From: Chitinophagaceae bacterium
GTDB lineage: Bacteria > Bacteroidota > Bacteroidia > Chitinophagales > Chitinophagaceae
Reading direction: 5' to 3'
Assembly: GCA_020847395.1 (NCBI GenBank)
Contig: JADLCD010000135.1
Coordinates: 1-64,000 of the forward strand
DNA: 64,000 nucleotides
In this document: in pieces, positions 1 to 64,000 of the stretch
Numbering within the stretch: position 1 is the stretch's first letter
How the letters are laid out: every line of letters begins with the position of its first letter
Made by a program: the position numbers and the translations under genes
Notes under the pieces: model-generated
What the model was told of the DNA's origin: nothing
Seen by the model: the letters and a program-made list of their open reading frames with translations, nothing else
The model's database searches: none

Positions 1-898
1 CTAAAAAAGGATAACGATATTTTTTTATTCCCTTATAAGAATCCATTGCGCTTTTTTTAGCTTTTCTAAGATTTCCTTCTTTCAGATGTATCCAGCTTAC
101 AATAGAATCCATCAGGTATTTAAAAGTTTGGTTTTTGCTAAAATAGACAGCATTATATGCTTTGGCTACCCAGTTCCTGGCGTTTTCTACATCTTTTTCT
201 TTCCTGTAGCTGAAACAAATGGTACAATATGCCCGTATTATTTCCTCACCAAAGCTGTTTTTACCAATATCCTCTAATATCTCTAAACCTATTTTTCTTG
301 CCTTTTTAAACTCATGCCTGAAGAGATAAGTAAAGCCAAGCATGTTTAGTAAGGTTATTTTAATATTGTTATCATTCTCTGCTTTAGCAAGATTAATAAT
401 AGCCTCACAAATCATAATCGTTTCGTCTGGCAACATATACCACCCATTTTTCCAGAGTATATCTGTAAATATTACATAGCTGTAGCGGGCTTTTTGTGAA
501 AGATTGCCATATGCTTCAACAGCCGATTGTAATTTTTCTTTCTTTGCTTCGAATAGCTTTACTTTTCGGAGATGCATTACAACATAGCAATAATCAATTT
601 ATAATTCAATCCAGGCGCCCCACATATTTGCCGGATCAGGTACTTTTATCAGGAACTGCTCCGATTTTTTATACATTGGCTCGGCTAACTTAAACTGCCA
701 CTGCTGGTTATATGTATTGCCTATTTTGTGGTATATTCTGCCAATGCTGAGGTAATCATGCATAGGAGTTATGATCAATAATTTATTCAACAATTTGCGG
801 GCAGCCGAAAATTTTCCGGAGATGGTCAGAAGGTCAGCCTTCTTTTCCATATTTTCCAACGCAGCCACATCTGCCGGATCCAGGGTATTGTGTACCAT
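1..898 (-). pseudogene. TPR-like helical protein broken by one in-frame stop, cut by window edge
   Basis: An ATG at 896-898 opens a Leu/Ala/Lys-rich helical protein that stops at TAA 599-601 after 99 codons. The same frame then remains open for about 199 codons to the window edge, with the same composition. The residues on both sides of the stop read as one continuous repeat helix (NMWGAWIEL, stop, IDYCYVVMHLRKVK). I read this as one gene interrupted by a nonsense codon rather than two genes. The regular Y/A/G spacing resembles tetratricopeptide repeats; no catalytic or DNA-binding part is visible, and the true C-terminus lies outside the window. The frame upstream of the ATG closes at a TAA within about 10 codons, so a longer N-terminus is not available. 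A sequencing error at the stop is possible. Confidence 0.6.
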
Positions 899-1232
899 AA
901 GCAGCCATTTTAAGGGTGATGATTACAGGTTATATAGATTGAGGTTTGGATAAGAGCTTATAGTGCGATGTCAAACGTGAAATGTGAGCAATAAGCGTTC
1001 GTTTTTCGTTTCCACAACAGCATACCCACATAATTTGGTTGACATGACACTGGTAATGCGCCAATAGGGATGTAATTTAATATCATTACTTAGCCATACA
1101 ATAGCACAAAAGTGTTATAGGCAGGTTGGCAGAATATGCTTTGATTTGTATATTTTTTGCGACTGTTATCCGGCAAATGGTAATATGGATTGGCAATTCA
1201 GTAGGCGAAACTTTTAATTTCGTGGTTTGGGT
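899..1232. other. Intergenic stretch without a recognisable gene
   Basis: About 330 bases lie between the start of the broken TPR-like gene and the terminator downstream of the Rpn gene. Only short spurious frames are present. It presumably carries the upstream region of the TPR-like gene; I could not pick out a convincing promoter or repeat. Confidence 0.5.
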
Positions 1233-1266
1233 AAAAAAAATGCCCCGTACCCGGAGCATTTTTTCC
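1233..1266 (-). terminator. Rho-independent terminator after the Rpn-family gene
   Basis: A hairpin with arms AATGCCCCG and CGGAGCATT (one mismatch, loop TACC) is flanked by a run of eight A on the left and a run of T on the right. It could work in both directions; it lies just 3' of the minus-strand Rpn gene, whose transcript would end in a run of U. Confidence 0.75.
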
Positions 1267-1282
1267 TTTAAGTTTCAAAAAA

Positions 1283-2206
1283 TTATTTTTTCTTTTTCAG
1301 CGAAGCGCGAACTTTTTTAACAAAGGGCTCTGTAACACCGGCAAATGCGGCAATTTCAGATACGGAGAATTTTCCGGCTGTGAGGAGGTTTTGTATAAAC
1401 TCCCGACTCTTTTTCTCAATGCCTTTTTCAATACCTTCTTCAATGCCTTTTTTACGTCCTTTTTCTATATAAATGTCTAATGTGCTCATAATTGTTTTCT
1501 TTATGGGTTCCGGTAGCGAATTTAATACATTTTCTTCTTTCAAATCGCCCCTGGTATATAAGTAAATGATAAAACCTTGTTGCAGCGCTTTAGGGCCGGT
1601 AGCCGCTAACAACAATAAATTCACCGCGTTACGTCCCAGCCATTCTTTTTCAAAACTATGCTTTAATGCCAAGAAGGATGCTTTTAGAAATTTATTGTTC
1701 AGCTTTTCTACGTCGGTATCGGATAGCATGCCTAAATTATTGTATACATACTCAAAATCGGGCAGGTATTGTTTCCAATATTCTTCCATGTCTTCAAAAA
1801 GGTCTGAGAGTTTTCGGTACTGCCATTTGCCTTTGCCATGATACAGTAATACAGGAATAACGAGCGATAATGGTTCTTTGGCGGTCGCTTGCTTTTGAAG
1901 GGCAGAAAAGATATAACTGCCGATTTGAATGGATGTGTATTTATCCGGATAGCTCTTATGTTCTATCAGCAGGCTTACTTTTACAGCGTTTTTACCACCC
2001 TTTCGATGGCAAGAATAAACAATGTCTGAAATCGTTTTCTTGAGATCATCTGATAGGTAAGTGTCGGGCAATTGCCTTAACGTAGCAAAATCCAATTGCC
2101 GGCTGATAAACTCAGGCAGATAGTTTTTGAAATAATCTGCAGCCATCTTCTTGTTAGATAAAATACTGCGGATAAAGTTGTCGTGTATGGAAGCGTTGTT
2201 GCTCAC
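1283..2206 (-). CDS. Rpn family recombination-promoting nuclease / putative transposase (PD-(D/E)XK)
   Basis: This 307-residue protein matches the Rpn/transposase_31 family, whose members are PD-(D/E)XK endonucleases reported to promote recA-independent recombination. The core is D61 plus the E82-x-K84 pair in the strand LLIEHKS, followed by IQIGSYIFSALQKQ and an IPVLLYHGKGKW segment. Near the C-terminus is the family's charged repeat region (KGIEEGIEKGIEKK), then a small helical tail. The start is a GTG; the next in-frame ATG is 20 codons in and would remove conserved N-terminal residues. It is a single gene with its own terminator. These genes are often mobile and can have many copies per genome; no inverted repeats are visible here. 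Family assignment is firm, function in this host inferred. Confidence 0.85.
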   Translation of the reverse strand: MSNNASIHDNFIRSILSNKKMAADYFKNYLPEFISRQLDFATLRQLPDTYLSDDLKKTISDIVYSCHRKGGKNAVKVSLLIEHKSYPDKYTSIQIGSYIFSALQKQATAKEPLSLVIPVLLYHGKGKWQYRKLSDLFEDMEEYWKQYLPDFEYVYNNLGMLSDTDVEKLNNKFLKASFLALKHSFEKEWLGRNAVNLLLLAATGPKALQQGFIIYLYTRGDLKEENVLNSLPEPIKKTIMSTLDIYIEKGRKKGIEEGIEKGIEKKSREFIQNLLTAGKFSVSEIAAFAGVTEPFVKKVRASLKKKK

Positions 2207-2554
2207 CCTATCCTATAATTTTTAACCCTGAAGATAATTATTTCCTGTTGTCTGAAGCCAACGCAACAAAAGTAAGTTTTATCAGACAAGCCCCGCGATG
2301 TTGGCAAAGCCGGAAAGAAACAGGTCAATGGCAGCAGAAATACTTTATGGCTTCAATTGGAAAAATTTTTTAGCATTGACTGCTGTTTCGTTGTCAGGCA
2401 GAGTGGACAAGCTTACGTCTGCAAATTCTCGGGCTATCGGACCTGATCGCAATCTGCCATTTGTGATGTCGTCTGCAATATATTTTTTTGAGTTTGTATT
2501 TATAATAACTAAAAAGTAAAAAATAAGCTTGTCTTTGTTTTTTTGAAGGCAGGA
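2207..2554. other. Intergenic stretch with a gene-like but start-less minus-strand frame
   Basis: About 350 bases without a credible intact gene. On the minus strand a frame from about 2513 down to a TAA at 2345-2347 reads like real protein (IADDITNGRLRSG, then PIAREFADVSLSTLPDNE) but has no ATG, GTG or TTG start in a sensible place. After the stop it continues with SISAAIDLFLSGFANIAGLV. It may be a decayed gene fragment. I do not recognise the family. An overlapping plus-strand frame (2298-2519) looks like its shadow. Confidence 0.3.
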
Positions 2555-3982
2555 TTAAAAAAATAGTTTTGTGCCTTTTTTTATGAAAACCTTGTATGGT
2601 TCATTCATCTTTATTTTGTTCATCGGAATACCATCTTTTAATTTCAATGCTATAATCTGCCCGTCCGCTCCTTCCACGTGTTTCATTATCATGCTGGTAT
2701 GTACGCTTCCAAGAGATATTGCACCTTTAGCAATAGCGCCTTTATTAATAATAGTAATTCCATTATAGGTTACCGGGCTTGTTACCACAAATGTAACAGG
2801 TTGATACTCTCTCTTAAATTTCATGTCGGGTAAACGTTCAAACACTACCTCAAATAAAATTTCGGTATTAATAAGCATTTCTTTAGGCAGCTCAGGTTGC
2901 GGAGTTGTTTCGGACTGTTTTACCGGCGTTAACACCTGCTGTTTAGTTGTTGAATCGGGTGCAGGTGGTTGTTCTTTTTTTTCATGTTCCGGTTTCTCCT
3001 TTTTTTCTGCAGATGGTTTATCAACATTTTCTGTTTTTGTATCTGCCAGTGTATTTGTATTGGCAGGTTTATTTTTTACTACAGGGGTAATAATAACAGG
3101 GACCGGTTGTATAACCTCCGGTGTTTGCTTTTTTTCTTCCGTACCTGCAATATCTTTTTTTATTTTATTGGGATTATGTGTACTGTCTGTTGAGGTAATA
3201 ATAATGGGAACGGGATGTATCTCATCCTGAATTTTTATATCAGCAGGTTGCTTATTGTTTTTAAAAATTCCCCATGTAACTCCTGCCGTAGCTATTACTG
3301 TTGCGAATATTATTATTCCATACAGGGCTTTATTTTTATTTCCAGTTTTTTTTGTGGGCAATGTTTGCTTCGTAATGGAAAGATGGTCCTGTATAATATT
3401 TTTAAGATCTTCTGTTGTAAGCCTTTGAGGAGTAACTATTTCATCATCCTGGTCTGCTCTTTTAGCATATGACGGAGGCCTTTTGGAAGAAAAATTATCA
3501 CCGGTATCAGTTTTTTTAGCAAAAACAAATCCTTCAGGAAATACATTTTTATTGTCGGTATTTTCATGGGCAGTACCCTGTTTCTTGCTATCATTGTTAT
3601 CGTCTGTAATTTGAATTGCCTTCAACAGTTGATTTACTCCTTTTTCATATTCACCCGTAAAATCAATTCTTTGTAATCTTCTTAACCTGAAAGATGTTTC
3701 GGTATTGGTTAAAAGAACGGGTATAACTTTCTTATTTTGTTCAAGTGCAAAAGATATTTCATCCATAGCGTTCTTTGACTCCATGGATTGGGGAGATATA
3801 ATAGCCAACACACAGGTAGCGCTATTGAGGGCAGCCTCGATTTCATTGTCCCAATGTGCTCCCGGCGGAATATTCAGTTGATCCAGCCAGATATTAGCGC
3901 CGGCATTTTTAAGATCGTTTGCAAGCTTTAAAACAAACGGTGTATCAACCCTTGAATAGCTAATGAAAAACTTATCCGACAT
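2555..3982 (-). CDS. TIR-domain protein with single transmembrane segment and Pro/Lys/Glu-rich linker
   Basis: 475 residues from the ATG at 3980-3982; a TTG seven codons upstream is less likely. Residues 1-125 form a TIR domain: FFISYSR at 5-11, WLDQLNIPPG at 32-41, SPQSMESKNAMDE at 63-75 with E75 in the place of the NADase glutamate. Residues about 219-239 are one hydrophobic membrane segment. Residues 240-360 are a low-complexity linker rich in Pro, Lys, Glu and Thr with repeated PVPIIIT/PVPVIIT words. The last ~110 residues are a separate beta-rich domain containing INKGAIAKGAISLG. This order puts the TIR in the cytoplasm and the C-terminal domain outside the inner membrane. TIR proteins are often NAD-degrading effectors or scaffolds; neither role is proven here, and no defence neighbour is obvious. 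Confidence 0.8.
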   Translation of the reverse strand: MSDKFFISYSRVDTPFVLKLANDLKNAGANIWLDQLNIPPGAHWDNEIEAALNSATCVLAIISPQSMESKNAMDEISFALEQNKKVIPVLLTNTETSFRLRRLQRIDFTGEYEKGVNQLLKAIQITDDNNDSKKQGTAHENTDNKNVFPEGFVFAKKTDTGDNFSSKRPPSYAKRADQDDEIVTPQRLTTEDLKNIIQDHLSITKQTLPTKKTGNKNKALYGIIIFATVIATAGVTWGIFKNNKQPADIKIQDEIHPVPIIITSTDSTHNPNKIKKDIAGTEEKKQTPEVIQPVPVIITPVVKNKPANTNTLADTKTENVDKPSAEKKEKPEHEKKEQPPAPDSTTKQQVLTPVKQSETTPQPELPKEMLINTEILFEVVFERLPDMKFKREYQPVTFVVTSPVTYNGITIINKGAIAKGAISLGSVHTSMIMKHVEGADGQIIALKLKDGIPMNKIKMNEPYKVFIKKGTKLFF

Positions 3983-4254
3983 AATCCTGTTATTTAAAAT
4001 CAAGTAAATCTGAGCACTTTGCAGCCGGCGCCTGATTTGTTAATGCCGGTTCAAAATACGCTTTGGGGGGTATGGAAGTATAAAAGGGGTACGAGGCTCA
4101 TGAACGCGGCAGATTTTTTGAACCTGCCAGATTAAAGAAGCTATTGTTAAAAGGTTTTTCAGATACTTGTAGTCAGAGATATAGTTAAGGACTAAAATCC
4201 TGATAAATTTAGTTAGTATTTTTTGTGGCAGCAATAGCACAAAAGTTGTAGCCG

Positions 4255-4875
4255 CTACCGTCCCTTAAACTTATTAATGGCTTCTGTACGGTTGCTTACA
4301 TGCAATTTTTGGTAGATATTGAAGCAATGCCTTTTTACGGTTTCAATGCTGATATTGAGCTGAAGTGATATTTCTTTATAAAACAATCCCCTGGATAAAA
4401 GTTCAAGCACCTCCTTTTCTCTTTCGCTTAACGCTACGGTTTCCGGAGCCTGCTTATAAGAAAAGGCAGATACCACTTTTCTTGCAATTTCACTGCTCAT
4501 GGGGCTTCCACCATTATACACTTCTTTAACAGCTTCTACAATAGTTGCAGGCGAAGTTGATTTTAAAATGTAGCCATGTGCTCCTGCTTCCAACGACTGA
4601 AATACCTTGTCATCTGAATCGTAGGCTGTGCACATCAGGCAAAGCGTGTCAGGGTTATTGGACCTGACCCATCTTACAAAATCTATACCTGATTGCCCCG
4701 GTAAATTGATGTCAATGATACAAACGGCAGGGACGGTATTGTTGCTGCAACTGTTTATAGCTTCTTCCGCGTTTCTTACCGAAAATACTACCTGCATACC
4801 TTCGGTATGTTCAAGCAATAATTGCAGGAGGTTCCTGTAATCATCAAGGTCTTCAATAATGCCGATACTGATCAT
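4255..4875 (-). CDS. NarL/LuxR-family response regulator
   Basis: 206 residues. The receiver domain (1-120) has the acidic pocket E8/D9, phospho-acceptor D55 in CIIDINLPG, and the conserved Lys in YILKS. The output domain (about 140-206) is a LuxR-type helix-turn-helix (LSEREKEVLELLSRG, then ETVKRHCFNIYQKL). It closely resembles the regulator at 7980-8600, so the two are probably paralogues. Its likely partner is the TPR sensor kinase at 6056-7969. A copy of that kinase's last 21 coding bases lies 30 bases upstream of this start, which suggests the kinase and regulator were once adjacent and were separated by the HigBA insertion. Confidence 0.9.
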   Translation of the reverse strand: MISIGIIEDLDDYRNLLQLLLEHTEGMQVVFSVRNAEEAINSCSNNTVPAVCIIDINLPGQSGIDFVRWVRSNNPDTLCLMCTAYDSDDKVFQSLEAGAHGYILKSTSPATIVEAVKEVYNGGSPMSSEIARKVVSAFSYKQAPETVALSEREKEVLELLSRGLFYKEISLQLNISIETVKRHCFNIYQKLHVSNRTEAINKFKGR

Positions 4876-4905
4876 AACATATAAAGCTAATCTTCTTTTG
4901 GTATG

Positions 4906-4928
4906 AATCAGCTAACACTTTTGTTGTA
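4906..4928. repeat. 23-bp direct repeat, left copy, flanking the HigBA insertion
   Basis: The 23 bases starting AATCAGCTAACAC and ending TTTTGTTGTA recur exactly at 6054-6076. The right copy is the last 21 coding bases of the TPR kinase plus two flanking bases. The left copy is non-coding and lies just upstream of the response regulator. Together they bracket 1125 bp containing HigBA. Confidence 0.9.
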
Positions 4929-4958
4929 GGAATATATAGCAATGGGCAGGGAATACGT

Positions 4959-4999
4959 TTGAACCACAAAGACAGGAGGGCACAGCGTTGCACAAAGGG
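4959..4999. repeat. Degenerate copy of the GAACCACAAAG-GCACGG dispersed repeat
   Basis: The stretch starting TTGAACCACAAAGACAGGAG and containing TTGCACAAAG resembles the longer arms at 14040-14068 and 14198-14226. It is probably a dispersed non-coding repeat. It lies at the inner left edge of the HigBA-containing insertion. Confidence 0.55.
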
Positions 5000-5038
5000 A
5001 TGCGCTTTTTTATTGTGTTTAGCGTTGTTGCCGGTGGC

Positions 5039-5056
5039 CGGTTTTTCGAAAAACCG
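5039..5056. terminator. Palindrome downstream of higA, possible terminator
   Basis: A perfect palindrome (CGGTTTTTCGAAAAACCG) lies 35 bases past the higA stop. It could end the higBA transcript, but no strong T-tract follows on the minus strand, so this is tentative. Confidence 0.35.
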
Positions 5057-5090
5057 TTTATTACTTTACACGGGAAGAAAGGAGAGCGGT

Positions 5091-5375
5091 TCATGCTGCC
5101 GTTTTTCTCATTTGCTTCTTTACCCTGTAATACTCGTACCTTACCTGCATATTTAAAAAGAAAAGCGCGTTTATACCAAGAGCATTTTCAATTTTAATGG
5201 CAGTAGTTGTTGTTATATTCCGCTTACCTGAAATAATTTCACTTAATACAGTAGGCGATATACCCATACGTTCAGCTACGTTGCGGCGGGTAAGTTTACG
5301 GTATTCAATTTCTTCACCCAATACCACCCCGGGGTGAAATATATGTGTGGGGGCTATTTCATTTGCTGTTTTCAT
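5091..5375 (-). CDS. higA: HigA-type antitoxin, XRE-family regulator
   Basis: 94 residues. It begins with the HigA/VapI-type HPGVVLGEEIEYRKLTRRN segment, followed by the helix-turn-helix (VAERMGISPTVLSEIISGKR, about residues 31-50) and the family's TTTAIKIENALGI helix, ending in the YYRVKKQ tail. It lies 19 bases downstream of the HigB-like toxin gene on the same strand, the toxin-first order typical of higBA. In known systems HigA neutralises HigB and represses the operon through palindromes; matching inverted repeats occur upstream at 5700-5731. Confidence 0.9.
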   Translation of the reverse strand: MKTANEIAPTHIFHPGVVLGEEIEYRKLTRRNVAERMGISPTVLSEIISGKRNITTTTAIKIENALGINALFFLNMQVRYEYYRVKKQMRKTAA

Positions 5376-5394
5376 ATAATGATAATTATTTTAG

Positions 5395-5688
5395 TTAATG
5401 ATAGTCTGTAAGTTCCAATATTTCCACTGTTATTGTATTCCCGTCTGTTTCCCGGAAACAAATTCTGAATTGATTATCCACCCTTATAGACAACTGCCCT
5501 TTCCTGTTTCCTTTCAATTTTTCAAGATTCAGTGATTGAATCTGAGCTATAGTTTTTAAATCGGGGGCATCAATTAATTGACCTATTCTGAGCTTGTATT
5601 TTTCTACAATGTGTTTTGCGAATTTGTATTTTATAACACATTGTTTTGTATCAAGCTGATACAATTCCAATACTTTTTTTGTTTCCAA
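5395..5688 (-). CDS. higB: HigB-type toxin (RelE/ParE superfamily)
   Basis: 97 residues with the diagnostic C-terminal half of HigB: LEKLKGNRKGQLSIRV, then NQFRICFRETDGN and ILELTDYH. Characterised HigB proteins are ribosome-associated mRNA interferases; this activity is inferred here. Its N-terminus is a little longer than in many HigB proteins. It is the first gene of a two-gene operon with higA. A TAGTTTTG promoter element sits immediately upstream of the ATG. The cassette lies between direct repeats inside a two-component locus, a sign of recent acquisition. Confidence 0.85.
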   Translation of the reverse strand: METKKVLELYQLDTKQCVIKYKFAKHIVEKYKLRIGQLIDAPDLKTIAQIQSLNLEKLKGNRKGQLSIRVDNQFRICFRETDGNTITVEILELTDYH

Positions 5689-5689
5689 A

Positions 5690-5697
5690 CAAAACTA
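5690..5697 (-). promoter_or_regulatory. Bacteroidota -7 promoter element for higBA
   Basis: On the minus strand the sequence is TAGTTTTG, an exact TAnnTTTG match, ending two bases before the higB start codon. Transcription would start at or within the first codons, unless an upstream promoter is also used or the real start is downstream. Confidence 0.45.
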
Positions 5698-5699
5698 TC

Positions 5700-5731
5700 A
5701 TTCACAAAAATAGTGAATATTTTCAATATTC
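5700..5731. promoter_or_regulatory. Inverted-repeat operator candidate upstream of higBA
   Basis: Two overlapping inverted repeats: ATTCAC and GTGAAT seven bases apart (5700-5718), then GAATATT-TTC-AATATTC (5715-5731). They cover the expected -33 region of the higBA promoter, as expected for autorepression by HigA. Confidence 0.5.
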
Positions 5732-5741
5732 GCTTGTGCGC

Positions 5742-6037
5742 GGGTACATTCCAAATTGTCGCAGACGGATGGTAACACCATAGTCGTTAAGCTAAGATTT
5801 TATATTTGGTCTTGTTGTCATGATTTGCATCCCGCGAAAAATTCAATCGCTTAGAAACTCGTGAAACACGAATTTCTAAGCGAAGAAACAGTCTGTACCG
5901 CCGTGATTCGTGTCTCACGAATCACTTCTTCAGTGATTCATTGTTAATGAGTCAGTTCACATTTTTCGCTTAACTTAACGATTATGGTGTTTCACCGACC
6001 GGTAAGCTGTGCATGAACGACAATTTGGAATTCGCCC
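5742..6037. repeat. 296-bp imperfect inverted-repeat element with internal REP-like hairpins
   Basis: The ends, GGGTACATTCCAAATTGTCG (5742-5761) and the reverse complement of 6018-6037, agree at 17 of 20 bases. Homology continues inward as ACACCAT and TCGTTAAG words on both arms. Inside are a hairpin at 5847-5883 (17-bp stem with one mismatch, AAA loop) and a perfect one at 5903-5925 (10-bp stem, TCT loop). The second shares its core with the palindrome at 32825-32861. No gene is present. The end sequence recurs at 20505-20600, 42976-42995 and, diverged, 54051-54673. Confidence 0.75.
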
Positions 6038-6053
6038 TTATGCACCCTTCATC

Positions 6054-6076
6054 AATCAGCTAACACTTTTGTTGTA
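6054..6076. repeat. 23-bp direct repeat, right copy
   Basis: Exact partner of 4906-4928. It includes the stop codon and last six codons of the TPR kinase, so the kinase is intact and the left copy is the duplicated one. Confidence 0.9.
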
Positions 6077-7969
6077 AAGTGAGGTGCGTGGAATGGAAAA
6101 TATGAGTGTTGTTCCCTCTTGCTGTATTATCTGAAAACGACCTTGCAATGCAGCAATTCTTTGCTTCATATTACGTAAACCGTTGCCTGAACCTCCTTTT
6201 TGAACATCGCTTATACCTTTACCATTGTCGGCAATGGAAACGGTAAAATGATCGTCAATAGAAATATGTATTTTCACTTCATTTGCGCCTGAATGCTTCA
6301 CTATATTATGCAATGCTTCTTTTACTACCAGGAAAATATGTCTCCGGGTGTGCCCATCTACTTCAGCGGCAGGAATGGTTTGTGGTTCGTGGAAAGAAAG
6401 ATGAATGCTTGCATCTTCAAGAAAAGTGCCTGCATACTGTCGCATATACGCGATCATACCGGCAATATTATCGTTGCTGTTGTTTAATGACCATACTATT
6501 TCATTCATATTCTGAATAAGCTCTCTTGATTTGAAAGAAATGTTATCAAGGTAGGTTCCATTCATGCCGAACAGGGGGTCTTTTATCATCTCCGTCATCA
6601 GGCGTATGGTAGACAAACCACCACCCAGATCATCATGCAATTCCTTTCCTATCCTGGTACGTTCTTCAAGGAGCAAATCGTGTTTTTCCAATTCCTTTTT
6701 TAGCTTGTATCTATTAAATAAAAGAGCGGCTATCAGCAGTATACCTGCACCGGAAAAGAGGATAATGAGCTTAACGGTTTTTTGGCGTGTTGCATCGGCA
6801 GCCTGTATTTTTCTTTCTGCATTTGCAAGCTCCAGTTCTTTTTGTTTTTCACCGAGCTTATATTTTGTTTCGGCATCTGCTAATGCCATTTCCGTTTTTT
6901 CATTTAATAAGGTATCCCTAATGCTTTGCAGCGATTCCATATAGGCATATGCCTTTTGGTAATCCTTTTGTGCTATTGCATTAGCTGCCAACATTTCAAA
7001 GGCAGATTTCCGCTCTTCTTTTATATTTAATTCCCGGCTTATATTGATGGCTTTTAAAAAACAGGAGTCTGCTTTGCTGTAGTTATTCATTTTTTGATAT
7101 ACCCTGCCCAGGCTTAATAAAGTAATGCAGCCTAATTGCTGATCAACAAGGTTGTTATTCAGTTTGAGCGATTGTAGAAAATATTGCGCTGAGATTTCGT
7201 AGTTTTTTTCAATGTATTTCAGCATGCCCAATTGGTTTTTACCAATTACCTGCAGGTAGGGGTCAACTGTGTTTTTAGATGCTTCAGTAAACCTGTTAAT
7301 ATAGGTTGCCGCGTTTGCTGAATCTTTCAGTTCCATATACGTATCTGCAATATTGCTGCAGGCATAGGCTATTTCATCAGGAATATTGAGGCGTTTTGCC
7401 CACTCATATTGCCTGAATGCATATTCAAGCGCCCGGTCGTGCTTATCCATATTGTTTAGCAATATCACGATATTATGGTAAGTGTAGAGTATCCGGGTGC
7501 TTGCAGTATCACTTTTGGTATACTCAATCGCATCAAAATACATTTGCGAAGCAAGCTCATTTCTGCCACTTGCCATATACATTCCTCCCTGCACATTTCT
7601 TACCATTCCCAGTCCCTGCCTGTTGCCGGCTGCGGAAAAGTATTTAAAAGAGCTGTCGCAATTTAAAAATGCCACATCGTAATTGTTCCTCGTAGCTTCT
7701 ATACTTGCTATGGCATAATGCGAACTGGCAAGGAGTGAATCAATCTTTAATTGCCTTGCTATTTCGAGCGCTTTTGTATTAAAAAACACGGCACTGTCTG
7801 CATTCGTAAAAACGTACTTTCCGCCCAGCGCAATCAGCATGTCAAACTTTTTCTTTGGGTCTGTTTCTTTTTTAACCTGCTGTAAAAGGCTGTCGGTTAC
7901 TTGGGTGTTTTGGCCATGTGCTGTTGTAAAAAGCAATTGTAAGTAAAAAAAAGCGAGTACATATTTCAT
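6056..7969 (-). CDS. TPR-containing membrane sensor histidine kinase (HisKA_3 type)
   Basis: 637 residues: a cleavable signal peptide (1-19), about 340 residues of tetratricopeptide repeats that would lie in the periplasm, a coiled stretch, one membrane segment (LIILFSGAGILLIAALLF), then a HisKA_3 dimerisation domain with H445 in KELHDDLGGGLS and an HATPase_c domain with N555 (KEALHN) and the DNGKGI and GNGLRNM boxes. Such kinases phosphorylate NarL-type regulators. It follows the regulator gene at 7980-8600 by 10 bases and is probably co-transcribed with it. Its likely own partner is the regulator at 4255-4875, now separated by the HigBA insertion. The stimulus is unknown. Confidence 0.9.
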   Translation of the reverse strand: MKYVLAFFYLQLLFTTAHGQNTQVTDSLLQQVKKETDPKKKFDMLIALGGKYVFTNADSAVFFNTKALEIARQLKIDSLLASSHYAIASIEATRNNYDVAFLNCDSSFKYFSAAGNRQGLGMVRNVQGGMYMASGRNELASQMYFDAIEYTKSDTASTRILYTYHNIVILLNNMDKHDRALEYAFRQYEWAKRLNIPDEIAYACSNIADTYMELKDSANAATYINRFTEASKNTVDPYLQVIGKNQLGMLKYIEKNYEISAQYFLQSLKLNNNLVDQQLGCITLLSLGRVYQKMNNYSKADSCFLKAINISRELNIKEERKSAFEMLAANAIAQKDYQKAYAYMESLQSIRDTLLNEKTEMALADAETKYKLGEKQKELELANAERKIQAADATRQKTVKLIILFSGAGILLIAALLFNRYKLKKELEKHDLLLEERTRIGKELHDDLGGGLSTIRLMTEMIKDPLFGMNGTYLDNISFKSRELIQNMNEIVWSLNNSNDNIAGMIAYMRQYAGTFLEDASIHLSFHEPQTIPAAEVDGHTRRHIFLVVKEALHNIVKHSGANEVKIHISIDDHFTVSIADNGKGISDVQKGGSGNGLRNMKQRIAALQGRFQIIQQEGTTLIFSIPRTSLYNKSVS

Positions 7970-7979
7970 AGTACAATTT

Positions 7980-8600
7980 TCATGGTTTCCCGAAATACTT
8001 ATTCAGCGCCTCTGTTCTGTTATGCACGTGCAGCTTATCATAAATATTAAAACAATGCCTGCGTACCGTTTCACTGCTGACGTGGAGTTGCTGTGCAATT
8101 TCTTTATATAGCAATCCTTTGGAAAGGAGCTGAAGCACTTCGCTTTCTCTTGGTGTAAGCTGGTATGCTGCCGGGGCTGATATTTTCCTGAACGATTGTA
8201 CTACTTTACGGGCTACCTGGTTGCTCATAGGGCTGCCGCCGTTTTTCAGATCAATTACCGCTTCAAGAATTTCGGCTGTTGAGGCGCTTTTGAGAATATA
8301 CCCGTGCGCTCCTGCCTCAAGCGCTAAAAAAACTTTTTCATTCTCTTCGTAAGCCGTACACATCATACATAAAATATCAGTATTTCTTTCAGTAAGCCAT
8401 TTTACCAATTGAATGCCATTCATACCCGGTAATTGTATATCCACAATAGCAATATCAACATGGAGGTATGCATTATCCTTCATGCAATCTTCTGCATTGC
8501 TATAACTGGCTTTGCAAATAAAGCCTGCCGATTTGTTAAACAGATCCTGCAGGCTTTTCAGATAGTCGGCAGTATCTTCTACTATTAAGATGCTGATCAT
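7980..8600 (-). CDS. NarL/LuxR-family response regulator
   Basis: 206 residues from the ATG at 8598-8600; the frame is open further upstream but only overlaps the preceding kinase gene. Receiver domain with E8/D9, phospho-acceptor D54 (IVDIQLPGMNG) and the Lys of YILKSAS; LuxR helix-turn-helix at the C-terminus (LTPRESEVLQLLSKGL, then ETVRRHCFNIYDKL). It sits between two sensor kinase genes, 31 bases after the Reg_prop kinase and 10 before the TPR kinase, all on the minus strand. Its closest relative in the window is the regulator at 4255-4875. Confidence 0.92.
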   Translation of the reverse strand: MISILIVEDTADYLKSLQDLFNKSAGFICKASYSNAEDCMKDNAYLHVDIAIVDIQLPGMNGIQLVKWLTERNTDILCMMCTAYEENEKVFLALEAGAHGYILKSASTAEILEAVIDLKNGGSPMSNQVARKVVQSFRKISAPAAYQLTPRESEVLQLLSKGLLYKEIAQQLHVSSETVRRHCFNIYDKLHVHNRTEALNKYFGKP

Positions 8601-8631
8601 TGGTATAAAATTAATGATCGGTATTGAAGGT

Positions 8632-11600
8632 TCATATAGCACTTTCGTGTGATAAGCTTTGCAGTGGCATACTAAATTGTATTGTAGTGCCAATGTGGTT
8701 CTCAATAGTAAGTACTCCCTGTATTGCTTCTGTATGTTTTTTCATATTCCTCATTCCATTGCCAGGTGAGGCATCAGCAAAGTCGTCGCGTATGCCAATA
8801 CCGTTATCATAAATAATAATAGTAAGGGCCTTGTTAATTGTAATAGTGAACAATACTTTTTCTGCCTGGGCATGTTTAATAATATTGTGTATGGCTTCCT
8901 TAACTAAAAGCTGAATATGGCGCCGGTTACCACCGGTAACTTTAATTTCCGGAATCACTTCTGGTACATCGTATTCGTAGCTGATATCTGCATTTTCCAG
9001 CATAGTAGATGATTGCCGCCGTATATAGCTGATGAGCTGATCGAGTGTATCATTTTCATTATTCAAAGCCCAAACTATTTCCCGCATTTTCTGAATAAGC
9101 TCCTGTGAGTGGCTGGAAATTTTTTCCAGATTGGAATTGCTGTTACAGTTAAGCGTTTGGCATAATATTCTGATTGTTGAAAGGCCGCTACCCAAATCAT
9201 CATGTAATTCCGTTGAAATTCTTGAACGTTCTATAGCAACCGCGTTTTGCAGTTCAAGCTCCTTTTTTTGCTGATATAATTTTCTGTTGATATAATTCCG
9301 GATGACAAGATATATCATACCTAAACTCAATAAAGCTGCTATGCTTTTAAACCACCATGTTTTGTACCAGATGGTGGCTATATTGAACTGAACAAATTTT
9401 TCGGGAGAGAAGTGATCGTTGGCATATTGTAGTTTTATTTTAAAAGTATAGCTGCCAGGAGGTAATTGCGTATATCGCTGGATTTTGTTTTGATAAGCGG
9501 GCTGCCACTGGTTATCATAATTTTCGAGTTTGTATAACACTTCATAAAATGATGTTTTGTCAAAATCAATAACATCGTATTGGAAGGCAATGTTATTTTG
9601 ATAAGGTGATAGGTGCAATCGCTTTACAGCGGCTTTTAAATTAATGGTTTGATCATTTACCTGCATGCTATTTAAGATCAGGTTTACTTTTTTTTCATTA
9701 CTGTTAACTTCCGGCTTAAACCAGGTTACATTGCCTACCTGCTCAAATATGCCGATATACCCGTTTGACAAAGCAGCCATACTTATATCGTACAGATGAA
9801 ATTTCATATTGCCGAACCCGTTGGCGGCGGTATATTTTAAAAATTCTTTTTGGCGGGTTAAAAAGCAAAATATCCCTGAATTACTCGTCATCCACAGGGT
9901 ATGCTGCGGGCCGGTTACGATAGTGTAAAGCCGGTTATCGGTAAGCCCCTGCTGTTCAGAAAAAACTTCATAACACCGGCCGTTTTGTTTGTTGAGAGAA
10001 ATATGCACAAGCCCCTTCTTCTGCATTAGCAGCCAGAGGTCATTGTTTGTTGTAAGCGTAAAATCTTTTATTTCTCCTTCTGGTATTTTTTGCCTTTCAC
10101 TTTTTTGCCTGTCAGAAAATTGAATGGAAGAATCTTTTCCGTCAACATAAATCATACCGTTATACAATGTGCTGATCCAGTATTTTCCATTCCCGGCTTT
10201 TACGATATTGGTGAAACCGTTCCTGAAGTCATCACTTTTAAACCCGGGTGGTATAAATGGTATAAGGTCTCCGCTGGCAGGATAATAATTGAATAAAATA
10301 TTGCCATCGGGCGTTTTGACTAATAAAAAAAATCGTTCTTTGCCTTCCAGTGTATCTGGTATACTTTTTATTACGCGGAAATGCTTGAAAATTTCCGGAT
10401 CCAATGTTTCTTTTTTTAATGGGAGCGATCTTAACTGAAACGTTTTTTTGTCCATCAGGAAAAAATTCTGGTCAATGAACAACATATACTTATCGGGCGA
10501 ATAATCTATAGCATGACAATGGAGCGTGTTTTCTTTTGCGGGGATATTGATAGTAGTAAGCTTCGCTTCACCTGTTTCTGTATTGATCCTTGTTACGGAA
10601 TTGGCTTTAAAGCAAAGCAAATACTGTTTATCTGTAAGAAGTGTACCCGTAAGCAAACGACTGTCTGAATAAGAAAAATTATTGAACCAGGCGTTTTGGA
10701 TTTGAAAAAAACCAAGACCATTCTGGTGTGCTATCCATATATCTCCATCCCGGCCCTTAAAAAAGCGGCTGACAAATCCCCTGGTAATGCCGGTATTAAA
10801 TTCACTTAACCTGAAAGAATAATTGAATTGATGCGTTCGCAGATTATAGAAAAGAATACCATCATCTTCTGTTGCAATCCAAAGCTCATCATTGGAAAAC
10901 CTGATAATGTCATTGCTGTTTATATCCCTGAAGTTTATTTTTTTAAGCGTGTCGTAATAAATATTGCTTAATACCTGCTTGTGCAGGTGCAGCCAGAAAG
11001 TACCCCTGTCTGTTGCAAGCAAAAAGCTGTCTGCTGACCATGGCAACACCTTTCTTACCGTAGGTCTTAACGGCTTTTTTTCTTTGGCATAATACATCTT
11101 AAGATGAGTGATGTCGTCATTTATGGGATTAATGATGCTCAGCCCGTTTACTAATCCAACAAAAAGCGTATCCGGCTTATAAAGAAATAAGGAACGTATA
11201 TGCCGGTTGTAGAATGAGCCTTCATTATCAGTTCTAACCAAGGTGAAGGCTTTTGTTGTAGTATCTAATTTAAAAAGCCCGTTCCCTCGTGTTCCAACCC
11301 ATAAATTACCATTGCTGTCAAAACATAGCTTTGATACTTTTGGGTTGCCTGAAATTGCCGGATTGGAAGATGAGTCGGGAACCGGGGGGACAAAATATTG
11401 TACCCTGATATTATGTACATTAAGATTGATCAGCCCCACGCCGTACTCAATACTGGCAAACCATATCCTGTTATATTGGTCTATAAGTATATCTTCTACA
11501 TTTCCTTCAGTCATAAGATTTGAAGATATATTATAAGGCAGCGTTTTAAAATTGCTGCCATTGAATATGTAAAGACCATTATTGGTTCCTATATATAAAT

Positions 11601-11745
11601 AGCCGCTGGTATCCTTTGCTATAACATTGCAGTAATTAGAAGATAATCCGTTTTTTGTATCCCAGGTTTGAAAAGTATAAGGAAAAGTTTGGGATATACC
11701 CTGTATTGAGAAGATCAGCAAAACTATAGTAACAGTATATTTCAC
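8632..11745 (-). CDS. Two-component regulator propeller (Reg_prop/Y_Y_Y) sensor histidine kinase
   Basis: 1037 residues with a GTG start and signal peptide (1-18). The periplasmic part (about 20-690) is a beta-propeller with repeated words such as GYLYIGTNNGLYIF and GNLWVGTRGNGLF, followed by a Y_Y_Y domain (about 700-790) and one membrane segment. The cytoplasmic part has the HisKA_3 box with H848 (ELHDDLGSGLS) and HATPase_c (KEAIHN, DNGIGI, GNGMRNM). Unlike hybrid HTCS proteins it lacks a receiver and AraC domain, so it must signal through a separate regulator, most likely the one at 7980-8600 immediately downstream. No susC/susD or glycan genes lie nearby to suggest the ligand. Confidence 0.93.
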   Translation of the reverse strand: MKYTVTIVLLIFSIQGISQTFPYTFQTWDTKNGLSSNYCNVIAKDTSGYLYIGTNNGLYIFNGSNFKTLPYNISSNLMTEGNVEDILIDQYNRIWFASIEYGVGLINLNVHNIRVQYFVPPVPDSSSNPAISGNPKVSKLCFDSNGNLWVGTRGNGLFKLDTTTKAFTLVRTDNEGSFYNRHIRSLFLYKPDTLFVGLVNGLSIINPINDDITHLKMYYAKEKKPLRPTVRKVLPWSADSFLLATDRGTFWLHLHKQVLSNIYYDTLKKINFRDINSNDIIRFSNDELWIATEDDGILFYNLRTHQFNYSFRLSEFNTGITRGFVSRFFKGRDGDIWIAHQNGLGFFQIQNAWFNNFSYSDSRLLTGTLLTDKQYLLCFKANSVTRINTETGEAKLTTINIPAKENTLHCHAIDYSPDKYMLFIDQNFFLMDKKTFQLRSLPLKKETLDPEIFKHFRVIKSIPDTLEGKERFFLLVKTPDGNILFNYYPASGDLIPFIPPGFKSDDFRNGFTNIVKAGNGKYWISTLYNGMIYVDGKDSSIQFSDRQKSERQKIPEGEIKDFTLTTNNDLWLLMQKKGLVHISLNKQNGRCYEVFSEQQGLTDNRLYTIVTGPQHTLWMTSNSGIFCFLTRQKEFLKYTAANGFGNMKFHLYDISMAALSNGYIGIFEQVGNVTWFKPEVNSNEKKVNLILNSMQVNDQTINLKAAVKRLHLSPYQNNIAFQYDVIDFDKTSFYEVLYKLENYDNQWQPAYQNKIQRYTQLPPGSYTFKIKLQYANDHFSPEKFVQFNIATIWYKTWWFKSIAALLSLGMIYLVIRNYINRKLYQQKKELELQNAVAIERSRISTELHDDLGSGLSTIRILCQTLNCNSNSNLEKISSHSQELIQKMREIVWALNNENDTLDQLISYIRRQSSTMLENADISYEYDVPEVIPEIKVTGGNRRHIQLLVKEAIHNIIKHAQAEKVLFTITINKALTIIIYDNGIGIRDDFADASPGNGMRNMKKHTEAIQGVLTIENHIGTTIQFSMPLQSLSHESAI

Positions 11746-11860
11746 ACTATTGAATTTTTGCAGGCGAATATTGCCTCAAATCAGCAGCTAAGGAAGTGCA
11801 AAAGATATTGTATAAGCGTAATGCTACATTAAGTTAAGCAAAATATGCGAAACAAGTTTA

Positions 11861-12991
11861 TCAAAGTGTTTTCCCCCACTCAATCAACCGCAAAACCTCT
11901 CGCGGTGTAACGCCCACCTTTTCATCTCTTTTTTCCCCCAAACGAACAATGACCATATTTTTTGAAGGGATACAGATAATGTATTGCCCGAGTATACCGC
12001 GGGCATAAAATATCTCCGGTTCATCAGGAATAAGCCACCATTGGTAACCATAATAGTTGCAGGCTTTGCCAATATCATCTTTAATCATGCAGGGCATAAC
12101 AGAAGCTTTAAAATAAGCGCTGTCAATAACAGGTACTCCATTTATTTTTCCACTATCAAGCATCAATTGGCCGATACGGGCAAAATCCCGGGCATTGGTA
12201 TTAAAACAGCAGTATGCTTTTTCATGACCTCCGGGTTTGTCTTCGCTCCAAAGCGCAGGATGTTCAGCGCCAAGCGGCTTCCATAATTTTTCAGCAGCAT
12301 ATTCCGCCAGGCTTTTTCCTGTTGCTTTTTCTACGATCAGGCCCAACAGTTGTGTGTCTCCGCTTTTGTAGTAATGATAGGTGCCCGGGACTTTAATGAT
12401 ATTTGCCGAAGTAGCCGTTTTATATACATCACTGCCATAATACAATTCCGTTGTTACAGATAACGGGTTAGCGTAGCTCTCATTCCAGTCACTGCCACTG
12501 CTCATAGTAAGCAGATTCACAATGTTAACTTTAGCTTTTTCTCCTGCTGCAAATTCAGGAAGGTATTTGCTCACAGGGTCGTTTACTGACCCTATCTTTC
12601 CATCACGTATGGCCGCACCAACCAGTAAAGAGGTAATGCTTTTGGCAATGGAAAAAGAGCCGGTGACTGAACTATCACTGTAGCCAGGCCAATATTTTTC
12701 AAACAGTAATTTCCTGTCTTTAATAACTACAACACCTACCGTTTTTAATTTTGTGAGATATTGTTCAAAATCATCCGGCATTTTTATTTTCCCAAATTCA
12801 GGAGATGATTGCCATGGGAGGGGAGTGCCTGCTGCTACTGTTTCATTATCAAAAATTGTATAGTCATCAATATTGGCAAAATTATATGCTATTGCTTTGT
12901 AGAGGTAGGCTTTATTGGTGAGTAATGGAAGAAGTACTACAAGCAATACAATAAATAACATGCTGCGCGAACGTGGGTTGTTTTTCTTCAT
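11861..12991 (-). CDS. Serine hydrolase of the beta-lactamase / class C family
   Basis: 376 residues with an N-terminal membrane anchor (about 11-24) and a periplasmic catalytic domain. The nucleophile motif S-x-x-K is S114-IA-K117 in GSFSIAKS, followed by the lactamase fold helix (ITSLLVGAAI), the second-motif region YYKSGDTQLLG, and a C-terminal segment YGYQWWLI. Family members act as esterases, D-amino peptidases or PBP-like enzymes; the sequence does not decide between them. A single gene, divergent from the dehydrogenase at 13055. Confidence 0.85.
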   Translation of the reverse strand: MKKNNPRSRSMLFIVLLVVLLPLLTNKAYLYKAIAYNFANIDDYTIFDNETVAAGTPLPWQSSPEFGKIKMPDDFEQYLTKLKTVGVVVIKDRKLLFEKYWPGYSDSSVTGSFSIAKSITSLLVGAAIRDGKIGSVNDPVSKYLPEFAAGEKAKVNIVNLLTMSSGSDWNESYANPLSVTTELYYGSDVYKTATSANIIKVPGTYHYYKSGDTQLLGLIVEKATGKSLAEYAAEKLWKPLGAEHPALWSEDKPGGHEKAYCCFNTNARDFARIGQLMLDSGKINGVPVIDSAYFKASVMPCMIKDDIGKACNYYGYQWWLIPDEPEIFYARGILGQYIICIPSKNMVIVRLGEKRDEKVGVTPREVLRLIEWGKTL

Positions 12992-13054
12992 GATGATATT
13001 ATTACTTAATCATACTTATTTTCGGGTAATTAAAGATACTTTAAAAACTGAAGC

Positions 13055-14020
13055 ATGAATATTGTAATTCTTGACGGGTATACGTTGAATCCAGGCGATC
13101 TGGATTGGTCGCCACTCGAAAAAATCGGAGCGCTCAAAGTGTATGAAAGAACAGCTATTGCCGATGTGGTTGAACGCTCACAGGACGCTGAAATAATACT
13201 TACCAACAAAACTAAAATTACCGGTGATGCCATTAAAGCGCTTCCTAAGCTGAAGTATATCGGCGAGCTGGCAACGGGTTTTGATAATGTGGATGTAAAA
13301 GCCGCTGCGGAAAAAAATATACCTGTATGTAACGTGCCGGGCTACAGCAGTTCATCAGTAGCGCAGCTTACCATGGCGCTTATACTTGAATTAATATACA
13401 AAACAGGAAAACGATCTGAAGAAGTGCATGCAGGGGCGTGGGTAAAAAGTAAAGACTTTTGTTTTGGTCATATTGGTTTGTTTGAGTTAGAAGGCAAAAC
13501 ATTGGGTTTAATTGGTCTTGGCCAGATAGGCAGCGCCGTTGCCAGCATTGCCATAGCTTTTGGAATGAAGGTTATTGCTTCTGTGCGCAATCCCGGAAAA
13601 TATAATATAGAAGGCGTAAGTTTTGTAAGCAGGGAAGATTGTTTTAAGCAAGCTGATTTTGTGAGCCTGCATTGCCCGCTTACAGATGATACAAGGCAAA
13701 TGGTAAACACATCGCTGGTCAGTGTGATGAAACGATCGGCCTATATCATAAACACAGCCCGTGGCGCGCTGATCAATGAAAAGGATCTGGCCGATGCGTT
13801 GAACAATAACCGCATTGCCGGTGCTGCGCTGGATGTTTTGTCATCTGAGCCACCATCAGCAGATAACCCTATGTTCAATGCTGCAAATTGTATTATTACG
13901 CCACATATTGCCTGGGCCACCAAAGAGGCAAGAACAAGATTACTAAATGAATCAATAAAAAATATTGAGGCTTTTTTAAGAGGAGAAGTCAGGAATGCGG
14001 TTAATTTGAAAATTGGTTAA
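13055..14020 (+). CDS. D-2-hydroxyacid dehydrogenase (glycerate dehydrogenase-like)
   Basis: 321 residues. The NAD-binding fold has GLIGLGQIGSAVA in the middle, the catalytic region CPLTDDTRQMVN and NTARGALINEKDL (Arg), ALDVLSSEPP (Glu), and the general-acid His in TPHIAWAT. The N-terminal catalytic half includes LKYIGELATGFDNVD. Length and motifs fit glycerate/hydroxypyruvate reductases, which interconvert hydroxypyruvate and D-glycerate; substrate is inferred from similarity only. Transcribed alone, divergent from the serine hydrolase, with a repeat-filled gap behind it. Confidence 0.88.
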   Translation: MNIVILDGYTLNPGDLDWSPLEKIGALKVYERTAIADVVERSQDAEIILTNKTKITGDAIKALPKLKYIGELATGFDNVDVKAAAEKNIPVCNVPGYSSSSVAQLTMALILELIYKTGKRSEEVHAGAWVKSKDFCFGHIGLFELEGKTLGLIGLGQIGSAVASIAIAFGMKVIASVRNPGKYNIEGVSFVSREDCFKQADFVSLHCPLTDDTRQMVNTSLVSVMKRSAYIINTARGALINEKDLADALNNNRIAGAALDVLSSEPPSADNPMFNAANCIITPHIAWATKEARTRLLNESIKNIEAFLRGEVRNAVNLKIG

Positions 14021-14039
14021 TTTGAAAATTTGAAAATGA

Positions 14040-14226
14040 TTGAACCACAAAGGCACGGAGGCACAAAGTTGCACAGAGAGTTTAGTGGTTTATGGTTTGT
14101 GGTTGCAGGTTGTTTTAGGTTAATTCTTATAATCTTACATAGCCCATAGCCGGCATTCCCGGATTCTCACATTGCTACATTAAATTCCTTTCTGAATCTT
14201 TGTGTCTCCGTGCCTTTGTGGTTCAA
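14040..14226. repeat. Inverted pair of 29-bp dispersed repeat arms
   Basis: The left arm 14040-14068 begins TTGAACCACAAAGGCACGG. The right arm 14198-14226 is its reverse complement with one mismatch. Between them are low-complexity words (GGTTTATGGTTTGTGG). A degenerate copy lies at 4959-4999. No coding content. The right arm ends 43 bases before the ABC-F promoter element. Confidence 0.8.
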
Positions 14227-14269
14227 AAGTTCACCGCTCAAAGCCCACCGCCGATACCTATTACCTCCT

Positions 14270-14277
14270 TATCTTTG
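14270..14277 (+). promoter_or_regulatory. TATCTTTG promoter element just before the ABC-F start codon
   Basis: An exact TAnnTTTG Bacteroidota -7 element ends four bases before the ATG at 14282, implying transcription from about the start codon, so a leaderless or nearly leaderless mRNA. No good -33 TTG is present. Confidence 0.5.
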
Positions 14278-14281
14278 CCAC

Positions 14282-16171
14282 ATGCATTATGTTTCTGCTG
14301 AAGGATTGGGAAAATCTTACGGAATTAAACCTCTTTTCAACAACCTGAATTTTCATATTGAAGAAGGCGATAAAATAGCCATTGTTGCCCGCAATGGTTA
14401 CGGAAAATCTACCATACTTAAAATAATTGCCGGTAAGGAAACGCCGGATGAAGGAAAGATTTGGATACATAAGGATGTTACTGTTGCCTTGTTTGAACAG
14501 GAGCCTTCGTTTATTGAAGAGCTAAGCATTCTTGAAAATATATTTCATCATAATCATCCCGTAATTAACGCTATCAAAGAATATGAAGCGGTAAACGAAA
14601 CTGAAGACGCCGCTTTAATAGGAAAGGCTATTGAAAGAATGGATGAGCTGGGGGCGTGGGATTTTGACAGTAAGGTTAAACAAATTCTTGGCAAATTAAA
14701 TATTCATCACCTGCAACAAAAAGCCGGCACGCTTTCCGGCGGACAAAGAAAACGCGTAGCCCTGGCGAGAACGCTTATTGATATTGGTTTTGAACATAAG
14801 CATGTATTGCTGATCATGGATGAACCTACGAATCATCTTGATGTAGAAACGGTTGAATGGCTGGAACATTACCTGAACCAGGAAAATGTAACCTTACTGC
14901 TTGTAACACATGACCGTTATTTTCTTGATGCTGTTTGCGAGGAAATATGGGAGCTGGAGGGAAGTGAACTTTTTATTCATAAAGGCGATTATGAAAATTA
15001 CATTGAAAAGAAAGCTTCAAGAATTGAACAGCAATCTGCCAGTATAGATAAAGCAAAGAATTTATACCGTAAAGAGCTTGAATGGATACGCAAACAACCC
15101 AAAGCAAGAACCACAAAATCAAAAAGCAGGATTGATGCGTTTACGGATGTTGAACATAAAGCCAAACAAAAAATTGAAGATAACCAGGTACAGCTTAACG
15201 CTAAGATGACAAGGCTTGGAGGTAAAGTTGTTGAACTGAAAAAAGTATATAAATCATTTGGCGACCGCATTATACTAAAGGGATTTGATTATACTTTTTC
15301 AAAAGGAGAGCGGGTTGGTATTATTGGTAAAAATGGCGCAGGTAAATCTACCTTTATTAATATCCTGCAGGAAATTGAAAAAGCGGACAGTGGTAAAATA
15401 AATATTGGCGAAACGGTAGTGTTCGGTTATTATTCGCAGGAAGGGTTGCAGATAAAAGAAGATGTGCGTGTGATTGAATTTGTAAAAAATATTGCCGAAA
15501 ATTTCCCGTTGGCAGACGGAGGTTCGCTCAATGCCTCACAGTTTCTTCAATTGTTTTTATTCAGCCCCGATCAGCAGTATACTTATATATCCAAATTGAG
15601 CGGTGGTGAGAAGAAACGCCTTATGCTGCTGGCCATATTATTCCGCAATCCCAATTTTTTAATATTGGATGAACCTACCAATGATCTTGATCTGCCAACG
15701 TTGAGTGTGCTCGAAAATTTTCTGAGTGAATATAAAGGCTGCCTTTTAATAGTATCGCACGACCGTTATTTTATGGACAGGCTCACCGATCACTTATTCG
15801 TGTTTGATGGCAATGGAGAAATTAAAGATTTTCCTGGTAATTATACACAGTATCGCCTTTGGAAAAAAGAACAGGAGGATAAAAAAACAATGGCGCCCGT
15901 GGTTAATAAATCGCAGGCTGTTGAAACAGATAGCCCTCCTTCACCAGAAAAAAGAAAAATATCTTACAAAGAAAAAAGAGAGTTTGAGATTTTACAGAAG
16001 GAAATAACAATACTGGAAAATGAGAAAACCGAAATAAGCAGGCAATTAAATGAAGGAACCCTTCCTTATGATCAATTGCAGAAATTTTCGCAACGTATAG
16101 GAGAACTGTCAGAACAACTTGATGAAAAAGAAATGCGCTGGCTTGAATTAAGTGAATTGATTGGGGAATAG
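14282..16171 (+). CDS. ABC-F family ATPase (Uup-like)
   Basis: 629 residues from the ATG at 14282; upstream in-frame codons run through repeat DNA. Two ABC domains in tandem: Walker A ARNGYGKST, signature LSGGQRKRVALARTL and Walker B LLIMDEPTNHLD in the first; GKNGAGKST, LSGGEKKRLML and LILDEPTNDLD in the second. The ABC-F linker lies between them, and a C-terminal coiled coil (from about residue 560) is of the Uup type. No membrane segments. ABC-F proteins act on the ribosome or, for Uup, have been linked to DNA branched-intermediate processing; no resistance role is indicated here. Confidence 0.93.
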   Translation: MHYVSAEGLGKSYGIKPLFNNLNFHIEEGDKIAIVARNGYGKSTILKIIAGKETPDEGKIWIHKDVTVALFEQEPSFIEELSILENIFHHNHPVINAIKEYEAVNETEDAALIGKAIERMDELGAWDFDSKVKQILGKLNIHHLQQKAGTLSGGQRKRVALARTLIDIGFEHKHVLLIMDEPTNHLDVETVEWLEHYLNQENVTLLLVTHDRYFLDAVCEEIWELEGSELFIHKGDYENYIEKKASRIEQQSASIDKAKNLYRKELEWIRKQPKARTTKSKSRIDAFTDVEHKAKQKIEDNQVQLNAKMTRLGGKVVELKKVYKSFGDRIILKGFDYTFSKGERVGIIGKNGAGKSTFINILQEIEKADSGKINIGETVVFGYYSQEGLQIKEDVRVIEFVKNIAENFPLADGGSLNASQFLQLFLFSPDQQYTYISKLSGGEKKRLMLLAILFRNPNFLILDEPTNDLDLPTLSVLENFLSEYKGCLLIVSHDRYFMDRLTDHLFVFDGNGEIKDFPGNYTQYRLWKKEQEDKKTMAPVVNKSQAVETDSPPSPEKRKISYKEKREFEILQKEITILENEKTEISRQLNEGTLPYDQLQKFSQRIGELSEQLDEKEMRWLELSELIGE

Positions 16172-16191
16172 GTTTTTAGAGCTGTCAGCAG

Positions 16192-16244
16192 AAACCTATA
16201 AGGTTTGCAGGGCGGCAATACTGCGCTGCAAACCTTATAGGTTT
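16192..16244. repeat. Perfect 19-bp inverted repeat (AAACCTATAAGG family), copy 1
   Basis: Arms AAACCTATAAGGTTTGCAG and its exact complement are separated by 15 bases (GGCGGCAATACTGCG). The element lies between two converging genes and could act as a bidirectional terminator. A second copy with the same arms is at 44868-44921. Confidence 0.85.
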
Positions 16245-16294
16245 ATTCATCACCTGATACCCAAACCATAAACGTTAAACCACAAACCCTACTT

Positions 16295-17464
16295 TCAGGG
16301 CATCGCCTCAACAACCACTGTTTGTTTTAAACGAATAGCAACGGGTTGCTCTAAACGTATAGCAGGTTTCCAATTCGGCATACCTTCAAATTTTTTTTCC
16401 AGTTCTTCATTCAAATCATCATTGCCACCCTTTACCACACGGGCATATACAGGTTTACCTTGTTTATCAATAATATAATCAATTACAACATACGCAGCCC
16501 TTTGCCCCTCGGCCAATAATGGTGCAAGCTCTTTACCGGTATCATCCAAAAATACCTGGAAGGCCTTTGTGCCCCCCGGAAATACAGGCTGGTTATTTAC
16601 CACCTTGGCCAACTGCTCCTCAGGAATAGGAATTTTCTTTTCGACCGGTTCCCTTTTTGGTTTTGCAGCAACTTCTGTTGTTTTCAAAACTTTATAAGGA
16701 AGATCCTGCATAGCATAATCACCCCGATCGTTCACCATTGCTACAGGTATCTGTTTGTTTTTTTCAAAATAATCGTAGGCAGATTGAAGTGTTGTAACCA
16801 GCGGTTTGTATGTTTTATACATCTGCAGAAAACGCTCAAGGTAACCTACGCTGCGGGCATTATTAAACTGCACGGGAAATATATGTACAGGAATATATTC
16901 CTGCCCCATAGCACGCGCATAGCTTGTAATGATATATAGCTCCTCAATCTGATCATTGTTGATAGGAATGCAACCTTCAGTTACGCATGATCCATGAATA
17001 TAGATATCACCACCAGGAGTTAAAGAATCACTTAATAATTTATCGGCCGCATTAGGGTAATTTAATCCTAATGATAAATGATAAGCGCTGTTGGGTTTAA
17101 ATTCATTAATATAATAAAATCCTTCGGGTACCTGGTAATCACCCTGCATTCTTTTTGGTCCGAGCGAACCCGCCATTGCGCAAATCTTGTATGTTTTAAA
17201 AAGCCTGAAAGTTTCTTTAGGGCTGTTCTTTACCCATACTTCAAGCTGGCTGTCATATTTAAAGGAACGTATATAAACATATTTCGCTGGCCACTGTAAC
17301 TTTTTGGATTCAAATTGTTTGCGAAGAGTATCTTCTTTTCTTCTGAAAACATCGGCAATTTTAGCAAAAGACTTCTGATAGTCAACAAATGAGTTTTGCC
17401 CGCTAACAGAATACGCCATACCAATCCACACAATAATGGTAAAAATGTATTTTGTTTTGATCAT
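16295..17464 (-). CDS. L,D-transpeptidase-family (YkuD) protein with a C-terminal TonB-like domain
   Basis: 389 residues with a signal peptide (1-22). The YkuD-type domain (about 45-200) has FRLFKTYKICAMAG and the catalytic region IHGSCVTEGCIPI, with the conserved His and the GC cysteine. The last ~110 residues (NQPVFPGGTKAFQVFL, then VVIDYIIDKQGKPVYARVV and MPNWKPA) look like a TonB C-terminal / energy-transducer domain, here secreted and without a TonB membrane anchor. The first part should cross-link or trim peptidoglycan or attach proteins to it; the second is a likely binding module. It converges on the ABC-F gene. Confidence 0.85.
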   Translation of the reverse strand: MIKTKYIFTIIVWIGMAYSVSGQNSFVDYQKSFAKIADVFRRKEDTLRKQFESKKLQWPAKYVYIRSFKYDSQLEVWVKNSPKETFRLFKTYKICAMAGSLGPKRMQGDYQVPEGFYYINEFKPNSAYHLSLGLNYPNAADKLLSDSLTPGGDIYIHGSCVTEGCIPINNDQIEELYIITSYARAMGQEYIPVHIFPVQFNNARSVGYLERFLQMYKTYKPLVTTLQSAYDYFEKNKQIPVAMVNDRGDYAMQDLPYKVLKTTEVAAKPKREPVEKKIPIPEEQLAKVVNNQPVFPGGTKAFQVFLDDTGKELAPLLAEGQRAAYVVIDYIIDKQGKPVYARVVKGGNDDLNEELEKKFEGMPNWKPAIRLEQPVAIRLKQTVVVEAMP

Positions 17465-17676
17465 TATCTGAATGCGTTTGTATTCTTTTTCAGCTTATTA
17501 TACAAATATCATGCTTATTGCGATATGATAGTATTAAAAATCTCAACAGCATGTGAACTACTTCATCTTTATACTTCTTTTAACGGTAAACACTCAAATG
17601 TATTTTACACCCGGTTGATTTTCACTCTTTATTTCTACCTCTTTATTATCTTCACGCCTCATTTCTAAAAAATAGT

Positions 17677-18804
17677 ATGATAAAAGCTGGTATTTTAGGC
17701 GGCGGACAATTAGGAAGAATGCTTTTGCAGGCGGCGGCAAACTATCCTGTAGAGACATATGTATTGGAGAACGACCCGGAATGTCCTGCTGCACATCTCT
17801 GCCATCATTTTACAAAGGGAAATATTCAAAATTTTGATGACGTATACAATTTTGGTAAAGGGCTTGATGCACTTACCATAGAAATTGAATCTGTTAATGA
17901 AGATGCGCTTGAAAAACTGGAGGCAGAGGGTGTAAAGGTGTATCCACGCAGTTCAGCATTGCGTATTATCAAAAATAAAATATTACAAAAAGAATTTTAT
18001 GAGTCACATCAAATAAAAACAGCGTCATTTATTATTACGCAAACCAAAACCGATTTGCATGCGCATGAAACACTTTTACCTGCTGTGCATAAATTAGGTA
18101 TGGGTGGCTATGATGGAAAAGGGGTACAATTGATCAATACAAAAGAAGATTTTGAAAAAGGGTTTGATCAGCCCGGCGTGTTGGAGAAGCAAATTAATAT
18201 TCATAAAGAGATTGCACAGATTGTAGCCGTGAATGATGATGGACAAACTACCTTGTATCCCCCGGTAGATATGGTATTTGATCCTAAGCTTAACTTGCTC
18301 GATTACCAGGTATCGCCTGCAGAATTATCTGAAAATATTTTATGGAAAGTTGAAGCCATAGCATTAAAAGTTGTGAAAGAATTAAAAAGCGCGGGGCTTT
18401 TTGCTGTTGAACTTTTTATTGATAAAACCGGTGATGTATATGTGAATGAAACAGCGCCACGTGTACACAACAGCGGGCATCATACTATTGAAGCCAATTA
18501 TAGCTCACAGTTTGATATGCTTTGGAGGATTATGCTTGGTTACCCGCTTGGCAATACTGCGCCCATACTACCTGCGGCAATTGTAAATATTTTGGGTGAG
18601 GAAAAATACCAGGGTGATGCCGTGTATGAAGGTTTAACTGAAGTATTGCAGATGGATAATGTGTTTGTGCATATCTATGGAAAAAAACAAACAAAGCCCG
18701 GTAGAAAAATGGGACATGCAACTATACTCGGTAATGACAGGGCTGATTTGAGCTATAAAAAGAACAGGATAAAGCAAGTGTTGAAAGTGATAAGCAAGGA
18801 GTAA
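17677..18804 (+). CDS. purK: 5-(carboxyamino)imidazole ribonucleotide synthase
   Basis: 375 residues, the usual PurK length. It opens with the N-terminal fold IKAGILGGGQLGRMLLQAA, followed by the ATP-grasp domain with GGYDGKG and the metal/ATP site FAVELFIDK. NETAPRVHNSGHHTIEA is the highly conserved PurK motif. It makes N5-CAIR from AIR, bicarbonate and ATP in purine synthesis; PurE, the next enzyme, is encoded 120 bases downstream on the same strand. Confidence 0.96.
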   Translation: MIKAGILGGGQLGRMLLQAAANYPVETYVLENDPECPAAHLCHHFTKGNIQNFDDVYNFGKGLDALTIEIESVNEDALEKLEAEGVKVYPRSSALRIIKNKILQKEFYESHQIKTASFIITQTKTDLHAHETLLPAVHKLGMGGYDGKGVQLINTKEDFEKGFDQPGVLEKQINIHKEIAQIVAVNDDGQTTLYPPVDMVFDPKLNLLDYQVSPAELSENILWKVEAIALKVVKELKSAGLFAVELFIDKTGDVYVNETAPRVHNSGHHTIEANYSSQFDMLWRIMLGYPLGNTAPILPAAIVNILGEEKYQGDAVYEGLTEVLQMDNVFVHIYGKKQTKPGRKMGHATILGNDRADLSYKKNRIKQVLKVISKE

Positions 18805-18923
18805 GGTAGAAGGAGGAAGGTGGGAGATACAGGTAGAAGGTATAGGGTGCATTGCCCGTATCAATTCCAAACCTGCCTGCCGGCAGGTCTCAAATTTTAA
18901 ATTTCAAATCTCAAATTACAACT

Positions 18924-19445
18924 ATGTTAAATCAACCTTTGGTGGGAATTATAATGGGCAGTGATAGTGATCTGCCCCTGATGCAGGATGCAGCGGCAAT
19001 ATTAAAAGATTTTGATATCGCATTTGAACTTACTGTGGTTTCTGCGCACCGCACACCTGCACGACTTTTTGAGTATGCTTCCAATGCAAGAAAAAGAGGA
19101 CTGAAAGTAATTATTGCCGGTGCCGGCGGTGCCGCACATCTGCCTGGTATGGTTGCTGCTTTAACGCCGCTGCCAGTTATTGGCGTACCTGTTAAATCTT
19201 CAAATTCTATTGATGGTTGGGATTCTGTATTATCTATTTTGCAGATGCCAGGCGGTATTCCTGTAGCAACTGTTGCATTAAATGCTTCTAAAAATGCGGG
19301 TATCCTGGCTGCATCTATCATTGGGGCATTTGATAGCAGCATAGGTAATAAAGTGGCCGATTACAAAAAGCAACTGGAAACAGAAGTGCTTAAAAAAGTT
19401 GATAAGCTTAAAGCAGATGGATGGCAAAATGCTTTTGATGCCTGA
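18924..19445 (+). CDS. purE: N5-carboxyaminoimidazole ribonucleotide mutase
   Basis: 173 residues from the ATG at 18924; upstream in-frame codons lie in a low-complexity spacer. Class I PurE motifs are present: GSDSDLP at 12-18, SAHRTP with catalytic H42, [10 protein letters not shown], and [17 protein letters not shown]. It converts N5-CAIR to CAIR in the cytoplasm. It follows purK, and the two are likely an operon despite the 120-base repeat-rich spacer. Confidence 0.96.
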
Positions 19446-19488
19446 TTCCATCTGCTAAACTAATTTATCTGTTCAGTACATGTGCAAG

Positions 19489-20415
19489 TTACTGCTGGTT
19501 ATCTGTACTCATTAAGCTCAATATCTGCTTCATTGTTTTTTGCATGCCCTCGCTACTGCCATCAAGGAAAATAGTATTGCCTTTACCAACTTCTGCAAAG
19601 TTTTTAATGGCTTCTGTCCACATGCTGAATAAGATTACATTGGTATCCAAATTAGCCTGCTTCATTTGTTCCGCTGCCTGGCTCATACCTTTTGCTACCT
19701 CTTCACGGAATAATGCCACACCCTGTCCGCGTAATTGAGCAGCTTGTCTCTCAGCCTCTGCTGCTATTTTTATAGCGTTCCCTTCAGCTTCTGCCGCCTT
19801 TGTTTTTGTAATGAGCAACGCCTGGCCTTCATTTTCAGCAGCAGCTTTCAGGTTATTGCTGGCAACAACCTTGCTCATGCTATCCAGGATCATTTTATCA
19901 AAAGTAATATCGTTGATCTGGAGGTCTAATAAATGATAACCCCAGTCTTCAAGCAAATGATCAATTTGCTCTTTCACATATTCAACAATCTCTTTGCGTA
20001 GTCCCAGTATTTCTGCCTGTTTTTTTGTGGCAACAAAAGAACGTATTGTTCCTTCAATGGTTCTCGTTAGTGCCTGCATCAAATCTCGTTCGCTTATAAA
20101 TTTGAAAGCAACTTTTTTTATCGTTTCTTCTTCAGCATTTTGTACGGCATACAGCAGCATGCTTTTAAAATATACATTTGCCTGGTCGGCGGTTACTGCC
20201 TGGAATTCCATTTCAACCGAGCGGTTTTGTATTGAAACACGACGGTATATCTGTTCTAAAATGGGAATTTTAAAATTTAAGCCTGGCTTAAGTATACGCC
20301 GGTATTTTCCAAACATGGTAATAACTGAAATAGTGCCCTGGTTAACAGTAACCAAACCACTGAAAATAATGATAACGACGACCAGTATCCAGGCATAGCT
20401 AAAAATTTCGCTCAT
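19489..20415 (-). CDS. SPFH/band-7 membrane protein (stomatin-like)
   Basis: 308 residues with one N-terminal membrane segment (about 7-25), the SPFH domain beginning VNQGTISVITMFGKYRRIL and continuing through QVEMEF-like and LMQALTRTIEGTIRSF segments, and a long Ala/Glu-rich coiled coil (about 200-260) typical of stomatin and HflK/C-like scaffolds. These proteins oligomerise in membrane microdomains. The usual NfeD partner is not adjacent. The gene converges on purE and stands alone. Confidence 0.9.
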   Translation of the reverse strand: MSEIFSYAWILVVVIIIFSGLVTVNQGTISVITMFGKYRRILKPGLNFKIPILEQIYRRVSIQNRSVEMEFQAVTADQANVYFKSMLLYAVQNAEEETIKKVAFKFISERDLMQALTRTIEGTIRSFVATKKQAEILGLRKEIVEYVKEQIDHLLEDWGYHLLDLQINDITFDKMILDSMSKVVASNNLKAAAENEGQALLITKTKAAEAEGNAIKIAAEAERQAAQLRGQGVALFREEVAKGMSQAAEQMKQANLDTNVILFSMWTEAIKNFAEVGKGNTIFLDGSSEGMQKTMKQILSLMSTDNQQ

Positions 20416-20434
20416 AAAAAGGGTTTTTTATAAG

Positions 20435-20467
20435 TTGAAAATAGCGTTTTTTTTGGTCATACCTTTG
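20435..20467 (+). promoter_or_regulatory. Candidate Bacteroidota promoter upstream of ypdA
   Basis: TTG at 20435 and TACCTTTG at 20460-20467, 22 bases apart, fit the -33/-7 pattern loosely. If used, the palindromic element at 20505-20600 would lie in the 5' untranslated region. Confidence 0.3.
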
Positions 20468-20504
20468 TAAACAAAAGTTTATAATAACTTAATAAAGATT
20501 GCCT

Positions 20505-20600
20505 GGGTGCATTCAAAATTGTCGCTGGCTGGGCGGCCCGCTGTGGGCGGTGTTTTCACCGCCCACGAAGCCAGGCAATGCGACAATTTTAAATGCACGC
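20505..20600. repeat. 96-bp nested inverted-repeat element
   Basis: Ends GGGTGCATTCAAAATTGTCG and the reverse complement of 20581-20600 agree at 18 of 20 bases. Inside is a perfect 10-bp hairpin GTGGGCGGTG-TTTT-CACCGCCCAC at 20543-20566. No coding content. Its termini match the 296-bp element at 5742-6037. Confidence 0.8.
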
Positions 20601-20638
20601 TTTTATAAGAATAATTTTAATTATAAAGGAAATATTAC

Positions 20639-21619
20639 ATGAAGTTTGATATTATTATTATAGGTGGTGGACCTATAGGGCTGGCCTGCGCACTGCAAGC
20701 TAAGAAACTTGGATTGGAGTATTGTATACTTGAAAAAGGGTGTCTTGTTAATTCTCTCTACAATTATCCATATAATATGACATTCTTTTCTACTTCTGAG
20801 AAATTGGAAATAGGAGGAGTGCCATTCGTGTCCATCGCGTCCAAACCCACGCGTAATGAAGCATTGGAATATTACAGGCGTGTTACATTAGCTAATGAAT
20901 TAAATATTCGCCTGCAGGAAAATGTACAAATTATTACAGCTATAAACGGTGAATATGAAATTACAACAACACGCGGAAAGTATATTTCAACATATATTGT
21001 TATTGCTACCGGATTTTATGATTTACCGGTATTAATGAATATACCCGGAGAAAACCTGCCTAAGGTAACGCATTACTATAAGGAGCCTCATTTTTATGCT
21101 ATGCAAAAAGTAGTAGTTGTAGGAGCTAATAACTCGGCTGTAGATGCGGCATTGGAAACCTATCGTAAAGGCGCTGATGTTACAATGGTTATTAAGCAAA
21201 ATGAAATGGGAAAGAGGGTAAAATATTGGGTGAAGCCAGATATAGAGAATCGTATAGCGGAGGGCAGTATTAAAGCTTTTTTCAATTCAACTTTATCTGC
21301 TATTTATGAAAACAGGGTTGACATACAAACACCCGATGGTATTGTTACTATTCCTAATGATTATGTAATTGCTGCTACGGGTTATCAGCCGCAATTTGAT
21401 TTTTTGAGAAAAGCGGGCATTACTTTGTCTGATGATGAAGTATTAAAACCAACATATGATCCCTTAACTATGGAAACCAACATGAAGAACATTTACCTGG
21501 CTGGTGTGGTTTGCGGAGGTATGAATACACATACCTGGTTTATTGAAAACTCGAGGGAGCACGCTGATATAATTATGGAGGATATTGCAAGGAAGCAGAA
21601 AGGCATCTCCCGGCTATAA
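20639..21619 (+). CDS. ypdA: YpdA-family bacillithiol-disulfide-reductase-type flavoprotein
   Basis: 326 residues. FAD-binding GGGPIGLACALQAK at the N-terminus, a second Rossmann motif VVVGANNSAVDAALE for NADPH, the IATGFYD and IAATGYQP boxes, and the YpdA-typical start of the active region FFSTSEKLEIGGVPF. YpdA/Bdr reduces bacillithiol disulfide in Firmicutes and lacks the CxxC of thioredoxin reductase, as here. No bacillithiol synthesis genes are in the window, so the thiol substrate in this host is inferred. Confidence 0.88.
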   Translation: MKFDIIIIGGGPIGLACALQAKKLGLEYCILEKGCLVNSLYNYPYNMTFFSTSEKLEIGGVPFVSIASKPTRNEALEYYRRVTLANELNIRLQENVQIITAINGEYEITTTRGKYISTYIVIATGFYDLPVLMNIPGENLPKVTHYYKEPHFYAMQKVVVVGANNSAVDAALETYRKGADVTMVIKQNEMGKRVKYWVKPDIENRIAEGSIKAFFNSTLSAIYENRVDIQTPDGIVTIPNDYVIAATGYQPQFDFLRKAGITLSDDEVLKPTYDPLTMETNMKNIYLAGVVCGGMNTHTWFIENSREHADIIMEDIARKQKGISRL

Positions 21620-21644
21620 TTCCTTTGCTTCTATTTAAAAATTT

Positions 21645-22148
21645 TTAATGCACTTTCTCCAAAGTGGCATCAAAAATATGCAGGGCTTCATTTTGTATGC
21701 CATCAAATGAATTACATCCATAAAAGGACAATACATTTTTTTCCTTGTAGGACTGCAAAGACATTTCTGCGTAGCTGTTAATATTCTCGGTATAATCTTT
21801 CGCACTTCCTGTAAAAAAATACTCAATATGATCGTTTGCCTTGCTGACTTTAAACAACCTCATTTCATACACTTTATATTTCAAATCTGAAGAAATGTCA
21901 GATACAATTTCCAGTTGATTTTTCGAAATATATTTAACTGTAAATGTTCCCTCCTGGCTTCCTTCGGCTTTTTGCTGTATTGTTTCAGTGTTCGTTTTTG
22001 ACCACGAGAATGCGCCTTTATATTCGCCTATGATGTTTTTGCTTTCATTGTGGTCTATAGGATTTAGTGCTGTGCCAGTTGTGCTATTTTCTTTTTTGCA
22101 CGAAAAGAGTGTAATCGATAATAAGAGTATAAAAAGAAATGGTTTCAT
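21645..22148 (-). CDS. Small lipoprotein of unknown function
   Basis: 167 residues from the ATG at 22146-22148. Lipoprotein signal peptide ending in the lipobox LFSC (Cys 17), then a Ser/Thr-rich spacer and a beta-rich body (GEYKGAFSWSKT, GTFTVKYISKNQLEIVS) that looks like a small lipocalin-like or calycin-like fold. I recognise no family. It is on the minus strand downstream of queE but separated by a strong terminator, so probably a separate transcript. Confidence 0.6.
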   Translation of the reverse strand: MKPFLFILLLSITLFSCKKENSTTGTALNPIDHNESKNIIGEYKGAFSWSKTNTETIQQKAEGSQEGTFTVKYISKNQLEIVSDISSDLKYKVYEMRLFKVSKANDHIEYFFTGSAKDYTENINSYAEMSLQSYKEKNVLSFYGCNSFDGIQNEALHIFDATLEKVH

Positions 22149-22580
22149 AGATAAGATAAAATGTTGCACCAATAAACGGGTTATGAAATGGCATATTGCT
22201 ATGGAGATGTTGCAGTATTTAGGGTAATATCTGTTTATCGAACATATGGTAAGTCTCACCCGAAATTTACTGCAAGCGGGCGAATTATAGCGGTAGAATA
22301 TTTTTTTTGCAACCTGATATTTTAGCGAATAATAAAAGTTACAGGAAGGATTTTTAGGAACACCAGGCAAACAATCTATATAAAAAAAGGCGACATTTTA
22401 CTGTCGCCCTTGTACCCTTGTGATATATTAACCGTCCCGTTTTTTCAAATTATATTATTATAAAAATAAAATCAAAGCTTAACTATTTTTAAATTTTTGA
22501 GCAAACGGTTGATTTTTTCGAGTATTTGGTAATTACAATTTTAAGCGTATTTTTTTACATAATTAATTAAGTGAAAACAA
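22149..22580. other. Intergenic AT-rich region between lipoprotein gene and queE
   Basis: About 430 bases without a gene. The only structure is the terminator at 22382-22408. The stretch 22410-22580 is very AT-rich and shows no repeat or frame I can support; 22149-22380 should hold the lipoprotein promoter. Confidence 0.5.
22382..22408 (-). terminator. Rho-independent terminator downstream of queE
   Basis: Perfect 7-bp stem GGCGACA-TTTTAC-TGTCGCC with a run of seven A on the plus strand at its left, giving a U-tract on the minus-strand transcript coming from queE. Confidence 0.85.
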
Positions 22581-23240
22581 TTATGGAATGTTAAGGTATT
22601 TATGAATTTGCAGACTCATTTGCCATTGAGGGTGCTGTTTAATATAATCAATAATAAGTGGTGTAACTATAGAAGCCTTGCTCCATTCCGGCTGAAGATA
22701 CAATTTGCATTTACTGCTTACCTGCTTTTCAAATTGTGCAGCCCATTTAAAATCAGATTTGTTATATATCACTACCTTCAATTCATCTGCTTTTGAAAGT
22801 ATACCGGGTAATGGTGCTTTAAATTTTTTGGGTGATAAGCAAATCCAATCCCATGTTCCGGATAAGGAGCTGCTTCCCGAAGTTTCAACATGCGTTTTGA
22901 ATCCTGCTTTTTTTAATGCAAGGGTGAGTTTATCAAGATTATGCATTAAAGGTTCTCCACCGGTAATTACTGCTATTACATTATTGTTTTGAGCAGAAGT
23001 ATATTTGCCTGTAAGTTCGTTTAAGGCTTCTGTAATGATAGCGTTTGTTTCTTTTTGCGGATGAGCATTGGCATCCCAGCTTTCTTTTACATCACACCAA
23101 ATACAACCAACATCGCAGCCCCCAAGCCGTATAAAATATGCGGCTTTACCCTGGTGCATGCCTTCGCCCTGCAATGTATAAAATGCCTCCATTACAGGAA
23201 GCGTTTGTTTGTCTCTATCAACTACTGTTTCCAAACTCAC
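22581..23240 (-). CDS. queE: 7-carboxy-7-deazaguanine synthase (radical SAM)
   Basis: 219 residues with a GTG start; the N-terminal LPVMEAFYTLQGEG segment is conserved. The radical-SAM cluster is C42-x3-C46-x2-C49 (GGCDVGCIWCD), the spacing used by QueE. GGEPLMH binds SAM. It makes the 7-deazaguanine ring of queuosine precursors from CPH4. Other queuosine genes are not in the window. A terminator lies 170 bases downstream. Confidence 0.94.
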   Translation of the reverse strand: MSLETVVDRDKQTLPVMEAFYTLQGEGMHQGKAAYFIRLGGCDVGCIWCDVKESWDANAHPQKETNAIITEALNELTGKYTSAQNNNVIAVITGGEPLMHNLDKLTLALKKAGFKTHVETSGSSSLSGTWDWICLSPKKFKAPLPGILSKADELKVVIYNKSDFKWAAQFEKQVSSKCKLYLQPEWSKASIVTPLIIDYIKQHPQWQMSLQIHKYLNIP

Positions 23241-23294
23241 GGTTTGTTTTTAAGGTGAAAGGTATCAGCTATAAGGTTTCAGGTATATAACATT

Positions 23295-23342
23295 TGCTCT
23301 AATTACAAACTACAAACTATAAACTACAAACCATAAACCTCT
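23295..23342. repeat. CAAACTA/CAAACCATAAAC low-complexity spacer
   Basis: The gap between folD and queE contains a G-free string of CAAACTA-like words ending in ACCATAAACCT. Similar strings occur at 16265, 30850 and 37330 and, on the other strand, at 14090, 36883 and 42945. Confidence 0.5.
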
Positions 23343-23357
23343 TCGCCATTTCAAATC

Positions 23358-24230
23358 TCACTTCCCATCTGCCGCAAGCAATGTGTTTTTCATTAAGGCA
23401 GCAATAGTCATAGCGCCTACACCACCGGGTACAGGCGTTATATAACTGCATTTAGGCGCTACAGCTTCAAAATCCACATCGCCTTTAATAGTGTATCCTT
23501 TCTTTTTTGTTTTATCTTCTACTCTTGTAATGCCTACATCAATTACTACAGCGCCTTCTTTTACCATATCTGCTTTCAGAAATTCAGGTTTTCCTAAAGC
23601 GGCAACTATAATATCAGCCTGCAAACAAATTTCTTTAAGATTTTTTGTATGCGAGTGACATAAGGTTACCGTGCAGTTGCCTGTTGTTGTATTCTGGCTC
23701 AGCAGAATACTCATAGGCCTGCCAACAATATTGCTCCTGCCAATTACAACCGCATATTTGCCTTTAGTTTCAATTTTATAATATTCGAGTAATAATAAAA
23801 TGCCATAAGGTGTGGCAGGAATATATGCAGGCTGCCCCTGCACCATTTTACCAATATTGGAAGGATGAAATCCATCCACATCCTTTTCCGCTGCAATGGC
23901 ATTAATTACTTTTTCTTCTGAAATCTGTTTGGGTAACGGAAGTTGAACCAATATGCCATCAATAGCAGCATCTGCATTCAGTTCCTCAATCTTATTTAAT
24001 AAAGTGACTTCATCTATCGTGTCTTCATAACGTATTAATGTTGACTCAAACCCGATTTCCTCGCAGGTTTTTACTTTTGAAGCCACATATGTTTCGCTTG
24101 CCCCGTTTGTGCCTATTAATATGGCAACCAGGTGCGGGGTTTTCAGGGCTTTTTGCTTAAGCGTCTCAACTTTTTTTCTTAGGTCATCTTTTACAGCCTG
24201 TGAAACTAATTTACCATCAAGTATTTGCAT
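23358..24230 (-). CDS. folD: Bifunctional methylenetetrahydrofolate dehydrogenase / cyclohydrolase
   Basis: 290 residues from the ATG at 24228-24230. Catalytic Y48 and K52 in [17 protein letters not shown], the NADP-binding [12 protein letters not shown] and the C-terminal PGGVGAMT are all present. It interconverts 5,10-methylene- and 10-formyl-tetrahydrofolate in one-carbon metabolism. It is divergent from the aminotransferase at 24288. Confidence 0.96.
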
Positions 24231-24275
24231 GGCGCAAAGGTAGAATTGAAAACGCAAAGATCAAAAGGCAAATCA

Positions 24276-24283
24276 TATCTTTG
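24276..24283 (+). promoter_or_regulatory. TATCTTTG promoter element directly before the aminotransferase
   Basis: An exact TAnnTTTG element ends four bases before the ATG at 24288, the same geometry as at the ABC-F gene, suggesting a leaderless message. Confidence 0.5.
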
Positions 24284-24287
24284 TAAT

Positions 24288-25475
24288 ATGTTATCAATCA
24301 GCAACAGGGGGCAGATAATGCCTGCTTCTCCCATAAGAAAATTGGTTCCTTATGCGGAAAAAGCAAAACAGAAAGGTATTAAAGTGTATCATTTGAATAT
24401 CGGGCAGCCTGATATAGAAACCCCTGCCCTTGAATTAGATGCCGTTCGGCATTCAAATTTTAAAATATTAGAGTATAGCCATAGCGCAGGTAATGAAAGT
24501 TATCGGCGCAAGCTGGTGGGTTATTACCAAAAGCAACAAATTGCTATTGATTATACTAACATTCTTATTACTACTGGTGGTTCTGAAGCTATTTTATTTG
24601 CTATGATGAGTTGTATGGATGAAGGAGATGAAATTATTACCCCTGAGCCATTTTACGCAAATTATAATGGTTTTGCTGTTGAAGCAGGCGTAAAAGTAGT
24701 ACCCATTCCATCTTCAATTGAAAGCGGTTTTTCATTACCTCCCATCGAAGCATTTGAGCAAAAAATTACCAGCCGCACCAAAGCAATTCTTATCTGTAAT
24801 CCTAATAATCCTACCGGGTATTTATATAGCAGGGAAGAACTGGAAATACTTAAGGAAATTGTAAAAAGACATAATCTCTTTTTGTTTTCGGATGAGGCTT
24901 ACCGTGAGTTTTGCTATACAGGTGAGCATTTTAGTGCTATGCGTTTAGATGGCATTGAGGAAAATGTAATTCTGCTGGATACTATCTCAAAAAGATACAG
25001 CTCCTGCGGAGCAAGAATAGGTGCAATGATTACGAAAAATAAACAGGTAGTTGAAACAGCATTGAAATTTGCACAGGCAAGATTAAGTCCCCCGGGTTTT
25101 GGACAAATTGCCGGTGAAGCTGCACTTGATTTGCCTGATAATTATTTTGATGCCACTAAAGCAGAATATAAATTACGAAGAGATACACTCGTAAAAAGAC
25201 TAAATAATATACCAGGAGTATTTTGTCCTAATCCCGGTGGCGCTTTTTATGCAATGGCTAAATTACCTGTTGATGATAGTGATAAATTTTGCCAATGGAT
25301 ACTCGAATCTTTCTCTTATAATAACCAAACAGTAATGATGGCGCCGGGAACCGGTTTTTATGGCACACCCGGGTTAGGAAAAAATGAAGTGCGCTTTGCC
25401 TATGTACTGAATGTGGATGATATAAACAAAGCAATGGATTGTTTGGAGAAGGCATTGGAGGAGTATAATAAATAA
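24288..25475 (+). CDS. Pyridoxal-phosphate aminotransferase, class I/II (AspC-like)
   Basis: 395 residues from the ATG at 24288. Fold-type I motifs: YHLNIGQPDI near the N-terminus, TTGGSEAILFA (PLP phosphate site), NPNNPTGYLYS, FSDEAYREF and the Schiff-base lysine in TISKRYSSCGARIG. The family includes aspartate, aromatic and branched-chain aminotransferases; the exact substrate cannot be read from the sequence. A single gene divergent from folD. Confidence 0.88.
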   Translation: MLSISNRGQIMPASPIRKLVPYAEKAKQKGIKVYHLNIGQPDIETPALELDAVRHSNFKILEYSHSAGNESYRRKLVGYYQKQQIAIDYTNILITTGGSEAILFAMMSCMDEGDEIITPEPFYANYNGFAVEAGVKVVPIPSSIESGFSLPPIEAFEQKITSRTKAILICNPNNPTGYLYSREELEILKEIVKRHNLFLFSDEAYREFCYTGEHFSAMRLDGIEENVILLDTISKRYSSCGARIGAMITKNKQVVETALKFAQARLSPPGFGQIAGEAALDLPDNYFDATKAEYKLRRDTLVKRLNNIPGVFCPNPGGAFYAMAKLPVDDSDKFCQWILESFSYNNQTVMMAPGTGFYGTPGLGKNEVRFAYVLNVDDINKAMDCLEKALEEYNK

Positions 25476-25478
25476 ATA

Positions 25479-25518
25479 CATATCGCTATTATCAACAACG
25501 AACGGTAATAGCGATATG
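25479..25518. terminator. Hairpin between converging genes
   Basis: Perfect 13-bp arms CATATCGCTATTA and TAATAGCGATATG with a 14-base loop, immediately after the aminotransferase stop. It lacks a T-tract but is placed to end both convergent transcripts. Confidence 0.55.
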
Positions 25519-25565
25519 CATGTAATTGCCAGCACTTATTCCATTAAATAATAGTTAAGTTTATA

Positions 25566-26654
25566 TTACAACCTGAAAAATATTTTCTTCTTATACAGGA
25601 AATAACACATGCCCCATTCCAGTCCGAAAATGGTAAAGCAGGTAATAAAACTCATCAACACCTCGGGGAAATGGGCCATCGTCATTAGTCCGTTGGTTAC
25701 AGCACTCACATAATCATTAAACCAGCGGTCGCCTACAATTTCAAAAAACAGGTAAATGAAAATGGAGTTCATGCCAACCACGGTAAAAAAGAAAAGATTT
25801 TTATGATGATTCTTAATATCAATCCACCAGTAGCAGAACGCTAATGCCAGCAAACACCAGCCTAATGATGCTAATGTAAATGAAGACGTGGCAATTTTTT
25901 TTATGATGGGTGTGATATGGAGCCAGTCAAGGCCAAAGCCCAGTACAAGACAAATAATTCCCCAAATCAGCATTTTCTTCACTTTATCCGTATCGGTACT
26001 CAACAATAATTTACCAACCAGCGCGCCTGCAATAGTATGTACCGATGTGGGTATACAATTGATAGCAACCCATCCGCCTTTATTAATAATGTTCATTATT
26101 ACAAGGTCAACATAATTGCCAAAATTTTGTTGGTCTGTAAACGGCTGATCAAAACCAGGTACGTTAGTAAAACGATATAATATTTCTGTAAGCAATAAAA
26201 TACCAATACAAATAAGTATTTGTGTGCGGGCGCTGAGATTGAAAATTAAAAACGCTACCAGCATGGTGAAGGAAAGCTGTGTAAGCACATCCCATAATTC
26301 AAAAGATAACCCGTTAGGCCGAACTGCATAATCCAATACGCCCCAAAAAAACAACCAGCCACTACGCTTTAATGCCTTTTTAAATGATTGCGCCCATGGT
26401 ATTCCTTTTGCTCTTTGGCTGTGTATGGAATATGCCATTGCGGTTCCTGCAATAAACATAAAGCATGGTTGTATCAGGTCCCAAAAATGTAAACCATTCC
26501 AGGGATGGTGATGCAATTGCTGTGCAAGACTGTAAAACGATGTACCTTTAGAAAGATCAGTTACAATATGATGAAACCCTGCACTTTCCAGGGCAAGCAG
26601 CACCATAATAAAACCACGTAAAAAATCTAAGGATTGTAATCTTTTTGAAAGCAT
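25566..26654 (-). CDS. HGSNAT/DUF5009-like multi-pass membrane acyltransferase
   Basis: 362 residues with about ten membrane segments. The N-terminus RLQSLDFLRGFIMVLLALES is the signature start of the heparan-alpha-glucosaminide N-acetyltransferase-like/DUF5009 group, followed by HHPWNGLHFWDLIQPCFMFIAGTAM and a conserved HTIAGALVGKLL segment. Relatives transfer acyl groups across the inner membrane to sugars. Substrate unknown. Convergent with the aminotransferase; upstream lies the trp leader on the other strand. Confidence 0.85.
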   Translation of the reverse strand: MLSKRLQSLDFLRGFIMVLLALESAGFHHIVTDLSKGTSFYSLAQQLHHHPWNGLHFWDLIQPCFMFIAGTAMAYSIHSQRAKGIPWAQSFKKALKRSGWLFFWGVLDYAVRPNGLSFELWDVLTQLSFTMLVAFLIFNLSARTQILICIGILLLTEILYRFTNVPGFDQPFTDQQNFGNYVDLVIMNIINKGGWVAINCIPTSVHTIAGALVGKLLLSTDTDKVKKMLIWGIICLVLGFGLDWLHITPIIKKIATSSFTLASLGWCLLALAFCYWWIDIKNHHKNLFFFTVVGMNSIFIYLFFEIVGDRWFNDYVSAVTNGLMTMAHFPEVLMSFITCFTIFGLEWGMCYFLYKKKIFFRL

Positions 26655-26751
26655 GTTGGGGATAATTATGTTGAAGGAAGCGGTAAATAATTCTGAAAAA
26701 GTAAGTCAAAAATTTTTTTTTATCAAAAAAGCATCGAATATTTGTGCCGCA

Positions 26752-26814
26752 ATGAAAAATAATACAGTAAATAAATATTGGTGGTGGCATACAAACTCTA
26801 ACAGGGGCTTGTAA
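26752..26814 (+). CDS. trpL: trp leader peptide with three consecutive Trp codons
   Basis: A 20-codon ORF reads MKNNTVNKY, then WWW (TGG TGG TGG at 26779-26787), then HTNSNRGL and TAA. It ends 85 bases before trpE. The stop codon comes one base after GGGGCTT (26804-26810), the strand that can form the antiterminator. Three Trp codons in 20 residues, directly ahead of a trp operon and its terminator, is the hallmark of ribosome-mediated attenuation. An AATATTTG sequence at 26737-26744, close to TAnnTTTG, would start transcription at about the ATG. Confidence 0.85.
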   Translation: MKNNTVNKYWWWHTNSNRGL

Positions 26815-26873
26815 TGCTATTATTGTATTTAATTACGCTATAATATTAAGCCCCGGTTCATCCGGGGTTTTTT
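26804..26873 (+). promoter_or_regulatory. trp attenuator: competing antiterminator and terminator
   Basis: The terminator is CCCCGG-TTCAT-CCGGGG (26851-26867), extended by G-U and A-U pairs to about 9 bp and followed by six T. GGGGCTT at 26804-26810 is complementary to AAGCCCC at 26848-26854, which is the ascending side of the terminator. A ribosome stalled on the Trp codons (26779-26787) leaves GGGGCTT free to form the antiterminator; one that reaches the stop covers it and lets the terminator form. Confidence 0.85.
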
Positions 26874-26899
26874 GTTGACTATCACTGGCAAATTTTATT

Positions 26900-28336
26900 A
26901 TGAAGAAAATCGCTATAAAGACAAATTGCAGGAAAATGCTTTCGGACATACATACACCCGTGGGCATATACCTGAGAGTAAGAGACCGTTTCAGAGACAC
27001 GGTTTTGCTTGAAAGCACCGACTACCATGCCGCTGAAAACAGTTACTCTTTTATTGGCATCAACGCCATTGCAGGCATGGAAATTACGGATACTTCCTCT
27101 GTTGAATTTAAACTGCCCGGGCAAAAACCTGAAAAGCTTTCCATCGCTAATCCTGCTGAAGTACCTGATATTCTCTGGAGTTTTATGCAGCGTTTTGAAG
27201 TAGCTCCTTCAAATGAAAAAATTGCGCCGATTGTGCAGGGCTTATATGGCTATACTACGTTTGATGCGGTGCAGTTTTTTGATAGTATAAAATTTAATCC
27301 ACAAAAGAAATTTGAAATTGACAAAGACGCGGATGATAAAGGCATTCCACTAATGCGATATCGTTTATACCAGTACGTTATAGCCATCAATCATTTTAAA
27401 AGTGAAATGTATATCTGCGAAAATGAAATTGAAGGTTTGCAGAGCGATATGGCTGTTATTGAATCTTTGATAAGAAGCAAGGATGTGCCGGTATTTCCTT
27501 TTAAAACCAGGGGAGAAGAAACCTCTAACATTACGGATGATGATTATATAGCGATGGTGAAAAAAGGAATACAAAGTTGTTATCGCGGCGATGTTTTCCA
27601 GATTGTATTGAGCCGCCGGTTTGAACAAAAATTTACCGGCGATGAATTTAATGTATACAGGGCTTTACGAAATATCAATCCATCACCATACTTATTTTAT
27701 TTTGATTATGGAGATTATAAACTATTAGGCTCATCACCCGAAAGCCAGTTGATTATTAAAAATGGAAAAGCGGTGGTACATCCTATTGCGGGAACTTTTA
27801 AACGTACCGGTGATGATGAAGTAGACCAGCAGGCGGCCGAAAGATTACTGAATGATGCTAAAGAAAATGCGGAACATGTGATGCTGGTTGATTTGGCAAG
27901 AAATGATTTAAGTCGTTTATGCGATGACGTTAGTGTGAAACACTATCGCCAGGTACAGTATTACTCTCATGTTATTCATTTGGTGAGTGAAGTAAATGGA
28001 AATGTAAAGGCAGGAACCAATCCTTTTTTATTGCTGGCAACTACTTTTCCTGCGGGCACATTAAGCGGTGCGCCAAAATTTAAAGCCATGCAATTGATTG
28101 ACAGTTTTGAGCCTACTGCTAGAAGTTATTATGGCGGCGCTATAGGTTTTATGGGTTTTAACGGAAGTTGTAATCATGCTATTATGATTCGCACTTTTCT
28201 CAGCAGGCATAATACGCTTATCTCGCAGGCAGGAGCGGGTGTGGTAGCTGCATCAAAACCTGAAAGTGAATTGCAGGAAGTAAATAACAAATTAAACGCA
28301 TTGAAAAAAGCGGTGGAGATGGGGGAGGAAATTTGA
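26900..28336 (+). CDS. trpE: Anthranilate synthase component I
   Basis: 478 residues. The chorismate-binding domain (about 220-470) has DVFQIVLSRRFE, LGSSPESQL, HPIAGTFKRT, EHVMLVDLARNDL and FPAGTLSGAPKFKAMQLID. An N-terminal feedback region precedes it. It makes anthranilate from chorismate with the TrpG glutaminase and is the first enzyme of the trp branch. It is controlled by the attenuator just upstream. trpG follows on the same strand after a 76-base spacer. Confidence 0.96.
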   Translation: MKKIAIKTNCRKMLSDIHTPVGIYLRVRDRFRDTVLLESTDYHAAENSYSFIGINAIAGMEITDTSSVEFKLPGQKPEKLSIANPAEVPDILWSFMQRFEVAPSNEKIAPIVQGLYGYTTFDAVQFFDSIKFNPQKKFEIDKDADDKGIPLMRYRLYQYVIAINHFKSEMYICENEIEGLQSDMAVIESLIRSKDVPVFPFKTRGEETSNITDDDYIAMVKKGIQSCYRGDVFQIVLSRRFEQKFTGDEFNVYRALRNINPSPYLFYFDYGDYKLLGSSPESQLIIKNGKAVVHPIAGTFKRTGDDEVDQQAAERLLNDAKENAEHVMLVDLARNDLSRLCDDVSVKHYRQVQYYSHVIHLVSEVNGNVKAGTNPFLLLATTFPAGTLSGAPKFKAMQLIDSFEPTARSYYGGAIGFMGFNGSCNHAIMIRTFLSRHNTLISQAGAGVVAASKPESELQEVNNKLNALKKAVEMGEEI

Positions 28337-28412
28337 GATGTATGATTTGAGATTTTCCTTCCACCTTATACCTTCCGCCTATACCTTATACCTAAAAATA
28401 AAGCTTACAGCA

Positions 28413-28997
28413 ATGAAAATATTGGTTTTTGATAATTATGATTCTTTTACTTATAACCTGGTACATCTGGTAGAAAAGATTCTGCATCAGAAAGTGGATG
28501 TATACCGTAACGACCAGGTAAGTCTTGAAAAAGTTGGTGAGTATGATAAGATTATTCTTTCTCCTGGTCCGGGTATACCTGGAGAAGCAGGGCTATTGCT
28601 GCCTTTGATAAAAGAATATGCAGCCAAAAAATCCATACTTGGTGTTTGCCTTGGTCACCAGGCAATAGGTGAAGCATTTGGTGGCAAGCTGGTTAATTTA
28701 AGTACGGTGTATCATGGCGTGGCGTTGCCGGTGCATATTGCTACGGAAAATGGCGGTAAAAGAAGTGAACTCTTTGCGGGCTTGAATGATACGTTGGATG
28801 TTGGCCGCTATCACTCATGGGTAGTGGCAGATGATGGCTTCCCTGAAGAACTTGAAGTAACTGCAAGAGATGATAACAATTTTATTATGGCATTGCAACA
28901 TAAAAAATATGATGTACAGGGTGTGCAGTTTCACCCGGAAAGTGTGCTTACGCCGGAGGGGGAGGTGATTATGAGAAACTGGCTGGGACTGGGATGA
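28413..28997 (+). CDS. trpG: Anthranilate synthase component II (glutamine amidotransferase)
   Basis: 194 residues from the ATG at 28413 (MKILVFDNYDSFTYNLVHLV). Class I amidotransferase triad: Cys in GVCLGHQAIGEAFGG, His and Glu in VQFHPESVL. It supplies ammonia to TrpE. The last codons (LGLG, stop) are themselves made of the CTGGGA repeat that continues 120 bases past the stop, so the C-terminus has probably been shaped by repeat expansion. A homologous PabA role is possible but the position favours TrpG. Confidence 0.95.
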   Translation: MKILVFDNYDSFTYNLVHLVEKILHQKVDVYRNDQVSLEKVGEYDKIILSPGPGIPGEAGLLLPLIKEYAAKKSILGVCLGHQAIGEAFGGKLVNLSTVYHGVALPVHIATENGGKRSELFAGLNDTLDVGRYHSWVVADDGFPEELEVTARDDNNFIMALQHKKYDVQGVQFHPESVLTPEGEVIMRNWLGLG

Positions 28998-29118
28998 CTG
29001 GGATACTGGGATGACTGGGATGACTGGGATGTTGGGATGACTGGGATGATTGGGATACTGGGATGACTGGGATGACTGGGATACTGGGATGTTGGGATGA
29101 TTGGGATACTGGGATGAT
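28984..29118. repeat. Tandem array of 8-9 bp units (ACTGGGATG)
   Basis: About fifteen units of ACTGGGATG, ACTGGGAT, ATTGGGAT and TTGGGATG run from the last codons of trpG to 29118. It is a minisatellite-like array with strong strand asymmetry (C nearly absent except in CTGGG). It lies between trpG and the GxxExxY gene. The units are too short and unspaced for a CRISPR. Confidence 0.9.
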
Positions 29119-29213
29119 CGAAATAATTGAGATAGTTGGGATGATTTGTGAATATTTTTGAAATGAAATATACATAATTAATGCATGATCTGTTGACACT
29201 AAAACCATGAAAA

Positions 29214-29609
29214 ATGCCGGAATATAAATATGGTGATATCACCGAAAAAATAATAGGAGCATGTTTAAGAATACACAATACGCTTGGCAATGGTTTCCCG
29301 GAAGTAATTTATCAAAGAGCGCTGGCGCTTGAATTAAGAGCTATTGGTCTTTCGTTTGAAAGAGAATTTGATATGGATATATACTATATGAATCAAAAAA
29401 TAGGAAGCAGAAGAGTTGATTTTTTTGTTGAAAACAAAATTAGTGTCGAGTTAAAAGCACTTCTGAAGTTAGAAGATGGCCACTTAGCACAAGCGATAAA
29501 TTATCTTGAAGTGTATAACCTTGAGATTGGTATGTTAATAAATTTTGGAGCTGTAAAATTGCAATTTCATCGGTTTACCAACAAAAAGTTTACACCGCCA
29601 TTAATTTAA
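29214..29609 (+). CDS. GxxExxY-family protein (PD-(D/E)XK nuclease-like)
   Basis: 131 residues. The naming motif is GNGFPEVIYQRAL (G..E..Y), with IGACLRIHNTLG before it and RVDFFVENKISVELKA after it, carrying the D and E-x-K of a PD-(D/E)XK-like core. The protein family is widespread in Bacteroidota, with no established function. It sits inside the trp operon between trpG and trpD, flanked on both sides by tandem repeat arrays, and looks like an inserted accessory gene. A read-through transcript would still reach trpD. Confidence 0.88.
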   Translation: MPEYKYGDITEKIIGACLRIHNTLGNGFPEVIYQRALALELRAIGLSFEREFDMDIYYMNQKIGSRRVDFFVENKISVELKALLKLEDGHLAQAINYLEVYNLEIGMLINFGAVKLQFHRFTNKKFTPPLI

Positions 29610-29624
29610 GCGACTAATCTTATG

Positions 29625-29835
29625 TCCCAAAATCTCAATTATGAAGAAAATACTGCAATATCTATATCCTAAAATCACATTAATCCCAAAATCTCAGTCA
29701 TGAAGAAGATACTACAATTCGTCTATCTCAAAATCACATTAATCCCAAAATCTCAATCATGAAGAAGATACTACAATTCGTCTATCTCAAAATCACATTA
29801 ATCTCACAATCCCAGTCATGAAGAAGATACTACAA
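29625..29835 (+). repeat. 59-bp tandem repeats duplicating the trpD start region
   Basis: ATG codons at 29641, 29700, 29759 and 29818 are exactly 59 bases apart, each followed by AAGAARATACT and preceded by CCAAAATCTCARTC-like sequence (CACAATCCCAGTC before the last). The last ATG is trpD. Each of the first three opens a 20-codon frame starting MKKILQ and ending in TGA that overlaps the next ATG as ATGA. Copies 2 and 3 are nearly identical; copy 1 is more diverged. Confidence 0.92.
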
Positions 29836-30813
29836 TACCTCTTCGAATACAAAACACTCTCGCGCCAACAAGCAAAAGAAGTGCTGGTAAATATTTCTAA
29901 AGGAATATATAATGAAAGCGAGGTTACCTCTTTTGTTACGGTATACCTTATGCGCACTATCACCATTGATGAGTTGCAGGGTTTTGCGGATGCTTTGCTG
30001 GAACTGTGTGTGCCTGTGCCTGTAGATGAATATAATGTAGTTGATATAGTAGGTACAGGCGGAGATGGCAAGAACACATTTAATATTTCCACGCTGTCTT
30101 GTTTTATTGTTGCCGGTGCGGGGCATAAAGTAGCTAAACATGGTAACTATGGCGCTACTTCTGTAAGTGGTGCTTCAAATGTAATGGAGCAGATTGGATA
30201 CAAGTTTAAATCAGGAACTGATGATTTAAAAAGAGAAATTGAAGACGCTAATATTTGTTTTTTACATGCGCCATTGTTTCATCCCGCGTTAAAAGCAGTT
30301 GGCGCAATAAGAAAAAACCTGGGTGTTCGCACCTTCTTTAATATGCTGGGGCCAATGGTAAATCCTGCTAAACCGGCTTATCAATTGGTGGGTGTATATA
30401 ATCTTGAAATGGGCAGAATATATAATTACCTGTTGCAGCAATCAGGTAAGCCTTTCACTATTATTCATGGATTGGATGGATATGATGAAATATCACTGAC
30501 CAGCGATACAAAAGTAATTACCAATGAAGGTGAGCGTATAATGACGCCTGAACAATTGGGTAAAAGAATGGTGGCGCAAAGCGATATATATGGTGGCAAT
30601 ACCACTGAAGAAGCAGCTAAATTATTTATGGCTATTTTAAAAGGAGAAGGAACATGGGCGCAAAATGCGGTGGTGTTTGCCAATGCCGCGATGGCATTAC
30701 ATTGTACCGGCGCTTATAAAAACTATAATGATGCGTATCTTGCGGCCGTAGAAAGCCTGGAGAGTGGAAAAGCATGGGGAGTGTTGAAGAAATTGCAGGG
30801 AATGCAGGGGTAA
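29818..30813 (+). CDS. trpD: Anthranilate phosphoribosyltransferase
   Basis: 331 residues. The PRPP-binding loop GTGGDGKNTFNIST starts at residue 79; KHGNYGATSVSGASNVME and NMLGPMVNPAKP follow as in TrpD, with a C-terminal helical end. It transfers phosphoribose to anthranilate. The ATG at 29818 is the fourth in an array of 59-bp repeats and overlaps the stop of the preceding mini-ORF (ATGA), so translational coupling is likely. trpC follows after a low-complexity spacer. Confidence 0.96.
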   Translation: MKKILQYLFEYKTLSRQQAKEVLVNISKGIYNESEVTSFVTVYLMRTITIDELQGFADALLELCVPVPVDEYNVVDIVGTGGDGKNTFNISTLSCFIVAGAGHKVAKHGNYGATSVSGASNVMEQIGYKFKSGTDDLKREIEDANICFLHAPLFHPALKAVGAIRKNLGVRTFFNMLGPMVNPAKPAYQLVGVYNLEMGRIYNYLLQQSGKPFTIIHGLDGYDEISLTSDTKVITNEGERIMTPEQLGKRMVAQSDIYGGNTTEEAAKLFMAILKGEGTWAQNAVVFANAAMALHCTGAYKNYNDAYLAAVESLESGKAWGVLKKLQGMQG

Positions 30814-30819
30814 TTTATT

Positions 30820-30885
30820 TATAGTTTATTGTTTGAGGTTTAAATATAAAGCGTCCAACAACAAACTATAAACTTCAAACTACAA
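30820..30885. repeat. Low-complexity trpD-trpC spacer with inverted GTTTATxGTTTG / CAAACTATAAAC words
   Basis: TAGTTTATTGTTTGAGGTTT is followed about 20 bases later by CAACAAACTATAAACTTCAAAC, imperfect inverted copies of each other. The same words recur in other intergenic gaps of this window. Confidence 0.5.
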
Positions 30886-30894
30886 ATGAGAATA

Positions 30895-31677
30895 ATGAAC
30901 ATTTTAGATACCATAATAGCGCAAAAGAAGATTGAAGTAGAAGAACGGAAGTTAAAAACTCCTGTAGCTGAATTGGAGCAGTCTGTAAACTTTAAAAGAG
31001 ATACACTTTCTCTTAAAAAGTTTTTAGCTGATGAAAATCGTACAGGTATAATAGCGGAGTTTAAAAGAAAATCGCCTTCAAAAGGATGGATAAATGCAGG
31101 CGCAGACGCCGCAGTTGTTACGAAAGCATATGCAGATAATGGCGCGTCGGGATTATCAGTATTGACTGATGAACAATTTTTTGGTGGCAGTTTCGCTGAC
31201 TTAGAAAAAGCAAGAATAAACCAGGTGCCGATACTGCGCAAAGATTTTATGATTGATGAATACCAGTTAGTAGAGGCGAAATCAATTGGCGCGGATGTGA
31301 TATTACTGATAGCCGCTAATCTTACTGTTCAGCAGGTTAAGCAATTGGCGAAGGCTGCAAAAAATCTTGGGCTGGAAGTATTGCTTGAAATTCATAATGA
31401 AGAAGAGCTTGAACATATTTGTAATGAAGTGGATATTATTGGCGTAAACAACCGCAATTTGAAAACTTTTGAAGTGAATATTCAAACATCTATTGATCTG
31501 AGTACTAAAATTCCGACTGATAAATGTAAAATTTCAGAGAGTGGCATAAGCGATGTGAATACGATACGTGAATTGAAAAAGCATGGCTTTAAAGGTTTTT
31601 TGATTGGCGAAAATTTTATGAAATCCACCGAACCACAGATTGCCTTTGCCTCATTTGTCAAGCAACTTAAAGGCTGA
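30895..31677 (+). CDS. trpC: Indole-3-glycerol-phosphate synthase
   Basis: 260 residues from the ATG at 30895; an ATG three codons upstream (30886) is equally readable. TIM-barrel motifs: IIAEFKRKSPSKGWI, LTDEQFFGGS, RKDFMIDEYQL, VLLEIHNEEEL, GVNNRNLKTFEV and SGISDV. It closes the ring to indole-3-glycerol phosphate. Unfused to trpF, which starts 5 bases after its stop. Confidence 0.96.
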   Translation: MNILDTIIAQKKIEVEERKLKTPVAELEQSVNFKRDTLSLKKFLADENRTGIIAEFKRKSPSKGWINAGADAAVVTKAYADNGASGLSVLTDEQFFGGSFADLEKARINQVPILRKDFMIDEYQLVEAKSIGADVILLIAANLTVQQVKQLAKAAKNLGLEVLLEIHNEEELEHICNEVDIIGVNNRNLKTFEVNIQTSIDLSTKIPTDKCKISESGISDVNTIRELKKHGFKGFLIGENFMKSTEPQIAFASFVKQLKG

Positions 31678-31682
31678 ACAAC

Positions 31683-32315
31683 ATGAGAATAAAAGTTTGC
31701 GGAAATACACAACTTGAACAGGTTTATGCACTGGATGAGATGGGCGTGGAGTTTGCCGGGTTTATATTTTATCACAAATCGCCAAGATATGTGGTAGATA
31801 AAATTAATCCTGGGCAATTAAAAAAAGCAAAGCTGAATATTAATAAAGTGGGCGTATTTGTAAATGAAGACTATGATGAATTGATGAATCAAGTTGATCA
31901 ATACGGTCTGCACATGGTTCAGTTACACGGCAATGAATCACCAAAGTTTTGTGAAAGGGTAAGCCTGCAGGTGCCAACCATAAAAGTATTCAGGATTAAA
32001 GAAGGAGATAATATTGAGTGGAAGATAAGGGAATACGGAAATGTAAGTGATTTGTATTTGTTTGATACGGATTGGTCAACCTACGGTGGCAGCGGAAAAA
32101 AATTTGACTGGAAAATTTTAGAGCAGGCAGAGATAAATAAACCTTTTTTACTGAGCGGAGGAATAAGCGTTGATGATGTGAAAGATGTAAAAGCATTTGC
32201 GGCAGGTAATCACAGCGCTGAAATTTTTGCTATTGATATTAACAGCAAATTTGAAACAAGGCCCGGAGTGAAGAATATGGAAATGATAAAAACTTTTGCA
32301 GATGCTTTAAAATAA
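31683..32315 (+). CDS. trpF: Phosphoribosylanthranilate isomerase
   Basis: 210 residues. KVCGNT-type start (MRIKVCGNTQLEQV) with the catalytic Cys, AGFIFYHKSPRYV, VGVFVN, VQLHGNES, FDTDW with the catalytic Asp, and LSGGIS near the end. It isomerises phosphoribosylanthranilate. Tightly packed between trpC and the GNAT gene, so clearly in the operon. Confidence 0.95.
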   Translation: MRIKVCGNTQLEQVYALDEMGVEFAGFIFYHKSPRYVVDKINPGQLKKAKLNINKVGVFVNEDYDELMNQVDQYGLHMVQLHGNESPKFCERVSLQVPTIKVFRIKEGDNIEWKIREYGNVSDLYLFDTDWSTYGGSGKKFDWKILEQAEINKPFLLSGGISVDDVKDVKAFAAGNHSAEIFAIDINSKFETRPGVKNMEMIKTFADALK

Positions 32316-32317
32316 TT

Positions 32318-32809
32318 ATGGTACAGGTAAGACTTGCAACATATAATGATTTACCGGCGATACTGAACATATACAACTATGCCATTTTGCATACCACTGC
32401 TGTATATGATTATGTGCCACATACACTTGAAATGCGCCGGCAATGGTTTGATACAAAAATGCAGCAAGGTTTTCCTGTATTTGTTGCAGAAGATAATAAT
32501 GAGGTTGTTGGGTTTAGTGCTATAGGCCCGTTCAGAGCGTGGGCAGCATATAAGCACACTGTTGAAAACGCGATATATGTGCGGGCTGACCAGCAGGGCA
32601 AAGGCATTGGTAAACTTTTAATGCAGCCCTTGATTGATGCATCGAGGGAACTGGGTATGCATACCATTGTATCAGGCATTGATGCAAATAATGAGATTAG
32701 TTTAAAAATGCATAAACGTTTTGGTTTTGAAGAAGTGGCGTATTTTAAACAGGTAGGGTGGAAGTTTGATAAATGGCTTGATCTGAAGTTTATGCAGTTG
32801 ATATTATAG
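32318..32809 (+). CDS. GNAT-family N-acetyltransferase (phosphinothricin acetyltransferase-like)
   Basis: 163 residues. MVQVRLATYNDLPAILNIYN and the TTAVYDYVP segment resemble the phosphinothricin/methionine sulfoximine acetyltransferase subgroup; the acetyl-CoA loop is ADQQGKGIGKLL. It follows trpF by two bases, hence co-transcribed with the trp operon, although no tryptophan-related role is known to me. Substrate cannot be read from the sequence; related enzymes acetylate amino-acid analogues. Confidence 0.88.
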   Translation: MVQVRLATYNDLPAILNIYNYAILHTTAVYDYVPHTLEMRRQWFDTKMQQGFPVFVAEDNNEVVGFSAIGPFRAWAAYKHTVENAIYVRADQQGKGIGKLLMQPLIDASRELGMHTIVSGIDANNEISLKMHKRFGFEEVAYFKQVGWKFDKWLDLKFMQLIL

Positions 32810-32824
32810 CGCTGTACAAAGTCT

Positions 32825-32896
32825 CTATGTTGTGGTTCGTGTCTCACGAACCACAACATAGGGCAGGGCAAAATATGGTTCGTGAGACATGAACCA
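32825..32896. repeat. Pair of REP-like palindromes in opposite orientation
   Basis: The first (32825-32861) is a perfect 17-bp stem ending GGTTCGTG around a TCT loop. The second (32876-32896) has TGGTTCGTG, loop AGA and CATGAACCA, with one mismatch. Loop sequences are complementary, so the two face each other like a bacterial interspersed mosaic element. The core TTCGTG-TCT-CACGAA also occurs at 5903-5925. They sit directly before a decayed REP-associated transposase. Confidence 0.9.
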
Positions 32897-32904
32897 CGGC
32901 GTGA

Positions 32905-33117
32905 AGAAATAGCAAGAATGAAGATTACCAGATTTGGACAAATAACAACCATCCTGAAGAATGTTTCAGTAAAGCGTTTACTGATATAAAGATCAATTAC
33001 ATTCATCAGAATCCCGTGCGGGCAGGTATTGTAGAACTTCCGGAACATTATATTTATTCCAGTGCGGCTAATTAAGTGGGTAAGAAAGGAATAATTGATG
33101 TTGAAGTTTTAGATTGA
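32905..33117 (+). pseudogene. C-terminal remnant of a REP-associated (Y1/IS200-like) transposase
   Basis: The frame from 32905 reads RNSKNEDYQIWTNNNHPEEC, then ends in the hallmark INYIHQNPVRAGIVELPEHY and YSSAAN before a TAA at 33073-33075. It resumes in the same frame with VGKKGIIDVEVLD and TGA at 33115-33117. This is the C-terminal part of the RAYT family. The N-terminal two thirds, including the HUH motif and tyrosine, are missing. RAYTs act on REP palindromes, and such palindromes flank the remnant on both sides. It separates the GNAT gene from trpB. Confidence 0.88.
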
Positions 33118-33145
33118 TAGCCGGAGACTATAAAGAACATAATAA

Positions 33146-33168
33146 GTCTGAAGTCGGAGACTTCGGAC
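33146..33168. repeat. Palindrome downstream of the transposase remnant
   Basis: GTCTGAAGTC-GGA-GACTTCGGAC, a 10-bp stem with one T-G wobble, 16 bases before trpB. Probably the downstream REP-like partner of the remnant, although its sequence differs from the upstream palindromes. Confidence 0.6.
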
Positions 33169-33183
33169 AGCAAACGAAAGAAC

Positions 33184-34422
33184 ATGATTAACCGAACAAC
33201 AATATTAGGACAATACAAGGGCACGTTTCAACAGCCGGATATATTCGGGTATTACGGGCATTTTGGCGGAGCATATATCCCTGAAATGCTGCAGCCGAAT
33301 GTAGAGGAATTGAAGGAACAGTATTTGAAAATCATATATAATGAAGGTTTTCAAAAAGAATTCAGGGATTTGCTGAGAGATTATGTCGGCCGCCCGTCAC
33401 CGTTATATCATGCAAAACGGTTGAGTGAAAAACATAACAGCACTATATTTCTAAAGCGTGAAGATCTGAATCATACCGGTGCGCATAAAATCAATAATAC
33501 TATCGGGCAGATTTTATTGGCAAGACGTTTGGGTAAACATCGCATTATTGCGGAAACCGGCGCGGGGCAGCACGGCGTTGCTACTGCAACGGTTTGTGCG
33601 TTGATGAATATGCAATGTGTGGTATATATGGGTGAGAAAGATATTGAGCGGCAGGCGCCGAATGTTGCGAGGATGAAAATGCTTGGCGCTACTGTTGTGC
33701 CTGCAACAAGCGGAAGCAAAACGTTGAAGGATGCCACGAATGAAGCGATACGTGACTGGATCAATAATCCTGTTGATACGCATTATATAATCGGCAGTGT
33801 GGTTGGCCCGCATCCTTATCCCGATATGGTGGCGAGGTTTCAAAGTATTATCAGCGAGGAAATACGCTGGCAGTTGAAAGAAAAAACAGGCAGTGAATTA
33901 CCCGATTATGTTGTTGCCTGTGTAGGTGGTGGCAGTAATGCGGCAGGTACGTTTTATCATTTCCTGGAAGAATTATCTGTGAAACTTGTTGCGGTAGAAG
34001 CTGCCGGTCACGGCGTGAAAAGTGGTATGAGTGCAGCTACAACACAATTAGGTAAACCCGGCGTATTGCATGGAAGTAAAAGCTTAGTAATGCAAACTGA
34101 AGATGGACAGGTAGTGGAGCCGCATAGTATTTCCGCCGGACTGGATTACCCGGGTATAGGGCCGATGCATGCGCATTTGTTTGAAACCGGTCGTGGTATA
34201 TTTTTAAGTGCTACTGATAAAGAAGCGTTGGATGCGGCTTTTGAGCTGACCAGGCTTGAAGGTATTATTCCTGCTCTGGAAAGTGCACATGCTATTGCGG
34301 GACTGAATCAACTCAAACTAACGCCAAAGGATATCGTAGTAATCTGTTTGAGCGGAAGAGGCGATAAAGATATGGCAACGTATATGAAGGCAATGGAAGA
34401 AGGGGAGAATGTGGGAATGTGA
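33184..34422 (+). CDS. trpB: Tryptophan synthase beta subunit
   Basis: 412 residues. [13 protein letters not shown] near the start, PLP lysine K102 in [21 protein letters not shown], the phosphate loop [12 protein letters not shown], and SGRGDKDM at the end. Matches TrpB1. It condenses indole with serine. trpA follows after 272 bases of spacer. Upstream is a transposase remnant, so expression depends on read-through or a local promoter. Confidence 0.97.
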
Positions 34423-34694
34423 AAATTAATTTGAAAATGAGGTAATTTGAAAATTTGAAAATGTTAGCCCGGCTATATTCAATAGCTGATGTGGAAGATA
34501 TGAAGTTTGGCATTGTGCTGCAGTACCGTCTCTCTCTGCAAGGAGAGCGAGAAGGAGGGTGAGGCTTGATGGTAGAACAAAACGTTTGGCTTTATCCTAT
34601 AGCACTGCTCCTTCACCATTGTATGGAGAGAAGGAAGAAGTGTCAATCTCAAATCAAAAATCTCAAATCAAAAATCTCAAATCAGAAATCAAAA
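34423..34694. repeat. trpB-trpA spacer made of low-complexity repeats
   Basis: Holds TTTGAAAATTTGAAAATG words just after trpB, a CTCTCTGCAAGGAGAG palindrome near 34530-34550, and ATCTCAAATCAAAA repeated three times just before trpA. No gene. The last part is G-poor and unstructured, as often found at Bacteroidota translation starts. Confidence 0.6.
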
Positions 34695-35465
34695 ATGAGT
34701 AGAATACAACAACTATTTAAGCAAAAGCAAAAGAATGTTTTGAACATCTACTGTACTGCGGGTTACCCAACATTAAACAGTACAATAGAAGTGATGGAAG
34801 CATTGCAGGCTAATGGCGTTGATTTGATAGAACTGGGTATACCTTACAGCGATCCTTTGGCGGATGGACCGGTAATACAGGAAAGCGGCGGTGTTGCTTT
34901 ACATAATGGAATGACCATTAAAGTATTGATCAGCCAGTTGCAGCAGATGCGCAAAACGGTCAACGTGCCTGTAATATTAATGGGCTATGCGAATCCTGTT
35001 TTGCAATACGGCTTTGAAAAATTTTGTAAAGATGTTGCTGCCGCCGGGGTGGATGGGTTGATTCTTCCTGATGTGCCGATGCGGGAATTTGAAACAGAAT
35101 ACGGAATCATTGTAAAAAAGTATGGGTTGGATTTTATTTTCCTGGTTACGCCGGAAACTTCTGAGGAACGTATCAGGAAGATTGATGCATTGAGCACCGG
35201 GTTTATTTATGCCGTTTCATCTTCTTCTACCACCGGTAAAGACAAAGATTTTTCTGACGTGGAAGTATACCTGAAGCGGTTAAAAGCAATGAACCTGAAA
35301 AATCCGGTATTGGTTGGATTTGGTATAAAAGATAAATCCACTTTTCAGTCGGCTTGCAATTACGCCAATGGCGCTATTATAGGCAGCGCCTATATAAAAG
35401 CCTTGCAGCAGCATGCTGATATAAAACAAGCGACTAAAAATTTTTTGGAGGGAGTATTGCAATAA
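34695..35465 (+). CDS. trpA: Tryptophan synthase alpha subunit
   Basis: 256 residues from the ATG at 34695; the longer upstream frame is translated spacer repeat. Catalytic E46 in DLIELGIPYSDPLADGP, where the second catalytic Asp also lies; GYANPVLQYG, LPDVPMREFE, and the phosphate-binding GFGIKDKS and GAIIGSAYIK. It cleaves indole-3-glycerol phosphate and channels indole to TrpB. It is the last trp gene; a tRNA on the opposite strand follows after three bases. Confidence 0.96.
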   Translation: MSRIQQLFKQKQKNVLNIYCTAGYPTLNSTIEVMEALQANGVDLIELGIPYSDPLADGPVIQESGGVALHNGMTIKVLISQLQQMRKTVNVPVILMGYANPVLQYGFEKFCKDVAAAGVDGLILPDVPMREFETEYGIIVKKYGLDFIFLVTPETSEERIRKIDALSTGFIYAVSSSSTTGKDKDFSDVEVYLKRLKAMNLKNPVLVGFGIKDKSTFQSACNYANGAIIGSAYIKALQQHADIKQATKNFLEGVLQ

Positions 35466-35468
35466 AAG

Positions 35469-35541
35469 AGCGGAAAACGGGGCTCGAACCCGCGGCCTTC
35501 AGTTTGGGAAACTGATGCTCTGCCAACTGAGCTACTTCCGC
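35469..35541 (-). tRNA. tRNA-Gly (anticodon CCC)
   Basis: On the minus strand: acceptor GCGGAAG paired with TTTCCGC, D arm GCTC/GAGC, anticodon stem TCAGT/ACTGA with loop TTCCCAA (anticodon CCC), T arm GCGGG-TTCGAGC-CCCGT. 72 bases plus a discriminator T; CCA is not encoded. It lies antisense to the trp-his cluster, 3 bases after the trpA stop and 17 before hisH. Confidence 0.95.
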
Positions 35542-35558
35542 ATAAAACTAAAGTTACA

Positions 35559-36164
35559 ATGAATCTTGTAATTATAAAATATAATGCTGGCAATATACAA
35601 TCTGTATTGTACGCGCTTGACCGGATAGGTGTACGCGCTAAGGTTACAGATAATATTGCTGAAATTCAGCAGGCAGATAAAGTGATTTTTCCGGGAGTTG
35701 GGGAAGCAAGCAGCGCAATGAGGTATTTGAAGGAAAGAGGGCTGGATATTGCCATCAAAAATTTGAAACAACCTGTATTAGGAATATGCCTTGGTATGCA
35801 ATTGATGTGCAGGTTTTCTGAAGAGAACAATGTGGATTGCCTGAATATTTTTGATGAAGATGTAAAATATTTCGGCAAAGCGGCTACTGCTGATAATAAG
35901 TTGAAAATCCCGCAAATAGGCTGGAATAATATTGTTGACTTGAAAACACCGCTTTTTAATAATGTGCCGGAGGATAGCTATACTTATTTTGTTCATAGCT
36001 ATTATGCGGCTTTGGGTGAACATACGATCGCAACAACAGACTATGTTATTCCTTACAGCTCTGCTTTGCATAAAAACAATTTTTATGGCGCTCAATTCCA
36101 TCCTGAAAAAAGCGCCGGAGTAGGCGAACAAATATTAAAAAACTTCGTACAACTGATTAATTAA
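35559..36164 (+). CDS. hisH: Imidazole glycerol phosphate synthase, glutaminase subunit
   Basis: 201 residues. NAGNIQSVLYAL and FPGVGEASSAM at the start, nucleophile Cys in GICLGMQLM, YFVHSYY, and the His/Glu pair in GAQFHPEKS. It passes ammonia to HisF. It is the first his gene after the trp set; hisA follows after 6 bases. Confidence 0.95.
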   Translation: MNLVIIKYNAGNIQSVLYALDRIGVRAKVTDNIAEIQQADKVIFPGVGEASSAMRYLKERGLDIAIKNLKQPVLGICLGMQLMCRFSEENNVDCLNIFDEDVKYFGKAATADNKLKIPQIGWNNIVDLKTPLFNNVPEDSYTYFVHSYYAALGEHTIATTDYVIPYSSALHKNNFYGAQFHPEKSAGVGEQILKNFVQLIN

Positions 36165-36170
36165 ACAGCA

Positions 36171-36884
36171 ATGGAAATAATACCGGCAATAGATATTATA
36201 GATGGGAAATGTGTGCGTTTAACGCAGGGAGACTATACGCAAAAGAAAATTTACAATGAACGCCCGCTTGAGGTGGCCATGCAATTTGAAGACGCGGGTT
36301 TGAAACGACTGCACCTTGTAGACCTTGACGGTGCAAAAGCCGGACAGGTAAAGAACTGGAAAGTATTAGAAACCATTGCGGGTAAAACATCGCTGGTTAT
36401 TGATTTTGGTGGCGGTATAAAAAAAGAAGACGATGTGAAAATTGTGTTTAATTCAGGCGCGGCACTGGCTACAGTAGGCAGTATTGCAGTTAAAGATGAA
36501 AAGGAATTAGTAAGATGGTTTACTGTTTTTGGCGCTGATAAATTTTTGTTAGGCGCAGATGTAAAGGATGAAAAAATTGCGGTTGCCGGATGGTTGGAAA
36601 CAACAGATATATGGATCTATGATTTTATTGAGAAATATATCAATCATGGCATAAAGCAATTATTCTGTACAGATGTTAGTAAAGATGGAAAACTCGAAGG
36701 ACCTTCAACGGAACTATACAAAAGTATACTCAATAAATTTCCTGAACTGTATTTTATAGCAAGTGGTGGTGTAAGCAATATGGATGATTTGCATAAACTC
36801 AGCGATGCCGGTTGCAAAGGCGCAATTGTGGGGAAAGCGATTTATGAGGGAAGGATAAGGATTGATGATTTGAGAAGTTTGTAG
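36171..36884 (+). CDS. hisA: ProFAR isomerase
   Basis: 237 residues. IPAIDIIDGKCVRLTQGDY at the start with the first catalytic Asp, HLVDLDGAKAG, VIDFGGGI, and FCTDVSKDGKLEGPS with the second catalytic Asp, then IASGGVSN. A (beta/alpha)8 barrel that isomerises ProFAR to PRFAR, the substrate of HisF/H. Confidence 0.95.
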   Translation: MEIIPAIDIIDGKCVRLTQGDYTQKKIYNERPLEVAMQFEDAGLKRLHLVDLDGAKAGQVKNWKVLETIAGKTSLVIDFGGGIKKEDDVKIVFNSGAALATVGSIAVKDEKELVRWFTVFGADKFLLGADVKDEKIAVAGWLETTDIWIYDFIEKYINHGIKQLFCTDVSKDGKLEGPSTELYKSILNKFPELYFIASGGVSNMDDLHKLSDAGCKGAIVGKAIYEGRIRIDDLRSL

Positions 36885-36925
36885 TTTATTGTTTGTAGTT
36901 TTAAGTTGTTGCTAATTATAATAAC

Positions 36926-37324
36926 ATGCCTACAATTCTAAAGTTTGAAGAACTGGAAATCTGGAAGCAATCCAGAGAGCTTTCCTTAAGAATTTTTTTG
37001 CTCACTCAGAGAGACATTTTCTCAAAGGAATATAAATTCAAAGAACAAATAAAATCTTCAGCAGGATCAGTTATGGATAATATTGCAGAAGGATTTGATC
37101 GCTCTTCAAGACTAGAGTTTATTAATTTTCTGGGAATTGCAAAAGGTTCTTGCGGCGAGGTTCGTTCACAGTTATATAGGGCGGTTGATCAACAATACAT
37201 ATCCGAAAAAGAATTCAACGAAATTATTTCTCAATATGAGCAACTTTCAACCAAGATTGCAGCGTTTATGATTTATTTAAATAAATCACCAATAAAAGGG
37301 CAGAAATTTCGCAGCCGACAATGA
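36926..37324 (+). CDS. Four-helix-bundle protein of the S23 / 23S rRNA-intervening-sequence family
   Basis: 132 residues. FEELEIWKQSRELS, then QIKSSAGSVMDNIAEGF and FINFLGIAKGSCGEVRSQL are the family signature. Relatives are encoded in 23S rRNA intervening sequences or as scattered single genes; their function is not established. It splits hisA from hisF, flanked by partly inverse-complementary low-complexity spacers (GTTTATTGTTTGTAG before, CCACAAACAATAAATTAT after), and looks like an accessory insertion in the his cluster. Confidence 0.9.
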   Translation: MPTILKFEELEIWKQSRELSLRIFLLTQRDIFSKEYKFKEQIKSSAGSVMDNIAEGFDRSSRLEFINFLGIAKGSCGEVRSQLYRAVDQQYISEKEFNEIISQYEQLSTKIAAFMIYLNKSPIKGQKFRSRQ

Positions 37325-37373
37325 TCTTTGAACGACAAACCACAAACAATAAATTATAAACCATAAATCTCCC

Positions 37374-38132
37374 ATGCTTACAAAACGCATCATTCCCTGT
37401 CTCGATATAAAAGACGGAAGAACAGTTAAAGGCACCAACTTTGTAAACCTGCGTGATGCGGGTGACCCCGTGGAACTGGGCGCGTTATATGCCAGACAGG
37501 GCGCTGATGAATTGGTTTTCCTGGATATAACCGCTACAGTAGAAAAAAGAAAAACGTTGAGTGAATTGGCAAACCGCATATCTCATCACATCAATATACC
37601 TTTTACCGTTGGTGGCGGCATCAGCAGTGTGCAGGATGTAAGCGTATTGTTACAAAATGGCGCAGATAAAATTTCTGTAAATACAGCCGCATATAAAAAT
37701 CCTCAGCTCATCAATGATCTGGCAAAGGAATTTGGCAGCCAGTGTGTAGTGTTGGCTATCGATACTAAAAAAGAGGAAGATGACGAATGGTATGTATACC
37801 TCAATGGCGGCAGAACAAAAACCGACACGAAGTGTACAGATTGGGCAAGGCAGGCGGTGGATTTTGGTGCCGGTGAAATATTGCTTACATCTATGAATCA
37901 TGATGGAACTAAACAGGGTTTTGCATTGGATATTACAAAAAACCTTTCTGAGCAACTACCCATACCTGTTATAGCCAGCGGTGGCGGCGGTACGATGGAA
38001 CACTTTGTTACTGTTTTTAAAGAAGGCAAAGCTGATGCGGCTTTGGCCGCCAGTATATTTCATTTTAAAGAAATAGATATCCCCGATTTAAAAAGCTATT
38101 TAAAAGAAAAAGGAGTGGAGGTTAGACAATAG
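37374..38132 (+). CDS. hisF: Imidazole glycerol phosphate synthase, cyclase subunit
   Basis: 252 residues. [19 protein letters not shown] at the start with the catalytic Asp, [33 protein letters not shown] with the second Asp, and IASGGGG. It forms IGP and AICAR using ammonia from HisH. Confidence 0.96.
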
Positions 38133-38407
38133 TTACAAGTTTCAGGTTTGCAGGAACGTATTGAGCAGGGGGTATTTCAGATTTTCGCATTACTTTCATT
38201 CCTTCCTTTTCTTTTATACATAAAAATGGAACGCGGATTATACAGATGTAAACAACACGGATCAATCCGTGCTACGAAGTATCTGTCTTATCCGTGTACA
38301 GAAAAAATGGTGTATATAATACGAAAATCTAAAGCCTGCCCTATTGAATACAACCTGAAAAGTGTTTTCAAACATTCACGTAACTTGCGCTCTCATATTT
38401 CTCTTAC
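38133..38407. repeat. hisF-hisIE spacer with a CACGGAT palindrome
   Basis: 275 bases without a convincing gene. It contains CACGGAT-CA-ATCCGTG (38256-38271) within an AACGCGGATTATACAGAT context, a type of dispersed repeat seen in related genomes. A short frame through it has no family resemblance. Confidence 0.45.
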
Positions 38408-39004
38408 ATGAAAATTGATTTTAAGAAATACAACGACGGATTAGTGCCCGCTATAGTGCAGGATAATGCCACACAAAAAGTACTGATGCTGGGCTTTATG
38501 AATGAAGATGCGCTGAAGGCTACTATGCAAACAGGCAAGGTTACTTTTTATAGCAGGAGCAAAAAAAGGCTGTGGACCAAAGGCGAAGAGAGCGGTAATT
38601 TTCTTGAGCTAAAATCAGCAGCAGTAGATTGTGATAATGATACTTTGCTGATAAAAGCGCATCCGCTTGGCCCGGTTTGCCATACCGGCGCTGATACCTG
38701 CTGGGATGAAAAAAACCATAAAGATGATTTCCTGTATTATCTTGAAGATATTATTGAGCTGCGCAAAAAAGCATCTCCTGATGAATCGTATGTAGCTAAA
38801 CTTTTTGCAAAAGGCATTAATAAAATTGCACAAAAAGTAGGAGAGGAGGCAGTGGAAACCGTTATCGAGGCGAAAGATAATAATGAGGAACTTTTTCTGA
38901 ATGAATCTGCAGACCTCTTATTTCATTATCTTATTTTATTAAATGCAAAAGGGTACAGGTTAAAGGATATTATTTCAATACTTGAAAAGCGTCATTCTAA
39001 ATAA
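38408..39004 (+). CDS. hisI: Bifunctional phosphoribosyl-AMP cyclohydrolase / phosphoribosyl-ATP pyrophosphatase
   Basis: 198 residues, a HisI-HisE fusion (also called hisIE). The HisI half (1-105) has MLGFMNEDALKAT, TFYSRSKKRLWTKGE and the metal-binding D-x-D-x-D-like region followed by CHTGADTCW. The HisE half (about 110-198) has KLFAKGINKIAQKVGEEAVE. It does steps 2 and 3 of histidine synthesis. Strong terminator right behind. Confidence 0.95.
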   Translation: MKIDFKKYNDGLVPAIVQDNATQKVLMLGFMNEDALKATMQTGKVTFYSRSKKRLWTKGEESGNFLELKSAAVDCDNDTLLIKAHPLGPVCHTGADTCWDEKNHKDDFLYYLEDIIELRKKASPDESYVAKLFAKGINKIAQKVGEEAVETVIEAKDNNEELFLNESADLLFHYLILLNAKGYRLKDIISILEKRHSK

Positions 39005-39044
39005 AAATGCCCTGCCCGATCACTATCGGAACAGGGCATTTTTT
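39003..39044. terminator. Bidirectional terminator after hisIE
   Basis: Long hairpin AAAAATGCCCTG / CAGGGCATTTTT with an inner CCGAT/ATCGG pairing, A-run before and T-run after. It ends the trp-his cluster and the converging DUF2911 gene. Confidence 0.9.
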
Positions 39045-39059
39045 ATGTACAGTGAAAAA

Positions 39060-39578
39060 TTATTTTACTGCGAAATCTGTTTCTGTATTGCCCCACAATA
39101 AACTTACTTTACCATCTTCTCCAATTTTAATAGTAAAGGTTTCAGTAAATGCCGGAGCTTTGCCAACCGGCACTTTCACGCGTAAAGCATCATCTGCATC
39201 ACTATACTTAAACGCGCCCCATTGCTTCCATGTTTTATTAAAGATGATAGTCCACTCTTTATCACCTGCAATAGTAAATAACCCATATTTTCCTGCAGGC
39301 AGTTTTTGCCCTTCCACAGTAATATCTTTATCTGTTTCAAATACGGTTGCTTCATTAGCCCCTGTGCGCCATACTTTTCCTGGTAGCGGCTCAAGGTCTT
39401 TACCAATAGTTCTTCCTTTTACAGATGGCTGACTGTAATTAATAGTTATTGTTGCGCCTGAAGCAATTTTTTCAGAAACTTTTGCCGGGGGACTTGCCGG
39501 TTTCTGATCCTGTGCGCAAGCTATGCTGGTTACAAGCACTGTTGCTGCCAATAAAGGCATAAAAAGCATTCTTTTCAT
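39060..39578 (-). CDS. Secreted DUF2911-family protein
   Basis: 172 residues with a signal peptide (1-22). The DUF2911 core is ITINYSQPSVKGRTIG, WRTGANEATVFET, LPAGKYGLFTI and WTIIFNKTWKQWGAF. A Bacteroidota-typical secreted protein of unknown function. Convergent with hisIE; pdxJ lies upstream on the same strand. Confidence 0.9.
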   Translation of the reverse strand: MKRMLFMPLLAATVLVTSIACAQDQKPASPPAKVSEKIASGATITINYSQPSVKGRTIGKDLEPLPGKVWRTGANEATVFETDKDITVEGQKLPAGKYGLFTIAGDKEWTIIFNKTWKQWGAFKYSDADDALRVKVPVGKAPAFTETFTIKIGEDGKVSLLWGNTETDFAVK

Positions 39579-39629
39579 ATTGTTGTTGTTTTTAAAGCGT
39601 TTTGTAAATCAATATTCATGCCACCGAAA

Positions 39630-40355
39630 TTATTTCAATTGCCGCTTATATAATTGAACGGTATTTTCCAGTCCAAGATAAAGCGCATCACATATTAGCG
39701 CATGCCCTATTGAAACCTCATCTAACCAGGGAATGTGCTGTTTGAAAAATGCGAGGTTATGCATATCAAAGTCATGCCCGGCATTTAAGCCCAGCCCTAA
39801 TGCTTTTGCTTTTTGTGCAGCAGCAACATATGGAGTAATTGCCTTTTGGGGATTTTGTAAATACGCGCTGGCATAGCCTTCGGTATACAATTCAATTCTA
39901 TCAGTGCCGGCAGCGGCTGCGCCTTCCACCATCTTCACATCAGGGTCAACAAATATGGAAACACGAATACCTGCGTTTCTGAACAGGGATATCATTTCTG
40001 TTAAATAATCTTTATTTTTTATGGTATCCCATCCGTGGTCGCTGGTAATTTGCCCAAGCTCATCAGGTACCAGTGTTACCTGGTTCGGTTTGGTTTCTAA
40101 CACAAGGTCAATAAACTTCTGTTCCCTGCAATTGCCTTCTATATTGAATTCTGTAGTGATCGCTTTTTTAATTGCCCTTACGTCGCTGTAGCGTATATGC
40201 CGTTCATCCGGGCGGGGGTGAACCGTAATGCCATCCGCGCCAAAGCGTTCAATATCCCTGGCTGCTTTTAAAACGTCAGGATTATTGCCACCCCTGCTGT
40301 TTCTGAGCGTGGCTATTTTGTTTATGTTTACGGAAAGTTTGGTAGTATAACTCAT
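39630..40355 (-). CDS. pdxJ: Pyridoxine 5'-phosphate synthase
   Basis: 241 residues from the ATG at 40353-40355. [56 protein letters not shown] and GLGLNAGHD are the PdxJ signature segments with the catalytic Glu and His residues. It builds PNP from DXP and 3-amino-2-oxopropyl phosphate in the DXP-dependent B6 pathway. Confidence 0.96.
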
Positions 40356-40484
40356 AGGCAAATGTACTCCTAATATTTTCTTTTTGTTAAGCTGCGCTGT
40401 TGAATTGAAATTTGAATATATTTACAAAGGCTAAACAAGGTTTAATTATTGTAAAACAAAACTTTCGCTTAAAAAACCTGACTG

Positions 40485-41786
40485 ATGCAACTGATCAAAC
40501 GACTTTTAACAACATCAAAACCATTTTTTATTATATGGTGCATGTTGGCGGCTTTTGGTACTTACTTCTGCATGTATGCGTTCAGAAAACCATTTAATGC
40601 AGGTACGTATGAAGGGCTCACACTTTGGGATATACATTATAAAACCATTCTTATTATATCGCAGGTATTTGGTTATATGCTTTCTAAATTCATGGGCATA
40701 AAAGTTATTTCAGAATTAAAATCAACCAGCCGTACAAAACTTATTATAGGGTTAATACTTTTTGCAGAAACAGCTTTACTGCTTTTTGGGTTGGTGCCGC
40801 ATCCCTACAATTTTGTTTGTTTGTTTTTAAATGGATTGCCGCTCGGTATGATATGGGGTATTGTATTCAGTTATCTGGAAGGCAGGAAATTTACAGAGAT
40901 ACTTGCCATTGGATTAAGCATTAGTCTTATTGTTTCATCAGGCATATTAAAAACATTGTATTTTGATGTGAGAGAATGGTTTCCGGCGGTAAGTGAGTTC
41001 TGGATGCCTTTTGTAATGGGATTAATTTTTTTGCCCCTGTTTTTTTTATTTGTTTGGATGTTATCTGTTATTCCCGCTCCAACAGAAGAAGATATGCGGG
41101 CAAGGTCGCCACGCTTACCAATGAATAATGAAGATAAAAGAAATGTATTCAGAAACTATGGATGGGGTGTGTTATGCTATATTATCCTATATACTTTTCT
41201 CGCTACCCTCAGAGATTTCCGCGATAATTTTGCCGTGGAAATATGGAATGAAGTAGATGTGCATTTTAATAAAAATGTATTCACGCAAACAGAAGCTATT
41301 GCAAGTGTTATTGTATTGGTAACTATTGGCAGCCTTTCTGCAATAAAAAGTAATATAAAAGGATTTTGGTCGGTTAATGGCATTATTGCAATAGGCTTTG
41401 CCATCAGCGGTATGGCTACGCTCTTATTTCAATTGCATAAAATTTCTCCTTTTTTGTGGATGTTTTTATTAGGCACAGGGCTCTTTCTGGCATATATGCC
41501 TATGCAAATAGCATTGTTTGAACGCATGATTGCGTTTTTCAGAATAAAAGCCAATGCAGGTTTTTTTGTGTATATGTGCGATTCAATAGGTTACCTGGGC
41601 AGTGTGGTATTAATGTTGTATAAAGAATTCTTTATGAAAGACCTTAAATGGTCGATGGTATTAATAAAATTTACTTACCTGCAATCTATACTATCATTAA
41701 TATTGCTTGCAGTTGCCTGTATATTTTTTATTAAAACAGCCCGGCGCATGAAGGTTAAAGATGTAGCTGTTATCCCCCTTAATTAA
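40485..41786 (+). CDS. DUF5690-family MFS-like membrane protein
   Basis: 433 residues with about twelve membrane segments and no signal peptide. FGTYFCMYAFRKPFNAGTYEG near the start and NGLPLGMIWGIVFSYLEGRK resemble the organophosphate:Pi antiporter side of the major facilitator superfamily. It is followed after 26 bases by phnW on the same strand, so it may import 2-aminoethylphosphonate or a related compound; that is inference from neighbourhood. Confidence 0.8.
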   Translation: MQLIKRLLTTSKPFFIIWCMLAAFGTYFCMYAFRKPFNAGTYEGLTLWDIHYKTILIISQVFGYMLSKFMGIKVISELKSTSRTKLIIGLILFAETALLLFGLVPHPYNFVCLFLNGLPLGMIWGIVFSYLEGRKFTEILAIGLSISLIVSSGILKTLYFDVREWFPAVSEFWMPFVMGLIFLPLFFLFVWMLSVIPAPTEEDMRARSPRLPMNNEDKRNVFRNYGWGVLCYIILYTFLATLRDFRDNFAVEIWNEVDVHFNKNVFTQTEAIASVIVLVTIGSLSAIKSNIKGFWSVNGIIAIGFAISGMATLLFQLHKISPFLWMFLLGTGLFLAYMPMQIALFERMIAFFRIKANAGFFVYMCDSIGYLGSVVLMLYKEFFMKDLKWSMVLIKFTYLQSILSLILLAVACIFFIKTARRMKVKDVAVIPLN

Positions 41787-41812
41787 AATTTAAAAAATTT
41801 AAATTGAAATAT

Positions 41813-42922
41813 ATGTCACATTCTGCTTTGTTATTTACCCCCGGACCTTTATCAACATCACGCACTGTGAAAGAAGCAATGCTGGAAGATATGGGTTCAA
41901 GAGATCATGCTTTTGTGAACGCGGTTAAAAACATTCGTGAGGGTTTATTAAAACTTGCGCATGCCCCTAAAGAAGAAGGTTATGAATGTGTGATTATGCA
42001 GGGCTCCGGTACGTTTGGTGTTGAAAGTGTAATAAGCAGTGTTGTAGGTGATAAAGATAAATTACTGATACTGGCTAATGGCGCTTATGGCGAACGCATA
42101 GTAAAGATGGCCAAAATACATAAGCTTAATCACGAAGTGATACGTTTTGATGAAGACGCTATTGTAACACCTGGAGCTGTTGATGAGTTTTTAGCAAACA
42201 ACTCAGGTATTACACATGTAGTATGTATACACAGCGAAACAACAACAGGTTTATTTAATCCTGTGGGTGAAATAGGAGCAGTATGCAAAAAATATGATAA
42301 AGTATTCATTGTAGATGCCATGAGTAGTTTTGGTGGCGTGGTAATGGATATGGTTGCATTGCATATTGATTTCCTGGTATCATCTTCCAATAAATGCATA
42401 GAAGGCGTTCCGGGTTTTGCGTTTGCATTATGTAAAAAAAGTGAGTTGGAAAAATCCAAAGGTCAGGCACGCAGTTTAAGTCTTGATTTATATGATCAAT
42501 GGTATGGCCTTGAAACCAACGGACAGTTCAGGTTCACGCCACCAACACTTAGCATTATGGCCTTTCAGCAGGCTATGAAAGAACTGGAAGAAGAAGGTGG
42601 TGTTTCTGCAAGAGAAGCAAGATACAAAGCGAATAAAAAAATATTGGATGAAGGCATGCACCAGATGGGTTTTCAGCAATATCTTTCTCCCGAAATACAA
42701 GGGCATATCATTACTTCATTTTTATACCCCGATTCCCCGGATTTCAAATTTGATCGTTTCTATAACAAATTAAATGAAAGAGGGTTTGTAATATATCCCG
42801 GTAAATTAAGTAAAGCTGATGCTTTCCGCATAGGTAATATCGGGCAGATATTCCCGGCTGATGTGAAGGCATTACTGAAAGCGATTGAAGAGGTGATGAA
42901 GGAAGAGGGCGTGGCTGTTTAA
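41813..42922 (+). CDS. phnW: 2-aminoethylphosphonate-pyruvate transaminase
   Basis: 369 residues from the ATG at 41813. LLFTPGPLSTSRTVKEAML and DMGSRDHAF at the start, GSGTFGVESVI, HSETTTG, VDAMSSFGG, and the Schiff-base lysine in SSSNKCIEGVPGFAF. The family moves the amino group of 2-aminoethylphosphonate to pyruvate, giving phosphonoacetaldehyde. No phosphonatase (phnX) is next to it, so the next catabolic step is not visible. Probably co-transcribed with the DUF5690 transporter-like gene. Confidence 0.92.
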   Translation: MSHSALLFTPGPLSTSRTVKEAMLEDMGSRDHAFVNAVKNIREGLLKLAHAPKEEGYECVIMQGSGTFGVESVISSVVGDKDKLLILANGAYGERIVKMAKIHKLNHEVIRFDEDAIVTPGAVDEFLANNSGITHVVCIHSETTTGLFNPVGEIGAVCKKYDKVFIVDAMSSFGGVVMDMVALHIDFLVSSSNKCIEGVPGFAFALCKKSELEKSKGQARSLSLDLYDQWYGLETNGQFRFTPPTLSIMAFQQAMKELEEEGGVSAREARYKANKKILDEGMHQMGFQQYLSPEIQGHIITSFLYPDSPDFKFDRFYNKLNERGFVIYPGKLSKADAFRIGNIGQIFPADVKALLKAIEEVMKEEGVAV

Positions 42923-42975
42923 TTGATATGCAGGGTTTAATTTTTAGTTTGTAGTTTTTAGTGTCATAAACCACA

Positions 42976-43064
42976 GGGTGCATTTAAAAATGTCGTAAAG
43001 GTTGCCAACCTTCAACACATTCGCTTTAGTATTAAAAATACCTATCCCAAAGGTTGGCAACCTT
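42976..43064. repeat. Single GGGTGCATT end plus two AAGGTTG-CAACCTT palindromes
   Basis: 42976-42995 matches the end sequence of the elements at 5742 and 20505. It is followed by AAGGTTGCCAACCTT (42998-43012) and its inverted copy AAGGTTGGCAACCTT (43050-43064). No matching right end was found, so this may be a decayed copy. Confidence 0.65.
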
Positions 43065-43128
43065 GGATTCAAATCTCAAACTCCCAGCCCCTAACTTTCC
43101 CTATCTTTACCCGAAAGGATTGCACCAC

Positions 43129-44841
43129 ATGAATAAAAAACTCCGCAGCCAAAACTGGTTTGGCAAAAAAGGAAAGGATGGTTTTATATACCGCGCATGG
43201 ATGAAAAACCAGGGTATTCCTAATTATGAATTTAAAGGAAAGCCTGTTATAGGCATTTGTAATACATGGTCAGAACTCACGCCCTGTAATGCGCACTTCA
43301 GAGAATTAGCGGAATCAGTAAAAAGAGGAATTTCAGAAGCCGGTGGTTTTCCTGTAGAATTTCCTGTAATGTCGCTGGGCGAAACGCTTATTAAACCAAC
43401 GGCTATGCTTTACCGTAACCTTGCCAGTATGGATGTGGAAGAATCAATAAGAGCCAATCCTATTGACGGTGTGGTATTGCTCTGCGGCTGCGATAAAACA
43501 ACACCTTCGCTGGTAATGGGTGCATTCAGTGTAAATATTCCCACCATTGTTGTATCAGGCGGACCGATGCTAACAGGAAAATACAAAGGAAAAAATATTG
43601 GTACCAGCGATATATGGCGCTTCAGCGAAGCCGTTCGCTCCGGGCATATGACAGAAGAAGAAATGGAAGTTACAGAAGCGTGTATGGCACGCAGCCGCGG
43701 ACATTGCGCTGTAATGGGCACCGCCTCCACAATGGCATGCATGGTTGAGTCGCTTGGTCTTTCACTTCCTGAAAATGCTGCTATACCTGCCGCAGATTCA
43801 CGCAGAAAAGTACTGGCCCAACTTTCTGGTATGCGCATTGTTGAAATGGTGAAGGAAGACCTGAAACCAACGGATATCCTTACCCGTAATGCATTTGAAA
43901 ATTCTATAAAAGTAAATGCTGCTATTGGCGGATCAACCAATTTTGTGTTGCATTTGCTTGCCATTGCAGGCAGGTTAGGTGTTGAACTTTCTTTAAAAGA
44001 TTTTGATATACACTCCCAGGATATTCCGCTAATCGCCAATCTTCAACCTTCGGGTGAGCATTTTGTGGAAGACCTGTATTATGCAGGCGGACTTCCGGCT
44101 GTGATGAAAGAAATTCTTGCAATATTGCATAAAGATGCATTAACGGTTAATGGAAAAACCGTGGAAGAAAATTGCAACAACGCTGAGTGCTATGATCGTA
44201 AAGTAATTGCCACTTCTAAGGAACCATTTAATGATATATCGGGCATTGTGGTAGTAAAAGGAAATATTTGTGAGGAAGGCGCTGTGCTTAAACCCTCTGC
44301 GGCAAGCCCGCATTTATTAAAACATACCGGCAAAGCTATAGTGTTTGAAGATATTGAAGATTACAAGCAGCGCATTGATGATCCTGATCTTGATATTGAT
44401 GAAAACAGTATAATGGTATTAAAAAATGTGGGGCCAAAAGGTTATCCAGGCATGCCTGAAGTAGGGAACATGGGACTTCCTAAAAAAGTACTGGCAAAAG
44501 GTATTACAGATATGGTGCGTATTTCTGACGGACGTATGAGCGGAACAGGATTTGGTACGGTTGTATTGCATGTTTCTCCTGAAGCCGCTGCCGGTGAAAA
44601 TTTTTCTGTGATACAGGATGGCGATATTATTACGCTCGATGTAGCAAAAAGAGTATTGTATGCAGATGTTAGTGATGAAGAGTTTGCAAGACGTAAAAAA
44701 GAAAAACAATCATCCGCACCGGTATATAAAAGAGGCTATGTGAGTTTATATATTAACCACGTGGAGCAGGCACATATGGGAGCGGATTTTGATTTTTTGA
44801 AAGGATCATCAGGAAGTGAAGTGACGAGGGATTCTCATTGA
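43129..44841 (+). CDS. IlvD/Edd-family dehydratase, sugar-acid type
   Basis: 570 residues from the ATG at 43129; an upstream TTG start would lie inside repeat DNA. It starts KKLRSQNWFG, a feature of the arabinonate/xylonate dehydratase branch rather than classic IlvD. Iron-sulfur and metal ligands: GICNTWSELTPCN, LLCGCDKTTPS, and CMARSRGHCAVMGTASTM; C-terminal RISDGRMSGTGFGT. It likely dehydrates a sugar acid to a 2-keto-3-deoxy acid. The downstream SDR would fit a sugar oxidation route, by inference. Confidence 0.85.
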   Translation: MNKKLRSQNWFGKKGKDGFIYRAWMKNQGIPNYEFKGKPVIGICNTWSELTPCNAHFRELAESVKRGISEAGGFPVEFPVMSLGETLIKPTAMLYRNLASMDVEESIRANPIDGVVLLCGCDKTTPSLVMGAFSVNIPTIVVSGGPMLTGKYKGKNIGTSDIWRFSEAVRSGHMTEEEMEVTEACMARSRGHCAVMGTASTMACMVESLGLSLPENAAIPAADSRRKVLAQLSGMRIVEMVKEDLKPTDILTRNAFENSIKVNAAIGGSTNFVLHLLAIAGRLGVELSLKDFDIHSQDIPLIANLQPSGEHFVEDLYYAGGLPAVMKEILAILHKDALTVNGKTVEENCNNAECYDRKVIATSKEPFNDISGIVVVKGNICEEGAVLKPSAASPHLLKHTGKAIVFEDIEDYKQRIDDPDLDIDENSIMVLKNVGPKGYPGMPEVGNMGLPKKVLAKGITDMVRISDGRMSGTGFGTVVLHVSPEAAAGENFSVIQDGDIITLDVAKRVLYADVSDEEFARRKKEKQSSAPVYKRGYVSLYINHVEQAHMGADFDFLKGSSGSEVTRDSH

Positions 44842-44867
44842 CCGGTGAGCTATCAGCCATCAGCAAT

Positions 44868-44921
44868 AAAACCTATAAGGTTTGCAGCGCCGCAATGCTG
44901 CCCGGCAAACCTTATAGGTTT
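44868..44921. repeat. Inverted repeat of the AAACCTATAAGG family, copy 2
   Basis: The left arm AAACCTATAAGGTTTGCAG is identical to that at 16192. The right arm pairs over 17 bases. The loop differs (CGCCGCAATGCTGCCC versus GGCGGCAATACTGCG) but keeps GC..GCAAT.CTGC. It lies just after the dehydratase gene. Confidence 0.85.
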
Positions 44922-45101
44922 ATCAGTCCCGCACAGGCAATAGTGAATGGTGAATATGTGAAACGGGAGAGGTAAAACAATGAACCTGCAATCCTGTCGA
45001 AGACCCCGATGAACAAAGTGATATCGGGGAACCTGAAACCTGAAACCTGAAACTTGAAACCTGAAACTTAATGTTTTAGTGATTTATCTTAAAGACGTAA
45101 C

Positions 45102-45875
45102 ATGTATAATAAACCGGAAATTTTTAAAGACCAGGTTGCTATAGTAACTGGGGCAGGGCAGGGGATAGGTTTTGAAATTGCGAGGCAATTGTGCGCCAAT
45201 GGTGCTTCTGTTGTTTTGAATGATATTGATACAACGTTGGCAAAAAATGCCGCTGAAACAATTGCCAGAGAAGGTTATGCATGTATTGCTTTTGCCGGCG
45301 ATGTAGCTGATGAAAAGTTTATTAATGCGATGGTAAATGAAGCCGTAATAAAGTACGGTAAGTTAACTATTGCCATAGCCAATGCGGGTATTACTTTGTT
45401 TGGGGATTTTCTGAGTTACCCCATTGAGTCATTGAATAAAGTAATGCAGCTTAACCTTGGCGGCAGTTTTTTATTGGCGCAGGCTACTGCAAAACAAATC
45501 ATCAAACAAAAATCCGGTGGTAGTATTTTATTGATGTCTTCTGTTACCGGGCACCAGGCGCATAAAAATCTTGCGGCTTATGGTATGACGAAAGCTGCCC
45601 TTGAAATGCTGGCAAAAAACCTGGTGGTTGAATTGTCAGCATATAATATTAATGTAAACACAATAGCTCCCGGCGCTACACTAACTGAACGTACATTAGG
45701 CGATCCGGAATATATGAGCACCTGGAGCCGTATTACACCAATGGGTAAGCCCGCCACGGTGCAGGATATTGCCAATGCGGCTTTATTTATGGTATCTCCA
45801 CTATCCCGCCATATAACAGGACAAAGCCTTGTAATTGATGGCGGCTGGACGTCGGTAAGCCCTTCTCCCTATTAA
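45102..45875 (+). CDS. Short-chain dehydrogenase/reductase
   Basis: 257 residues. Cofactor site TGAGQGIG at 16-23, NAG in IANAGIT, catalytic Ser in LMSSVTG, and Y-x-x-x-K in YGMTKAAL, then NTIAPGATLT and GQSLVIDGGW. A classical SDR with acidic residue DID after beta-2, favouring NAD. Substrate unknown; it follows the sugar-acid dehydratase by 260 bases, so a sugar or sugar-lactone step is plausible. Confidence 0.88.
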   Translation: MYNKPEIFKDQVAIVTGAGQGIGFEIARQLCANGASVVLNDIDTTLAKNAAETIAREGYACIAFAGDVADEKFINAMVNEAVIKYGKLTIAIANAGITLFGDFLSYPIESLNKVMQLNLGGSFLLAQATAKQIIKQKSGGSILLMSSVTGHQAHKNLAAYGMTKAALEMLAKNLVVELSAYNINVNTIAPGATLTERTLGDPEYMSTWSRITPMGKPATVQDIANAALFMVSPLSRHITGQSLVIDGGWTSVSPSPY

Positions 45876-45933
45876 TTAAAAATATTTGTTTGATATTTGA
45901 CACTTGTAAACAAAAGTTTTCGTTTCAAATAAC

Positions 45934-46794
45934 ATGAAAAAAATAACCCTTTCTTTTTTTAGCGCAGGCTTATGTCTGTTAATGTCCTGCCATTCCCAAT
46001 TATCTCAACCTGATGCGGAAAAAGCAGCAAATGATACAACAAAAACTAAGGAACAAACCCTAACAGCAAAGGATAATGTTGTTTTAGCAGATGCTGCTAC
46101 TATTTTGTCAAGAACGCAGGTGCCTGTTTTGTGCTACCATCAAATAAGGGAATGGCGCAGCCGGGAAACTCGTTTGGCAAAAGATGTGGTTGTGCCGCCG
46201 GCACGTTTTAAAAGTCAGTTACAAATACTGGCAGATAGTGGTTATCACACTATTTTACCAGATGATTTATACAATTATCTCACTAAAGGTACCGCACTTC
46301 CTTCTAAACCGATTATGCTTACATATGATGATGGCGATGTTGATCAATATAATATTGCGGCGCCGGAAATGGCAAAGCATGGTTTTAAAGGCGTATTTTT
46401 TATAATGACCATCTCTACCGGGCGGTCAATTTATATGTCGGAAGACCAGATAAAAAAATTGTCTGATGATGGGCATGTTATTGCTTCTCATACATGGGAT
46501 CACAAAGATGTTAGAAAATATACCGAAGCGGATTGGGACAAGGAAATAACAGAATCATGCAAACAACTTGAAACAATAACAGGAAAGCCGGTAAAATATT
46601 TTGCATACCCGTTTGGCGTTTGGAATCAGCAGGCTATTCCTGAGTTGAAAAAAAGAAATATCACTGCCGCTTTTCAATTGTCTACCAAAATGGATGAAAC
46701 AGATCCTTTATACACTATCCGCCGTATGATTGTTCCCGGAGATTGGAGCCCGGCTTTGATGATTGGAGCAATGAAGAAGACGTTTAAAAATTAA
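45934..46794 (+). CDS. Polysaccharide deacetylase (NodB-like) lipoprotein
   Basis: 286 residues. Lipoprotein signal with lipobox LMSC, then a 50-residue disordered spacer and a NodB domain: VLCYHQIREW, LTYDDGD with the metal/catalytic Asp pair, SHTWDH with the two metal His, and YFAYPFGVW. It probably removes N-acetyl groups from an envelope glycan at the outer membrane or periplasm. A single gene; neighbours give no substrate. Confidence 0.9.
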   Translation: MKKITLSFFSAGLCLLMSCHSQLSQPDAEKAANDTTKTKEQTLTAKDNVVLADAATILSRTQVPVLCYHQIREWRSRETRLAKDVVVPPARFKSQLQILADSGYHTILPDDLYNYLTKGTALPSKPIMLTYDDGDVDQYNIAAPEMAKHGFKGVFFIMTISTGRSIYMSEDQIKKLSDDGHVIASHTWDHKDVRKYTEADWDKEITESCKQLETITGKPVKYFAYPFGVWNQQAIPELKKRNITAAFQLSTKMDETDPLYTIRRMIVPGDWSPALMIGAMKKTFKN

Positions 46795-47093
46795 CGAATA
46801 CTGGAGCTGAATATCGGGTAATAGTGTGTATTGGCTAAACCTCATCAGGAGTATACTCAACATTTGCACTACAGCCCAGGCAGATTCCTCTCTGCCGCAA
46901 CATACATTTAGTTCAAAGCAACATTCTGGCGGAACGGAATGACGGGTGCGGGGCGTCTTCCCGATAGAAACAGTACGAAAAATGAAGTAGTATGCCTCTT
47001 TATTGTATCTCTTTCAAAACTTACAGCAAATTGCTTTTGCTAAAAGCAAAATCCCTGCAAACCTCTTCTTCTTCCTGTATAGATCATTGAATG

Positions 47094-48212
47094 TTAATTT
47101 GTTTTTTTATAATTCAATACCGCCCAACTGTTAAGCACAACAGCAAATATGCCAAGCTTTATTATATGCGGCAGCACATCTTTAAAACCACTGCCTTTTA
47201 AAACTACCATTCTTATCAATTCTATTAAATATGCGGCAGGATTAAATTTGGCAATGATTTTTGCCCAGTTAGGCATACTGTCAATAGAAGTATATAAGCC
47301 CCCCATCAGTATAAATATCATCATAAAGAAAAACATCACCAGCATGGCCTGCTGTTGTGTTTCGCAAAAGGTGGAAATCAATAATCCAAATCCCAGAATA
47401 GCCAGCAGATACATGGAAATGCATACATACAACAGCAACAAACTGCCAACAGGAACTATGCCATATATTAACCAGGCCACCAATAACCCTATGGTAAAGA
47501 TTATATTTCCCAATATCCAAAAAGGGATCAGCTTGCCTATAACAAAATGATATTTTTTAATAGGCGTTACATTGATCTGTTCTATTGTGCCAACTTCTTT
47601 TTCTTTTACAATATTTAAGGCAGAGAGAAACCCTCCAACCATGGTTACTAAAATGGCGAGTATCCCCGGAACCATAAAATAATAGTAATTCATCAACGGA
47701 TTAAACCAGTTGGAAGAAGGGACTTCAATAACCGGTACAGGATTATACCTGGTTACTGCAATAAGTTTTGATCTTAATTCCATATTATAATCCCGGATGA
47801 TACTGGCAAGATATGCGCTGCCCAGGTTTGCCTTGATACCGTTAATGGCATTTGCTGCTATAAATACTTTTGCTTTGTTTTCTTTAATTAAATCCTTCTC
47901 AAAATTTACGGGTATTTCCAGTATGATATCCGCCTTGTCTTTTTCAACCAGGATAAATGCTTCCCGGAAAGATTGATTATAAGCCGCAAATTTAAAATAA
48001 CTGGAGGCTGTTATTTTAGATATCAATTGCGCTGAATAAGTGGAATGATCGTGGTCTACTATTGACAGGTTAATATTTTTTACTTCATAGTCTGCTGCAA
48101 GTGGCATAATGATTAACTGGATAACCGGCATCACGAAAATCATGACCCTTATGGATTTGTTCCGCATTATTTGCAGAAACTCTTTTTGCAATAAGAATAA
48201 TATGGTTCTCAT
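47094..48212 (-). CDS. ABC-2 type exporter permease (YbhR/YhhJ-like), second
   Basis: 372 residues from the ATG at 48210-48212. One N-terminal membrane helix, a ~150-residue periplasmic domain and five C-terminal helices (from MVPGILAILVTMVGGF), with KEKEVGTIEQINVTPI at the coupling region. Last gene of the exporter operon, 7 bases after the other permease, with which it should form the heterodimeric channel. Confidence 0.92.
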   Translation of the reverse strand: MRTILFLLQKEFLQIMRNKSIRVMIFVMPVIQLIIMPLAADYEVKNINLSIVDHDHSTYSAQLISKITASSYFKFAAYNQSFREAFILVEKDKADIILEIPVNFEKDLIKENKAKVFIAANAINGIKANLGSAYLASIIRDYNMELRSKLIAVTRYNPVPVIEVPSSNWFNPLMNYYYFMVPGILAILVTMVGGFLSALNIVKEKEVGTIEQINVTPIKKYHFVIGKLIPFWILGNIIFTIGLLVAWLIYGIVPVGSLLLLYVCISMYLLAILGFGLLISTFCETQQQAMLVMFFFMMIFILMGGLYTSIDSMPNWAKIIAKFNPAAYLIELIRMVVLKGSGFKDVLPHIIKLGIFAVVLNSWAVLNYKKTN

Positions 48213-48219
48213 TTTTTTG

Positions 48220-49326
48220 TCAGGCAAGCCTTATTTTAAAGCTTTTGAGGCTTACAAATAAAAAGAATAATGTCATCCCGGTTAAAATCAATACTTCTTT
48301 CCAGATGAATGATGGGCCAAGCCCTTTTATCATTACTGCTTTTATTATATTGTTGAACCATGTGGCAGGAACAATATTTGAAATAACCTGCAATGGCACC
48401 GGCATATTTTCTATCGGGAACATAAACCCGCTCAGCATTAAAGATGGCAACAACATGCCCATCAGCGATATCATCATTGCAGCCTGCTGTGTAGTGGTTT
48501 TAATAGAAATTAGTATACCAAGGCTGAGGCAGGTAATAATATACAATACGCTCACGGCAAGTAATAAAAATATATTTCCATTGATCGGCAGCCCAAGCAG
48601 CCATACGCTCATCATAAGTATTATAATGATATCAATAAATGATAACAACAAGTAAGGAACTGTTTTTGAAAGTATAACAAGAGAAGGTTTGAACGGGGAT
48701 ACAAGTAAAACCTCCATTGTGCCGGTTTCTTTTTCGCGAACAATAGAAATGGCAGTCATCAATACGCATAATAACATTAATACCAAAGCCATAACACCCG
48801 GCACCATTGAGTAAACGCTTTTTTGTTGGGGATTGTAAAGCATTCTTGTTTCGGGAATTATAGTATAAGGCATTTCAAACCCAGTATTTAATTCCGTTTG
48901 AAAATCCTGTACTATGGCATTGGCATAATTCGTAAGTGCGGTAGCAATATTGGGGTCTGACGCGTCTGCAATAACCTGCACCTGTGCCTTATGCTCATGC
49001 ACCAGGTTTTGATAAAACCCGGCTGGTATAATTAGCGCCATTTTAATAGCGCCCTTCTTAAATGCGGCATCTATCTGCCCCTGGCTATGTATGGATTCTT
49101 CAATATCGAAGTATTTGCTGGCTTCAATTTTGTTGATAAGCTTTTGCGACGAGATATCTTTTGCCTGGTCCATCACAACTATCTTCGAGTTTTTTACCTC
49201 GTTCGATAATGCAAACCCGAATATCAGGATCTGCACAACAGGCATACCGAAAAGAATGAGCAAAGTCTTTTTGTCACGTAATACATGATAAAACTCTTTT
49301 TGTACAAATGTTAGAAACTGTTTCAT
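48220..49326 (-). CDS. ABC-2 type exporter permease (YbhS-like), first
   Basis: 368 residues; the ATG at 49324-49326 (MKQFLTFVQKEF) matches the sister permease. Same design: N-terminal helix, periplasmic domain, then MVPGVMALVLMLLCVLMTA and further helices with REKETGTMEVLLVSPF. Upstream ATPase ends 19 bases away. Part of a multidrug or toxic-compound exporter. Confidence 0.92.
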   Translation of the reverse strand: MKQFLTFVQKEFYHVLRDKKTLLILFGMPVVQILIFGFALSNEVKNSKIVVMDQAKDISSQKLINKIEASKYFDIEESIHSQGQIDAAFKKGAIKMALIIPAGFYQNLVHEHKAQVQVIADASDPNIATALTNYANAIVQDFQTELNTGFEMPYTIIPETRMLYNPQQKSVYSMVPGVMALVLMLLCVLMTAISIVREKETGTMEVLLVSPFKPSLVILSKTVPYLLLSFIDIIIILMMSVWLLGLPINGNIFLLLAVSVLYIITCLSLGILISIKTTTQQAAMMISLMGMLLPSLMLSGFMFPIENMPVPLQVISNIVPATWFNNIIKAVMIKGLGPSFIWKEVLILTGMTLFFLFVSLKSFKIRLA

Positions 49327-49345
49327 GCGCATTACTTTCTTAATA

Positions 49346-50086
49346 CTATTCTTCTCTTTTTGCACCCCTTGCCAACTGGTAAAACACTTCATCCATTGAT
49401 GTGGCTTTAAATTTTTGCTTCAGGTGAGAGGGACTATCCAGCGCCTCTATTTTACCATCTACCATTATAGATATCCTGTTGCAATATTCCGCTTCATCCA
49501 TATAATGAGTGGTTACAAAAATGGTTACGTCCCGGTGGGCGGCTTCATAAATCATCTCCCAGAATTGTCTACGAGTTACAGGGTCAACACCACCCGTTGG
49601 TTCATCTAAAAAAACAATTTTAGGATCGTGGAGTAAGGCCACCGAAAAAGATAATTTTTGTTTCCAGCCTAAAGGCAGTTCTGCTACCAGTTTTTTAGCT
49701 TCCTGTTGTAAGCCCAATTCATCAACCAGTTTTTTACTCTTCAAACTGATCTGCGTATTGCTTAGCCCGTAAATACCTCCAAAAAACCTGATGTTTTCCA
49801 GTACGGTAAGGTCTTCATATAAAGAAAACTTTTGGCTCATATAGCCGATGCTTTGCTTTATTTTTTCCGTTTGTTTGTATATATCAAATCCTGCTATCTG
49901 TGCATTTCCTGAACTGGGTTTTAATAACCCGCAGAGCATTCGCATAGCAGTAGTTTTGCCGGCGCCGTTAGCGCCAAGAAAGCCGAATATTTCTCCTTTG
50001 TTTACGCTAAAACTTATCTCGTTTACGGCAATAAAATCACCAAACCTTTTCGTAAGCTTTTCTGTTTGTATAACGGTATCGCTCAT
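49346..50086 (-). CDS. ABC exporter ATPase, second (degenerate signature)
   Basis: 246 residues. Walker A GANGAGKTT, Walker B IVFLDEPTGGVDP and H-loop TTHYMDEAEY are intact, but the signature is LPLGWKQKL in place of LSGGQ, as in the second half of YbhF. It lies one base downstream of the other ATPase gene; the pair corresponds to the two halves of YbhF encoded separately. Confidence 0.92.
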   Translation of the reverse strand: MSDTVIQTEKLTKRFGDFIAVNEISFSVNKGEIFGFLGANGAGKTTAMRMLCGLLKPSSGNAQIAGFDIYKQTEKIKQSIGYMSQKFSLYEDLTVLENIRFFGGIYGLSNTQISLKSKKLVDELGLQQEAKKLVAELPLGWKQKLSFSVALLHDPKIVFLDEPTGGVDPVTRRQFWEMIYEAAHRDVTIFVTTHYMDEAEYCNRISIMVDGKIEALDSPSHLKQKFKATSMDEVFYQLARGAKREE

Positions 50087-50087
50087 A

Positions 50088-50996
50088 CTAACTTTTAAGC
50101 AGTTTAATAAAACAGTCTTCTATAGTAACATTTGCCGGTGCCATAAAAATGCCTGACAATCCTCTCTGTTGTAAGAATGGTAGAAAGTCACCAGGTATTT
50201 CTTTTTCAAAAGACACATGCGCATACTCGCCAAATGCGTAACTGTTTAATGCTTTCTTATATTCCTTCAGTACTTTCAATAACTCATACATGTTATCTGC
50301 TTTTACTTCAACCAGCAGGTCTCCATAATTATTGATGATGTGCGCAGGCGTTTCAACAGATAATATTTTTCCTGCCTGCATAAGTGCTATGCGGTCGCAA
50401 AGGTCTGCTTCGTCCATATAGGGAGTAGAAACAATAATAGTGATTCCCTGTGCCTTCAGCCGTTTTAGCATTTCCCAAAACTCTTTTCTCGAAACAGGAT
50501 CAACTCCCGTTGTGGGCTCATCTAAAAATAGTACTGTTGGTTTATGAATTAATGCGCAGCATAAAGCAAGCTTCTGTTTCATTCCTCCTGAAAGTTTTCC
50601 TGTCCGGCGGTCTTTAAATTTTTCAAGCTGCACATATATATCTTTTATAAGATCATAATTTTCCCGGATAGTGGTTCCAAAAAGTGTTGCAAAAAAATGC
50701 AGGTTTTCTTCTACCGTTAAATCCTGGTATAATGAAAATCTTCCCGGCATATAGCCTACCCTGCTCCTGATTTGCTCATAATCTTTTACAATATCAAATC
50801 CTTCTACCGTGGCGCCCCCGCCATCAGGTAAGAGTAGGGTAGTAAGCACCCTGAAAATACTGGTTTTACCTGCACCGTCAGGCCCAATCAAACCAAAAAT
50901 ATCTCCTTTGTTTACGGAAAAAGATACATGGTCAACTGCTACCAGTTTTTCTTTTCCGTACACTTTGCTGATGTCCTTTACTTCAACAGAATACAT
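50088..50996 (-). CDS. ABC exporter ATPase, first
   Basis: 302 residues. Walker A GPDGAGKTS, signature LSGGMKQKLALC, Walker B VLFLDEPTTGVDP and H-loop STPYMDEADL, where the usual His is replaced by Pro-Tyr. The last ~80 residues are a regulatory tail. First of two ATPases in the exporter operon, probably pairing with the next as a heterodimer, each half contributing one intact site. Confidence 0.92.
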   Translation of the reverse strand: MYSVEVKDISKVYGKEKLVAVDHVSFSVNKGDIFGLIGPDGAGKTSIFRVLTTLLLPDGGGATVEGFDIVKDYEQIRSRVGYMPGRFSLYQDLTVEENLHFFATLFGTTIRENYDLIKDIYVQLEKFKDRRTGKLSGGMKQKLALCCALIHKPTVLFLDEPTTGVDPVSRKEFWEMLKRLKAQGITIIVSTPYMDEADLCDRIALMQAGKILSVETPAHIINNYGDLLVEVKADNMYELLKVLKEYKKALNSYAFGEYAHVSFEKEIPGDFLPFLQQRGLSGIFMAPANVTIEDCFIKLLKS

Positions 50997-51039
50997 GCTG
51001 TTTTCTTTTGTCTTATACCTTTTACCTCACACTTTACAA

Positions 51040-52020
51040 CTATAATTTCACATCCGCATACATACCTATTTTTAAAAACCCGTCATTCGCTACTCTTATT
51101 TTAATGGCATATACAAGGTTGGCGCGTTCATCTTTGGTTTGGATGGTTTTAGGTGTAAACTCTGCCTTATCACTTATCCATTCAATAATGCCATCATAAT
51201 TTTTGTAATTGTCCTTTCCATCATCAACCATTACGGTTACTTTTTGGTTCAGCTTAATTTTGGGAAGCTGGTCGCCGGTAATATATGCCCTTAATATAAT
51301 AGTGTGCAGATCGGCAATTTTATACAATGCTTTCCCGATAGTTGCCATCTCGTTTACCTCCGCGTATTTAACAAGCACGGTTCCCTGGGTTTCATTAATA
51401 ATCCTGCTTTTATTCAATTGATCTTGTACCTGCTCAATTTGGGCAACCAGTGGCAATGCATCGCTTCTTAAGCCTGAAGTTTGTGTGCTTAGTACCGAAA
51501 CTTGCGCCGCGTCTTGTTTCTGTATTACCTGCAATTGCTTTTCTGTTTCTTCTACCTGCGCATTAATATCGTCAAGTTGCTTGCCGGTAGCCGCGTCAGC
51601 TTTTACCAGGTTGTTTATCCTTGTTTGCTCTCTTTTTAAATTGTTTAACCTTATTTGTGTAACGGCTAATTGTTGTTTATAATAATTGGTTTGCGCGGTT
51701 ATATCCGGCAACCTGCTTCCCGTGGCTTTTATCTGCGCCTCAAGTTGCTTTTTGCGAAGCGATAATTGTGTACTGTCAATATAACCCACTTCTGTGCCGG
51801 CGGCTATTTGCTGCCCCTCACTAATATTAAATGTTTTTATCACCCCGGTAGCCTCTGCAGATACTATGGTTTCTACCGCCTCAAAAGTTCCCGAAGCATC
51901 ATATGCTGTGTTATTGTTTCTGCAAGACGAAATAACGGCTATACATGCAATTAGTAATAACCAGCCTGCTGAAGGAAGCTTGTTTTTAGCTATGAGTATT
52001 TTGATGTGGTCTTGTTTCAT
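51040..52020 (-). CDS. HlyD-family periplasmic adaptor, lipoprotein type
   Basis: 326 residues from the ATG at 52018-52020. Signal peptide ending in lipobox ISSC, then the adaptor fold: biotinyl-lipoyl half (GVIKTFNISEGQQIAAGTEV), a long coiled-coil hairpin (about 90-190), and the second barrel (GTVLVKYAEVNEMATIGKAL). It links the inner-membrane ABC permeases to TolC. Confidence 0.92.
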   Translation of the reverse strand: MKQDHIKILIAKNKLPSAGWLLLIACIAVISSCRNNNTAYDASGTFEAVETIVSAEATGVIKTFNISEGQQIAAGTEVGYIDSTQLSLRKKQLEAQIKATGSRLPDITAQTNYYKQQLAVTQIRLNNLKREQTRINNLVKADAATGKQLDDINAQVEETEKQLQVIQKQDAAQVSVLSTQTSGLRSDALPLVAQIEQVQDQLNKSRIINETQGTVLVKYAEVNEMATIGKALYKIADLHTIILRAYITGDQLPKIKLNQKVTVMVDDGKDNYKNYDGIIEWISDKAEFTPKTIQTKDERANLVYAIKIRVANDGFLKIGMYADVKL

Positions 52021-52043
52021 GACTGTGCCTGGTTGTGAATGGG

Positions 52044-53297
52044 TTAATTTCCTGTATTCCATTTTATGCTGTATTGTGTAAGCAGTAATTGAATTTCATG
52101 TAAAGTTTTATTCTGTCTTGCCTGGTCTTCAGCATTAAGTTCCCGTATAAAATCGCTGCTGGTAATCACACCGTTCTCTAATTGTGCGGCAGCAGCATTT
52201 TTAATGTTGGTTCTTAACGCTATCATTTCATCATCGGTTTGTAATAATGAAGCCCATTTATTGAGATCTGCGTTCTGTTGTTTATCAATGAGATTGGTAT
52301 TGAAAAGAAAGGTTTCTTTTTGCAGATCAATTGTTTTGCGTTTAATATCAATAATCGATTTTTCTCTTTTAGAAGTATAAAACCCACTCAACGACCAGTT
52401 GAGCCTGAGACCGCCTAAATAATAGGGTTCAAATTTATTACTGAGCATATTCAGTGCCGGCCTGCCTGCACCGCCTTGTACAAATAATCCCAGCTTAGGT
52501 AAATTTTTTGCGGAGATAAGGTTTTGTTGCGCGTCAAGTTGTTTGGCTTGTTGTTCATATAAGTTCAACTCGGGCCGGTGCATGTCGGCAACGGCAGTAA
52601 ATGGTTGTGGTTTTTCGAGGGTTACAGTTTCTTTTAATTCCTGACCTGTAAATACGCCAAGCATAGAAGTGTAAGCTTTGCGCATTGCGCAAAGCTCTAT
52701 GGCACGCTGGTTATTTTTTATGATTTCGGCCCTTAGTACATCCGCATTGCTTTTTAACGCTGTTCCATTTGCAACTGCCGCCGCTGTTTTCTTTAATGCT
52801 GCTTCAATATCTTTATTTGTTATGGCGTTTTGTATAAGCTGTTCATTTAATAACAGTATGCCAAAAAAAAGCTGATTGATCCTGTCATTTAGTTTATATA
52901 ATTCCACTTCAAGTGATTGTTCTTCTACCGCAGCGTTAGCATTTTGTATATTCTTTTGCTGCCTGATTACGCCACCGTCATAAATAGTTTGTGCAGCTTC
53001 TCCGTATAGTTTATATTGGTCTTTGCTGATTTGCGGAATATCCATCCCCGGAATTTTGACAGGTACCTGTGTTACATCGGATTGATAGGTAGCCTGTCCA
53101 TTCATGTTAAGTTGGGGAAGATACCCGCTGGCGATATTGGCGATGGTATATTGATTGGTTTGCTTTATCAGTTCGTGTTGTTTGGTGAGGGGATATTGTT
53201 GCCGCGCCAGTTGATAACAGGTTTCTATGGACAGGGTTTGTGCACCTGCCCATAAATATGTTAAGAACACAAAAGAACTTAGAACCAGTTTTTTCAT
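52044..53297 (-). CDS. TolC-family outer membrane efflux protein
   Basis: 417 residues with a signal peptide (1-19) and two repeats of long helices characteristic of OEP proteins (IETCYQLARQQYPLTKQ; LRLNWSLSGFYTSKREK). It is the outer-membrane exit duct of the exporter; second gene of the operon after tetR, 53 bases downstream of it. Confidence 0.92.
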   Translation of the reverse strand: MKKLVLSSFVFLTYLWAGAQTLSIETCYQLARQQYPLTKQHELIKQTNQYTIANIASGYLPQLNMNGQATYQSDVTQVPVKIPGMDIPQISKDQYKLYGEAAQTIYDGGVIRQQKNIQNANAAVEEQSLEVELYKLNDRINQLFFGILLLNEQLIQNAITNKDIEAALKKTAAAVANGTALKSNADVLRAEIIKNNQRAIELCAMRKAYTSMLGVFTGQELKETVTLEKPQPFTAVADMHRPELNLYEQQAKQLDAQQNLISAKNLPKLGLFVQGGAGRPALNMLSNKFEPYYLGGLRLNWSLSGFYTSKREKSIIDIKRKTIDLQKETFLFNTNLIDKQQNADLNKWASLLQTDDEMIALRTNIKNAAAAQLENGVITSSDFIRELNAEDQARQNKTLHEIQLLLTQYSIKWNTGN

Positions 53298-53350
53298 ATA
53301 TGCGTGTCTTTAGTGTGTTGTTTAATCATTATTGGTCTTTTACAAAAAGA

Positions 53351-53959
53351 TTATTTAGTACCTAACATAGCTTTAATCCATTTGGGAAGTAATTTTTTTC
53401 TTTCTTCCATCATTGTCGCAAAGCCGTGCTCGTTAAGCACACCTGCTGATTTAAAAACAGGCTTTGACACAAAAGGAAAAATGATCATGCCAAGCATGGA
53501 AGCTATAAAATGTAAGGGTTGCACACCCGGTTGTTTTTCTTTTAGTTGCCGCACAAAGTGAGAGGATTGCAATATTTTACCAACCTGTATCTTTTTAAAT
53601 AAGCCATTGTTGTTTCTAATTTCACTTAAAACAAAAATGGGCATATCAGGGTTTTGCAAAAGCATGTCAATGTAGCGGTTAGTGATCTGTTCAATTTTTT
53701 TATCCAGCGTTGTGGTTTCATCATGCAAAAAGGGTATTATAATACCGAAAAACTCTTGCATTTTTTCCAGCATGATGATCTCAAATAATTTTTCCTTGCT
53801 CCTGAAATAATAATTGAGCAATGCTATATTAAGTCCTGCCTCTTCAACAATATCCCTGGTTCTGGTGGCTGCATAGCCTTTTTGAGTAAATACTTTTCTT
53901 GCGGCAGCCTTAATTTTTTCCTCTGCTGAAATAGCCTCTTTGCTTGTACTTTTTGCCAT
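53351..53959 (-). CDS. TetR/AcrR-family regulator of the exporter operon
   Basis: 202 residues. N-terminal helix-turn-helix ATRTRDIVEEAGLNIALLNYYF (about 26-47, quoted in two overlapping parts of the recognition helix region), then a helical ligand domain with a C-terminal segment resembling TetR_C exporters regulators. It heads the operon tetR-tolC-hlyD-ATPase-ATPase-permease-permease and has two palindromes at its own promoter, so it most likely represses the whole operon until a ligand binds. Confidence 0.92.
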   Translation of the reverse strand: MAKSTSKEAISAEEKIKAAARKVFTQKGYAATRTRDIVEEAGLNIALLNYYFRSKEKLFEIIMLEKMQEFFGIIIPFLHDETTTLDKKIEQITNRYIDMLLQNPDMPIFVLSEIRNNNGLFKKIQVGKILQSSHFVRQLKEKQPGVQPLHFIASMLGMIIFPFVSKPVFKSAGVLNEHGFATMMEERKKLLPKWIKAMLGTK

Positions 53960-53977
53960 GAATCAGATTAATACATG

Positions 53978-53985
53978 CAAAAGTA
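53978..53985 (-). promoter_or_regulatory. -7 element of the exporter operon promoter
   Basis: On the minus strand TACTTTTG, an exact TAnnTTTG match, 18 bases before the tetR start codon. Confidence 0.55.
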
Positions 53986-53990
53986 GGATA

Positions 53991-54028
53991 AATCATTTGA
54001 TTTAAACAAATAATTTAATCAAATGATT
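53991..54028. promoter_or_regulatory. Double palindromic operator for the TetR regulator
   Basis: AATCATTTGATT (53991-54002) and AATCAAATGATT (54017-54028) are each palindromic (AATCA-NN-TGATT) and are exact inverse complements of each other, with centres 26 bases apart. They cover the -33 region of the tetR promoter. Confidence 0.8.
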
Positions 54029-54041
54029 AAAATATTTATAA

Positions 54042-54682
54042 CATGAAGTTGAGCGTATCCCAAATTTTCGCTCGTTTAGATTGAAAATCAGTTCACGGTA
54101 GCACTAAAGCTCAATCAGGGCATTCCCGAAATCGGCCGTATTCCCTGCCTGTCCGGCAGGCGGGGATTTCGGGCGGCTTTTTGCGTTACTTTTTTCCGCA
54201 AAAAAGTAATAAAAAAATGCATAGGGCTTACAATTAAAAGCAAAACTGCATACATACATCAACAAGACTGGGATTGCTTCTCCCGCCATAATATTCTTTC
54301 AATTCAAATGATCATGCGGGCGGAATCGCAAACGAGCGAGAGCGTGATGAAATATATGCTTTGTGTTAGTACTGGTAGTAATAAATAACCACTCCGGCAC
54401 GTGTTTGCGAGCCCGCCAGCGGGTTGTATTTAGTTTGATGTTGTTAAAGCGGGGAAGCAATCTCCTCTTTCAAAAATTTATAAGAGATTGCTTCTTTCAC
54501 CCCTTAAGGATGATACTTTTAGAGCAAGCTACTTAAATGTCATCTTTATATTTAATTATTGAACATTTATCCTAACGCCGAACAACGTCTTGCCGCTTTG
54601 TTACCACGAGGGGTCTATGCGTTAAGCAGGATGAGGGCAAACTACATATGAAGCGAAAATTTGGGATGCACTCCATGAAGTT
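54042..54682. mobile_element. MITE-like element, 623 bp, with 22-bp terminal inverted repeats and 9-bp target duplication
   Basis: Terminal inverted repeats 54051-54072 and 54652-54673 agree at 20 of 22 bases (core ATCCCAAATTTTCGCT). They are bordered directly by the identical 9-mer CATGAAGTT at 54042-54050 and 54674-54682. The interior has no transposase: only a nested palindrome CCCGAAATC...GATTTCGGG (near 54125-54174) around GCCTGTCCGGCAGGC and a short frame of no known family. It is a non-autonomous transposon by structure. Confidence 0.88.
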
Positions 54683-54693
54683 TTATATAGGCA

Positions 54694-54725
54694 TAAAAAA
54701 GCGGTATATTATAAAATACGCCGCT
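54694..54725 (-). terminator. Rho-independent terminator downstream of lipA
   Basis: On the minus strand AGCGGCGTAT-TTTATA-ATATACCGCT (one mismatch and one wobble) followed by six T, 22 bases after the lipA stop. Confidence 0.75.
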
Positions 54726-54746
54726 CTATCTTTATTGTAAATGGAT

Positions 54747-55673
54747 TTAAGAAATCATTTCAGTTTTTTTCTGTAGCCATGCCTCTTTTCCCACTCCTTC
54801 AAACACATGTTTTTCGCTATGATAAGATGAGCGCACCAGCGGACCGCTTTCCACATAATCAAATCCCATATCATACCCTGCTTCTGTGTACTCATTAAAT
54901 TCGTCAGGATGAACAAAACGCTGAACTGGTAAATGTTTGCGCGTGGGCTGCAGGTATTGCCCGATAGTAATTACATCCACACCATTGGCACGAAGGTCAC
55001 GCATGGTTTGCAGTACTTCTTCCTTAGCCTCACCCAAACCCAGCATAATGCCTGATTTTGTACGCATACCTTTTTCTTTCAGGTATTTCAATACTTCCAT
55101 GCTTCTCCAGTATTTCGCCTGTATACGAACCTGGCGTGTAATGCGTTCAACGGTTTCTATATTATGAGAAACCACTTCCGGTGCTGCCTCTACAATACGT
55201 TGAACATTTTCTTTTTCACCTTTAAAATCCGGAACCAATGTTTCCAATGTTGTATCCGGATTTAAAGCTTTTACTGCTTTAATGGTATTGTACCAAATAA
55301 TGCTGCCGCCGTCTTTTATCTCATCCCTGTCAACAGATGTAATAACTGCGTGTTTCACCTTCATCAGGTAAATGGCTTCGGCTACGCGTTGGGGTTCGTC
55401 CCAGTCAACAGCATCCGGCCTACCGGTTGCAACTGCGCAAAAGCCGCAACTGCGGGTACATACATTACCAAGAATCATAAAGGTGGCTGTGCCGGCTCCC
55501 CAACATTCGCCCATATTAGGGCAATTACCACTTTCGCAAATGGTATGTAACTTATGTGTATCTACTAAATTTCGTACGTTTTTATAACTTTCGCCTATTG
55601 GCAGTTTTACCCTAAGCCAATCCGGCTTTTTTGCCCGTGGTTCTGCCTCTGTAGTTGTTGCACATCCGCTCAT
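54747..55673 (-). CDS. lipA: Lipoyl synthase
   Basis: 308 residues from the ATG at 55671-55673; the frame is open further upstream but without similarity. Auxiliary cluster C46-x4-C51-x5-C57 ([15 protein letters not shown]) and radical-SAM cluster C72-x3-C76-x2-C79 ([10 protein letters not shown]), C-terminal RSSYHS with the conserved Ser ligand. It inserts two sulfurs into octanoyl-lipoyl domains. lipB is not in the window. Confidence 0.97.
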
Positions 55674-55713
55674 AGTGTAAATAATTGCTTTGCAATATGC
55701 AAATTTAACGGTC

Positions 55714-56526
55714 TTACTTCCGTTTGCCAAATAAGAAGGAAACGTAGACGTTGAGAAAAAATTTTTTGGCAGGACTATACACCATTTGCTGAACATCTTT
55801 AAAATAATATTCAACATTTAATCCGCCTTCTATACCGGATAATACTGTGTTAAACCTGTTATAATCAAAGCGGATAGCTGTTTTTGCATGTAAGCCGGGA
55901 GCAATTTTTATTTCGTTCCAGCCTTTGCTTATGCCGGCGCCGCCAACAATTGACTGTCCTAAAAATAAAAGACTGTCAGGAGAGTCATATTTTACATATT
56001 TGGAAGAATTTCCATCCTGCACTTCCATATAATAAGGTCTTAACAATCCTAATGATAAACCTCCTGCGCCAATGCCGTATACTGAAACCCCATTTTTATT
56101 TCCTTTGCCGCCAATTAAAATCTGTTGCCCTATAGCGCCTTTAAGCTGGTAAAAAATATTCTTCTTTCCATATACAAATGGGTTACCAAAAAATATAAAT
56201 CCATTACCTCCATCTAAAGGCACATTTTGCTTATCTTCCTTACGATGTTTCTTTTCATTAAATTCAATTTGATATATAGTGGCGCGGGTTACGGAATTAG
56301 AGTGGCCAAATTCATATGATATTCCCCAGCCATCAGTATTTAATTTTATTCCAAAAGCATTTTGTTTACGAAACGACGGAACGCCTTCTTCTTCCAATCT
56401 CATTATCTGGTTTATCTTTTCTTTCTTTTTCTGCTTTTTGTTCTCTGTTTTCCTGGAGTTGTCCTGTTGACTGTATCCGGCAAATGCAAAAACGGCAAAT
56501 ATTAAAACCGCAATGATTTTTTTCAC
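55714..56526 (-). CDS. Secreted, probably beta-barrel protein of unknown function
   Basis: 270 residues with a GTG start and signal peptide (1-19), then a short Lys/Glu-rich segment and a Gly/aromatic-rich body of alternating strands ([55 protein letters not shown]). Ending in an aromatic-containing strand fits an outer-membrane barrel. It sits 40 bases upstream of lipA on the same strand; I know of no functional link. Confidence 0.7.
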
Positions 56527-56577
56527 CTGTAATGATTTATGTGTTCTTTAAACGTAAATTTAAACAAAAATAATACA

Positions 56578-57003
56578 ATGACTTCAACAGTAGTGTACGA
56601 AGGAAATTTGCGTACGGTTTGTACTCATTTAAAATCAGGAACTGTAATTGAAACTGATGCACCCCTTGATAACCAGGGGCTGGCAGAACGATTTTCGCCA
56701 TCAGACCTTGTAGCAACAGCCCTCGGTAGCTGTATGCTTACTATAATGGGTATAAAAGCAAGGGATATGAATGTTGATATTAAGGGAATAAAAATTGAGA
56801 TTGAGAAGATAATGGCTGCCGACCCACGGCGTATTTCAGGTATAAATTTAACATTTCATTTCCCGGAAAACCTTGACTTAACAGACAAGGAAAAAACAAT
56901 ACTTGAAAGGGCTGCACATACCTGCCCGGTAGCGCAAAGCATACACCCTGATATAAAAGTGAATACTGTGTTCAACTGGCAAAACGCTGATGCGCTGCAA
57001 TAG
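56578..57003 (+). CDS. OsmC/Ohr-family protein
   Basis: 141 residues from the ATG at 56578. First peroxidatic Cys in ALGSCMLTIMG, second in AHTCPVAQSIHPD; the fold reads as OsmC subgroup. Such proteins reduce organic hydroperoxides with the Cys pair. Divergent from the barrel-like gene. No OhrR-type regulator is adjacent. Confidence 0.9.
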   Translation: MTSTVVYEGNLRTVCTHLKSGTVIETDAPLDNQGLAERFSPSDLVATALGSCMLTIMGIKARDMNVDIKGIKIEIEKIMAADPRRISGINLTFHFPENLDLTDKEKTILERAAHTCPVAQSIHPDIKVNTVFNWQNADALQ

Positions 57004-57128
57004 TGGATGCGGCGCTTCAGTCAACAGCATGTAATAGTGAAATGTGAAACATGAGGCGTGAAAAAGTTAAATGTGAAAAATAAAAAGATAAACATGAGAT
57101 TTCACGTCTCACCTTCCCGCCTCCTTGC

Positions 57129-58403
57129 TTAAAACGACCGCTTAAGTATGGCAGTGCCTATAGCGCAGCTAAGGCATTTTTTTTGAAGGCAATATTCTTT
57201 GGTGAGTTGAATAAGTGACTGAGTATCTGCCGCAGTATTATTTTTAATATTGAGTTGTTTCCACTGCCGGGTAATATTATTGTTTTCCGATGAAATGTCT
57301 TCCAGCCATTTTATTGCTTTGTTTTTATATACCTGCTCTTTATGTATATATCCGTAAGCAAACAGGATGGGAGTAATGGTATTGATTAAAATATTATTAA
57401 CCATCTGCTTTCCCAGCGTTTTTTCCCTATAGGCAGATGTTTCATCAAACTTGTAATGATAATGCCAGTAATCATTAGCGGTTACCTGTAAATATTTTTC
57501 CACTTCTTTTACCGAAGGCGCTGCTTTTACCTGCGAAAAAAGATGTAAAGAATTATTAATAAGCATTGCTAATTGCGCTAACCGTATGGTCGGAAAATTG
57601 CCCGGCCGCATACGCAGAAAATGTACAGGCTCGTATACAGGGGGAAAATTGTATTTCTTTTTAAAAAAATTGAATTCCTTTTGCAGCATTTTGGGATAAG
57701 ATTCATGAAAGTTACTGTTTAATAAACCTGCCTGTCCAAGCAGGAATGATTCAAGCTGATGTATTTGCCCTTTGTGTTTTGCAAGAATGTTTACCGGAAT
57801 GGAGCGTGCAATAGCTTCGAATGCATTACTGTTAACCGCGTTTCCAAAGTTTCTTGCAATCAGCCACCAGAAAACTTCTTCCCAATGCGAATTGGTTTGT
57901 TTTAAATATGCAGCAATTGTTTCGGTTTTTCTTTGGAGGCGCTCTGTCAGTAATCTTGCCTTCCAGCTATCCCATACTATTTCCGGCACCACGGAAATAC
58001 TGTTTTCGCAGGGAATGATTTTCTGGTTATAGATTAATTCCTCATAGCGCTGCAATAAAATTTTCGGCACTTTATCGTTCAGTGATAATGCAGGGATTGG
58101 TTTTCCTTTTTTATCATATATATCTTCATCATGCTCCCATACTACATGAAGTATGATGTTGGAATAATGCTGATCATCAGTATGCCCATGCATTTTCCAG
58201 TCTGATGCTTTAACATGCAGCTCTATATTTCCTGCCCACCTGGTATTGTTTATAGATATGATTGATTCTAAAAAATCAGGTCCCTGGTTGGTGTTGAACT
58301 GACCCGGATAAGTGATAGATAACTGATCACCGGAAACAGTTTGCAAATCAGTTTTATTGTAGTACTGCATTTGCCAGATAAATTGCAGCAGGCGTTCAGT
58401 CAT
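57129..58403 (-). CDS. DUF2851-family protein
   Basis: About 424 residues from the ATG at 58401-58403 (MTERLLQFIWQMQYYN); a 30-codon longer start at 58493 is possible. GNIELHVKASDWKMHGHTDD, NIILHVVWEHD and the C-terminal CLQKKCLSCAIG (three Cys) are typical of DUF2851, a Bacteroidota-restricted family of unknown function. The core with N-I-E-L-H-V-K looks PD-(D/E)XK-nuclease-like, an inference. Convergent with OsmC. Confidence 0.88.
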   Translation of the reverse strand: MTERLLQFIWQMQYYNKTDLQTVSGDQLSITYPGQFNTNQGPDFLESIISINNTRWAGNIELHVKASDWKMHGHTDDQHYSNIILHVVWEHDEDIYDKKGKPIPALSLNDKVPKILLQRYEELIYNQKIIPCENSISVVPEIVWDSWKARLLTERLQRKTETIAAYLKQTNSHWEEVFWWLIARNFGNAVNSNAFEAIARSIPVNILAKHKGQIHQLESFLLGQAGLLNSNFHESYPKMLQKEFNFFKKKYNFPPVYEPVHFLRMRPGNFPTIRLAQLAMLINNSLHLFSQVKAAPSVKEVEKYLQVTANDYWHYHYKFDETSAYREKTLGKQMVNNILINTITPILFAYGYIHKEQVYKNKAIKWLEDISSENNNITRQWKQLNIKNNTAADTQSLIQLTKEYCLQKKCLSCAIGTAILKRSF

Positions 58404-58585
58404 AGGTGATAATTGTGGTGTTAAATAGTGAGCACTAATGTACGGAGAAATGTTTAAAAAAGCTGAAGCCTGTCCTTCTTTCAATTCTTCCACTTCATTT
58501 ATTGAATAAATCCAGGCATGACATTTAACACTTTCAAATTTTCAAGTTAATTTCCACATTCTCACATTTCCACATTCTCACATTC

Positions 58586-59161
58586 TCAAATTACCCCCAA
58601 CTCCCTTACCACCCTGCTCACCGGCAAGCCCATTACAGTATAAAAATCTCCGTTAATTCTTTCAATACCCACAACGCCTATCCATTCCTGTATAGCGTAT
58701 GCACCTGCTTTATCGTAAGGTTTGTAGTTATCTATATAAAATTCAATTTGCACTTTGGTTAATGGATGAAACCAAACCTCTGTGGTATCTGCAAAGCTGG
58801 TTTCTTTATCGCCAGATGTAATAACAACGCCGGTAATAACAAGATGCTTTTTGCCCGATAGCGTTTCAAGTATGCGCAATGCATCATCCCGGTCTTTCGG
58901 TTTTCCAATAATGATGTTATCGCATACCACAATAGTATCTGCTGCAATAATAACAGTGCCTGGTGTATATTTTTTGTATTCATCTGATGTTCTTGCCGCT
59001 ATGTTTTTTTGTTTTGCTATATGAATAGCCACTTCATCGGGCGGTAAATCTGCAGGATAGCTTTCGTCCGTAGGCTTTACAATAATATCAAAATCTATAG
59101 CTGCCCATTCAAGCAATTGTTTGCGCCTGGGCGATTGAGATGCGAGTATAACTTTTTCCAT
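58586..59161 (-). CDS. maf: Maf-family nucleotide pyrophosphatase
   Basis: 191 residues. SQSPRRKQLLEW (substrate loop, 8-19), TDESYP, AADTIVV, GKPKD and ITGVVI, then YDKAGAYAIQ. Maf proteins hydrolyse dTTP/UTP and modified nucleotides (house-cleaning). Its start overlaps the UbiA stop by one base, so the two are co-transcribed. Confidence 0.93.
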   Translation of the reverse strand: MEKVILASQSPRRKQLLEWAAIDFDIIVKPTDESYPADLPPDEVAIHIAKQKNIAARTSDEYKKYTPGTVIIAADTIVVCDNIIIGKPKDRDDALRILETLSGKKHLVITGVVITSGDKETSFADTTEVWFHPLTKVQIEFYIDNYKPYDKAGAYAIQEWIGVVGIERINGDFYTVMGLPVSRVVRELGVI

Positions 59162-60117
59162 TAATGATATAATTTGAAAAATATCATGGACGAAATACCG
59201 GTAAGCATTACAAATTTTACAGCGCCACTTAGGTAGCCAAAATCAGCGGCAATGGTGGCGGTATATAACTTTCTTGTTATCCATAATAGAGGAAGAATAA
59301 TAAACACTATACAATATAAAACACTCCACCACCAACCGAGATAGATGGCATAAATCTGTATGGCAACCAGGGCGCCGGTTAGCGCCATTAGCCAAACGCC
59401 GGTAAATACTTTTGCAACGGGTATACCCCATGCAATGGGCATTGTGCGACAACCAAAGCGTGCATCTCCTTCTATATCTTCCATATCTTTTATCACTTCT
59501 CTTATAATAGAAATTACAAAAGCAAAGCCGCCGTATAAAAATGCCAGCCGCATAATTCTGCGATGCGCGCTCACATCTAATAATGATGAAATTTGCCAGT
59601 TATGTAAACTGTTAACAGAAAGGTGGTCTATAAAAAAGAATATGATTAATACTACCCAGGCAGTAAGCAATGAAATAATAATATTGCCTGATAATATTTT
59701 TTTCTTGAAGGTGGTGGAATATACCCATAGCAGTAATACACAAACAATGTTTGAAAATCCTATCCACCAGTTTTTGGTAATATAGGAAACATAAAATCCT
59801 ATAATAATGCCTGCAATGGAAAAGAACCAATGCAAAAGAATTGCCCAGCGCCGTGGAATAACTTTTTCCACCACAATTCTACCCGGCTTATTTACCAGGT
59901 CAATATTCAAATCAAAATAATCATTAATAATATATCCGCCTGCTGCAATAAATACGGATGAGAGTACAATAAGCGACAGCAATATCACTTCATCCGGAAA
60001 AAATATTCCGGGATGAATAGATGGAGAAACAATGCAGAAATAAAACAAAAACTGGGTAATAGCAATAAAAATAAGGTTAGGGTATCTTACCAGCCTCAAA
60101 AATGCTTTCAGTTTCAT
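59161..60117 (-). CDS. UbiA-family prenyltransferase (geranylgeranylglycerol-phosphate type)
   Basis: 318 residues with about nine membrane segments. First Asp-rich motif NDYFDLNID, second DMEDIEGD, the hallmark pair that binds Mg-prenyl diphosphate. The NDYFD(L)NIDLVNKPGRIV segment matches the Bacteroidota geranylgeranylglycerol-phosphate geranylgeranyltransferase-like group. Acceptor not certain. maf follows with a one-base overlap. Confidence 0.88.
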   Translation of the reverse strand: MKLKAFLRLVRYPNLIFIAITQFLFYFCIVSPSIHPGIFFPDEVILLSLIVLSSVFIAAGGYIINDYFDLNIDLVNKPGRIVVEKVIPRRWAILLHWFFSIAGIIIGFYVSYITKNWWIGFSNIVCVLLLWVYSTTFKKKILSGNIIISLLTAWVVLIIFFFIDHLSVNSLHNWQISSLLDVSAHRRIMRLAFLYGGFAFVISIIREVIKDMEDIEGDARFGCRTMPIAWGIPVAKVFTGVWLMALTGALVAIQIYAIYLGWWWSVLYCIVFIILPLLWITRKLYTATIAADFGYLSGAVKFVMLTGISSMIFFKLYH

Positions 60118-60149
60118 GGCGTGAAGATAATTGCAGAAGTATTAAATCA

Positions 60150-60285
60150 AAAATGAAATACGTTAAACAATACCTTCTTTATTATATTTTTTGTAATAAT
60201 CAATAATATACCGGGAAAATTCCTGGTAAAGCTGATGCAAAACAGGATAAGTTTTTAAAATAGAGAGCTGTTTTTGAATAGTGAT
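60150..60285. repeat. 136-bp direct repeat, non-coding copy of the DUF2520 gene 3' end
   Basis: 135 of 136 bases match 61187-61322. The copy starts AAAATGAAATACG and carries the last ~41 codons and stop of the DUF2520 protein plus 13 bases beyond, detached from the rest of the gene. Together the two copies bracket the MNT/HEPN cassette. Confidence 0.93.
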
Positions 60286-60333
60286 ATGGGAGAACTGGTT
60301 GTTTAATTTTTAAAGTGCCGGCAACCGTGAATA

Positions 60334-60738
60334 TTAATCAGGTTGGAATAGATATGATGAAAGCAGGCTGTCAACATACGATACATATGCTTTTGCAGGC
60401 TCAATAAATTCTGCTATCTCATTATACTCCGACACAAGAAAATCACTGTAGTCATCATCAATTCGTTCATGCATCAACTTGCTAAAAAATGCAGCATGCG
60501 ATTTGTCGAAATTTCCGTTTACAACAAAATGCTGGTATAGTATTGTTGCAACACCGCTATGTGTTTTGGGAACCAGGTCCTGAGTAAGCAATAAAGCTTT
60601 AGTAATATGATAGCAGCTATAATAAAGCCGGTTAATTGCAGTTCCATAAAAGCGATTTTGGATCTGAATATCTACTTCTGCAAGTAATGCTTGTGCTTTT
60701 TTTAGCTTAAGTTGTATTGCTTCAGTTTTCTGCGTCAT
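60334..60738 (-). CDS. HEPN-domain protein, probable toxin partner of the MNT protein
   Basis: 134 residues, all-helical. The HEPN core INRLYYSCYHITKALL has R37 and H44 (R-x6-H), followed by KTHSGVATILYQHF and SEYNEIAEFIEPA. In characterised HepT/MntA systems HEPN is the RNase toxin and is neutralised by AMPylation by the MNT partner; applied here by family. Its start overlaps the MNT stop by four bases (ATGA). Confidence 0.88.
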   Translation of the reverse strand: MTQKTEAIQLKLKKAQALLAEVDIQIQNRFYGTAINRLYYSCYHITKALLLTQDLVPKTHSGVATILYQHFVVNGNFDKSHAAFFSKLMHERIDDDYSDFLVSEYNEIAEFIEPAKAYVSYVDSLLSSYLFQPD

Positions 60739-61049
60739 GCAGCAACAAAGTTTTCTCCAATATTTTTTTTGAGAGCGTAATAGCCGGGGTTAGCATGCCA
60801 ATCATCTTCCTGTACCATCATAATATTGATGAATGTAGCAAATGCTATGCTTATATGAAAAAGCTTATCGTGAATAAGCCATTTGACAGATTTAGGATAT
60901 TTTGTTTTTGTAAGTATTAATATATCCCAATCGCTTTCTGCATGAACCTTTCCTGTAACCCTGCTCCCAAACAGCAATACCCGGGCGTCGGGCAAAACCG
61001 CCTGAACCTGTTCTTTGATTAAAGGCAATATGTTTGCTTCCGGCAGCAT
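60735..61049 (-). CDS. MNT-domain minimal nucleotidyltransferase, probable antitoxin
   Basis: 104 residues. GS motif G28-S29 in LLFGSRVTGKVHAESDWDIL with the Asp pair D40 and D42, the polymerase-beta-type catalytic site. The rest is a helical tail. Coupled to the HEPN gene by ATGA overlap, MNT first. Known MntA antitoxins AMPylate the HEPN partner. The cassette sits between direct repeats at the 3' end of the DUF2520 gene. Confidence 0.9.
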   Translation of the reverse strand: MLPEANILPLIKEQVQAVLPDARVLLFGSRVTGKVHAESDWDILILTKTKYPKSVKWLIHDKLFHISIAFATFINIMMVQEDDWHANPGYYALKKNIGENFVAA

Positions 61050-61186
61050 TGCACAAATTTATATAAAATCGTTGAATATGCTGCTTTAACAAAATGCATT
61101 TGCGGCTAATTAATAATTTGATGTGCTGATGAAATAAAATAACATATGCAAAACCGGTTTGGTTGTGTAACAAAGCGCTAGCGAGG

Positions 61187-61322
61187 AAAATGAAATACGT
61201 TAAACAATACCTTCTTTATTATATTTTTTGTAATAATCAATAATATACCGGGAAAATTCCTGGTAAAGTTGATGCAAAACAGGATAAGTTTTTAAAATAG
61301 AGAGCTGTTTTTGAATAGTGAT
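61187..61322. repeat. 136-bp direct repeat, in-gene copy
   Basis: Partner of 60150-60285. It contains the stop and the last 41 codons of the DUF2520 gene, which is therefore intact, plus 13 bases beyond the stop. Confidence 0.93.
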
Positions 61323-61985
61323 GGTATCTCCTCTTTTAGCCGGCCCGGTTTGTAATAATGCGGGCTCGTCATATTGTAATCGTTGCACTGTTTCGGTTAA
61401 TAATGGCAACAACAGTTTGAAATTAATATTTTCTTTTTTGCAAAACTCATCAGTAAGCGTGTACAGGTAATTGGTAAAATTGTTGACAATTACTGCACCA
61501 ACATGTAGCTTCTGCCGCATTTCATCATCTGCATATTGCACCTGGCCAGATAAAGTGAGCGCAAATTTTTCTATCTGTATAATTGTTTCGTCCGTATTAC
61601 CATCAATCAAAAGCGGTATCTGCGGAATATCTTCTTTTTGTGCAGATAAACTTTGCAGTGGATACAATACACCAAAAGAATGCGCAGATTTTTCTAAAAC
61701 TTTTTTTGATACGGCGCCTGCGGTGTGAACAACAATACCATTATCAATCAATAGTTGAGCAGCTACTTCAGGTATTGCATCATCAGAAACCGCAATGATG
61801 TATATATCCGCATCCTGCCTTACTGCAGAAAAATAATTATTACTTCCGGCTCCCAACAAATCAGCGAGTGCATATGCATGATCAATATTTCTGCTGATAA
61901 CCTGTAAAATGGTATGTCCCGCTGCTTTTATTTTTCTACCTAAAACAGTAGCCACATTTCCTGTGCCGATGATTACTACATTCAT
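61200..61985 (-). CDS. Rossmann-like and DUF2520 domain protein
   Basis: 261 residues from the ATG at 61983-61985. The N-terminus NVVIIGTGNVATVLG is a dinucleotide-binding loop; then AVSDDAIPEVA, VVHTAGAVS, GVLYPLQSLSA, and the helical DUF2520 half KLHVGAVIVNNFTNYLYTL. Resembles 6-phosphogluconate/ketopantoate-type dehydrogenases, substrate unknown. Its 3' end is duplicated around the toxin-antitoxin cassette downstream. Confidence 0.9.
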   Translation of the reverse strand: MNVVIIGTGNVATVLGRKIKAAGHTILQVISRNIDHAYALADLLGAGSNNYFSAVRQDADIYIIAVSDDAIPEVAAQLLIDNGIVVHTAGAVSKKVLEKSAHSFGVLYPLQSLSAQKEDIPQIPLLIDGNTDETIIQIEKFALTLSGQVQYADDEMRQKLHVGAVIVNNFTNYLYTLTDEFCKKENINFKLLLPLLTETVQRLQYDEPALLQTGPAKRGDTITIQKQLSILKTYPVLHQLYQEFSRYIIDYYKKYNKEGIV

Positions 61986-62041
61986 AATATGAATATAAAG
62001 CATAAACTCCATTAATTTCGCTGTTATCAACGAGCGGGAAA

Positions 62042-62944
62042 ATGAAGGTTTCTACAAGAATAGCGTTAGGATACACGGCTAAAAAACTACAACTGATATC
62101 GGCAATATCAACACAAAAGGCAGCACAAAAAGCTTTTAAACTTTTTTGTACACCACAAAAAAGAGTACAAAAAAAACCTTCACCAATTATAGATAAAGCA
62201 GCTATTGTTCATTTAAAAATGGATGGACTTAATATATATGGATATCGTTGGAATCATCCCGCACAAAAAAAAGTATTGATTGCGCATGGATTTGAATCCT
62301 CTGCTATAAATTTTGAAGGCTTTGTGCTGCCGCTTATTAAAAAAGGATATGAAGTGATGGCATTTGACGCGCCGGCACATGGTTTAAGTGATGGCAAACA
62401 AATCATGCTTCCTGTATATATAAATATGCTTAACGAAGTTCACAAAGCGTTTGGCCCTTTTGATGCTTATATAGCACATTCATTAGGCGGACTCGCAGTG
62501 GTGCATTTTTTGCAAAATATTCCTCATCATCCTGATACAAGGCTTGTGCTACTGGCACCGGCAACAGAAATTACTTCTGTAATGGACCGTTTTTTTAGTT
62601 TGCTTAAACTTAATGATAAAGTAAGGCAGGCTTTTAATAAGTGGAGTGAGGAGGTAACCGGCATCAGCATGGCAAACGCAGCCATTCATCCTTCATTAAA
62701 AAATATACAGGCAAAAATTTTATGGCTGCACGATACAGAAGATGATATAACGCCTTACAAGGATGTGGAAAAGATAAAACCAACTGATTTTCCGGGAATT
62801 AAATTTATCGTTTCCAGTGGTTTGGGACACCGGAAAATATACCGCGATGCACAATCCGTAAAAGCAATCACAGACTTTTTATACATAGCGTTTTTTTGTT
62901 TTTTAAAGGTTTGCGCTAATATTGCAGCAATTTATCACGCCTGA
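62042..62944 (+). CDS. Alpha/beta hydrolase
   Basis: 300 residues. HGFESSAINFEGF oxyanion region, nucleophile Ser in AHSLGGLAVV, Asp in HDTEDDITPY and His in GLGHRKIY complete the triad. The N-terminal ~50 residues are Lys/Ala-rich and may bind a membrane surface. The last ~18 residues, hydrophobic and rich in Cys and Phe, look like an extension past the normal end of the fold. Divergent from the DUF2520 gene. Confidence 0.85.
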   Translation: MKVSTRIALGYTAKKLQLISAISTQKAAQKAFKLFCTPQKRVQKKPSPIIDKAAIVHLKMDGLNIYGYRWNHPAQKKVLIAHGFESSAINFEGFVLPLIKKGYEVMAFDAPAHGLSDGKQIMLPVYINMLNEVHKAFGPFDAYIAHSLGGLAVVHFLQNIPHHPDTRLVLLAPATEITSVMDRFFSLLKLNDKVRQAFNKWSEEVTGISMANAAIHPSLKNIQAKILWLHDTEDDITPYKDVEKIKPTDFPGIKFIVSSGLGHRKIYRDAQSVKAITDFLYIAFFCFLKVCANIAAIYHA

Positions 62945-63067
62945 AAAGCCACGAAATTGGCTGAATAAGCAATTGGTTTCAGGATTGATAGTAAGCAAAA
63001 AAGCTTTTTTAAATGAAAAACCGGCCTTGTTATATCATTTTTATAATAAGGGCGTTTAAACACTACC

Positions 63068-64000
63068 ATGGCAAAAAATTTATTAATAGTAGAGTCTCCG
63101 GCAAAGGCTAAAACGATTGAAAAAATCCTCGGAAAGGATTTTGAAGTAAAGAGTTGCTATGGTCATATACGCGACCTGGAGAAGAATGATATGGGCATTG
63201 ATGTAGACAATCACTTTAAGCCGCGCTATATTATTCCAGAAGAAAAGGAAAGAGTAGTAAAAGAATTAAAAGGGCTGGCAAAAAAAAGTGAAGAAGTATG
63301 GCTGGCAACGGATGAGGACCGTGAAGGTGAAGCCATCAGTTGGCATTTATGTGAGGTATTGGGTCTTGACCCTAAAGTTACCAAGCGTATCGTTTTTCAT
63401 GAAATTACCAAACCTGCTATTCAGTCTGCCGTGCAAAACCCGCGTGTGCTGGATATGAACCTGGTAGATGCACAGCAGGCAAGACGTATATTGGACAGGA
63501 TTGTAGGTTTTGAGCTTTCACCCGTACTATGGCGCAAAATGAGTATGCGCAATAATCTTAGCGCCGGCAGGGTACAAAGTGTTGCTGTACGACTGATTGC
63601 TGAAAGAGAAAGAGAAATAAATGCTTTTAATGCTACAAGCACTTTTAAGATAGAAGCATTATTAGAGGCAAAAGACATCAGCGATAAAACCGTAACATTT
63701 AAAGCAGAAGGTAATCGCTATAATGCTGAGAAAGATGCCAATGATTTTTTGAGCAGTTGTATAGGCGCTGCATATACTGTGCGGGATGTGCAGGTTAAGC
63801 CCGCAAAAAAATCTCCTGCCGCTCCATTTACCACATCTACTTTGCAGCAGGAAGCATCAAGAAAACTGGGATACTCTGTTAGCCGCACCATGTTGCTGGC
63901 GCAAAAGCTGTACGAGAATGGTTATATAAGCTATATGCGTACAGACAGTGTGAACCTTAGTGATACAGCGCTGAATGATATTACCGCGAGAATAAAATCG
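63068..64000 (+). CDS. topA: DNA topoisomerase I (5' part)
   Basis: First 311 residues; the gene runs off the window. TOPRIM domain NLLIVESPAKAKTIEKIL with Glu, ATDEDREGEAISWH with the Asp-x-Asp-x-Glu metal site, QQARRILDRIVGFELSP, and the active-site tyrosine Y289 in YISYMRTDS. It relaxes negative supercoils. Confidence 0.97.
   Translation, partial: MAKNLLIVESPAKAKTIEKILGKDFEVKSCYGHIRDLEKNDMGIDVDNHFKPRYIIPEEKERVVKELKGLAKKSEEVWLATDEDREGEAISWHLCEVLGLDPKVTKRIVFHEITKPAIQSAVQNPRVLDMNLVDAQQARRILDRIVGFELSPVLWRKMSMRNNLSAGRVQSVAVRLIAEREREINAFNATSTFKIEALLEAKDISDKTVTFKAEGNRYNAEKDANDFLSSCIGAAYTVRDVQVKPAKKSPAAPFTTSTLQQEASRKLGYSVSRTMLLAQKLYENGYISYMRTDSVNLSDTALNDITARIKS

What the first reader, a model, noticed from the sequence alone, without database searches (positions are those of the whole stretch)
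26752..26873. Ribosome-mediated trp attenuator with a WWW leader peptide in a Bacteroidota genome
Seen: a 20-codon ORF with three adjacent TGG codons, its stop one base after GGGGCTT, which can pair with AAGCCCC. That same AAGCCCC is the rising arm of a perfect terminator ending in six T, 27 bases before trpE. Known: Trp-codon leader peptides with competing hairpins control trp operons by stalling in Proteobacteria and Actinobacteria; comparative work has proposed similar attenuators in some Bacteroidota. Inference: this is a compact two-state attenuator lacking a separate pause hairpin, and the leader may be translated from a leaderless mRNA because the likely -7 element ends seven bases before the ATG.
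Basis: partly seen in the sequence, partly recalled or inferred. Interest (0 to 1): 0.8.

Follow-up and report, generated by a model that had tools for sequence, protein, structure and literature searches.

The report
Tryptophan-codon leader controlling trp operon
Just before its tryptophan-making genes this bacterium has a tiny reading frame with three tryptophan codons and a switchable stop signal, which most likely lets a stalled ribosome turn the genes on when tryptophan is scarce; this kind of switch is already known in the phylum, but this branch of it falls under the cut-off of the standard RNA library and probably starts translating at the very tip of the message.

Summary
Window 26752-26814 encodes MKNNTVNKYWWWHTNSNRGL*, followed by a terminator (26848-26870, T run to 26873) and trpE at 26900. 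All 91 usable trpE loci of genus and family have a Trp-codon leader (84 by script, 5 of these corrected by hand; 7 placed by hand). Of 89 upstreams 76 hold a WWW ORF, 0.02 expected.

The Trp codons pair with RNA beyond the stop codon in the predicted folds of 61 of 62 leaders, so all four segments of a classical attenuator are there.

It is a known kind. Rfam RF01692 "Bacteroid-trp" aligns end to end but at 33.9 bits, below its cut-off of 49; 0 of 10 family loci tested pass. This is a divergent branch of a described element.

What adds something: a promoter box ends 4-10 nt before the leader start codon (56 of 61; 1.9 expected), predicting a 0-6 nt 5' UTR, i.e. a leaderless or nearly leaderless leader peptide; and lineages in which both antiterminator arms changed. 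Response to tryptophan and the 5' end are untested.

The parts
26737..26744 (+). -7 promoter box AATATTTG (consensus TAnnTTTG, 5 of 6); predicted transcription start about 26749
   Evidence: letters; position rule -12 to -5 from a passage of PMC9723704; a box of at least 5 of 6 with exact TTTG ends 4-10 nt before the leader start in 56 of 61 dereplicated leaders, 1.9 expected. The window itself has no TTTG 15-23 nt before the box; 44 of 55 leaders do.
26752..26814 (+). leader peptide ORF MKNNTVNKYWWWHTNSNRGL*, Trp codons 26779-26787
   Evidence: conserved in relatives
26762..26841 (+). segment 1:2 hairpin; strand 26781-26794 (with the Trp codons) pairs with 26809-26812 and 26814-26823; the antiterminator strand lies in its apical part
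   Evidence: predicted folds, (7 of 9 Trp-codon bases paired beyond the stop)
26804..26810 (+). antiterminator 5' strand GGGGCTT (part of segment 2), inside the last codons
   Evidence: pairs with 26848-26854 when RNA before 26794 is taken as hidden and transcription stops at 26856
26848..26856 (+). segment 3: terminator left arm AAGCCCCGG, also 3' strand of the antiterminator
26862..26873 (+). segment 4: terminator right arm and six T
   Evidence: terminator pairs covary in alignment A1
26900..28336 (+). trpE, first gene of the controlled operon
   Evidence: Pfam PF04715 and PF00425
28413..35465 (+). rest of the operon: trpG 28413-28997, trpD 29818-30813, trpC 30895-31677, trpF 31683-32315, trpB 33184-34422, trpA 34692-35465
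   Evidence: Pfam matches; gene names assigned by me from these; that they are one transcript is inferred

Best explanation
It is a ribosome-mediated transcription attenuator of the trp operon, a divergent Chitinophagaceae branch of the element called Bacteroid-trp. Transcription starts about 0-6 nt before the leader ATG, so ribosomes begin on a leaderless or nearly leaderless RNA (inferred). With enough charged tRNA-Trp the ribosome reads through WWW to the stop codon and covers segment 2 (GGGGCTT and the stop), and segments 3:4 form the terminator. When tRNA-Trp is uncharged the ribosome stalls on WWW and hides segment 1, and segment 2 pairs with segment 3 before segment 4 is made, so polymerase reads on into trpE. 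Without translation the 1:2 hairpin holds segment 2 and the terminator forms. Shown here: the parts, their conservation, and the predicted alternative folds. Inferred: translation, stalling, response to tryptophan, the exact 5' end.
For: Parts present. Trp-codon leader in 91 of 91 usable trpE loci of genus and family; 76 of 89 upstreams hold an ATG ORF with WWW, 0.02 expected. Fold states of the window: RNA before 26794 hidden and transcription at 26856 gives an 8-pair antiterminator; RNA before 26826 hidden leaves only the terminator; nothing hidden gives 1:2 plus terminator (the hidden lengths are my assumption for a ribosome). 1:2 pairing of Trp codons in 61 of 62 dereplicated leaders; against shuffles of the post-stop segment mean z -2.5. 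Antiterminator arms fit their own partner better than arms of other loci: better than the mean swap in 43 of 62, mean -12.5 against -11.3 kcal/mol. A helix of 7 or more standard pairs in 51 of 62, of which at least 4 are not the expected arm. Changes in both arms: GAGG:CCTC (L039, L050, L054), AGGGT:ACCCT (L064), and a different arm, TGTGTCG:CGACACA or similar (L043, L052, L057, L070). Own genome has no match to TrpR, TRAP or T-box at E 0.001. Full-length alignment to RF01692.
Against: No experiment. The swap test is not corrected for kinship, and 19 of 62 do no better than the average swap. RNAalifold on 52 sequences recovers the terminator and a 3-pair stem, not the 1:2 hairpin; 10 of 62 leaders have z above -1 in the 1:2 test. 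With the terminator complete, the terminator beats the antiterminator, so antitermination must be kinetic. In one search the best helix of L025, L030, L051, L061 and L082 is not the expected arm, L088 and L089 are doubtful, and that call had no shuffle control. RF01692 and RF00513 scores are below their cut-offs.
Confidence: 0.92

Rival explanations
1. A two-state attenuator: no 1:2 hairpin; the default state is antitermination until a ribosome finishes the leader.
For: The two competing arms alone could suffice; RNAalifold does not recover 1:2 on the alignment.
Against: MFE folds pair the Trp codons with post-stop RNA in 61 of 62 leaders, stronger than shuffles of that segment (mean z -2.5; 52 of 62 below -1).
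Confidence: 0.06
2. A translation-independent switch (T-box, riboswitch or an RNA-binding protein such as TRAP) acts on the terminator and the small ORF is incidental.
For: Terminators upstream of trpE are controlled so in other phyla (recalled).
Against: At gathering cut-offs the window has only a tRNA; no match to T-box, TRAP or TrpR in the own genome; Trp codons conserved far beyond chance.
Confidence: 0.02
3. The terminator is the plain end of an upstream transcript and the leader ORF is chance.
For: None found beyond the strong terminator itself.
Against: The ORF upstream is divergent; 0 of 5000 shuffles give a WWW ORF; leader conserved in family and class.
Confidence: 0.005

Closest known systems
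Bacteroid-trp RNA, Rfam RF01692 (Weinberg et al. 2010, PMC2864571; passages seen, of which one table row names it)
   Same: Upstream of trp genes in Bacteroidota, AUG and A-rich start, UGG UGG UG. in the consensus, long hairpin over the Trp codons, left terminator arm at its end; full-length alignment to 26732-26857. My model R1 in turn matches loci that pass RF01692: L121 E 9.7e-5, L109 E 2.5e-4, L116 E 0.015 (RF01692).
   Different: 33.9 bits against a cut-off of 49. 0 of 10 family loci tested pass (nine plus L106); 0 of 7 family genomes, of which two (G045, G092) had no TrpE match. Terminator letters differ (AAGCCCC here, AAGGCUUGUC in the model consensus).
trp leader of enterobacteria, Rfam RF00513 Trp_leader
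   Same: Four-segment logic: Trp codons in segment 1, stop codon near segment 2, terminator 3:4 (recalled for E. coli); full-length alignment.
   Different: 25.1 bits, cut-off 41. Two adjacent Trp codons in E. coli (recalled), three here; no TrpR match; much shorter predicted 5' UTR.
Sinorhizobium meliloti trpL (PMC7298713, passages seen)
   Same: Leaderless leader peptide: the RNA 5' end starts with the ATG of trpL; control by attenuation without transcriptional repression.
   Different: Other phylum, other peptide; 5' end known there, only predicted here.
Leader peptides upstream of amino-acid operons in Flavobacterium psychrophilum (PMC9723704 and PMC6414381, passages seen)
   Same: Same phylum; leader-peptide attenuation proposed, Bacteroid-trp noted upstream of trp.
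   Different: Another order (recalled taxonomy). I did not look at the F. psychrophilum locus itself. In the unnamed family f25 of my class sample, which I take to be Flavobacteriaceae, 5 of 9 leaders have the box 16-18 nt before the ATG and 4 of 9 have it 5-7 nt before; in the window it is 7.

Membership tests
Rfam RF01692 Bacteroid-trp | Covariance-model score at or above the gathering cut-off (49 bits) | tested here: not met
   33.9 bits, full length 1-131
Rfam RF01692 Bacteroid-trp | Short Trp-codon ORF upstream of trp genes in Bacteroidota | tested here: met
Rfam RF01692 Bacteroid-trp | Hairpin over the Trp codons | tested here: met
   predicted folds only; not recovered by RNAalifold
Rfam RF01692 Bacteroid-trp | Homology with members above the cut-off | tested here: met
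   R1 matches L121, L109 and, weakly (E 0.015), L116; these pass RF01692
Ribosome-mediated trp attenuator (mechanistic class) | Leader peptide rich in the regulated amino acid | tested here: met
   WWW
Ribosome-mediated trp attenuator (mechanistic class) | Intrinsic terminator before the first structural gene | tested here: met
   5 of its 8 consensus pairs show changes on both sides
Ribosome-mediated trp attenuator (mechanistic class) | Antiterminator exclusive with the terminator | tested here: met
   predicted only
Ribosome-mediated trp attenuator (mechanistic class) | Read-through depends on tRNA-Trp charging | not testable with these tools
   needs experiment
Rfam RF00513 Trp_leader | Score at or above its cut-off (41 bits) | tested here: not met
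   25.1 bits
Leaderless mRNA | Mapped 5' end at or within a few nt of the start codon | not testable with these tools
   only predicted from the -7 box

The most novel reading that the evidence does not exclude
In much of the class Bacteroidia the trp leader peptide is translated from a leaderless or nearly leaderless RNA. The -7 box is held close to the leader ATG (4-10 nt in 56 of 61 family leaders, 1.9 expected; 12 of 20 class loci, 0.56 expected), although such short 5' UTRs are rare in the phylum (5.5% leaderless in F. psychrophilum, about 3.7% under 10 nt in B. thetaiotaomicron) and the his leader of the same genus keeps a longer one (box 18-23 nt before the ATG in 12 of 12). Starting at the very 5' end would put a ribosome on the leader as soon as it emerges, in a phylum that initiates without Shine-Dalgarno pairing.
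Probability: 0.55. Interest if true: 0.5.

Novelty: new member of a known kind. Interest (0 to 1): 0.32.

Why it matters
It extends a known regulatory element to a family in which the tested loci fall under the library's cut-off, gives an alignment and model for it, and points to nearly leaderless initiation as a conserved design feature of trp leaders in a phylum without Shine-Dalgarno initiation. As a kind of system it is not new.

Tried and rejected
Two-state model without a 1:2 hairpin: disfavoured. T-box, TRAP, TrpR: no match in the own genome. Other sub-threshold Rfam hits at the locus (rimP, STnc180, FasX and others) are taken as chance matches to a GC-rich hairpin with a T run; some have lower E-values than RF01692. 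RNAalifold on A1 did not recover the 1:2 stem. A covariation count with a hand-written structure was not run; arms were compared with swapped arms instead, where the 5' segment of L009 was cut short by my script because its peptide holds a later W. Matches of R1 outside the family in the order (30 of 213 genomes at E 0.01, 1 of 213 at E 1e-4) were not inspected. In one search the his leader start of L098 was taken at a wrong ATG; one search corrects this and adds L102 and L105. In one search the class box search took the shortest gap over in-frame ATGs, which leans to short gaps; one search gives a shuffle control (0.56 of 20 expected).

Rows dropped: L002 (a second chorismate-binding gene, not taken as trpE) and L087 (no upstream sequence) before all leader counts; L014 and L015 also, as duplicates of L003 and L009. 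The 91 leaders contain these two duplicates; the 62 are dereplicated at 80% identity. One search used 52 of the 62 (left out as outliers or special types: L039, L057, L073, L076, L078, L082, L085, L088, L089, L093). In L003 and L014 the script first chose a wrong ORF, and in L022, L056 and L062 a start upstream of the GTG that I prefer; all five were set by hand. Of the 84 W-run leaders, 8 have no terminator by the script; by eye they show a hairpin with a longer or imperfect loop.

Full report
What is there. Window 26752-26814 is a 20-codon ORF, MKNNTVNKYWWWHTNSNRGL, with three TGG codons at 26779-26787. A nine-pair terminator is followed by six T ending at 26873, and trpE starts at 26900. 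The genes that follow carry the Pfam domains of trpE, G, D, C, F, B and A, with a PD-(D/E)XK ORF and a GNAT ORF between them. The ORF upstream is divergent, so the terminator belongs to the trp transcript.

Chance. In 89 family and genus upstream regions, 76 hold an ATG ORF of 8-40 codons with WWW and 81 with WW; shuffles expect 0.02 and 1.36. By the looser route all 91 usable trpE loci have a Trp-codon leader: 84 found by script with at least WW (five of them then set by hand), six with a single Trp codon and one with WRW, these seven placed by hand.

Distribution. A covariance model of the element (R1, from 52 sequences) matches 67 of 85 genomes of the own family at E 0.01 (61 of 85 at E 1e-4) and 30 of 213 other genomes of the order at E 0.01 (1 of 213 at E 1e-4). 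Relatives of the sequences used for the model match it by construction. 67 misses some: G031, without a match, has trpE with a WWW leader (L106). Further out, 16 of 20 trpE loci of other orders of the class have a WWW leader and 19 of 20 a WW leader (0.00 and 0.11 expected); the twentieth, L112, reads WLW by eye; 2 of 2 of another family of the order; 9 (WWW) and 10 (WW) of 17 in other classes of the phylum (0.005 and 0.14 expected). These loci, with L106, are 40 that I chose from the 139 hits to spread over families. The own family is taken to be Chitinophagaceae from record titles.

Structure. The predicted fold of the window leader is 5.4 sd better than shuffles. It has two parts: a long hairpin, 26762-26841, in which the Trp codons pair with RNA beyond the stop codon, and the terminator. 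In 61 of 62 dereplicated leaders at least half of the Trp-codon bases pair beyond the stop; against shuffles of the post-stop segment the mean z is -2.5, 52 of 62 are below -1 and 1 is above 0. RNAalifold on 52 aligned leaders does not recover it. With RNA before 26794 hidden, as I assume for a ribosome stalled on WWW, and transcription at 26856, GGGGCUUG pairs with UAAGCCCC in eight pairs, one of them G-U; with RNA before 26826 hidden, as for a ribosome at the stop, only the terminator forms; with no ribosome, 1:2 and terminator both form. Once the terminator's right arm is included, the terminator wins even with the stalled ribosome, so antitermination has to be kinetic, as in other attenuators (recalled).

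Co-variation. Terminator: 8 of the 11 consensus pairs belong to it, 5 of the 8 with changes on both sides. Antiterminator: own partner -12.5 kcal/mol on average, swapped partner -11.3; own better than the mean swap in 43 of 62 (5' arm fixed) and 45 of 62 (3' arm fixed); not corrected for kinship. Helices of at least 7 standard pairs in 51 of 62 and at least 6 in 58 of 62, without a shuffle control; in L025, L030, L051, L061 (among the 51) and L082 the best helix is not the expected arm, and L088 and L089 are doubtful. Linked changes of both arms are seen in L039, L050 and L054 (GAGG with CCTC; L039 and L054 may be one event), L064 (AGGGT with ACCCT), and a set with a different arm (L043, L052, L057, L070: TGTGTCG or similar with CGACACA or similar). 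In L022, L056 and L062 the start is best read as GTG; for L022 and L062 this puts it 4 nt behind the box, for L056 no good box was found.

Start of the RNA. A TAnnTTTG-like box ends 4-10 nt before the leader start codon in 83 of 91 leaders by looser scoring; 5 have it 13-19 nt away and 3 have none, two of these for lack of upstream sequence. With exact TTTG and at least 5 of 6 it is 56 of 61 dereplicated leaders against 1.9 expected. A TTTG lies 15-23 nt further upstream in 44 of 55, mostly at 19-20, against 4.2 expected; the window itself lacks it. In F. psychrophilum the sigma-A box occupies -12 to -5 (PMC9723704, passages seen), so the predicted 5' UTR is the box gap minus 4, that is 0-6 nt, and 3 nt in the window with the start near 26749. 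Such UTRs are rare in the phylum: 5.5% leaderless in F. psychrophilum, about 3.7% under 10 nt in B. thetaiotaomicron (PMC7366714, passages seen). In the class sample the gap is 4-10 in 12 of 20 (0.56 expected), 16-18 in 5 of 20, and no box was found in 3 of 20. The his leaders of the same genus have gaps of 18-23 in 12 of 12, so the short gap is not a general feature of leader peptides.

What is known. Rfam RF01692 Bacteroid-trp, 'Bacteroidete tryptophan peptide leader RNA', aligns over its whole length at 33.9 bits, under its cut-off of 49. It was listed in 2010 as a cis-regulatory RNA candidate of Bacteroidetes (PMC2864571, table row seen). A 2019 paper compares it with the E. coli trp leader and says it is conserved upstream of trp in F. 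psychrophilum (PMC6414381, passage seen), and the 2021 transcriptome paper reports strong clues for leader-peptide attenuation upstream of amino-acid operons. At the cut-off it is found in 10 of 295 genomes of the class and in 0 of 7 of the own family, two of which had no TrpE match; that search used strict filters. By the Rfam cut-off the window is not a member; by position, leader, folds and reciprocal matches it is a divergent relative. A leaderless trp leader is known from S. meliloti. I saw no paper on short 5' UTRs of Bacteroidota trp leaders in the listings of searches, which cover only the held open library.

Verdict. Real, well supported, and of a known kind: a trp attenuator of the Bacteroid-trp type with the classical four segments. 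The part worth following is the nearly leaderless start.

Noticed in passing
L105 (own genome, G000:C64, upstream of hisG) and L094-L104: A second attenuator-like leader: a short ORF with four to six His codons in a row (own genome MIYTIHHHHHFLPKG) upstream of hisG in 12 of 12 genus genomes, with a terminator-like inverted repeat and T run after it by eye.
   Followed up: partly
window 28987-29117 and 29625-29836: Tandem repeats inside the trp operon: a 9-base unit GACTGGGAT about 15 times, and a 59-base unit 3.6 times, on either side of the PD-(D/E)XK ORF.
   Followed up: no
window 29214-29609 and 32318-32809: Extra genes inside the operon: a PDDEXK_3 ORF between trpG and trpD, and a GNAT acetyltransferase between trpF and trpB.
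   Followed up: no
L073, L075, L076, L078, L079, L082: Six family loci whose leader has only one Trp codon (NNGWH or NTGWH) but keeps GGGG at the end of the ORF and the CCCC/GGGG terminator.
   Followed up: partly
L085, L088, L090-L093, L106: Leaders, several from Chitinophaga records, with a different terminator (AAGGCTCGCTG or AAGGCCCGCTG ... CAGCGGGCCTT) and a different segment around the stop.
   Followed up: partly
L129-L145: WWW leader ORFs upstream of trpE also occur in other classes of the phylum (9 of 17 sampled), so the leader may be older than the class or have arisen repeatedly.
   Followed up: no
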